35,554 nt of DNA from Candidatus Amesbacteria bacterium RBG_19FT_COMBO_48_16 (GTDB lineage: Bacteria > Patescibacteriota > Microgenomatia > CAZETR01 > Amesbacteraceae): assembly GCA_001775555.1 (NCBI GenBank), contig MEXE01000017.1, forward strand, positions 5,699 through 41,252, given 5' to 3'. The translations under genes and the position numbers were made by a program. The notes under the pieces were generated by a model that saw nothing but the letters and a program-made list of their open reading frames with translations, did no database searches and was not told the origin of the DNA. This document shows positions 1 through 35,554 of this stretch, piece after piece (the stretch's first letter is position 1; every line of letters begins with the position of its first letter).

Positions 1-39
1 GATGCTATAGGTCTTTTATACAAACCTATAGATATTTAA
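1..39 (+). CDS. C-terminal fragment of an upstream CDS (…DAIGLLYKPIDI*)
   Basis: Frame 1 is open from the window edge to TAA at 37-39, 2 nt before the next ATG; operon-like spacing. Confidence 0.5.
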   Translation, partial: DAIGLLYKPIDI

Positions 40-41
40 GT

Positions 42-1124
42 ATGTCTAGTTACAAGTTGGAAACATTTAAAGTTGGCACTGTTCATAATCCAATTGGAAA
101 AAGCTTGGGATTAATCCAAAAACAATATGAATTAGTAACCATTCAATTTCCTTTCAGGCTAGGTGCAATGACCTTGGATGCTTCAAGAATTGCTCCCAAC
201 AATAGTTTAGTTTTTGAAGCTGGTCAAATAAGTTTTTCGGTAGACATATGCAAAGTAATTGTGGTTAAGGTTAGGGATGATGAGAAAATAGTAATTTCGA
301 AAAGGACATCAAGACCAAGCTTGGTTACACACACTGTCAAGATTATGCAAGCAGCCTTAAATGTAAAAAATGGTTTTGATGTTGATATTGATGATAAATT
401 GGATCTTCGTCACACTGGTTTGGGATCAAGTGGGTCAATTATTGCCGGAACAGCAGCAGCTATAAATGAAATATACGGAAAACCGATAAACAACTTAGAT
501 CTCGCGCAATATTGTATTCACAATTACGGTGAAGAAATAGAAGGAGAATCAGAAACACTTGCGGTTGTGCAAAGTGTTGGAGGTTCATCGATATGTGGAT
601 TTATAGATGGAGGACTGGTTATTGTAACTGGTAAGGCAACCCCAATTTTTTCATGTAATTTAGATCAGAAATTAGTGGTTTCTATTGGTATACCAAAAGA
701 TTATGTTCCAAGAGATGCTAAGGCAATGATGCAAGCGGAATTGGAAAACATGGAAGGATTTGAGAATACTGGTAAAAACCATGCACCTGAAATTGCATAT
801 AGGCTTGTGCATGAAGTATTACCAGGATTAGTTAACGGTGACCTAAAACCTTGTAAGAAGCTCATTTTTGATTATAGATGGGATATGGGTAGCATTAAGA
901 GTTGCTCGTTTGTTTATCCGAGAATGATCGAGATAGCTGAAAATTTACGAGATTTTAAGGATGACGAAAGAATACAGATTATTGCACCATCATCGGTTGG
1001 TCCTGCATTTTTTGCTTTGAGTTATTGTTCGGATTACGTTAAAGATCGGTTTAACAAGCTAGGATTAAAAACAATTGAAGCCAAAATTCACAATTCAAGT
1101 TATACCCGAGTTAATTATTTATAA
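42..1124 (+). CDS. GHMP-superfamily kinase (beta-RFAP-synthase/sugar-kinase-like)
   Basis: GHMP motif GLGSSGSIIAGTAAAIN; C-terminal APSSVGPAFFAL segment; 360 aa. Confidence 0.75.
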   Translation: MSSYKLETFKVGTVHNPIGKSLGLIQKQYELVTIQFPFRLGAMTLDASRIAPNNSLVFEAGQISFSVDICKVIVVKVRDDEKIVISKRTSRPSLVTHTVKIMQAALNVKNGFDVDIDDKLDLRHTGLGSSGSIIAGTAAAINEIYGKPINNLDLAQYCIHNYGEEIEGESETLAVVQSVGGSSICGFIDGGLVIVTGKATPIFSCNLDQKLVVSIGIPKDYVPRDAKAMMQAELENMEGFENTGKNHAPEIAYRLVHEVLPGLVNGDLKPCKKLIFDYRWDMGSIKSCSFVYPRMIEIAENLRDFKDDERIQIIAPSSVGPAFFALSYCSDYVKDRFNKLGLKTIEAKIHNSSYTRVNYL

Positions 1125-1139
1125 AGTTTTATTATTGCA

Positions 1140-1784
1140 ATGATATTTTTTGTTGGTCAGCATGGCTCTGGTAAAAATACTGTCGCGGAGATTCTTCAAA
1201 AGGATTTTAGAATTCTTCATGTAGATATAAGCTTGGCATTAAATGAAGATAAGGCTATTAAAGCTCCAGCAATGAATACTTCAGAATGGGTTAACCATGT
1301 TGTAACTACACACGGTCTGGGGTATTTTGCGGAAGTAGCAAAAGACGCCACCTTAGTGATTACAGAAAAATCGATTAGGCAAGAACAGCGGAATGAAGAA
1401 ATTATTTTTACCGGATGCAGAAGTCCAGATATCATGTATCCGATTAGAGACATGGTGGTTTCAAGACCAGATATATTTTCTGAACACCTTAACTCTCTCA
1501 GGGTAGTAAGAATTTTTGCTCCAAGGGAAATACTAGTCAAAAGAATACTTCAACGAGATTTTGGCGTGTCTATGCAGACAATTGATAATATGCTGGCTGG
1601 GGATATGAAACACGGACTCGATAAATTATTTGATATAGCAGACACTACAATTATAAACACGGGGAGTCTTGCAGATCTAAGAAATTCAGTTCATATAATG
1701 GCTGAAAATAACTTTGGACTAAAACTAAAACCAATAATTGATTACGAAAATAGAGAAGGCCACCGCGTTTTAAAAGAAAGATAA
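1140..1784 (+). CDS. P-loop nucleotide/dephospho-CoA-kinase-like protein
   Basis: N-terminal Walker A-like GQHGSGKNT; RILQRDFG lid-like segment; ADTTIINTGSLADL C-terminus. Confidence 0.6.
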   Translation: MIFFVGQHGSGKNTVAEILQKDFRILHVDISLALNEDKAIKAPAMNTSEWVNHVVTTHGLGYFAEVAKDATLVITEKSIRQEQRNEEIIFTGCRSPDIMYPIRDMVVSRPDIFSEHLNSLRVVRIFAPREILVKRILQRDFGVSMQTIDNMLAGDMKHGLDKLFDIADTTIINTGSLADLRNSVHIMAENNFGLKLKPIIDYENREGHRVLKER

Positions 1785-1785
1785 T

Positions 1786-3072
1786 ATGAAAAAATTATCA
1801 GTATTTATTGCTTCATTCGATGGAATTTTAACTAGACATTCTGGCGTGGGTAGTGCAACCATAGCTTATATCAGAACTATACCTGAAATAAGAAAGGCGC
1901 TTTTGTTAAACAGAAGTATAGATTTAACCTTCTATGCGCTTACAAATAAATATGATGCTAGCGCCTGGAGTCGAAACTTAGAAATTGAAAAGGAAGTGAG
2001 AGACATTTGTCATTCAACGGGAGGCAAATTATTAACTTGTCTAAATAACAGTTCAGGAGATACACATTTTGGAAATATCCAAAACTGGACTTGTGTATCT
2101 GCATCTGCGGCCACCCAAGCTGTGCAAGTGCTGGAAAATAACGAATTTGATTATTGTATTTTTATGGCTCACGATACTCCATATGCGATGGCACCAATAT
2201 ATTTAGTAAAACAGAATTTTACAAAAACAAAAATAATAGGTACCTTTACCCCACACGGAACATCTTTAATTCACGAAAAAGGAGAATACAATCTTGACCG
2301 AATTAAATGGGAAAGTGAAGCTTTTCAAGAATTTAATAAAAATTCGAACCTTTTTGTATGTCACATAAGCAATTTCATGAAAAATCATTTACATATCGAC
2401 TATGGTGTTAATCAAGAATCACTACTCCCAATGCTCAATGGTATAGATTTTAAAGAACTAATTAAATATAAAAAACAAAATATAGTTAAAATTTTTAATA
2501 AATATAATATCCCAACGAATAAACCTTTAATTGTGACTTATGGAAGAGGAGCTTCATATAAAGGTTATGATATTTTTATAGAGGCTGTAAAAAAGTTAAA
2601 GTTACCGTTCCACTATGTTTTACAAGCTGTTCCGTATAACCCAATCGACGACATTGAATTGAAATTAAAAGATGCAACCAATGGAATGAATAATATAACC
2701 ACGATATTTGAATGGTCGTTCGATTTACCCAGAATGTTACTTCAATGGGACAAAACATTTTTAACTTGCCTTCTATCAAGACGTGAACCGGGAGCATTAA
2801 TACCGGCGGAAATTAGATATAACGCAAAATCGCTTTGTCTGGTATCTGACCAAGATGGATTACCTTGCCAAGTAACAGATGGGGTTGATGGATTTATTAC
2901 AGAAATTGACTCATATGAAAAGGTCGCTGACAAAATTAAGCATATTTATCAATTACCCAAGGATAAACAGGAGTTAATAAAAAGAACAGGTCTAAATCTA
3001 ATTAAAGAAAATTACAATATGCGTAATAATTTTTCTGCTTCATTTAACAACTTAGTGAATAATCTTATATAG
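1786..3072 (+). CDS. Glycosyltransferase, GT4/GT-B-like
   Basis: HSGVGSATIAY N-terminus, NGIDF, VTYGRGASYKGYDIFIEA, REPGALIPAEIRYNAKSLCLVSDQDGLPCQVTDGVDGFI. Confidence 0.75.
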   Translation: MKKLSVFIASFDGILTRHSGVGSATIAYIRTIPEIRKALLLNRSIDLTFYALTNKYDASAWSRNLEIEKEVRDICHSTGGKLLTCLNNSSGDTHFGNIQNWTCVSASAATQAVQVLENNEFDYCIFMAHDTPYAMAPIYLVKQNFTKTKIIGTFTPHGTSLIHEKGEYNLDRIKWESEAFQEFNKNSNLFVCHISNFMKNHLHIDYGVNQESLLPMLNGIDFKELIKYKKQNIVKIFNKYNIPTNKPLIVTYGRGASYKGYDIFIEAVKKLKLPFHYVLQAVPYNPIDDIELKLKDATNGMNNITTIFEWSFDLPRMLLQWDKTFLTCLLSRREPGALIPAEIRYNAKSLCLVSDQDGLPCQVTDGVDGFITEIDSYEKVADKIKHIYQLPKDKQELIKRTGLNLIKENYNMRNNFSASFNNLVNNLI

Positions 3073-3073
3073 C

Positions 3074-3679
3074 ATGAACACTAGTTTTAATAAAATATTA
3101 GTTGTTTTTGATGGATTACCTGGATCTGGAAAAACAACCACGGTGGATTGGCTAAGTAGTGAATACCACGGATTGGCAATACCAGAAGTTCCTGAACACA
3201 ACCTATCAAAACCATTTACCGAAGAGTATTTTATCAATTGTGAAGAAATAAAGATAGGCAGATTTATTAATTCAAAACATGAGTTTAACTTTATGGATAG
3301 AAGTCCCATTTCAATTGTGGCTCATGACTATGGTTGCTTTAAACTTGGATATGAAAATGATAATTATCAACTAAATAAATGGTTTCAAACCCAAATTACC
3401 AAAATCAATTTAAAGAACACACTCTTTGTTTATCCTAGAATTTCAAATGTAAAATTATGCAACCTAAGAAAGTGGGGAGAAAATCTTGAAAAGCTACCCA
3501 AGGAATTTAAAACTATTCAAGGAGCAAGATTGTGGACTGAGGATAAATTTTTGGAGATAGTGAAAGTCTTCTATGACGACTTTTATGGTAATATTAGAAA
3601 TAAATTAGTTATTGACTGTGATATGATTTCACTAGAAAAGATGTTTAGTTTAATAAAGCACAAAATCGATTCAACATGA
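3074..3679 (+). CDS. P-loop kinase, thymidylate/deoxynucleoside-kinase-like
   Basis: Walker A GLPGSGKTTT, MDRSPIS motif; 201 aa. Confidence 0.65.
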   Translation: MNTSFNKILVVFDGLPGSGKTTTVDWLSSEYHGLAIPEVPEHNLSKPFTEEYFINCEEIKIGRFINSKHEFNFMDRSPISIVAHDYGCFKLGYENDNYQLNKWFQTQITKINLKNTLFVYPRISNVKLCNLRKWGENLEKLPKEFKTIQGARLWTEDKFLEIVKVFYDDFYGNIRNKLVIDCDMISLEKMFSLIKHKIDST

Positions 3680-4158
3680 CTGAAAAAGAAGTAAGCTACA
3701 AAATATTAAGGTTTAATAAATTACTCTCGTTTCTCAAGGATATTTCCGGAAATGTTTACAAGACAAACAATATTACATTCCAATATTTTGAAAGTGATTT
3801 GGTGCCTCATTTTTACGCCAGATTGGAAAATATAGTTGATTTAGACACCAAGTCAGAGAAAAAGCTTTTAACTTTCAAGTATGGTTTTAAGACCGTTGGG
3901 GGTGTAAATATCAGGAAGGAGAAGACCACACCCATCAGTGACCCAAAATTCTATATAGAATTGTTCAAGTTCTTAGGATTAAAAAGAAAGGGTTCAAAAC
4001 ACAAGCTCCAGTATAGATTTAATATTGCTAAGGTAGATATTACGGTAAATAAGTGGAAAGAAATGTCACCAAGGATAGAAGTAGAGGCTAATTCAGTAAA
4101 AAATATAAAATCCTTTGTAAACCAGATAAAAGACTTTGTAGAATTGGAAAATAAATAA
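3676..4158 (+). CDS. CYTH-like (class IV adenylate cyclase / triphosphate tunnel) protein
   Basis: N-terminal EKEVSYKI (degenerate ExExK), KHKLQYRF and DITVNKWKEMSPRIEVEA near the C-terminus; overlaps the upstream stop by 4 nt. Confidence 0.5.
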   Translation: MTEKEVSYKILRFNKLLSFLKDISGNVYKTNNITFQYFESDLVPHFYARLENIVDLDTKSEKKLLTFKYGFKTVGGVNIRKEKTTPISDPKFYIELFKFLGLKRKGSKHKLQYRFNIAKVDITVNKWKEMSPRIEVEANSVKNIKSFVNQIKDFVELENK

Positions 4159-4163
4159 AATAA

Positions 4164-4733
4164 TTAGTCCTTTTTAGAAGTCCTTAATAATAAATCACCT
4201 AAAACTGGACTAATCTGAGATATTGTCTTCTCCTGTAAGTTTTTCTTATCAATATCAATTGGTAATTTATCAGCTTCATCTTTACCGGTTAATGACAATT
4301 GAAACCTAGGTGCAATTTTATCTAAAGCCCAAACAAACCGAGATTCTTCAGAAACTCTTTCTTCATACTCCTCCCACAGTGTGATCAATTCTTCAGAAAT
4401 TGAAGTTGGCAGTAAAGAAAACAACTTGTTTGCAGATTTTCTTTCACGATTTTCCTTTTGATTTTTATCCACCGCACCAACTCCATATACATCTCCGGAA
4501 TAAATTTCTACCAGGTCGTGAACCAAAGCAATTTTTATGGATTTAAGAAGATCAAATTTTTTCTCGTATAAATAACTATACATCCAAACAAACATGACAA
4601 GATGCCAAGTATGTTCGGCATCACTCTCTCTTCTGCCGCCGCTTTTTATAACAGACAATCTTTTTATTGATTTAAAGTCATTAATTACTTTTAAAAACTC
4701 GTAAATCTGATCCGAAGTATGTAATTTATTCAT
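4164..4733 (-). CDS. HD-domain hydrolase (YfbR/5'-nucleotidase-like)
   Basis: SDAEHTWHLVMF … ALVHDLVEIYSGDV HD signature. Confidence 0.75.
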   Translation of the reverse strand: MNKLHTSDQIYEFLKVINDFKSIKRLSVIKSGGRRESDAEHTWHLVMFVWMYSYLYEKKFDLLKSIKIALVHDLVEIYSGDVYGVGAVDKNQKENRERKSANKLFSLLPTSISEELITLWEEYEERVSEESRFVWALDKIAPRFQLSLTGKDEADKLPIDIDKKNLQEKTISQISPVLGDLLLRTSKKD

Positions 4734-4736
4734 TAT

Positions 4737-6089
4737 TCAATCTAGATCAACTTTTGTTTCAGAATCAATAAGATGGAGCACTTCAATAAGTTCATCTTTA
4801 TAATAACTCATTTTATTAACATAATTAATATCGCTAAGCAAGCCCATCTTGATAATAGATGAAAAGATTGGATCTATGTCTTGAATTCTAACAGAGAACT
4901 CTTTTGAATCCATTAACGTGTTTTTTGGTAAAATTCCCGCTGATATGTATTTTGAACCCAACTTTGGCGAGACACTCAGAGAAAAGCGCGTACTAAAGAT
5001 ATCTTTATCTCCTCTGATTCTATTAGGATTACCAGAAAGTGAAAAATATACAGGAAGGTCCGTCTCTTTTAGACATTCTTTAGCTAATGGGGGAAAATCA
5101 TTAAGCCTAGGGCAAATTTCAACGGGAGGCTGGATCCCTCTACTATTTGCTAGATTTTTATGCCAAATTATGTTTTGTGGTTTCATTTGATCTTCATCAA
5201 GTTGTATTTTCCCTTCTTTCCAATGAATCATACTCGTTGCGAACTTTATTCCCAATCTGTCGCAAATGCGATGAATAATTGTTTCAGGACAAAGTCTCAA
5301 TTCAGTGCTGTCAACAATTAAATATGGCAATCGTTGAGTATCGAGGTATTCAACCTCTGTATGGAGAGATTTCCAATCAGACGCTTCAGATGTAAAGTTT
5401 TGTCGGCTAAAGCTCAATATTTCTCCAAGAGTGGAATATTCTTGCACCCAAGCTGTTTCCTTTATAAAGATATCCCAATCGGTATATCCTTTACGTCTTG
5501 CATAATAATTTAGCAATTGATGTTGCAGATCAAGATTTGGTTGATCCAACGGAATAGAACTTACATTTTTAATTCCCTCACCTTCCAATAGTTGAATAAC
5601 CTTTTGATCACTTGAAACCTTAGAAAGGTTCCATTGTTCGACTTTTGTATCCCTTGCTATCATGTCTAGGATATATTTTTGGGTTGACACCTTGGCCTTA
5701 ATTGGAATTGACTGAATAATTTTATTGATTCTTGATTCCATGGAAAGCAAAGGATTACGGATTAGGAATAATATCGGTTCTGTCACAAGTGAGAACAGTC
5801 TTTTGTATTCTTCATTTGTGTTAAGCCAATATGACATTTCTTTGACAACAACCTTGTTTTTATTGTTACTATCACTTTCCAAACTATCTAAAATACCTTT
5901 GTAACCCAAATCAGACTCAAATCCGTCTTGGACTGGACGCATAAATGGTTCATTAACTTTAAAGTTCACGGAAGGACTCATTGCCAGTGAGGATTCTAAT
6001 AGTGTGGAACCAGTTCTAGGAGGAGCTATTATCATTAACAATTCAAGGTTTCCAGAATCAACCAACTGTTTAACTTTTTCGAAATACAT
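4737..6089 (-). CDS. Sulfotransferase-family-like protein
   Basis: N-terminal IIAPPRTGSTLLESSLAMSPSV (5'-PSB-like loop), FLIRNPLLSMESR. Confidence 0.65.
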   Translation of the reverse strand: MYFEKVKQLVDSGNLELLMIIAPPRTGSTLLESSLAMSPSVNFKVNEPFMRPVQDGFESDLGYKGILDSLESDSNNKNKVVVKEMSYWLNTNEEYKRLFSLVTEPILFLIRNPLLSMESRINKIIQSIPIKAKVSTQKYILDMIARDTKVEQWNLSKVSSDQKVIQLLEGEGIKNVSSIPLDQPNLDLQHQLLNYYARRKGYTDWDIFIKETAWVQEYSTLGEILSFSRQNFTSEASDWKSLHTEVEYLDTQRLPYLIVDSTELRLCPETIIHRICDRLGIKFATSMIHWKEGKIQLDEDQMKPQNIIWHKNLANSRGIQPPVEICPRLNDFPPLAKECLKETDLPVYFSLSGNPNRIRGDKDIFSTRFSLSVSPKLGSKYISAGILPKNTLMDSKEFSVRIQDIDPIFSSIIKMGLLSDINYVNKMSYYKDELIEVLHLIDSETKVDLD

Positions 6090-6213
6090 AAATCCTTTAC
6101 ATTATTATCTTAGACTTATAGTATATCACATTTTGGTATAAAGACATCGTGGCTCAAGTATAAAAAACGAAAAAATGTAGACTAAGATGGTAAAATAGCC
6201 ATATTCTCTGAGC

Positions 6214-7881
6214 ATGACCGAAAAATTGTTGTCTGGTAAGCAAATCGCTTTAGAAACCCATAATTCTTCAAGACATGATGGAGGGGTTGCTCTCTATTTA
6301 CCAGATCAAGACAAAGTGGTGGCTATTCAAGCCGAACGCATAGATAGAAAAAAACATAGCGGAGATTCAAACGCTGCTTATCAATATGCAAAATCGCTTT
6401 ATGAATCTCAGGGTTACATATTTGGTACTGAGACAGATAAATTCGACCCCAACCTTCAAAAGGAACAACCTATCCATCATCATTTAGCTCATGCAGCCAG
6501 TGCTTTTTACCCATCTGGATTTGAATCGGCAGCCGTATTGGTGGTTGACGGTCAGGGAGCATATAAAGACGGAGCTTATAACTCCACTACCATATGGAAA
6601 GGCAGTGATCGACAGTTAGAACTGGTTGAAATGAATCCTGAACCAGATTTTTCTACACAATCAATTGGTCAATTTTATTCGGCTATAACTTACTTTTTAG
6701 GTTTAGGATATCTTGAAGAGGGTAAAACCATGGGTTTGGCTCCATATGGTAAAAGTTCTGACACGTATCGTTGGTTAAAACAATATGTAAAAACCTCATC
6801 TGATGGAAGTTATGAAATAGTTCCTGGTTTTACAAAAGCTTTATTTTGGGCTTCAAGTATGAACCGTACCGCTTGGGGTGAAAAAACACTACTAGAAAGC
6901 CGAATGTTAGATGAAGTTAATGGTTATTTGGGGGAATCGAGAAAAAAGGAAGAGCCTTTGACTCAGAAATTTATTGATTTGGCATGGGCAAGTCAGGCCG
7001 TGTTTGAAGATGTCATTGTAGGGCTTGTAGGAAGAGCTAAGGCATTAACTGGAGAAGATCATCTTTGTATGAGTGGCGGAGTCGCTTTAAACAGCGTAGC
7101 TAATATGAAAGTTGTGGAAGCCGGAGTATTCAGCAAAATTTTCTTTCAGGCTGCTGCTGGAGATGAAGGTCAGGCCTTGGGAAAGCTTATGTATAGATTA
7201 CATTCTGAGTATCAATTGCCCAGAACATTTACAATGAAAAATGCATATTTAGGTCCTGAATATGAGAATCAAATGACGGTGGATGCACTCAATAGACATA
7301 AGGATAGCTTACAGTGGACAAAATTAGAGAGAGAAGACTTGTATGAAAAAACTGCAACATCAATTTCTGAAGGTAAAATTATTGGATGGTTCCAAGGCAG
7401 ATCCGAAATTGGACCGAGAGCACTTGGTAACAGAAGTATTCTTGCCGATCCTAGGCGTCCTGACATGCGAGATCATATAAACTTCAAGGTAAAACATCGT
7501 GAATGGTTTAGACCACTTGCTCCTAGTGCAATCCTAGATCGAGCAGATGAATTTTTCGATTTAAGAGCGGAAAGTCCGTTTATGATAGTTGTATGTAACG
7601 TCAAACCAGACAAGAGAGCTTTAATACCCGCAGTGACACACATTGACGGGACAGCCAGAATACAAACAGTAACCCGAGAGGAAAATGAAAAATATTATGA
7701 TGTGATAAAGAAATTTGGCGAACTTACTGGAGTTCCTTTGCTTCTCAATACCTCCTTTAATGATGCGGGAAAACCTATTGTGGAAACTCCCGAAGATGCG
7801 ATTGCTGCCTTTTTAGGCATGAATTTAGATTATCTGGTTATTGGAGATTATTTCATAAATAAAAAATCTGCTTTAATATAA
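6214..7881 (+). CDS. Carbamoyltransferase (NodU/CmcH/TobZ family)
   Basis: HHHLAHAASAFYPSGF, VVDGQG, EGKTMGLAPYG, MSGGVALNSVAN, GWFQGRSEIGPRALGNRSILADPR. Confidence 0.93.
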   Translation: MTEKLLSGKQIALETHNSSRHDGGVALYLPDQDKVVAIQAERIDRKKHSGDSNAAYQYAKSLYESQGYIFGTETDKFDPNLQKEQPIHHHLAHAASAFYPSGFESAAVLVVDGQGAYKDGAYNSTTIWKGSDRQLELVEMNPEPDFSTQSIGQFYSAITYFLGLGYLEEGKTMGLAPYGKSSDTYRWLKQYVKTSSDGSYEIVPGFTKALFWASSMNRTAWGEKTLLESRMLDEVNGYLGESRKKEEPLTQKFIDLAWASQAVFEDVIVGLVGRAKALTGEDHLCMSGGVALNSVANMKVVEAGVFSKIFFQAAAGDEGQALGKLMYRLHSEYQLPRTFTMKNAYLGPEYENQMTVDALNRHKDSLQWTKLEREDLYEKTATSISEGKIIGWFQGRSEIGPRALGNRSILADPRRPDMRDHINFKVKHREWFRPLAPSAILDRADEFFDLRAESPFMIVVCNVKPDKRALIPAVTHIDGTARIQTVTREENEKYYDVIKKFGELTGVPLLLNTSFNDAGKPIVETPEDAIAAFLGMNLDYLVIGDYFINKKSALI

Positions 7882-7895
7882 AATTAAAATCTGAC

Positions 7896-8588
7896 ATGAA
7901 AACATTGGGAGTTATCGGCGGACTAGGACCACAAACTACAGCGGATTTATATAGAAGAATTGGTGAGCTTGTTGATGTAAGTAAAACTGGTCAAAGACCA
8001 CATATCATCATTGATAGCATACCCATTACTACATATCTGGAAAATGAAAACATCATTCATGAAAGAGAGTTCGAGCCTGTTTTACCGTATTTAATAAATG
8101 CAGCAATAAACTTAGAAAAATCTGGCGCAGATTTTATTGTGCTTGCTTGCAATTCTTTACATATATTTACTAAAGAAATTACTGAGGCTATTAATGTGCC
8201 TTTTGTAAGTATTACTGATACTGTAGTACAAACCGTGCTTGAAAAGGGCTATAAAAAAGTAGGGCTTTTGGGAACAATAAGAACGAACTCGTCAAAAATG
8301 TATGATATACCACTCAAAAAGCAAGGTGTCGATCTTTATAAACTTGATGTCGAAAGACAGAAGGAATTAAACAAAACAATTATTAGGTTAATTAATAATA
8401 CCTATGATCAAAGTGATAGCATAATATTTCACGACGCTGTCTCTAAATTGTTTGATAATGGAGTGGAGGGTGTAATATTAGCCTGTACAGATCTTCACTT
8501 GCTAATGAATGTGACAGATAATTTTGAAATTATTGATGCGATGGAAGTACTGGCTCAACGTTCGGCGAAAATAATACAGAATGGATAG
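7896..8588 (+). CDS. Aspartate/glutamate racemase family protein
   Basis: GVIGGLGPQTTADLYRRI; both catalytic-Cys regions present (VLACNSLHI, ILACTDLHL). Confidence 0.88.
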   Translation: MKTLGVIGGLGPQTTADLYRRIGELVDVSKTGQRPHIIIDSIPITTYLENENIIHEREFEPVLPYLINAAINLEKSGADFIVLACNSLHIFTKEITEAINVPFVSITDTVVQTVLEKGYKKVGLLGTIRTNSSKMYDIPLKKQGVDLYKLDVERQKELNKTIIRLINNTYDQSDSIIFHDAVSKLFDNGVEGVILACTDLHLLMNVTDNFEIIDAMEVLAQRSAKIIQNG

Positions 8589-8659
8589 ACATATGTGTGA
8601 TAGTAACAATTGTGATTAGGGAAAGATTATTAGAGATTTAGTTGATAAAATAGGAATTT

Positions 8660-9706
8660 ATGGAGATTGGAATTGTGGGGTTGCCGAATGTGGGTAAAAG
8701 TACCCTTTTTAATGCTTTGCTGAAGCGGCAGGTGGCATTAGTGGCCAACTATCCTTTTGCGACGATCGAGCCGAATACGGGGGTAGTACCGGTGCCGGAT
8801 GGGAGACTGGATAAACTGGCAGAAGTAGTTAAAGAATCGGAGAAAATGAATGAATTACCGCCGAAAGTCTATGCGACGGTAAAGTTTGTGGATATTGCCG
8901 GGCTGGTAAAGGGTGCGTCCCAGGGAGAGGGACTGGGAAATAAATTTTTGGCACACATCAGGGAAGTGGATGCAATAGCCCATGTGCTTAGGGACTTTAC
9001 GGATGAAAATGTGATCCGGGCGGGAGCTGCTGATCCGCAATCGGATTTTGAAGTAGTGGAAGCGGAATTACTTTTAGCTGATTTGCAGACGGCAGAAAGA
9101 GTGCAGGACACAAAAGATAATATTATTAAAAACCTGGCTGTAAAAATTGCCCTGGACCTGCAAAAAGGAATACCGGTGAGAGATCAGAGTTTTACTGATG
9201 AGGAACTAAAATTAGTTAAACAAATGGCCTTTATGACTGCAAAACCGGTGATAATTGTCCTTAACGTTGATGAGAAATTTATAAATAACGCCTCCGCGGG
9301 GGAGTTACCAATAGTGAGAATTTCTGCCAAGATGGAAATCGAACTGGCTGAGTTGGTCGAGGAAGAACAAAAAGCATACTTGCAGGATTTAGGCGTGACG
9401 GAGAGCGGGCTTCAGAGGTTAATAAGAAAGGCATTCGATATTTTAGGTTTACAAACATTTTTGACTGCCGGTGTGAAGGAAGTACGGGCGTGGACGATAA
9501 AGAAAGGAACAAAGGCTCCTCACGCCGCAGGGGTGATCCATACCGACTTTGAAAAGCACTTTATAAAGGCGGATGTAGTTGAATATGAGCAATTTGTGTC
9601 TGCGGGGGGATGGAATAATGCCAGGCAGGCGGGTAAGGTCCGGACTGAGGGAAGGGAGTATGTGATGAGGGAAAACGACGTAGTGGAGTTTAAGGTAGGG
9701 GTATAA
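8660..9706 (+). CDS. ychF: Redox-regulated ATPase/GTPase YchF (Obg family)
   Basis: GIVGLPNVGKSTLFNAL, NYPFATIEPN, FVDIAGLVKGASQGEGLGN, C-terminal TGS-like GTKAPHAAGVIHTDFEKHFIKADV. Confidence 0.97.
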   Translation: MEIGIVGLPNVGKSTLFNALLKRQVALVANYPFATIEPNTGVVPVPDGRLDKLAEVVKESEKMNELPPKVYATVKFVDIAGLVKGASQGEGLGNKFLAHIREVDAIAHVLRDFTDENVIRAGAADPQSDFEVVEAELLLADLQTAERVQDTKDNIIKNLAVKIALDLQKGIPVRDQSFTDEELKLVKQMAFMTAKPVIIVLNVDEKFINNASAGELPIVRISAKMEIELAELVEEEQKAYLQDLGVTESGLQRLIRKAFDILGLQTFLTAGVKEVRAWTIKKGTKAPHAAGVIHTDFEKHFIKADVVEYEQFVSAGGWNNARQAGKVRTEGREYVMRENDVVEFKVGV

Positions 9707-9852
9707 TCGGGGCGTGGCGGAACATGAAGTAGCGGTGGGCGAGGATGCCACAGGTGGAAAGTTATGAATGCTGAGCTGAAGCGCCAAAACAGTGTCGGGA
9801 GTTTAAATGATGGGGGTGGTTAGGAGGCGAAATATTTGGTATACTGGCGGAC

Positions 9853-10140
9853 ATGAATAAATATGACCTGACTGTGGCCTTTCGTCCGGCGGCGGACGGT
9901 GAAGCAAATACGGAAAAGCTGGAGGAAAAACTGGAAAAGACAGTGGCAGTACTGGGAGGGAAAACGGGGAAGATGACCGAGATGGGCAGAAAACAACTGG
10001 CATATAAGATAGACAATCTGGCGGAAGCAACTTTTTTAAATTGGACGCTTGAACTGCCGGGAGAAGCCGTGGTACAATTGGAAAAGAAGTTAACAATAGA
10101 CCGAGATATAATACGGCATTTATTAGTAAAAGGGACCTGA
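9853..10140 (+). CDS. rpsF: 30S ribosomal protein S6
   Basis: KYDLTVAFRP…GRKQLAYKIDN…; rpsF-ssb-rpsR synteny. Confidence 0.9.
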   Translation: MNKYDLTVAFRPAADGEANTEKLEEKLEKTVAVLGGKTGKMTEMGRKQLAYKIDNLAEATFLNWTLELPGEAVVQLEKKLTIDRDIIRHLLVKGT

Positions 10141-10144
10141 AGGA

Positions 10145-10717
10145 ATGGCAACGAGATCACTGAACAAAGTAATGCTCATCGGGAACCTGACCCGGGATCC
10201 GGAATTGCGGTATACACCCCAGGGGACTGCTGTATGCACTATCGGGATGGCGACGAACAGGACCTGGGTGACGGAGAGCGGGGAGAAAAGAGAGGAAACC
10301 GAGTTTCACAGAATTGTAGCCTGGAATAAACTGGCAGAGTTGTGCTCGCAACTGCTGTTTAAAGGCCGGAGAGTATATGTGGAAGGAAGACTGAAAACCC
10401 GCCAATGGACGGCTCCGGACGGCACTCAAAGACAGGCGACCGAAATTGTGATAGAGGACATGCTGGTATTGGATTCACGCAGGCAGGGTGAGGATGTGGT
10501 GTTTGATGATCAGGCGGGACAGGCAGTGGGAGCGGTACCGGCAGCCCAGCCTGTACAGGCGGCCCCGGCGGACGAAGTTGCCCCGGAAGTAATGGCGGAA
10601 GAACCACAGGCAGCGACAACTAAACCTATAAAGTCCAGACCTAAGTCTAAGTCCAAAAAAGAAGAGGAAAAGGTTGAGGAAACGGCTGAAGAAGTGGCTG
10701 AGGACATTCCTTTTTAA
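10145..10717 (+). CDS. ssb: Single-stranded DNA-binding protein
   Basis: LNKVMLIGNLTRDPELRYTPQGTAVCTIGMATNRTW; acidic C-terminus ending EDIPF. Confidence 0.97.
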   Translation: MATRSLNKVMLIGNLTRDPELRYTPQGTAVCTIGMATNRTWVTESGEKREETEFHRIVAWNKLAELCSQLLFKGRRVYVEGRLKTRQWTAPDGTQRQATEIVIEDMLVLDSRRQGEDVVFDDQAGQAVGAVPAAQPVQAAPADEVAPEVMAEEPQAATTKPIKSRPKSKSKKEEEKVEETAEEVAEDIPF

Positions 10718-10749
10718 TTAACGGTTTATAGTGTGGAGTTTTTGTAAAG

Positions 10750-10980
10750 ATGCTGCCGGTTAAGAGAAAGATCAGAGTACCGAAGAATTGCCAATTTTGT
10801 AAAGAGAGGGTAAGGCTGCATTTTACAGAAGTAGCTACCCTGTCCCGATATATTTCGGACAGAGGCAGAATTATCGGCCGGGACAGAAGCGGGGTGTGTG
10901 CGAAGCACCAGCGGGGATTGTCAATTGCAGTGAAACGAGCCAGGCATTTGGCACTGCTGCCTTTTGTATCCGGATTGTAA
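10750..10980 (+). CDS. rpsR: 30S ribosomal protein S18 (Cys-containing, C+ type)
   Basis: NCQFCKE…[42 protein letters not shown]. Confidence 0.95.
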
Positions 10981-11000
10981 GGCTTGCGGCCAGTAAAATT

Positions 11001-12230
11001 ATGAATCCAAGAAAACTGTTGGTTGTCGGGACGCTAGTAATAGCAGCTGGTTACGTGGGTTTTTTGCTAGGCAAACAACAACTGGCGTTTGAGTACAAGA
11101 ATTGGAAACCGGCGTTAATTGTAAACCGGTCACCCAGGTTGGATCAGGCGGCGGCGGAAGTTGATTTTTCCCTGTTTTGGACGGTTTGGGACAAGGTGTC
11201 TGGAGTTTATGTGGACAAAAGGGACCTGGATGCAAAAAAGATGGTGGATGGAGCGATATCCGGAATGGTGGCGGCCATCGGAGATCCGTATACGGCGTAT
11301 TTGCCCATGCAGAAGAATAAAGAATCCAAAGAGGATCTGGGCGGAGAGTTTGAGGGAGTGGGAATACAACTGGGATTTAAAGCCCAGAATCTGGCGGTGG
11401 TGGCACCCTTGGACGGCACGCCGGCACAGAGAGCGGGTATCAGGGCGGGAGACCTGATTGTGTTGATAAAGGATGATAAAAGGGGAGTAAATAGGAGTAC
11501 GGAAGGGATGGCGTTGGCTGAAGCGGTACAGTTGATCCGGGGACCGGGGCAATCAAAAGTGAAATTGACGATCGTCAGGGAGGGAGTGGACGAACCGTTT
11601 GAGGTAGAGCTGGTCCGGGAGACAATTTTGGTCAAAAGCGTCCTGGTCGAGTACAAAGAAAAAGCGGCCTGGGTCAAGCTGAGCAGATTTGGAGATAAAA
11701 CCCGGGAGGAGTGGGGAGAAGCGGTTAACCAACTTGCGAGCTTGCCTGAAAGTGAGTTGAAGGGAGTGATATTGGATTTGAGGAATAACCCGGGAGGGTA
11801 TTTGGAAATGGCGACTTATATTGCCGGTGAGTTTTTGCCGGCGGGGAAAAATGTGGTCACGCAGCAGTATGGTGACGGCTCAAAATTGGAAAGTGCGGTG
11901 GACAGAAACGGCCGGTTACTGAAAGTGAAACTGGTGGTTCTGGTCAATCAGGGAAGCGCTTCGGCTGCGGAGATTTTGGCCGGGGCGTTGCAGGATTATA
12001 AGCGGGCAAAGGTGGTAGGGGAAACGTCATTTGGAAAAGGAAGCGTGCAACAACCGGAAGACTTTCCGGACGGGTCGGGAGTGCATATCACGGTAGCCAA
12101 GTGGCTGCGCCCATCGGGCGAGTGGATAGACAAAGTCGGGGTTACCCCCGATGTGGTAGTGGAGATGCCGGAGGGGAAAGACGACACGTCTGATCCGCAG
12201 CTGGAGAAGGCGATGGAAATGTTGAGATGA
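11001..12230 (+). CDS. S41-family C-terminal processing peptidase (CtpA-like) with PDZ
   Basis: GDPYTAYLP, PDZ segment, VILDLRNNPGGYL, VNQGSASAAEILAGALQDYKRA. ATG at 11001 (MNPRKLL + TM) preferred over the tracked 10896 start, which overlaps rpsR. Confidence 0.92.
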   Translation: MNPRKLLVVGTLVIAAGYVGFLLGKQQLAFEYKNWKPALIVNRSPRLDQAAAEVDFSLFWTVWDKVSGVYVDKRDLDAKKMVDGAISGMVAAIGDPYTAYLPMQKNKESKEDLGGEFEGVGIQLGFKAQNLAVVAPLDGTPAQRAGIRAGDLIVLIKDDKRGVNRSTEGMALAEAVQLIRGPGQSKVKLTIVREGVDEPFEVELVRETILVKSVLVEYKEKAAWVKLSRFGDKTREEWGEAVNQLASLPESELKGVILDLRNNPGGYLEMATYIAGEFLPAGKNVVTQQYGDGSKLESAVDRNGRLLKVKLVVLVNQGSASAAEILAGALQDYKRAKVVGETSFGKGSVQQPEDFPDGSGVHITVAKWLRPSGEWIDKVGVTPDVVVEMPEGKDDTSDPQLEKAMEMLR

Positions 12231-12277
12231 GATACTAATTGATCTTATTGGACTAAACTACTAATATATTCACTGAC

Positions 12278-13453
12278 ATGATCAAAATGAGGAAATATTT
12301 GCTGTGGGGGGCCGGGGTGCTTTTGGTTTTGGGAGCGATGACCGGAGGTGCGGTTTCAGACCGGTTGTTCGGGTACCGGATTTTGGATAAGTGGCTGCCC
12401 AGGGAGAGTGCTCAGAGCGCCGTACTTAATAATCAAAAGGTGCTCTATGAAGAAAATGTGGTGATTGAGGTGGCCGAGAAAGTAAGTCCGTCGGTGGTGA
12501 CTGTCGGGATCAAGAAAACCCAGATTTTACGCCAGCCGCAGTTTAATGACTTTTTTTCGGATCCGTTCGGGTGGTTCCGGTCGCCTTCAGACGGACAAAC
12601 TCAGGAAAGAAATATCGAACAGGATATTGGGTCGGGATTTGTAATCAGCCGGGACGGTTTGATAGTGACCAACAAACATGTAGTGGGAGACAGTGAGGCC
12701 GGATACAGGGTGATTACCAAGGACGATAAGACGTACGAGGTGGAGAAAATATACCGGGATCCGGCTAATGATTTGGCTATTTTGAAAATAAATGCGGACG
12801 AGTTGCAGCCAGTGGAGATGGGGGATTCAAGCAAACTGAAAGTAGGCCAGTTCGTAATTGCCATCGGGACAGCGCTGGGCGAGTTTCGGCATACCGTGAC
12901 TACGGGTGTGGTATCAGGACTGGGGAGAGGAATAACTGCGGGAAGTCCGTTTGAAGCGGTGGCGGAGAGGCTGGATAACGTAATTCAGACGGATGCGGCG
13001 ATTAACCCCGGTAATTCGGGGGGACCGCTACTTAACTCCGCCGGTCAGGTAATCGGTGTGAACACGGCGATTTCGCAAGAGGGGCAGAATATCGGTTTTG
13101 CCCTGCCCATAAATATTGTCATGGAAGCAATCGATAACTTTAATCAAACAGGGCAATTTAACCGTCCTTATCTGGGGGTAAGGTACCGGATGATAGACCA
13201 GAAAACGGCGATAATGAATGAGGTACCCCAGGGAGCTTTTGTTCAGGAAGTGATTACCGAAACACCTGCCGGCAAGGGAGGGGTGGAGGAGGGCGATATT
13301 ATTATCCGGCTGGGAGGGGAAAAAGTGACAGGAGACGATACCGGGCTGGCCAAGCTGATTTCAAAGCATAAAGTCGGGGATAAGATTGAAGTGGTGGTAT
13401 GGCGGGAGGGGGAGGAGAAGACATTGACTGTGACATTGGAAGAGGCGAAATAA
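12278..13453 (+). CDS. HtrA/DegP-like S1C serine protease with PDZ
   Basis: Signal anchor, GSGFVISRDGLIVTNKHVV, NDLAILKI, NPGNSGGPLLN, C-terminal PDZ. Confidence 0.95.
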   Translation: MIKMRKYLLWGAGVLLVLGAMTGGAVSDRLFGYRILDKWLPRESAQSAVLNNQKVLYEENVVIEVAEKVSPSVVTVGIKKTQILRQPQFNDFFSDPFGWFRSPSDGQTQERNIEQDIGSGFVISRDGLIVTNKHVVGDSEAGYRVITKDDKTYEVEKIYRDPANDLAILKINADELQPVEMGDSSKLKVGQFVIAIGTALGEFRHTVTTGVVSGLGRGITAGSPFEAVAERLDNVIQTDAAINPGNSGGPLLNSAGQVIGVNTAISQEGQNIGFALPINIVMEAIDNFNQTGQFNRPYLGVRYRMIDQKTAIMNEVPQGAFVQEVITETPAGKGGVEEGDIIIRLGGEKVTGDDTGLAKLISKHKVGDKIEVVVWREGEEKTLTVTLEEAK

Positions 13454-13669
13454 TCAGTTGTTATCTCTGAGTTTGAGGATAGGATTTTGGCCGGAGCTGT
13501 GTAGCATTCTACAAATATGGGCGTTAGCTACGGCGTCGTAGCAAAATGATGAAACCTTTCCGCATGAGGGGCAGCTAATCGTATATATACCAAGTGCTTT
13601 AATAGTTTCGGGATGGTCTAAATTTACTTCAGGGAGGCGTAAGAGAGTGAATAGAATTATTTTTTCCAT
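13454..13669 (-). CDS. Small putative zinc-ribbon protein
   Basis: 71 aa from ATG at 13669, CPSCGK…C…HIC; stop abuts the htrA stop convergently. No clear family. Confidence 0.35.
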   Translation of the reverse strand: MEKIILFTLLRLPEVNLDHPETIKALGIYTISCPSCGKVSSFCYDAVANAHICRMLHSSGQNPILKLRDNN

Positions 13670-13711
13670 CGGTGGCTGGATTTTAGGACAGATTTTGGGT
13701 AAAATCAAGGC

Positions 13712-14035
13712 ATGAAGGCGGATATACATCCTCAGTACTACCAGGCGAAAGTGACGTGTGTCTGCGGGAATACGTTTACCATAGGTTCTACTAAGCCGGA
13801 AATTAAGGTGGAAATTTGCTCAGCCTGCCATCCGTTTTTCACTGGGGAAATGAAGTTTGTGGATGCTTTGGGGAGAGTCGAGAGATTTACCCAAAAGATG
13901 GGAGCTACCGCCGGAAAAGCGGTAATATCCAAAAAGGCCAGGAAGCAATTAAAGAAGAAACAGGAGGAAGAGGAAGAAGCGGCCAGGCCGAAGAGCCTGA
14001 AAGAGATGTTTGATAGGGTAAGAGCGAAGGATTAA
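13712..14035 (+). CDS. rpmE: 50S ribosomal protein L31 (C+ type) with C-terminal extension
   Basis: [27 protein letters not shown]…[12 protein letters not shown]. Confidence 0.95.
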
Positions 14036-14048
14036 TTTGAGTAACAGC

Positions 14049-14972
14049 ATGGATCATTCAAGACGATACCTGGAGGAGGAGAGAAAAAAGCTGGAGGCGG
14101 AGATGGAGAAAGTGCAGAAATTACTGGGGACGGATCTGGATTCGGAGGCGAAAAGCGAGCTGGCAAAATTAGAAAGCCAAAAACAACAACTGATGCAGGT
14201 AATGCAGACAGACGATTCCGGCCTGACTACTTCCTCGGCTGCGAATGGAACAGGGCAGGATTTTGATAATATCATTTTGGAGGTAAGGCCCGGAGTGGGA
14301 GGTGATGAGGCCAAGATTTGGGCGGAGGATTTGGTGAGGATGTACATCCGCTTCGCGGAAGTTAGAAACCAAAAGTTTAAAGTCAAAATTAAGGTAGAGT
14401 TTTTAGATGATGGGGTTTTAAAAATAACGGGACCTGGTATTTATGACCTGTTAAAAAATGAGACGGGGGTACACCGGGTGCAGAGAGTGCCGGAGACGGA
14501 GGCGGCTGGAAGAATTCATACATCGACAGCTTCGGTGGTAGTTTTGCCGGAGGTGTCGGAAAAAGTTGTGGTAGTCAGAGAGGACGATTTGCTATGGGAA
14601 TTTTCCCGAAGCGGGGGCCACGGAGGACAGAATGTAAATAAAGTGGCAACGGCGGTCAGGCTGACTCATAAACCAACGGGGATTATGGTGGGTTGCCGGC
14701 AGGAGCGATCTCAGGAGCAAAATCGAAAAATAGCCTTGGAGTTGTTGCGGGCTCAGTTGTGGGAAGTTGAGGAGGAACGGAAGGCATCGGTTTTTAGCGC
14801 CGCGCGGTCGAAAATCGGAAGAAGCATGCGGGCAGAAAAGATCAGAACTTACAATTTTCCCCAGAATAGGGTGACGGATCACAGGTTGGGTAAGAGCTGG
14901 TATAAACTGGACAGGATAGTACAGGGAGAACTAGACGATATAATTGAGACTTTGAAAAATGAATTGGATTGA
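14049..14972 (+). CDS. prfA: Peptide chain release factor 1 (short N-terminus)
   Basis: SGGHGGQNVNKV, RVPETEAAGRIHTS, NRVTDHRLG. ATG at 14049; tracked TTG start at 14037 also possible. Confidence 0.93.
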   Translation: MDHSRRYLEEERKKLEAEMEKVQKLLGTDLDSEAKSELAKLESQKQQLMQVMQTDDSGLTTSSAANGTGQDFDNIILEVRPGVGGDEAKIWAEDLVRMYIRFAEVRNQKFKVKIKVEFLDDGVLKITGPGIYDLLKNETGVHRVQRVPETEAAGRIHTSTASVVVLPEVSEKVVVVREDDLLWEFSRSGGHGGQNVNKVATAVRLTHKPTGIMVGCRQERSQEQNRKIALELLRAQLWEVEEERKASVFSAARSKIGRSMRAEKIRTYNFPQNRVTDHRLGKSWYKLDRIVQGELDDIIETLKNELD

Positions 14973-15921
14973 CTGGGTGATATTGGCTATAACCGGGTAT
15001 TACATTGTGGAGGGGTGGGAAGACGGAGCGGTGAAACTGGTTGCGGACGTAGTGACTTTTTTGGGGGCATTGTGGCTGGCTATTCGTTACCATAGTTTGG
15101 CGGGAAGATTTTTGGGGGAGAAGTTCGGTATCAGTAGGACTTGGACGGAGGTACTGGGGTATGTAGTGGTGGGTTTTGGAGCTGAGCTGGTGATAAGCGG
15201 AATACTGGCTGCAGCGGCAGGAAAATTGCCTGAAAAATTCTGGAAGTCAAAGTTAAACCAGGTGTTGGGATCTGCGGTGTCGATAGCTAAGGGTCTGGTT
15301 TTGGTAGCCTTCGGGTTGCTGGTTATCCTGACCTTGCCGCTGAGAGGGACCGTAAGAAAAGATATAAAATCTTCCCTTTTGGGCAGCAGGCTGGTGGTGG
15401 CGGCGGAAAAATACGGGGGGGAAGTGAAGTCTTCTTTGGATGAAGCGGCGGCTGCGGCAGTACGTTTCCTGACGGTAAAACCGCAGTCCACGGAGAGAGT
15501 GTCGCTCCAGGCACTGCCTGAAACATGTGCAGTGGCGGTAGATGAGGCGGCGGAGAGGCAGGTGTTGGAATTGGTCAATAACGAACGGGCAGCAGCAGGG
15601 GGAGTGCAGTTGAGAGTGGACAACCGGATGACTGCGGTCGCCAGAGCCCACAGCCGGGATATGTTTGAAAGAAAGTATTTTTCCCACTACTCACCGGAAG
15701 GGTTGAATGCGGCGCAGAGGCTGGAGAAAAGCGGGGTGAGATACAGCCTGATGGGGGAAAACCTGGCGTATGCACCGGATGTCCAGACAGCCCACCAGGG
15801 TTTGATGGATAGCGAAGGCCACAGGAGGAATATATTGGATAAAAGATTTACTCGGGTAGGAGTAGGGGCAGTAAACGGGGAAGAATGCGGGCTGATGATT
15901 ACCCAGGTGTTTGCGGACTGA
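14959..15921 (+). CDS. CvpA-like membrane domain fused to a CAP/SCP-like extracellular domain
   Basis: N-terminal CvpA-like WIDWVILAITGYYIVEGWEDGAVK; C-terminal LELVNNERAAAGG…HSRDMFERKYFSHYSPEG…GENLAY…GHRRNILDKRFTRVGVG. Confidence 0.88.
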   Translation: MNWIDWVILAITGYYIVEGWEDGAVKLVADVVTFLGALWLAIRYHSLAGRFLGEKFGISRTWTEVLGYVVVGFGAELVISGILAAAAGKLPEKFWKSKLNQVLGSAVSIAKGLVLVAFGLLVILTLPLRGTVRKDIKSSLLGSRLVVAAEKYGGEVKSSLDEAAAAAVRFLTVKPQSTERVSLQALPETCAVAVDEAAERQVLELVNNERAAAGGVQLRVDNRMTAVARAHSRDMFERKYFSHYSPEGLNAAQRLEKSGVRYSLMGENLAYAPDVQTAHQGLMDSEGHRRNILDKRFTRVGVGAVNGEECGLMITQVFAD

Positions 15922-16834
15922 TACTTTTCCGAGTCTCTGCGACGTAGACACCGGCGGCGATGATTGCTGAACCAAGGATTGCCGGCCAGGTGATGTGTTC
16001 ACCCAGCCAAAAGTAAGCCAGGGGAGCGGTGAAAACGGGTGGCAGGAAAAGAAAGACGTTGGCTTCGGAAACTTCGACTATCTTTTGAGCTTTCTGATAC
16101 AGCCAGTAAGCCAGGGATCCGGAGAAGACGACCATGTAGAGGACGCCGAGGTGGGCTGCAGGAGGACTAGTTAATAGTGAAAAGTAAATAGTAATAGGAT
16201 TTTTAAATATTAAGGCTATGACAGACATGGAGACAAAACCTAAGAAAAACATATTGGTAGTCAAAAGCAGGGGGGAAAGATGGCCCAGTTGTCTTTTGGT
16301 GAGCAGGACGTATCCTACCCAAGCCAAAGTTCCTGCCAGGACCAGAAAATTACCGATCAGAGTACCAGAAAAAATCCGGCCGGATTCAAAGACGGGTTGG
16401 ATGATGACGAAGATGGTACCTATAAATGCAATCAATTGGCCAAGTTTTTCTCTGGGAGTGATGTGTTCTTTGAGAAAATAATAACCAGCAAGGGAAACAA
16501 GAATCGGTGAGGCAGAATTGATAATTGAACCGTCGAGTGAAGAAGTCAGATCCAGACCCCAAAAAAGCAAGCCTAACTGGAGGGTGGAACCGAGAAGGCC
16601 ACCGATAATAAAGGTCAGCCATTCCCGGCGTGACAGGGAGGCGAGAGCGGACCAGGTCCGGGGCTGGGTGATCGCAAGCAGGGGGATGAGGATAAGGCTG
16701 GTAAGAAAGAAGCGATATGTAAGGAAAGTTATGGTGTCGAAATAATTGAAAGTAAACTTGATCACCGGGACGGCAAAACCCCAAATAACAGCAACAGTCA
16801 GAAGCATTAAATTTGCACGCAGACGAGGAGACAT
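15899..16834 (-). CDS. EamA/DMT-family transporter
   Basis: About ten hydrophobic segments, VIWGFAVPVIK, WVGYVLLTKR, PPVFTAPLAYFWLGEHIT. Confidence 0.88.
   Translation of the reverse strand: MSPRLRANLMLLTVAVIWGFAVPVIKFTFNYFDTITFLTYRFFLTSLILIPLLAITQPRTWSALASLSRREWLTFIIGGLLGSTLQLGLLFWGLDLTSSLDGSIINSASPILVSLAGYYFLKEHITPREKLGQLIAFIGTIFVIIQPVFESGRIFSGTLIGNFLVLAGTLAWVGYVLLTKRQLGHLSPLLLTTNMFFLGFVSMSVIALIFKNPITIYFSLLTSPPAAHLGVLYMVVFSGSLAYWLYQKAQKIVEVSEANVFLFLPPVFTAPLAYFWLGEHITWPAILGSAIIAAGVYVAETRKSISPQTPG
16172..16192. repeat. Heptad array TAATAGT-GAAAAGT-AAATAGT inside the EamA CDS
   Basis: Direct reading; encodes part of TIYFSLLTS. Confidence 0.65.
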
Positions 16835-16838
16835 TGGG

Positions 16839-16870
16839 TAATGATTAGTGATTAGTGATTAGTGACTAGG
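16839..16870. repeat. Heptad array GATTAGT x3 + GACTAGG
   Basis: Direct reading, between EamA and hisS. Confidence 0.85.
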
Positions 16871-18079
16871 TTATTTTGACAGAAGGGAGGGGATTTCGGA
16901 AGGAGATGTCTGCTGCTGGGTGCCGGTAGAGAGGGTTTTTAGCATAACCTGGTTTTTGGCGATTTCTTCAGGGCCGAGGATCACGACATAGGGGATACCC
17001 TTTTTGGAGGCGTATTTCAGTTGTTTGTCCAGTTTAGCCTCGGGGTCGGGATAAAGCTCGGTGTTAACACCTTGGGAGCGGAGAGACAGAGACAGAGATA
17101 GAGAGTTGGGAAAAAATTCGGGGGAGAAAATAGTGACCAGGATTCGGGTAGGTTGAGGGTATGCGGGAGCTAACCCAAATTGCTGGACAGCTTCCAGGGT
17201 ACGGTCGAATCCAAGAGCGATGCCGGTTCCCGGGAACGATTTTCCGATTAGTTTTTGGAATATTCCGTCGTAACGTTCACCGCCGGCAACCGAGCCTGCA
17301 GTATATCCCGGAATGATGATTTCCCAGATCGGACCCTGGGAGTAAGAAAATGACCTGGCAAGGGTAGGCTGGAAACGATACCAGGAGTCAGGGTATCCTA
17401 AACCTTTGAGATAAGCGTAAATTGTTTTGATTTCTTCATTGGGTTGTAAGTTTTTGACGTAATCTAAATATTTTTGGGCTTGAGCCGTTGAAATGCCTTT
17501 ACTGTTCATATCATCGATAAATCCCGGTTCGCCGATTTTCCCCAATTTATCGATGGCGACGATGGCCGGATAGGGGAGGTCTTTTAATAGTTCACGGCTG
17601 TTGATAAGAGCCGTAACCTCTTTAAATCCCAGTTGTCTGTATACTTCCAAAGTCAGGGCGATTACTTCGGCGTCGGCAATCCTGGATTCAACACCGAAAA
17701 TATCAAAGTCAATCTGGGTGAACTCCCGAAACCTTCCGGCTTGGGGTTTCTCGGCCCGGAAATTGGATTGAATTTGATAGCGGCGCCAGGGAAAAGTGAG
17801 TTGATTAATATTTTGGGCGACTACCCGGCAAGTGGGCAGAGTTTGATCGTAGCGAAGCATAACTTCCCGGCCACCCAGATCGGTAAATTTGTAAAAGAGT
17901 TTTTCGTCTTCACCGATCTCACCAGCGAACAGTTCTGCCGGTTCCAGGGTGGGGGTTTCCAGGGGTTCATAACCCCAGCTTTCCAAAACGGGAATGATTT
18001 TGTTTTTTAGCCACTGCCTGACCCATGCCTGGGGAGGCAAGAAGTCGCGGAAGCCTTTGAGAGGAAGAGTCGTGGACAT
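16871..18079 (-). CDS. hisS: Histidyl-tRNA synthetase
   Basis: GFRDFLPPQA; motif 2 FRAEKPQAGRFREFTQIDFDIFG; GGERYDG; GIALGFDR. Confidence 0.97.
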   Translation of the reverse strand: MSTTLPLKGFRDFLPPQAWVRQWLKNKIIPVLESWGYEPLETPTLEPAELFAGEIGEDEKLFYKFTDLGGREVMLRYDQTLPTCRVVAQNINQLTFPWRRYQIQSNFRAEKPQAGRFREFTQIDFDIFGVESRIADAEVIALTLEVYRQLGFKEVTALINSRELLKDLPYPAIVAIDKLGKIGEPGFIDDMNSKGISTAQAQKYLDYVKNLQPNEEIKTIYAYLKGLGYPDSWYRFQPTLARSFSYSQGPIWEIIIPGYTAGSVAGGERYDGIFQKLIGKSFPGTGIALGFDRTLEAVQQFGLAPAYPQPTRILVTIFSPEFFPNSLSLSLSLRSQGVNTELYPDPEAKLDKQLKYASKKGIPYVVILGPEEIAKNQVMLKTLSTGTQQQTSPSEIPSLLSK

Positions 18080-18082
18080 AAG

Positions 18083-18355
18083 TCAGAGATCGAATTTAAT
18101 GAAAAGCTGGGCGTCGAGAGCCGCGGCAATCTTACGCAGCAGGGTGAGAGAGGGCCTGGATGAGCCTGACTCAAGGCGGGAGATGCTGGCTTGGTCAGTA
18201 TTGGCCTTTCTGGCTAGTGCTTGTTGGGTCAAACGTCTTTTGATTCTGGCGGCAATTAAACTCCTGGCCAGTTGGTATTCCGGCTCAAGCTTTTTAATTT
18301 CCTTAGCCACCTCAGGATCCTTGAGGAGCTCTTTTTGAAAAACCTTCCAGTTCAT
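18083..18355 (-). CDS. XRE-family HTH antitoxin (HigA-like)
   Basis: RLTQQALARKANTDQASISRLESGSSRPSLTLLRKIAAAL; directly downstream of the HigB-like ORF. Confidence 0.88.
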   Translation of the reverse strand: MNWKVFQKELLKDPEVAKEIKKLEPEYQLARSLIAARIKRRLTQQALARKANTDQASISRLESGSSRPSLTLLRKIAAALDAQLFIKFDL

Positions 18356-18383
18356 ATTATGTTGAATATAACATATTTTACTG

Positions 18384-18722
18384 CTATGTCAATGTTTTTG
18401 ATCTGACGAGGGCGGTTTCTATTTCCTTTTTGGGAGTTTTGTTGGTTTTCTTGAAGAATACATTAAGAATATAAAACTTGTTTTTGACGTTGGTGTAAAT
18501 GAGCCGCAGTGAGATTTTACCTGTGGTTCGAAGTTCGAAAAGTTTCCTATAGCCTGATAGTTTTTTTGAATAAGGAGCTCTTAGTTGGGGACCAAATTTA
18601 GCGAGAAGTTCCAATACAAAGTTGACCCTAGCCTTTTGGGATGGTTGTAACGAGCGTAAAAATTCAGCAATGGGTTCTTTGCCAGATGGGGTTCTAAATA
18701 ATTCTACCTGGTACATGGTCAT
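18384..18722 (-). CDS. HigB/RelE-like toxin (Gp49 family)
   Basis: VELFRTPSGKEPIAEFLRSL…KLSGYRKLFELRTTGKISLRLIYT…FFKKTNKTPKKEIETA. Confidence 0.88.
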   Translation of the reverse strand: MTMYQVELFRTPSGKEPIAEFLRSLQPSQKARVNFVLELLAKFGPQLRAPYSKKLSGYRKLFELRTTGKISLRLIYTNVKNKFYILNVFFKKTNKTPKKEIETALVRSKTLT

Positions 18723-18728
18723 AGCTTG

Positions 18729-18757
18729 ATTATTTCATTGATAACCGGTGTTATCAA
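18729..18757 (-). promoter_or_regulatory. Putative higBA promoter/operator
   Basis: TTGATA-17-AATAAT on the minus strand; inverted repeat TTGATAAC-N4-GTTATCAA (18738-18757) overlaps the -35 and spacer. Confidence 0.6.
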
Positions 18758-19610
18758 TTCCAAAAGGGTAAATAACTGGTAATTTGTCATTAAAGATTTG
18801 AGATATTAACGGTTGGTACATTTTTGAACGAAGTAACGATGGTTTTTCATTCTGTAGTAGAATGGCATTTGGAAAAAACAGATAGATAAAAAATCCTTGG
18901 AGCAGATATTCGGTAAATTTGCGTTTGACCCAAATATCTAATGTGGACGGGGGTGGGACTATCAGATTGGGAAAATACTTTCCCGGGCCAAAAGCCAATT
19001 TAAGACGGCGGATTTCCCAACGAAAATCTGTTGATGAAAAATAGGCCTTTATTTGGGGTAAGAGGGTGTTGAATATTGTTTCAAAGCTAATACCGGTTTT
19101 TAGTTGGAGGTCTTTTTCCCATTGTCTCCAATTAACTACTTGGAAATTTCTAACCTCCTGATCTTTGAGCCAAATGTTTAAATTTTTCTTATATTGCTTC
19201 CATCGGGTTTCATATTTAGGCCAGAGTGAATCGGTCGGGGATTTAAGAATTGAGAAGCTTTGGGTAAAGATATAGTAAGGATCGGTGTTACCGATGATGA
19301 TTTTAACCTCTACAGGATATATAGATTGGAGTTGTGAAATGAGCTTTTTTAAAGTAGGGAGATCCGGCTCAAGATTATTACCAATGGGGTTGACGCTGAC
19401 ATATTTCCAGGGTCGTTTTGAGTTAAATAGATAGCTGTCATTAATAGTGGAGCAAGTAAAAATGACCAAATTGAGGGGGAGGTTTTTGATAACCTGATCG
19501 GTAACACGGAAAGCAATTAAACTTTTATCGGGGTTGGGGGGTAATTTGTCTAGGGACGTTAACTTTTGACACAGCTGGCTGATGATCTTAGCTTGAGATG
19601 AATTTACCAC
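18735..19610 (-). CDS. Conserved-looking protein of unknown function, paralogue of the upstream gene
   Basis: 291 aa; shares FTC..I..SYL, IIxG and terminal LPVIYPF with the 19604-20707 product; 7-nt overlap with it. Confidence 0.75.
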   Translation of the reverse strand: MVNSSQAKIISQLCQKLTSLDKLPPNPDKSLIAFRVTDQVIKNLPLNLVIFTCSTINDSYLFNSKRPWKYVSVNPIGNNLEPDLPTLKKLISQLQSIYPVEVKIIIGNTDPYYIFTQSFSILKSPTDSLWPKYETRWKQYKKNLNIWLKDQEVRNFQVVNWRQWEKDLQLKTGISFETIFNTLLPQIKAYFSSTDFRWEIRRLKLAFGPGKYFPNLIVPPPSTLDIWVKRKFTEYLLQGFFIYLFFPNAILLQNEKPSLLRSKMYQPLISQIFNDKLPVIYPFGIDNTGYQ

Positions 19611-20707
19611 GGTTGTTTTTTGGGATTAAACGGGTAAATAAAGGGAAGCTTTTCTTGTTCGGGAAGAGCGGAGTTGAGCATGTCAGTTCTCAAGTCGACT
19701 GGTTGTTCACTTTGGAGACCGACAGTGTTGGGTAAAGTTGTTTTGATAGTGACGCCTTGGAAACCGTAAGTGGCAACTTTCAACTGAGCGATTTGCCGAA
19801 GCTGGGTTTCTGTGGGTTGCGGCAAGCTGCCGTAATAACTTCCAGGTTGGAAAAACTCTGTCATGCGGGAAGCCTCTTGGTTAATAAGCGAAGGATTTAA
19901 CCCGCTTAGTGAGGAAGGAGAGGGAGGTTTAAGTTGAGTCCAGCCTAATATTTTTTGGGGAATTTCTTTTAAAAGTTTACGACATTGTTCTCTAAAACTC
20001 TCTAAATATTCAGACCGCCTTTGTTTGAGAAATTGGGGGTTGGTGCCAAAATTTCCTAAAACGGGGAAAAGATAGTTTTCTTCATCTTCTTCGCCCACTA
20101 TGATTGTTAATTCCCAGGGAATATCAGCTGCACCGAGATTTTGAGCAAGTTTCAGAATGGCCTTGGTATTGACGGAAATATTATTTCTGGAAGCACTGGT
20201 TTGGATAAAATAATCAGGATCTGGTCCGGTGAGATAAGCCGAGTCTATTTCAGGGCACGCAAAGGTAAATAATTCGACTTTTTGGTTTTTTACTAAACCG
20301 GATTGAATTTGGCGAAGTATGGTGGTTCGATCGGGGTTGAGACCGGCGGGGAAAAATCTGTCACATTCGAGAATTGCGCCGACTGCCAAGCGAATATCTT
20401 CCGGTAAATCACGGGAGAATCCGTATTCCTCGCTGATCTGATCAGCCAGTTGTTGACGGGTTTTAGATATCCGTTCGGTTAACGGTTGGACTGAACGCAG
20501 TAGGCGGAATGCTTGGTTTAATGCTAGGGTTTGGTCTGGTTTCGGAAGACCTTTGGCCGAGGCTTGATCCCAGCGGCGTTGATAATCGTCCCGCAGAGAT
20601 TTTGCCTGAGAAAGTTTCTTTTCGATATCGGTTTCTAAACCACGGGATGAGAGACGGTTTTTGTACTCCGTTTTGAGGGTTGAAAGAATATCAAAATCGG
20701 GTGACAT
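19604..20707 (-). CDS. Protein of unknown function, first of a paralogous pair
   Basis: ATG at 20707 (MSPDFDIL…) chosen because the tracked start at 20782 lies in the tRNA gene; FACPEIDSAYL, TIIVGEEDEENYLF, LPFIYPF. Confidence 0.78.
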   Translation of the reverse strand: MSPDFDILSTLKTEYKNRLSSRGLETDIEKKLSQAKSLRDDYQRRWDQASAKGLPKPDQTLALNQAFRLLRSVQPLTERISKTRQQLADQISEEYGFSRDLPEDIRLAVGAILECDRFFPAGLNPDRTTILRQIQSGLVKNQKVELFTFACPEIDSAYLTGPDPDYFIQTSASRNNISVNTKAILKLAQNLGAADIPWELTIIVGEEDEENYLFPVLGNFGTNPQFLKQRRSEYLESFREQCRKLLKEIPQKILGWTQLKPPSPSSLSGLNPSLINQEASRMTEFFQPGSYYGSLPQPTETQLRQIAQLKVATYGFQGVTIKTTLPNTVGLQSEQPVDLRTDMLNSALPEQEKLPFIYPFNPKKQPW

Positions 20708-20710
20708 AGG

Positions 20711-20783
20711 GGTGGGTGAGGGGAGTCGAACCCCCACTACCGGCTCCACAAACCGGTGTGCTGACCGTTGCACTACACCCACC
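20711..20783 (-). tRNA. tRNA-His (GUG)
   Basis: GGTGGGTG…CCGGTTTGTGGAGCCGG…GGGGGTTCGACTCCCC…CACCCACC; anticodon GTG; G-1:C73 pair; CCA not encoded. Confidence 0.96.
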
Positions 20784-20790
20784 TTATTTA

Positions 20791-20818
20791 GCCATTAGCT
20801 TTTGGCCATTAGCTTTTT
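20791..20818. repeat. 14-mer (2x7) tandem repeat GCCATTAGCTTTTG x2
   Basis: Direct reading, between the T-box terminator and tRNA-His. Confidence 0.8.
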
Positions 20819-20819
20819 G

Positions 20820-20875
20820 AAAAGATAAAACCCTCGTTACTTGGCCACGAAAAATCGTGAACAAGGAACGAGGGT
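20820..20875 (-). terminator. Intrinsic terminator downstream of the T-box leader
   Basis: Minus strand ACCCTCGTT…CTTG…CACGA TTTT TCGTG…CAAG…AACGAGGGT, followed by TTTTATCTTTT. Confidence 0.85.
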
Positions 20876-20879
20876 CACA

Positions 20880-21062
20880 AAAAAGGACCTCCGCGGTCCC
20901 ATCCTTATTTGTCCCGAGGATTACTCTCGGAACCTCTCTGGCTGGCTCGAACACGCTTGGCGGGTTGATTTCAGCTGGCTGATTTTTACAGTTTGCCTTC
21001 TGTCCGGTATTTGGCCGGCTCCTGGCGGATCGTGACTCCGCTGATAACGGATTTACTAATTA
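20880..21062 (-). promoter_or_regulatory. T-box riboswitch leader, probably tRNA-His specific
   Basis: T-box AAGGATGGGACCGCGG (20891-20906, minus) with pairing GGTCCTT; stem-III-like CCGAG…CTCGG just upstream; terminator follows. Confidence 0.85.
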
Positions 21063-21068
21063 TCTTAT

Positions 21069-21097
21069 AGTATAGGATGGGAAAGTTTGTTTGTCAA
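21069..21097 (-). promoter_or_regulatory. Sigma70-type promoter for the T-box operon
   Basis: TTGACA (21097-21092), 17-nt spacer, TATACT (21074-21069). Confidence 0.85.
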
Positions 21098-21177
21098 GAG
21101 GTAGACGAATATTGACTGTGATGGTAGCGACTGGGGTGTTGTTGGGGCTGGCCGGATTTAAAAAATATAGCTTGTTA

Positions 21178-21207
21178 TATGCATCATGCATCGATGCATG
21201 ATACATA
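21178..21207. repeat. Near-perfect 30-nt palindrome made of two heptads and two inverted heptads
   Basis: TATGCATCATGCATCGATGCATGATACATA; inner 20 nt (21183-21202) perfectly self-complementary. Confidence 0.8.
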
Positions 21208-21418
21208 ATGGGTTTTGGGTGGAAGGGGGTGAAATATTGGGTTGGATGGAGGATGGTCATCGTCCGATAAGTTCTCCGATAGAGAAGGAGAATGAGAAGT
21301 GGAGGAATAGAACGAAGTGGGTATGGGGGCTGTTTCTGGCGGGAGTGGGTTTTTACCGCTCGGCGAAAATTCGGTACCCTGGTTAAAGAAGATTTGACGG
21401 GGAGAGTAAAACGTAGAT

Positions 21419-21613
21419 GTGAAAGAGAGATTGAAAGGAGTGACTAAGACGGCGTTAGTCGCGGAGGCAATCTTCGTTGGATTTACGATTCTGAATATTA
21501 TTTTTTGGCAGAATGAAACTTGGGAGAAGGTTGCACCCGGATTGCTGTTAGGAGCCTTTGCGGTGGGAACCTTGGCTTTGTTAGGATCGTTGGTGAGTAA
21601 GTCTAAGGGATAA
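21419..21613 (+). CDS. Small putative membrane protein
   Basis: 64 aa, GTG start, two hydrophobic segments. Confidence 0.45.
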   Translation: MKERLKGVTKTALVAEAIFVGFTILNIIFWQNETWEKVAPGLLLGAFAVGTLALLGSLVSKSKG

Positions 21614-22220
21614 GGTGGATGAGGAGGGCGGAGGCGGAGTCGGCAACGAAGATGAGTTTGGTGCCGATTTTGATATCCGTGAATTTAGATTTTGCGGAGT
21701 ATTTGGTGATAGAAGATATTTTAAGGGTGATGGTTTTTTTGTCGGGATGTTCCAGAGTGAGGGAACCGGATGCAGTTTTGGTTACAGTACCGAATAGAAC
21801 CTGGCGTTTGTCCTCCGGCGGACGGGGAGTGACGATAAGCCGCTTGGCGGTCATGAGCCCTGAGCCGTCGACGTCTCCCATGGCGATGACAAAGTCGCCG
21901 ACTTTGAGGTCGGCCGGGGTACCATCCTTACCCGTGGCGAGTTTGATAGCGGTGTCGGTAGTTACAGTGGCCTGACGGGATTGGTTTTTCAGATTGGCGA
22001 TTGTGACGGTCGCGTCGAGCTTGGCGGATATGCTGCCTACGTAGGCTTTTTTGGTAACTGCCTTTTTGATTTGCGAAAGCTCTTCCGCGACTTGTTTTTT
22101 GATAGTATCCCGCAGGCCGGAATCAGTGGCAGTAGGGGTTTGAGCATTAGCATGACCAGAAAGTAAATAGTAAATAGTGAATAGTAAGAGTAGGAAAGAA
22201 ATATTTTTGGATTTTTGCAT
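21603..22220 (-). CDS. Secreted protein, DUF5666-like beta-domain repeats
   Basis: Signal peptide; repeated TVTTDTAIKL…LKVGDFVIAMGDVDGSGLMTAKRLIV and LFGTVTKTASGSLTL patterns. Confidence 0.7.
   Translation of the reverse strand: MQKSKNISFLLLLFTIYYLLSGHANAQTPTATDSGLRDTIKKQVAEELSQIKKAVTKKAYVGSISAKLDATVTIANLKNQSRQATVTTDTAIKLATGKDGTPADLKVGDFVIAMGDVDGSGLMTAKRLIVTPRPPEDKRQVLFGTVTKTASGSLTLEHPDKKTITLKISSITKYSAKSKFTDIKIGTKLIFVADSASALLIHLIP
22165..22185. repeat. Heptad array AAATAGT-AAATAGT-GAATAGT inside a signal-peptide coding region
   Basis: Direct reading within 21603-22220. Confidence 0.8.
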
Positions 22221-22231
22221 ATTGATTTTGG

Positions 22232-22696
22232 CTATATTTTGGCGGTGGTGTAGGTAACGGTAAGTTCTGTACTGGCCCGGTTGCCGGCGGGGTCAACGGC
22301 GGTGACGGTAATTAAATTGTAGCCGCCTTCAAGTTTGACCGCGGCGGAAAATGAACCGGAGGAATCCGGGGTAACGATTTGCTGGGAATTCTCGGCGGTA
22401 ATGACGATAACGGCAGTAGGCAAAGTCAGTCCGGTGACGGTGACGGTATTGACTGTCACGAGGGCTTCGTCGGTAGGTGAGGTAAGCTTTACAGTCAAGC
22501 CGTCTTCCGGTTTGAGAGCTTCCGGAGTAGGCGTGGCAGGATTGGCGGCGGAGGAGGTGGGAGTAGGAGTGGTAATGGATGAAGGCAGGGATGGGGCGGG
22601 GGGTTTGAGACTTTTGTTGGCTGTCCAAATCCCGAAGGTAATAATCAGACCCAGTATGAAGCCGATGGATATGGCGAAAAATATCTCTTTTTTCAT
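22232..22696 (-). CDS. Membrane-anchored Ig-like-domain protein
   Basis: From MKKEIFFAISIGFILGLIITFGIW (ATG 22696); TSPTDEALVTVNTVTVTGLT…GGYNLITVTAVDPAGNRASTELTVTY. Confidence 0.75.
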   Translation of the reverse strand: MKKEIFFAISIGFILGLIITFGIWTANKSLKPPAPSLPSSITTPTPTSSAANPATPTPEALKPEDGLTVKLTSPTDEALVTVNTVTVTGLTLPTAVIVITAENSQQIVTPDSSGSFSAAVKLEGGYNLITVTAVDPAGNRASTELTVTYTTAKI

Positions 22697-22762
22697 CTGT
22701 TTGACGCTGACGTGAAGATTAACTGACGAGGTTTGTCTTGTCAAGACGAGGGGCGGTGGTGT

Positions 22763-23425
22763 ATGTTTAGTATTGTGGAAATACAATATTTAGGCCATTC
22801 GGCGTTCCGGATTAAGGGGAAAAGCTGCGTGTTGGTGACTGATCCCTATGGAGCCCAAGCGGGTAAATTCCCCGCGGGAGTAACGGCAAATATCGTGACT
22901 GTGTCGCACGACCATTTTGACCATAACGAAGTAAAGTCAGTTGCAGGTTCACCGTTTGTGGTTAATGGTCCAGGTGAGTATGAAGTGGGAGGTGTGTCGA
23001 TCGTGGGAATTCCCACCTGGCATGACGATCAGGAAGGGGCACAGCGGGGGGAAAATACTGCGTATGTGATAGAGATGGACGGATTGAGACTGGTACATTT
23101 GGGAGATTTGGGGCATAAGCTGGCGCAGGATCAACTGGAGCAGATGGGAGCAATTGATGTGGTGATGATACCGGTTGGGGGGGTGTATACGCTTGATGCC
23201 AAGGAAGCGGCCGGAGTGGTCAAGCAGGTGGATCCGTGGGTGGTAATTCCGATGCATTACCAGCAGGCAGGCTTGGATGCGGGAAGTTTCGGACAGCTTT
23301 CGGGGGTGGATGTGTTTTTGAAAGAGATGGGTAAGAGCGAGGTGCAACCGGTGCCGAAGCTGGTAGTTTCGGCCGATCGGCTACCGGGTGAATTGCAGGT
23401 GGTAGTTTTGGAGAGAAAGTCTTAA
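22763..23425 (+). CDS. MBL-fold metal-dependent hydrolase (COG2220/UPF0173-like)
   Basis: IQYLGHSAFRIKGK, VTVSHDHFDHNEV, LVHLGDLGH, VVIPMHY; ATG 22763 preferred. Confidence 0.88.
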   Translation: MFSIVEIQYLGHSAFRIKGKSCVLVTDPYGAQAGKFPAGVTANIVTVSHDHFDHNEVKSVAGSPFVVNGPGEYEVGGVSIVGIPTWHDDQEGAQRGENTAYVIEMDGLRLVHLGDLGHKLAQDQLEQMGAIDVVMIPVGGVYTLDAKEAAGVVKQVDPWVVIPMHYQQAGLDAGSFGQLSGVDVFLKEMGKSEVQPVPKLVVSADRLPGELQVVVLERKS

Positions 23426-23661
23426 GGCCTTTGGAGTTTTGCTGCGGCTGATTCTGAGGAGGCAATTAGATTGCTCTCGATTAACATAAAAAAGGGGAGG
23501 GTGCAAAGAATGAGGCCGGCGGCGTCTAAATAGACTGTACCGGAGACAAATCCTATGTAAGCAATTCCCAAAATGATTGCCAGTCTTTTACTGCTCCGGG
23601 CTTCATTTTCCAATCTGTTTTTTTCTTGCAGTAGGGCTTCGCGATTAATCTCAAGAGGCAT
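23422..23661 (-). CDS. Small membrane protein of unknown function
   Basis: 79 aa, two hydrophobic segments; extended -10 TGGTATTAT 10 nt upstream of ATG. Confidence 0.55.
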   Translation of the reverse strand: MPLEINREALLQEKNRLENEARSSKRLAIILGIAYIGFVSGTVYLDAAGLILCTLPFFMLIESNLIASSESAAAKLQRP

Positions 23662-23729
23662 GACTGAGGAAATAATACCACAAATGATTAAATGGTTAAA
23701 TTTTAAATGTTAGTGTATATTGGGGGCAC

Positions 23730-25049
23730 ATGGCGGAAGTGAAAGTCCCACCCCATTCTGAAAATGCCGAGCAGTCCATACTGGGAGCGCTGCTTTTGGA
23801 CCGGGATGCGGTGGTAGCGGTGGTGGAGTTTTTGATGCCGGAGCACTTTTATCTGCCGAAGCACCAGAAGATATTTGAGACAATTGTGGATCTATATCAG
23901 GAGCGGGAACCGGTGGATGTAGTGGCAGTAACAGAAAGACTGAAGAAAAAGCGGGTTTTGACGGAAGTCGGGGGAGCGGGTTATCTGGTGGAATTGGTGA
24001 ACCGGGTACCCACCGCGGCTCATGCCGAGCATTATGGGCGGCTGGTGAAGGATTCTTACACCAAGCGGCAATTGATTTCTGCCGCGGCCAAAATCTCGGA
24101 TATGGCTTTTGATGAAGGCGGGGATGTGCGCCAGATTTTGGATACTGCCGAGCAAAGCGTGTTTTCACTGGCCCAACAGCACCTTAAGCAGGTGTTCGTT
24201 CCGGTCAAAAGTATTTTGACGGAGTCGTTTGACCGGCTGGATGAACTGCACAAAGCCCCGGGGAGTCTGCGGGGAGTACCGACCGGTTACCCGGACCTGG
24301 ACGACACTTTAGCGGGGATGCAGGATAGTAACCTGCTGATACTGGCTGCCAGGCCTGGAATCGGCAAAACTGCCTTGGCCTTGAATATTGCCCAGAACAC
24401 ATCGTTTAAGCATCGATTGCCGGTGGGCTTTTTCTCCCTGGAGATGAGCAAGGAGGAGCTAATGGACAGACTGTTGGTATCACAGGCGGAAATAGACGCC
24501 TGGAAAATGAAAACGGGAAGACTGAACGAGGAGGAATTTACCAAACTGTCGGATGCGATGGGAGAATTGTATGAGACGCCTTTGTATATTGATGACACGC
24601 CGGGGATGTCTATACTGGAAATGCGGACCAAAGCGCGGCGGCTGCAGGCGGAACAGGGCCTGCGTTTGATAATAGTAGACTACTTGCAGCTGGCACGGCC
24701 GGTAAGGAATCTGGACAATCGGGTGGCGGAGGTGTCAGAAATTTCCCAAGGGTTGAAAAACCTGGCCCGGGAGTTGAAGATACCGGTTTTAGCGTTGTCG
24801 CAGCTGTCTCGGCAGGTGGAAGCCCGGGGAGTGAAGAAACCGCAGTTAGCAGACTTGAGGGAATCGGGTGCGATCGAACAGGACGCCGACGTGGTGATGT
24901 TTATGTGGCGGGAGAATGAAGAGGATATGGAGAGTTTGAACCTGGATGTGGCCAAGCATCGTAACGGACCGCTGCGTTCCATTAAACTGCGCTTCAGAGG
25001 GGACAGAATTAAGTTTTACTCGGTAGAGGGGAAGAGGAAAGCAAGCTAA
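23730..25049 (+). CDS. dnaB: Replicative DNA helicase DnaB
   Basis: PPHSENAEQSILGALL, LAARPGIGKTALALNIA, FFSLEMSKEELMDR, LIIVDYLQL, LRESGAIEQDADVVMF. Confidence 0.97.
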   Translation: MAEVKVPPHSENAEQSILGALLLDRDAVVAVVEFLMPEHFYLPKHQKIFETIVDLYQEREPVDVVAVTERLKKKRVLTEVGGAGYLVELVNRVPTAAHAEHYGRLVKDSYTKRQLISAAAKISDMAFDEGGDVRQILDTAEQSVFSLAQQHLKQVFVPVKSILTESFDRLDELHKAPGSLRGVPTGYPDLDDTLAGMQDSNLLILAARPGIGKTALALNIAQNTSFKHRLPVGFFSLEMSKEELMDRLLVSQAEIDAWKMKTGRLNEEEFTKLSDAMGELYETPLYIDDTPGMSILEMRTKARRLQAEQGLRLIIVDYLQLARPVRNLDNRVAEVSEISQGLKNLARELKIPVLALSQLSRQVEARGVKKPQLADLRESGAIEQDADVVMFMWRENEEDMESLNLDVAKHRNGPLRSIKLRFRGDRIKFYSVEGKRKAS

Positions 25050-25054
25050 GGGGT

Positions 25055-25297
25055 TTAGGTTATTTTCTGGACTTTGAAGGAACCGTCGCAATCGGGACAA
25101 TGGCCGATAGCAGTATCTAGTTTCACCTTTTTGGCCGCTATTAGAGCCCTTTTGATAGAGCAGCCTCTTGTTTTTTTTGGTTTAGTGTTGTCGGGGGAAG
25201 AGGTGACTTCGTATTTATGATCAACACCACGGCGGGTGACAGTGACAATTTCTCCGGGTTTATAGAGGCAATTATTAAAGAGTAGTTCGGGGGGCAT
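25055..25297 (-). CDS. Small protein of unknown function with CPDC motif
   Basis: 80 aa, C-terminal HCPDCDGSFKVQ. Confidence 0.45.
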   Translation of the reverse strand: MPPELLFNNCLYKPGEIVTVTRRGVDHKYEVTSSPDNTKPKKTRGCSIKRALIAAKKVKLDTAIGHCPDCDGSFKVQKIT

Positions 25298-25325
25298 ATT
25301 TTGGATTATACGTCAGGATATAGGG

Positions 25326-25410
25326 TGGGCAAGGTGGGAGTCGAACCCACACGAGCGTTTCGGCTCACAGGTTTTTGAGACCTGCGCGTCTGCCATTCCG
25401 CCACTTGCCC
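25326..25410 (-). tRNA. tRNA-Leu (CAA)
   Basis: GGGCAAGTGGCGGAATGGCAGACGC…CAGGTCTCAAAAACCTG…long variable arm…GGGTTCGACTCCCACCTTGCCCA; anticodon CAA; CCA not encoded. Confidence 0.95.
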
Positions 25411-25458
25411 CAGGGCTTTGGTGACATTTTAAGATGCAGCGGTTAAAATTGCCAGGTT

Positions 25459-26019
25459 ATGATTGCAGTCCAGGAATTGAGATCCGGAATTGCTTTTAAG
25501 GAGGATGGTCAGCTGTGGCAGGTGCTCAAATATGAGCATATCAAGATGGGCCGGGGGTCGGCGACGATAAAAGTGAAAGTGAAGAATTTGCTAACCGGGA
25601 CCACGCTGGATAAAAGTTATGTGAATTCTGCCAGAGTAGAGGAGATAGAGACGGCTAGAAAACCGATGCAGTATCTGTACCAAGACGGAGATAATAGTGT
25701 GTTTATGGACCCCAGGACGTTTGATCAGTTAGTGATTAGTGGTCAGGTCGCAGGTTCTAGTGCCGTTTATTTGCAGGAGGGGGTGATAGTGGATATATTG
25801 TTTTGGGATGAGAAGCCGCTTTTGGTGGAACTGCCGCTGAAAATGACATTTGAAGTGGCGGAGACGGATCCGGGAGTGAAAGGTGACAGCGTATCAAATA
25901 TTTTTAAATCCGCAAAACTGGTTAACGGGATGACCACAAGAGTACCGTTGTTTGTCAATCAGGGAGATAGGGTGGTGGTGGATACCAGGGACGGAAGTTA
26001 CGTAGAGCGGGCGAAATAA
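25459..26019 (+). CDS. efp: Elongation factor P
   Basis: ELRSGIAFKEDGQLWQVLKYEHIKMGRGSATIKVKVKNL … TRDGSYVERAK. Confidence 0.95.
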   Translation: MIAVQELRSGIAFKEDGQLWQVLKYEHIKMGRGSATIKVKVKNLLTGTTLDKSYVNSARVEEIETARKPMQYLYQDGDNSVFMDPRTFDQLVISGQVAGSSAVYLQEGVIVDILFWDEKPLLVELPLKMTFEVAETDPGVKGDSVSNIFKSAKLVNGMTTRVPLFVNQGDRVVVDTRDGSYVERAK

Positions 26020-26038
26020 GTAGTGGTATGATTTGGGA

Positions 26039-26707
26039 ATGGATTGGGGATTACCGGCTGTATTGCGCATAATAGGAGTAAGCGGGGTGGTAGTGTGGTC
26101 CGGATTTTTGATTTGGCGTCAGACGCGGTTTGAGTTTGACCAGGAAAAAGTGCTGAGCCTGATCGTTTCCCTGGGATGGTGGTTTGCCGCAGGATCGATA
26201 GCCGGCCGATACTTAATAAGCCGCGATTTTGGGTGGTGGGTCTGGGGCGGGATAATTTTGAGCGGATGGACATTGAGGCGCTGGTGCAGAATAAACCAGT
26301 GGGATTTTTGGGAGTGGTTTGACCTGGTGGCCGGAGTGTATCTGGGGGCGGGAGTATTAGCGAGTCTGATTCTAGGGTTGGGGAACTGGTATTACGCTTT
26401 GGTGTTTGCTTCGGGATGGGTGATTGCCGGGTGGACAGCCAGAAATTACAGAAAAATCAGGTGGTATAAGAGCGGCAAACCGGGAATGGTAGGTTTGGTG
26501 TCCTTAATGTGGAGCGCCGCCGGGATAATCGTGGTTGCATTACTTAAGCCCGGTAATATATACTGGGTCGGCCTGTCTCCTGAACAATGGATTTCCGCCT
26601 GGATTCTGGTAGCGGCAGGGGTGACAATATACCTGCGTTCGGGGAGGCAAGCAGAAGGAAATATAAATGTATGGCAAAAGCTAAAAAAAGCAAAATGGCG
26701 GGGGTAA
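26039..26707 (+). CDS. Polytopic membrane protein of unknown function
   Basis: About six hydrophobic segments; ATG 26039 preceded by TGGTATGAT. Confidence 0.65.
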   Translation: MDWGLPAVLRIIGVSGVVVWSGFLIWRQTRFEFDQEKVLSLIVSLGWWFAAGSIAGRYLISRDFGWWVWGGIILSGWTLRRWCRINQWDFWEWFDLVAGVYLGAGVLASLILGLGNWYYALVFASGWVIAGWTARNYRKIRWYKSGKPGMVGLVSLMWSAAGIIVVALLKPGNIYWVGLSPEQWISAWILVAAGVTIYLRSGRQAEGNINVWQKLKKAKWRG

Positions 26708-27066
26708 TCAGGTATCCGGAAGAGGTATTGCGGCCGGTAAGAGATTACCTGGTGTCAAAATTGTCCGGCCTGCAGAAAAGGAAGAAAGAGTTGGTCAAGG
26801 AAGATCCTTTTTCGGATACGAGCCGGCTGAACGATAATGCCGCGATAGATACCGATGCGGCGGAGAGAGTGGGGCACATGCAGGTGTCTGCAATAAAACA
26901 GGTTGCAGATAGAAGTATTATCCAGATCCGAAAGGCTTTGTCGATGATTAAGGTCGGCAAGTATGGAGTGTGTGAGAATTGTGGGAAAATGATTGATACC
27001 GACAGGCTGATGGTGATGCCGGAGACGACCTTGTGTGTGGAATGTGAGAGGAAGAGGGAGAAATAA
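26671..27066 (+). CDS. DksA/TraR-type C4 zinc-finger protein
   Basis: MAKAKKSK… then KVGKYGVCENCGKMIDTDRLMVMPETTLCVECERKRE; ATG at 26671. Confidence 0.88.
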   Translation: MAKAKKSKMAGVIRYPEEVLRPVRDYLVSKLSGLQKRKKELVKEDPFSDTSRLNDNAAIDTDAAERVGHMQVSAIKQVADRSIIQIRKALSMIKVGKYGVCENCGKMIDTDRLMVMPETTLCVECERKREK

Positions 27067-27095
27067 TTTTTAATTTTTATTTTTTAATTTTTAAT
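27061..27095. repeat. Heptad array AAATAAT-TTTTAAT-TTTTATT-TTTTAAT-TTTTAAT
   Basis: Direct reading; its last heptad overlaps the ATG of the RluA-family gene. Confidence 0.85.
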
Positions 27096-27810
27096 GATCT
27101 TGGTCCCCCGGGTAATGTTTGAGGATGAGAGTATTTGTGTGGTCGACAAGCCGGCGGGGATGGTAGTTAATAAGTCGCAAACTACTGCCGAAATTACGGT
27201 CCAGGAGTGGCATGCTCCTAAACTCAAAAATCAAAATTCAAATATCAAAACCGGGGAGTTTTATGAGAAGGGGGGCGTGGTGCACAGATTGGATAAAGAA
27301 ACGAGCGGAGTGATGGTACTGGCTAAGACCCCTGAAATTTATGAGAAATTAAAGAAGCAATTTATGGAGAGAAAGACGGTAAAGAGGTATCGGGCGCTGG
27401 TGAACGGAATTATGGATAAAGAATCGGGAATCATTGCAGTGCCGGTAGAAAGGCATCCGAAAGTGAAGAAAAAATTTGGCGTGAGCGGGAATTTGTCGAG
27501 AATGGCGGTAACGGAGTGGAGGGTATTAGAAAAATATTCAATATCTAATGCTCAATATTCAATGCTGGAATTGACGCCGTTGACGGGTAGGACCCACCAG
27601 ATACGGGTGCATCTGGCGCATATAGGGCATCCGGTAGCCGGGGATACGATTTATGGAGGCAGGAGGAAGGTGGTTGAGGAGAGGAAATGGTGCCCGAGGC
27701 TGTGGCTGCATGCCAAGTATCTGGAGTTTGTCCATCCGGCAACAGGTAACAGAGTAAGTTTTGAAGCCCCGGTACCGGAGGAATTGCAGCGTCTAGTGAC
27801 TAGCGTCTAG
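27094..27810 (+). CDS. RluA-family pseudouridine synthase
   Basis: VVDKPAGMVVNK, GGVVHRLDKETSGVMVLAKT, LTPLTGRTHQIRVHLAHIGHPVAGDTIYGG. Confidence 0.95.
   Translation: MILVPRVMFEDESICVVDKPAGMVVNKSQTTAEITVQEWHAPKLKNQNSNIKTGEFYEKGGVVHRLDKETSGVMVLAKTPEIYEKLKKQFMERKTVKRYRALVNGIMDKESGIIAVPVERHPKVKKKFGVSGNLSRMAVTEWRVLEKYSISNAQYSMLELTPLTGRTHQIRVHLAHIGHPVAGDTIYGGRRKVVEERKWCPRLWLHAKYLEFVHPATGNRVSFEAPVPEELQRLVTSV
27221..27248. repeat. Heptad array AACTCAA-AAATCAA-AATTCAA-ATATCAA (in CDS)
   Basis: Direct reading; encodes LKNQNSNIK. Confidence 0.85.
27533..27567. repeat. Heptad array AATATTC-AATATCT-AATGCTC-AATATTC-AATGCTG (in CDS)
   Basis: Direct reading; encodes KYSISNAQYSML. Confidence 0.88.
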
Positions 27811-27818
27811 CGTTTAGT
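27791..27818. repeat. Heptad array GTCTAGT-GACTAGC-GTCTAGC-GTTTAGT across a stop codon
   Basis: Direct reading; TAG stop (27808-27810) lies in the array. Confidence 0.88.
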
Positions 27819-27836
27819 TTTTGTTACACTGGATAT

Positions 27837-29498
27837 ATGCCTGAGGTGTTTTTTGGTCTGGCGGTAATTTTGGGACTTGCGGCTTTGGGGGGGGTAGCGG
27901 CCAGGTTGACTAAGCAACCGGTAATGTTGGGGTATGTGCTGGCAGGATTGGTGATTTCGGTGGTTTGGAGGTCGCAGGCGGCACATTCCCAGACTTTGCA
28001 AACCATGATTTCCGTTATGGGACAGTTGGGGGTGACGCTGCTGCTGTTTTTGGTGGGGTTGGAATTGCCGATAGCTGAACTGAAAAAGATGGGCCGGGTA
28101 GCACTCATATCCGGGTTGGGACAGATAATTATTACTTCTGTTTTGGGGTACGGGTTGGCCAGGGTGTTGGGATATGATCCTATTACGGCCATTTATTTGG
28201 GTATAGGGATGACTTTCGCCAGTACGATAGTCGTGGTTAAACTGTTGTCTGAAATAGGTGATCTGCAAAGCCTGTACGGAAAAATTACCATGGGTTATCT
28301 TCTGGTCCAGGATTTTGTAGCGATAGGGCTGATGGTGATAATGAGCGGGATGGCCAAGGGAGGCGGGGTGGTGGACTGGATGGGACTACTAACCGTTGTG
28401 ATTAAAGGGGTGGTGGTGGTGACGGCGATCCTGGTGCTGTCGGAAACCGTGGTTAAACGGGTGGTAGATTTTTTGGCCCAATCCACGGAACTGTTGTTTA
28501 TCGGGTCCGTGGGCTGGTGCCTGGTACTGGCCGCTGTGGTTGCTTCTCCGGGTTTTGGATTTCCGCTGGAAATCGGGGGATTTTTAGCAGGACTGGCGCT
28601 GGCGTCGGCGGTGGAGCAGGCGGAGATAATTTCCAGGGTGCGACCTTTGAGAGATTTTTTTCTGACCTGGTTTTTCGTGGCTTTGGGGGCAAAGATTAAT
28701 TTGGGGGATTTAGCAGGCTTCGGTTGGTCCACAATGGTCATGTCCGTATTTGTGCTGTTGGTCAGCCCGGTAATATTGATGGCGATTTTCGGTTACTTGG
28801 GATTTCGGAAAAGAGTAATTTTTTTGGCCAGCTTGACGGTGGCCCAGGTGTCGGAATTCTCGTTGATTCTGATGGCCGGGGCAGTAAGTTCGGGACTGAC
28901 GGATCCGAAAGCGCTAAGCGTGTTAACAGTGATGGCGGTGGTGACAATGCCGGTATCTTCTTATTTCATCCTGCACGCAAACCGGCTGTACCGGACTTTC
29001 GGGGTGTTAGCTAAGTTATTTGAGCGTAAAAAGGCGGGAGTAATTAGTGAAAGAATAGAGAAATTGGCAGGTCATGTGGTATTGTTCGGTCATAACCGGG
29101 TAGGAAAAGTGGTGCGGCCGGTCTTGGAGAAAATGGGTTTTGAGGTATTGGTGGTGGATTTCAATCCGACCATAATCGAGAGACTGGAAAACGAAGGTAC
29201 GAAGGCAGTTTACGGTGATATGGCGGACTTCGAAATATACGAAAAATTGGGTTTGGAGAAAGCTGCAGCAATCATTTCGACCGTGCCTGATGTGAGGGAC
29301 GAGCTGCTGCTTTTAAGAGGACTAAAAGCGGAGGGTAGGAAAAACCGGCAAGCGCGGATATTAACCGCCCGTGATGACACAGATGCAACTCTGTTGTATG
29401 CGGCGGGAGCGGATTATGTGTTGATTCCACACAGGATCGGAGGGGAATTCTTGGCAGCCTTATTAGAATCGGGGAAACTGGTACCAAGTAAAGCATGA
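27837..29498 (+). CDS. CPA2/KefB-like cation:proton antiporter with TrkA-N domain
   Basis: Polytopic antiporter segment followed by VVLFGHNRVGKVVRPVLEKMGFEVLVVDFNP. Confidence 0.93.
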   Translation: MPEVFFGLAVILGLAALGGVAARLTKQPVMLGYVLAGLVISVVWRSQAAHSQTLQTMISVMGQLGVTLLLFLVGLELPIAELKKMGRVALISGLGQIIITSVLGYGLARVLGYDPITAIYLGIGMTFASTIVVVKLLSEIGDLQSLYGKITMGYLLVQDFVAIGLMVIMSGMAKGGGVVDWMGLLTVVIKGVVVVTAILVLSETVVKRVVDFLAQSTELLFIGSVGWCLVLAAVVASPGFGFPLEIGGFLAGLALASAVEQAEIISRVRPLRDFFLTWFFVALGAKINLGDLAGFGWSTMVMSVFVLLVSPVILMAIFGYLGFRKRVIFLASLTVAQVSEFSLILMAGAVSSGLTDPKALSVLTVMAVVTMPVSSYFILHANRLYRTFGVLAKLFERKKAGVISERIEKLAGHVVLFGHNRVGKVVRPVLEKMGFEVLVVDFNPTIIERLENEGTKAVYGDMADFEIYEKLGLEKAAAIISTVPDVRDELLLLRGLKAEGRKNRQARILTARDDTDATLLYAAGADYVLIPHRIGGEFLAALLESGKLVPSKA

Positions 29499-30349
29499 GA
29501 AAAGCCAAAAACCGGAGGGGAAAGTGGTTGGGTAGGGGAGTGGCAGTGCTGGTGATAGCGGCTTTGGTGAGCTTTTTTTTGAAAACCCGGGCAGAGAGGA
29601 AGTGGCGGGGGGATGAACGATTTACTCTGATTGTCTGGAACGGAATGATGACTGTAGCCAGTTTTGACCCGGTAACGGAGAGGGGATTGAAACTGATTCT
29701 GCCGCCGGAACTGGAAGTAGTGACTGTCGGGGGAAGGGGGAGATGGCAGGTGAAAGTGCTTCCTCAGATAGGTGAGAAATACGGGGGTAAATGGGTCGCG
29801 GATTCGGTGGCGGATTACCTGAGTGTCGGGTACACTGCGTATGCAAAATCGGACAATTTATCAGGAATTAATTTGTGGGACAGATTTAATTGGTGGCAGT
29901 GGAGCAGGAAGGTGCGTTGGGAAGAATTGGAATTAAAAACACTTCCGGGGGTAGTTGAAGCAAAAGCCGCGGACGGCCAGGTGTACCGGGAACTGAGTTC
30001 CGGTTTTAAAGCCGGCATGTCAGGCAGATTGATATCCACCAGCATTAGTTTGGAAGGAGCGGAAGTGACAGTAGTGAATACTACTGAAGTAGACGGGTTG
30101 GGGTCGCACGTAGCGGAAGTTTTAGAAAACACCGGTTTGGCCGTAAAAAGCGTAGTCAGTGAGTCGTCGCAGGCAGAGAAGTGCGAAGTTTTGACCGGAA
30201 GCGAGCCGAGGAAAGTGGCTATTAGCTATAAATGGATGCTGAAATATTTTGGCTGCCGGGAAGGTAAGGATGAGGGGTTAGGGGAGAAGGAAATAAAAAT
30301 AATCTTGGGAAAAAAGTACAGACAATGGTGGCTGGGGGAAGGGAGTTAG
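29495..30349 (+). CDS. Membrane-anchored protein with LytR C-terminal-like domain
   Basis: N-terminal TM; EVTVVNTTEVDGLGSHVAEVLENTGLAVKSV; ATGA overlap with the upstream gene. Confidence 0.7.
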   Translation: MRKAKNRRGKWLGRGVAVLVIAALVSFFLKTRAERKWRGDERFTLIVWNGMMTVASFDPVTERGLKLILPPELEVVTVGGRGRWQVKVLPQIGEKYGGKWVADSVADYLSVGYTAYAKSDNLSGINLWDRFNWWQWSRKVRWEELELKTLPGVVEAKAADGQVYRELSSGFKAGMSGRLISTSISLEGAEVTVVNTTEVDGLGSHVAEVLENTGLAVKSVVSESSQAEKCEVLTGSEPRKVAISYKWMLKYFGCREGKDEGLGEKEIKIILGKKYRQWWLGEGS

Positions 30350-31092
30350 TCGATCTGTTCCGGCGAATCGACTTCCGCGGTGTCTTCACCGGTGGTGGAA
30401 ATGTTGGGTTTTTCCTGATGGACAAGTTCAGGCGGGGTAAATGAGACGTAAGTAAGTTTTTCCGTGGGGGGAAAGGAAGGAGAGTCTTTGTACTTGGCTC
30501 CGCGGCTGACTTCACGGATGAATATTTTTAGCCCGGGCTTGGTTTTGTCCGAGTTTTGCAGTTCAACGGATTTTACCCAGGCTTGGAATACATTGCCCGC
30601 CTTAAGCAGGGTGCGCATACGGGAAGCCAGGTCATCAGGGAGGCGACCCAGATACTGCTTTTGGGGAGTGAGGACGGAAACACAATGCTGTCTGGCGGTG
30701 ACTAAGACGGGATCGGCGGGGCGCAGGGCTGACAAGATTTTCGGGTCTCCCAGGCGGGACAAGCTGACGGTGCGGGTAATCCCCGGCTCTTCCAGGAATT
30801 GAGGTAGTGCGGCAGGTGAAGCAAAGACAGTTGCAAGGGCAGAACCGGCATTTTTTACTTGCTGCAATCCCCTTGTCGCGATTGAGTCGTAACGATCAAT
30901 TTTCAGAACCTGCTTGTAGGCCGTCTGGGCTTTGACTTTGTGTCCTGTTTCCAGATATGCCCGGGCTAATCGGTTGAGAGCCTGGGTATCGTGGGGTTCG
31001 GATTTGAGGATCTGTAAATTGAGTCTGACAGCCAGTTTCCAATTCCGATCCATGGCTGCGGATATGGCTTGATTGGGCAAATTCTGATCCAT
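30346..31092 (-). CDS. TPR-containing protein
   Basis: NRLARAYLETGHKVKAQTAYKQVLKIDRYDSIATRGLQQV. Confidence 0.75.
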   Translation of the reverse strand: MDQNLPNQAISAAMDRNWKLAVRLNLQILKSEPHDTQALNRLARAYLETGHKVKAQTAYKQVLKIDRYDSIATRGLQQVKNAGSALATVFASPAALPQFLEEPGITRTVSLSRLGDPKILSALRPADPVLVTARQHCVSVLTPQKQYLGRLPDDLASRMRTLLKAGNVFQAWVKSVELQNSDKTKPGLKIFIREVSRGAKYKDSPSFPPTEKLTYVSFTPPELVHQEKPNISTTGEDTAEVDSPEQID

Positions 31093-31154
31093 ATTTCTAC
31101 CCCGAAAAGTATAAGGGGTGACGGGGGGAAGTCAACTGGTATAATTGGAGCGGT

Positions 31155-31898
31155 ATGTCCGGGCATTCAAAATGGTCGACTATAAAAAGGCAAAAGGAGG
31201 TCAAAGACGCGAAGAAGGGGGCGATTTTTACCAAACTGGCGACGGCAATTACTGTAGCAGTGCGGCAGAGCGGGGGAGTAGCTGATCCTGACCAGAATTT
31301 TCGCCTGAGGCTGGCCGTGGAAAAAGCCAGACAGTTTAACATGCCCAAAGATAATATATCCAGAGCGATAGATAAAGGTACAGGTACTGGGGGAGGAGAA
31401 CGAATGTCAGAAGCGGTGTTTGAAGGTTTTTTACCCGGGGGAGCGGCAGTTATTATCGAGACAGTGACGGATAATAAGCTGAGGACGGCCCAGGAAATAA
31501 AGACCTTATTGGATAAAGGAGGCGGGAGCCTGGGCAGCAGCGGTGCTGTGGGATATCTGTTTAACCAGCTGGGGGAGCTGAAAGTAAAAGTTCGGGATAC
31601 AAGTTTAAAAAGCATGGATGAACAGGAATTGGAGATGATTGATTTGGGAATAGAAGATGTCGAAGTAGTTGAGGACGGATTTTTGATTTACTGCGAGCCG
31701 AAGAAGACATTTGAGATAAAACAAAGGCTGGAGGATTTGGGGTATGAGGTGGAGTCAGCAGATCTGGTAATGAAACCGTTTGTACCTCTGGACTTACCTC
31801 AGGAGGAGAGACAAAAAGCGGATCGGCTGGTGGAGAAACTTTGGGAATTGGGTGATATGACAAACGTGTGGTGTAATTATTTGATAAAAGCTGATTGA
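31155..31898 (+). CDS. yebC: YebC/PmpR family protein
   Basis: MSGHSKWSTIKRQKEVKDAKKGAIFTKLATAI … GPGGAA-like LPGGAAVIIETVTDN. Confidence 0.97.
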   Translation: MSGHSKWSTIKRQKEVKDAKKGAIFTKLATAITVAVRQSGGVADPDQNFRLRLAVEKARQFNMPKDNISRAIDKGTGTGGGERMSEAVFEGFLPGGAAVIIETVTDNKLRTAQEIKTLLDKGGGSLGSSGAVGYLFNQLGELKVKVRDTSLKSMDEQELEMIDLGIEDVEVVEDGFLIYCEPKKTFEIKQRLEDLGYEVESADLVMKPFVPLDLPQEERQKADRLVEKLWELGDMTNVWCNYLIKAD

Positions 31899-31900
31899 AT

Positions 31901-32671
31901 ATGCGTAAAAGGCAAAAAATGGTAGCTACGGCAGGCAGTCTGGGGGTGGGGTTGCTGCTGGCTCAGGCGGCGCCTTTGGAATGGCGGTATCCGCTGGTGG
32001 GTCTGTTTGCGGCCTCGACCTGGGTACTGTCAGCCTGGTCACTGAGAGAAGGTTTGTCCGGGGTGGAATGGCTGACGGTATTGCTGCCCCAGGTATTGTT
32101 TACCGGTTCAGTGGGGATGTTTTATATACTTCTGCCGGGATCGTGGTGGGCCAGGGGGGCAGTGATGCTGTTTTTCGGAGTAGGACAGTATGCATTGCTT
32201 CTGACTGCAAATATTTTTTCGGTGGCGGCCATCAGGACTATTGCACTTTTTAGGGCGGCAAGTGCGGTGGGATTTGTGATGACATTGGTAACAGGCTTTT
32301 TTGTGTATAACACCATCTGGTCATTCCGGTTACCCTTCTGGGAAGTGGGAATATGGGTGTGGCTGACCAGTTGGGCAATGTTACTGCCGGCTTTATGGTC
32401 GGTGAAGTTGGATCGTTTCTTGTCTAAAGAGGTGATAACGTACTCTTTTTGGCAAGCTGTTTTAGTAGGAGTTCTGGCCATGACGATATCTTTCTGGCCG
32501 ATAACGGTGGCAGTACTGTCGGTGTTTTTGTGTACGATATTATATATATTGATGGGAATAACTCAACATTATTTTGCGGACAGACTACTGCCGCGGATGG
32601 TGTGGGAGTACGTGACCATTGGGGGAGTAGTGGCGGCGACGGTGTTACTTACCGCTGGTTGGGGTATATGA
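31901..32671 (+). CDS. Polytopic membrane protein of unknown function
   Basis: About eight hydrophobic segments; ATG at 31901 (tracked TTG at 31895). Confidence 0.7.
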   Translation: MRKRQKMVATAGSLGVGLLLAQAAPLEWRYPLVGLFAASTWVLSAWSLREGLSGVEWLTVLLPQVLFTGSVGMFYILLPGSWWARGAVMLFFGVGQYALLLTANIFSVAAIRTIALFRAASAVGFVMTLVTGFFVYNTIWSFRLPFWEVGIWVWLTSWAMLLPALWSVKLDRFLSKEVITYSFWQAVLVGVLAMTISFWPITVAVLSVFLCTILYILMGITQHYFADRLLPRMVWEYVTIGGVVAATVLLTAGWGI

Positions 32672-33111
32672 GTGAAAAGGAAAGAAGAGATATATTAAGC
32701 GGGACTGGTGAGGATCTTAAATACGCAAAATCGTTGGGTTTTGTAGGCGCGCATATTGATCCAAAAACGGGTAGGGTAGTGATACCTAGGATGCAGATGC
32801 TTCAAGTACAGGAAGAAGTAGTCGCAAAGAAGCAGAAAGAGCGGCTAAAGAGAGAACCCGCAAAAAATAGACCGAGATATCCCGGCAAAGGAGCTAGTGA
32901 TGAAGAATGGAGGAGATATGCGGCTGAGACTTATGCACTACCAGGGGCTAAGTTAACACTACCAGTAATCCCGAGAGGAAGAGGACGCGGATGGACAATA
33001 TTAAGGCTGATCAAGGGAGAAGGGATAGAATACGAGTGGACATGTGGTTGCAGACGAGATAAAAGAGGGTCTGAATATCGTTGTGGAAAAAAAGATTGTT
33101 TAAGAGAATAA
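32668..33111 (+). CDS. Basic protein of unknown function with C-terminal Cys cluster
   Basis: ATG 32668 overlaps the upstream stop (ATGA); C-terminal CGCRRDKRGSEYRCGKKDC. Tracked 32449 start is inside the upstream gene. Confidence 0.6.
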   Translation: MSEKERRDILSGTGEDLKYAKSLGFVGAHIDPKTGRVVIPRMQMLQVQEEVVAKKQKERLKREPAKNRPRYPGKGASDEEWRRYAAETYALPGAKLTLPVIPRGRGRGWTILRLIKGEGIEYEWTCGCRRDKRGSEYRCGKKDCLRE

Positions 33112-33130
33112 AATATTAGGAGGGTTTTGA

Positions 33131-33185
33131 CTAGGGGAGAGGGGAGAGGGGAGGCGAAATTCAAAGTTTAAAAATCAAAATTCAA
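33131..33185. repeat. Adjacent heptad arrays CTAGGGG-AGAGGGG-AGAGGGG and AATTCAA-AGTTTAA-AAATCAA-AATTCAA
   Basis: Direct reading in the intergenic region before the recombinase gene. Confidence 0.85.
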
Positions 33186-33490
33186 AATACTAAAGTTTTC
33201 ACAAATACATATTGTTTTTCACGAGTGATAGTATTACTATAAGTCTTTATATCGGTCTTATTTAGCTTCGGATGATATAGTTTGTACTGGTAAAGATTAC
33301 ACTTTGGTTAACGGTGTTTGTGGATAAGTGCCAGGTTCTCCAGGGGAGGGAGACTAACAAATTTAAAATCAAATTTAATATTAAAAATAGATTACAAAAG
33401 TTGAAAAATATTAGTGATTATTTTGAGAAGAGAGGAGGGTTATTCCCCACCGGGTCTTGACAGGTGTATTTGAAGATGATAGAAACGGAG

Positions 33491-33537
33491 TATAATATCT
33501 CTTACACGCAGTTTCCCCACGATGGGGAAGACTGCGT
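33491..33537 (+). promoter_or_regulatory. -10 box plus 5'-leader hairpin upstream of the Xer-type gene
   Basis: TATAAT 33491-33496; hairpin ACGCAGT-TTCCCCA-CGA-TGGGGAA-g-ACTGCGT at 33506-33537. Confidence 0.6.
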
Positions 33538-33566
33538 CTAAGAGCAACTAATTTAAAAAGTTTCTT

Positions 33567-34532
33567 ATGGACTCCCCTGTTACAGATTCTAAACCCAAAG
33601 CCTTATTACCCTACTTTGACGATTTCCTGCTTTTTTTGAAGACCCAAAACTATTCCGAAGAAACTTTGTATAACTATGAGCGGGATCTGCGAATGCTGAT
33701 TAATTTTGCGACGGAGGAAAAATTGCGGTTTGAGGACTTGAATAAGCAAATCATAAACAGATTCAAAGCATATCTTATCAGCCGGGATAGAAAACAGCCG
33801 TCTACGGGGCTTACAGCGGTTCGCAAACTCGAACCCCGGAGCGTAAACAGGGTTTTGTCGGCAACCAGGACTTATCTGCGATATTTGATTGACATAGACA
33901 AACCGGTACCGATTCCGCCGGATGCGATAAAAATGGTAAAGACGGACAAGAAGCATCCGCAAGTGGCGGAATTGTCTGAATTGATTAAGTTAATAGAATC
34001 GCCGGTAAGACTCGAGAAAGACGAATTGGTGGGAATAAGAAACCGGGCGATGCTGGAAGTGTTGTTGTCTTCCGGGATGCGGATTTCGGAACTGGTCTCC
34101 CTGAACAAAAACCAGTTGGACGGAAGCGGCCGGCTATTTATCCGGGGTAAAGGCCGGAAAGAACGGTTTGTATATTTAACCGATCGGGCAACTTTTTGGG
34201 TGAACCAATATATAACCCGAAGGAAAGATAACGGACCGGCTATGTTTGTGCCTCTCCGCGGCAGCCGGGCCGGCAAAACCACGAGGCGGATTTCCACCAA
34301 TTATCTGCAGGCCAAAATCAAGGAATACCGGGAGAAATTGCTGATTAATGTACCCACGTCGGCACACAGCCTGCGCCACGGATTTGCTACCTATCTTGCC
34401 GAATCCGGAGCCAATCCGGCGGCAATCCAGGTATTATTGGGTCATGAAAGCCTGGATACAACGACCAGATATGTGCACGCATCGGATAAGTTTGCAGAAG
34501 AGACGCACCGCAAGTATCACCCGGTTAAGTAA
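33567..34532 (+). CDS. Tyrosine recombinase, XerC/XerD-like
   Basis: SAM-like N-domain, SSGMRISELVSL, RGKGRKERFVYL, HSLRHGFATYLAESGANPAAIQVLLGHESLDTTTRYVH. Confidence 0.93.
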   Translation: MDSPVTDSKPKALLPYFDDFLLFLKTQNYSEETLYNYERDLRMLINFATEEKLRFEDLNKQIINRFKAYLISRDRKQPSTGLTAVRKLEPRSVNRVLSATRTYLRYLIDIDKPVPIPPDAIKMVKTDKKHPQVAELSELIKLIESPVRLEKDELVGIRNRAMLEVLLSSGMRISELVSLNKNQLDGSGRLFIRGKGRKERFVYLTDRATFWVNQYITRRKDNGPAMFVPLRGSRAGKTTRRISTNYLQAKIKEYREKLLINVPTSAHSLRHGFATYLAESGANPAAIQVLLGHESLDTTTRYVHASDKFAEETHRKYHPVK

Positions 34533-34740
34533 CTGGTCTTTTGGCTTTGAGACCTTTTCCTTGGGACTTTTTAACTGCGATTCGGATTGGTTCTTCGACT
34601 GCTTGAATAATAAGCCTTGTTAACAGTGCTTCTACGGGATTGAGTGGTGTTCTGAATGTATCTGGAAGTTCATCAACTGCGGCTAGATTAATGGGATAGC
34701 CTTCAGGGGAAAAAGTGGTTGATATCTTTTTATCTGACAT
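34525..34740 (-). CDS. Small protein of unknown function
   Basis: 71 aa, convergent 8-nt overlap with the recombinase gene. Confidence 0.45.
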   Translation of the reverse strand: MSDKKISTTFSPEGYPINLAAVDELPDTFRTPLNPVEALLTRLIIQAVEEPIRIAVKKSQGKGLKAKRPVT

Positions 34741-34827
34741 GTTGATTGGGTTAATTGTAGCATACTCCCCTCCCCTACCCTGTTTGTGAAAAGTTATATA
34801 AGTGAAAAGGGCTGTATGATGGGGTTT

Positions 34828-35481
34828 TTAGAGGGTACCGAGGAAGTTCATGATTTCGTCGGCCACGGAGGTGGTGAAATGTCGGTTGACCTGGGTGGCC
34901 TCCACCCACTTGAGCTGTTTGAAATCCCCACCCGCGACTGTTTTTCCGGAAATTATCCTACAATGGTAGTACAGACCAATGATGCGGATTTTTTTGCCGG
35001 GTGAATCGGGAATTAACCGGGCGTGGACCAGAGAGATGACCCTGGCAGTAAGACCGGTTTCCTGACGGATGGTTTTGATAATTTCCGACTCGAAGTTTAG
35101 GGAGTTGAATTTTCCGGAAGGAAATGTCCAATGCAAATCCCGAATATGCGTGTCGGTACTTTTGCGCAGACCTATTAATACCCTGGATTTTTTGTTGATG
35201 ATAGAGATGCCCACGACCAAGGTGGGTTTGGGACGGGTTTGAGAGAGGAGCTGATAATACAACCTGAGAATTTTATTCACATCCGCATTGTCAAGATAAA
35301 GTTCCTTGGCAGCGGTTTGTCTGGATGCGGCTTTTTCACCTTTGGTAGATATGACGAAGAAATTTATCATTTCCCTGAGGATTTGTGAGCGGGATTTCCC
35401 TGTCTTGGTTTGGAGGTTGTTAAGAACAATATCCATTTCTTTAGGTAAAGAAAAGGCGGTGATAAGCTTTTTTACAGGCAT
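34828..35481 (-). CDS. Ribbon-helix-helix-like domain fused to a Nudix-like domain
   Basis: N-terminal LITAFSLPKEMDIVLNNLQTKTGKSRSQILREMINFF; C-terminal FPSGKFNSLNFESEIIKTIRQETGL (degenerate Nudix box). Confidence 0.75.
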   Translation of the reverse strand: MPVKKLITAFSLPKEMDIVLNNLQTKTGKSRSQILREMINFFVISTKGEKAASRQTAAKELYLDNADVNKILRLYYQLLSQTRPKPTLVVGISIINKKSRVLIGLRKSTDTHIRDLHWTFPSGKFNSLNFESEIIKTIRQETGLTARVISLVHARLIPDSPGKKIRIIGLYYHCRIISGKTVAGGDFKQLKWVEATQVNRHFTTSVADEIMNFLGTL

Positions 35482-35554
35482 AGTTATTAATATATATAAA
35501 ATATTATAAATATTATAATAACTAATTTAATTTTCGTCAATTATGAGCACAAAA

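Follow-up and report, generated by a model that had tools for sequence, protein, structure and literature searches.

A probably composite, horizontally acquired metabolic island at the 5' end of ychF in a Microgenomates-class patescibacterium

Foreign DNA beside ychF has been described in pneumococcus, where (satellite) prophages have an intergenic attB just upstream of the gene; the group of prophages for which an attB beside ychF is listed uses a tyrosine integrase (PMC8637289, PMC10383233). Our literature search on ychF as an attachment site returned pneumococcal cases only. Genomic islands of Patescibacteria have been reported with a mean length of about 10 kb, in a paper whose main text mentions neither ychF nor recombinases nor glycosyltransferases (PMC12455944). 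Among the enzymes relevant here, ForT carries His99 in the pyrophosphate loop His-x-Gly-x-Gly-Ser and binds PRPP through Arg19, Thr106 and Arg135 (PMC8183095).

Here, we analysed a window of 35,554 nucleotides (the whole stretch of DNA under study) from a Microgenomates-class member of the Patescibacteria, a tiny bacterium that is probably host-dependent. Nine genes precede ychF in this window (Table 1). The probable explanation is that they form a horizontally acquired, composite metabolic island at the ychF 5' end, with cargo that modifies or makes a small molecule; within this explanation, horizontal acquisition and the insertion site are well supported.

Table 1. Features of the island and its right-hand boundary, in window coordinates
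Feature	Coordinates	Strand	Evidence
Left assembly edge of island	1..41	.	First bases past the N gap
GHMP-fold enzyme, beta-RFAP-synthase/ForT-like or amino-acid-kinase-like (module A, gene 1)	42..1124	+	PF00288, family loop, model
P-loop kinase 1 (module A, gene 2)	1140..1784	+	Weak AAA_18/CoaE matches; homologues beside GHMP genes
GT4-type glycosyltransferase (module B)	1786..3072	+	PF00534; E-x7-E in EPGALIPAE
P-loop kinase 2, thymidylate/deoxynucleoside-kinase-like (module B)	3074..3679	+	Profile A5
CYTH-type protein (module B)	3676..4158	+	Weak cyaB (CyaB) match; homologue in L131
HD-domain nucleotidase-like hydrolase (module B)	4164..4733	-	PF13023 (HD_3) 136 bits; YfbR-like 42.9 bits
Sulfotransferase-like protein	4737..6089	-	Sulfotransfer_5 22.6 bits; possible PAPS loop PPRTGST
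NodU/CmcH-type O-carbamoyltransferase	6214..7881	+	PF16861 239.5, PF02543 118.1 bits; phrog_1601 1e-119
Asp/Glu-type amino-acid racemase	7896..8588	+	TIGR00035; presumed catalytic Cys C85, C197 both present
Intact ychF	8660..9706	+	First 51 nt are the contig's third ychF 5' end copy

The initial annotation, made from the sequence alone, had described an AT-rich island of possibly horizontal origin with a sharp change near 8.6 kb, and both points held. GC content is 0.347 (34.7%) over positions 1-8588 versus 0.486 (48.6%) over 8660-33000, from ychF onwards. GC3 lies between 0.25 and 0.37 in 9/9 island genes, compared with 0.46-0.63 in host genes, and leave-one-out codon log-odds place all nine genes on the foreign, island side and assign ychF and almost every gene after it to the host. 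The break in GC, GC3 and codon usage falls exactly at ychF (start 8660). A second AT-rich patch, at 18735-20782 with GC3 of 0.39-0.41, is an exception among the host genes. Searches of 186 relatives returned no match for kinase 1, a single weak one (in G155) for the sulfotransferase-like protein, matches in three for kinase 2 and in five for the GHMP-fold gene, three of the five barely; the carbamoyltransferase family is common (62/187) but diverse. The full nine-gene set was found in no other genome, and two sub-sets, modules A and B, have conserved neighbourhoods elsewhere, where they occur apart, so homologues are not simply scattered singly. Horizontal origin is well supported because composition and codon usage break, distribution is patchy, homologues occur in distant phyla and ychF starts are duplicated.

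Extension upstream of position 1 yielded an N run, truncated ychF starts and an S66-peptidase cassette, and did not reach the left edge of the island. The N run, a scaffold gap at about 5592-5698 of contig C17 (L002), directly precedes position 1, which is the next base; the join between left flank and island thus rests on scaffolding. The nine genes are packed as had been annotated (gaps of about 1-125 nt), with successive spacings of 15, 1, 1, -4 (overlap), 5, 3, 124 and 14 nt. Since the HD and sulfotransferase-like genes lie on the minus strand, however, the block comprises at least three transcription units (42-4158, plus; 6089-4164, minus; 6214-8588, plus) and a single operon is ruled out. 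No riboswitch or other RNA was found in the island region, and no tRNA lies near the island as an attachment site. An anti-phage defence island was rejected (no PADLOC model match), as was phage cargo: the GHMP and sulfotransferase-like proteins had no match in phage records, and a pattern scan of IMG/VR returned none for the GHMP protein, GT4 and kinase 2. The carbamoyltransferase family does have phage relatives (phrog_1601).

The contig holds three ychF starts, of which the truncated ones, at C17 4131 and 5539-5590, lie left of the window. A 17-codon copy of the start precedes the island and intact ychF follows it; the 51-nt copies are 90% identical and share an exact core of 27 nt (CCGAATGTGGGTAAAAGTACCCTTTTT; 28 with the next A), in a direct-repeat test where the N gap sits at the left junction. 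In gap-free sequence just left of the island, the S66-peptidase cassette (39.9% GC versus 52.3% GC in flanking DNA) is bracketed by an 85-bp perfect repeat of ychF starts; homologous (Campbell-type) recombination could be an alternative source of so long and perfect a repeat. Sequence-related serine recombinases adjoin ychF in eight related genomes (G003, G014, G016, G074, G087, G100, G115 and G169), and truncated ychF copies are assembled inside contigs in G014 and G038. Two further candidates for such copies, in G036 and G026, were set aside as apparent assembly breaks or strain variants; the G036 contig breaks at the ychF start, with a 99-nt identical overlap. A truncated ychF at the far end was not found in the available stretches of G016, G087, G100, G115 and G169. 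The recombinase end in G169 contains a degenerate ychF-like stretch. Family-profile and phage-family searches of the island genes returned no recombinase; a single PF07508 match occurs in the genome, on contig C8, and belongs to a different sequence group. No empty site was found because G001, a genome of the same genus, yielded no match to ychF, nor any to the ychF block. In related genomes, the ychF 5' end is an integration hot spot for mobile DNA.

We infer that incoming DNA carrying its own ychF 5' end would recombine at the ychF start, much as the serine-recombinase elements in at least eight related genomes appear to do. Each event would restore a complete ychF and leave a truncated start behind, and cassettes would therefore accumulate at ychF. 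The rival that survives best, although we regard it as doubtful, is that the block is an array of cassettes that arose from repeated, unrelated insertions at ychF, each cassette having a role of its own, such as salvage, detoxification or decoration of the surface. The S66 cassette, bracketed by ychF repeats of its own, fits such a history, and so do the differing genes for CYTH, HD, kinase and Nudix proteins that lie upstream of ychF in G008, G010, G021 and G040; however, no ychF-start repeat lies between any of the nine genes, and composition is fairly uniform across them.

As a composite island, the cargo would consist of two pathway fragments, one with the GHMP-fold gene and P-loop kinase 1 and the other with the GT4, deoxynucleoside-kinase-like, CYTH and HD genes, together with the carbamoyltransferase, sulfotransferase-like and racemase genes for tailoring. 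Pfam and NCBIfam upheld the annotated identities of the GHMP, GT (group 1), HD_3, carbamoyltransferase and Asp/Glu racemase genes; both P-loop kinases and the sulfotransferase-like protein fell under cut-off or had no match in curated profiles, and CYTH gave a weak CyaB match.

In module A, the GHMP protein matches PF00288 (GHMP_N) at 39.8 bits, above the cut-off of 22.3, and the H124-x-G-[LF]-G loop is invariant throughout its family (18/18), with the following Ser in 17/18. Matches to its structure model (pLDDT 91) include homoserine kinase, the top match by E-value, and ForT; among the leading matches, ForT/beta-RFAP synthase had the highest TM-scores (0.66-0.68). Scores in the curated beta-RFAP synthase/ForT family were 22.1 and 20.7 bits, far under the cut-off of 328. 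In alignment to ForT, the invariant R39 is a candidate counterpart of Arg19, and no counterpart of Arg135 was found. The gene may encode an ordinary homoserine kinase with putative ATP-dependent phosphorylation activity. Homologues with 35-51% identity occur in Saccharibacteria, Woesebacteria, Pacearchaeota, Lachnospiraceae and Nocardia, and their neighbours include a methyltransferase in 13/17 scored loci, Ham1 in 10/17 and kinase 1 in 7/17. Seven other loci have a kinase 1 homologue, 19-27% identical, close to their GHMP gene, and the pair recurs (in Saccharibacteria and others) as part of larger clusters that also hold a methyltransferase and a Ham1-type NTP pyrophosphatase. The island has none of the methyltransferase, Ham1 and PrnB partners seen beside the GHMP gene elsewhere.

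In module B, the nearest solved structures to the GT4 protein are 8ixp and 8il0/8ila, the latter being the S-glycosyltransferase LmbT, and the kinase 2 profile (A5) resembles thymidylate kinase (6e-11) and deoxynucleoside kinase (3e-10). Another Microgenomates genome (L131) carries contiguous CYTH (36% identical), HD (41%), GT4 (41%) and kinase 2 homologues plus an NDK-like gene. The CYTH assignment is further backed by alignment with CYTH-type proteins and by Pfam CYTH matches in two related ychF-side genes. Kinase 2-GT pairs occur in G155, G002, G211, G314 and G040, where in G040 the pair sits immediately 5' of ychF, and one cluster (L132) combines kinase 2, GT, NDK, HD and a NodU-type carbamoyltransferase. 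Among the tailoring genes, the carbamoyltransferase has both its N- and C-terminal domains over cut-off and is homologous to GdmN, TobZ and the novobiocin CTase. The racemase scores 144.9 bits against a TIGR00035 cut-off of 93.1, and in L091 a homologue (35% identical) directly precedes the GHMP gene. The sulfotransferase-like protein falls just under the Pfam cut-off of 23.2 bits, and its structure model (pLDDT 33) is unusable.

The initial annotation had viewed the block as one compact pathway. That the island is a single dedicated route to a natural-product-like glycoside or glycoconjugate seems to us unlikely, even with nine tightly packed genes of uniform composition, a carbamoyltransferase that resembles antibiotic-tailoring enzymes, LmbT among the nearest solved relatives of GT4, and the L132 and L091 arrangements in its favour. 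Against it stand the three transcription units, the separate occurrence of modules A and B elsewhere, the missing GHMP partners and the absence of a scaffold-forming enzyme (PKS, NRPS or RiPP) among the nine genes. Conserved neighbourhoods uphold two sub-sets, and the nine genes are possibly not one pathway because both strands are used and the full set is seen nowhere else. The glycoconjugate proposal retains one GT4 and one carbamoyltransferase; nucleotide-type chemistry is tentatively favoured over it because related loci carry NDK, Ham1 and thymidylate-kinase-like partners. Our best guess, held with low confidence, is that the composite island makes or modifies a small molecule that is phosphorylated, linked to a nucleotide or nucleoside, and decorated by glycosylation and carbamoylation.

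The weakest alternative, that the duplicated ychF starts are an artefact of metagenome assembly or strain mixing and the island merely lies upstream of ychF, draws on the N gap between the truncated copy and the island and on contig breaks at the ychF start in MAGs of relatives (e.g. G036), but it is improbable given that gap-free sequence runs through copy 1, the S66 cassette and copy 2, that G014 and G038 carry truncated copies inside contigs, and that serine recombinases stand at exactly the ychF start in eight genomes.

The locus bears on the question of how Patescibacteria, with few genes and a dependence on hosts, acquire new chemistry. In the ychF start it provides a definite landing site that can be searched for, and it provides cassettes that recur across distant lineages. 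It is a speculative and rather unlikely extension that the ychF start serves Microgenomates-class Patescibacteria as a general site of accretion through which cassettes for nucleotide-type chemistry spread, with the GHMP-fold gene encoding the key enzyme of an undescribed mobile pathway from PRPP to C-linked ribosides that is common to Lachnospiraceae, Nocardia and Saccharibacteria. If the GHMP-fold enzyme were a C-riboside synthase, a family of unexplored nucleoside-type pathways would come into view in ultra-small bacteria and gut Firmicutes.

Compared with known enzymes, the GHMP protein shares with the C-glycoside synthases beta-RFAP synthase and ForT the GHMP fold, an invariant His that precedes G-x-G-S and occupies the His99 position, and an SSxGP motif; unlike ForT, it has Gly at the Thr106 position. 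The carbamoyltransferase resembles the NodU/CmcH/TobZ O-carbamoyltransferases in having both Pfam domains at full strength and in residues 87-553, which are homologous to solved antibiotic carbamoyltransferases, but it falls under the NodU equivalog cut-off. Kinase 2 has the P-loop, DRxxxS motif and nearly full-length profile similarity of thymidylate/deoxynucleoside kinases, whereas it lacks a Pfam family match and falls into a separate sequence group whose members have GT genes as neighbours. As in gene-targeting integrative elements, including the pneumococcal prophages, foreign DNA adjoins ychF, the target sequence is duplicated and ychF is intact. In contrast to the pneumococcal prophages, the coding start of ychF is itself duplicated here, and ychF in relatives is adjoined by serine recombinases. 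The serine-recombinase elements of the eight related genomes share their attachment site with the island, which itself has no recombinase. Like the genomic islands reported in Patescibacteria (PMC12455944), the locus represents foreign DNA in a streamlined genome.

The island in window 1-8588 is real, horizontally acquired, composite and metabolic, and is located at an integration hot spot. The initial annotation proposed an AT-rich island with a compact pathway; the horizontal origin stands and sub-modules are conserved, but the island is composite and the full nine-gene set is so far unique, having been found nowhere else. We treat the source as a Patescibacterium of the Microgenomates class. 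A run of N ends immediately before window position 1, and the contig extends 5.6 kb further left. The AT-rich block is borne out by GC content (0.347 in window 1-8588 versus 0.486 in 8660-33000), by a GC3 of 0.25-0.37 in all nine genes, and by leave-one-out codon usage, which placed all nine with the island and the genes from ychF onwards with the host, except for one other AT-rich patch. This second patch, window 18735-20782 (GC3 0.39-0.41), adjoins tRNA-His and encodes two unknown, apparently paralogous proteins. The earlier gene calls and families were likewise confirmed, although the sulfotransferase-like gene falls just under the Pfam cut-off; the layout differs in that HD and the sulfotransferase-like gene sit on the minus strand, and the island therefore holds at least three transcription units.

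Coordinates of the window, the ychF copies and the ychF-abutting recombinases (G, genomes, G000 being the source; L, loci; C, contigs)
Feature	Location	Remark
Window	G000:C17:5699-41252	within 912-kb, 56-contig genome
ychF copy 1	C17 4131	reading breaks after codon 6
ychF copy 2	C17 5539-5590	17 codons, running into gap
S66-peptidase (MccF/LD-carboxypeptidase-like) cassette with its flanking ychF copies	C17 (L002) 4070-5590	cassette lies between ychF copies 1 and 2
Serine recombinases	L045 3433-5055; L080 5032-6590; L075 8198-8767; L172, L174, L177, L182, L184	3' end overlapping/abutting ychF start

Among 186 relatives searched, kinase 1 was found in none (0/186), kinase 2 was present in three, the sulfotransferase-like gene had a weak match in one, and the GHMP gene was found in five, three of them marginal. 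The carbamoyltransferase family is common yet diverse (62/187 genomes, the source counted), its best other matches reaching 42-46% identity. The source genome has a second NodU-type carbamoyltransferase (32%; G000:C31, L081 1-14809), near genes that by eye resemble queuosine/folate-type and glycosyltransferase-like ones.

Besides the intact gene, two extra ychF beginnings lie left of the N gap. Both are contained, with their upstream region, in an 85-bp perfect direct repeat bearing a palindrome (ATCACACACCCGGTGTGTGAT in copy 1), and copy 2 shares an exact core of 27-28 nt with intact ychF. The gap-free stretch between the copies, the S66 cassette, has a GC of 39.9% versus 52.3% in flanking DNA. 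Over the 20 nt preceding copy 2, 16/20 positions agree with the sequence upstream of ychF in relative G008, against 6/20 for the island-side copy (8.1 versus 5.6 averaged over relatives); the left copies thus look native and the first bases of intact ychF imported.

In three relatives (G003, G014, G016) a serine recombinase reading frame continues into the ychF start, and among the 30 best recombinase loci of the class five more abut ychF (G074, G087, G100, G115, G169), giving eight genomes whose recombinases are alike in sequence. A possible terminase-small-subunit-like gene was seen by eye upstream of the L080 recombinase. The 3' end of the G169 recombinase contains a degenerate ychF-like stretch (L198 1083-1139; LTVGIVGLPNVGPIT), perhaps an older attachment-site half. 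Truncated ychF copies occur inside a contig in G014 and in G038, and the ychF start is occupied by CYTH genes in G008 and G010 and by HD/kinase/Nudix genes in G021. Judged from these recombinases, truncated copies and varied genes, the site behaves as an integration hot spot. We infer integration as the mechanism for the island, in which no recombinase is present; homologous recombination via imported ychF starts would likewise yield the repeats. A published ychF phage site lies upstream of the gene in pneumococcus (PMC8637289, PMC10383233); none beyond pneumococcus was found in the literature searched, and the site does not feature in the main text of a paper on Patescibacteria islands in general (PMC12455944).

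Module A comprises GHMP and kinase 1. Scanning 84,980 species with the GHMP alignment gave 18 loci, mostly in Patescibacteria, the others being in Pacearchaeota, Nocardia wallacei and three gut-type Firmicutes (Eubacterium ramulus, Lachnotalea, Lachnospiraceae UBA935). Across 17 scored loci, the neighbours were a methyltransferase (13), a Ham1-type NTP pyrophosphatase (10), a PrnB-like protein (PF08933; 7), kinase 1 (7), a U32-like protein (6) and the PLP enzymes MfnA-like (6) and CobD/HisC-like (5). The nearest homologues (L082 and L083; 51%) keep the window's order, GHMP then kinase 1, and at L091 a racemase 35% identical to that of the window lies immediately upstream of GHMP. The window retains GHMP, kinase 1 and racemase from this set; methyltransferase, Ham1 and PrnB genes were not found with GHMP there, and the gap could hide genes further left. 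In the gut Firmicutes (L090 7693-19095, L092, L094), GHMP is surrounded by a conserved cluster of MfnA-like decarboxylase, U32-like, CobD/HisC-like, HAD, methyltransferase, MiaB-like, B12 radical SAM and CAT-like genes, with DAHP synthase and MetK additionally seen by eye at L090; it looks like an undescribed biosynthetic cluster.

Module B comprises GT4, kinase 2, CYTH and HD, homologues of which are contiguous in G339 (L131; GT4 41%), adjoined by an NDK-like gene. G314 groups kinase 2, GT4 (30%) and a CYTH-like gene, and in a separate place kinase 2, a different GT, NDK-like, HD and NodU-type carbamoyltransferase genes. Kinase 2 and a GT accompany HD in G155, G002 and G211, and in G040 they lie with thymidylate-kinase-like and HD genes immediately upstream of ychF in AT-rich DNA. 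The sequence of kinase 2 places it among relatives of thymidylate and deoxynucleoside kinases. GT4 retains E-x7-E, and LmbT, a lincosamide S-glycosyltransferase, is among its nearest solved relatives. CYTH proteins usually start with the motif E-x-E-x-K, whereas those of window 3676-4158, L131, L134 and L069 read E-x-E-x-x-x-K.

The GHMP protein gave a confident structure model (pLDDT 91), for which homoserine kinase is the top match by E-value and the C-riboside synthase ForT scores slightly higher by TM-score (0.66-0.68 versus 0.60). In profile, the N-terminal half mainly resembles homoserine kinase and the C-terminal half mainly ForT. ForT His99 contacts the PRPP pyrophosphate (PMC8183095). 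At this loop all 18 GHMP family members carry His-x-Gly-[Leu/Phe]-Gly, whereas the solved homoserine kinase aligned with them lacks the His. The protein has Gly at the Thr106 position of ForT and scores far short of the family cut-off, so that a C-riboside synthase is a live hypothesis rather than an assignment.
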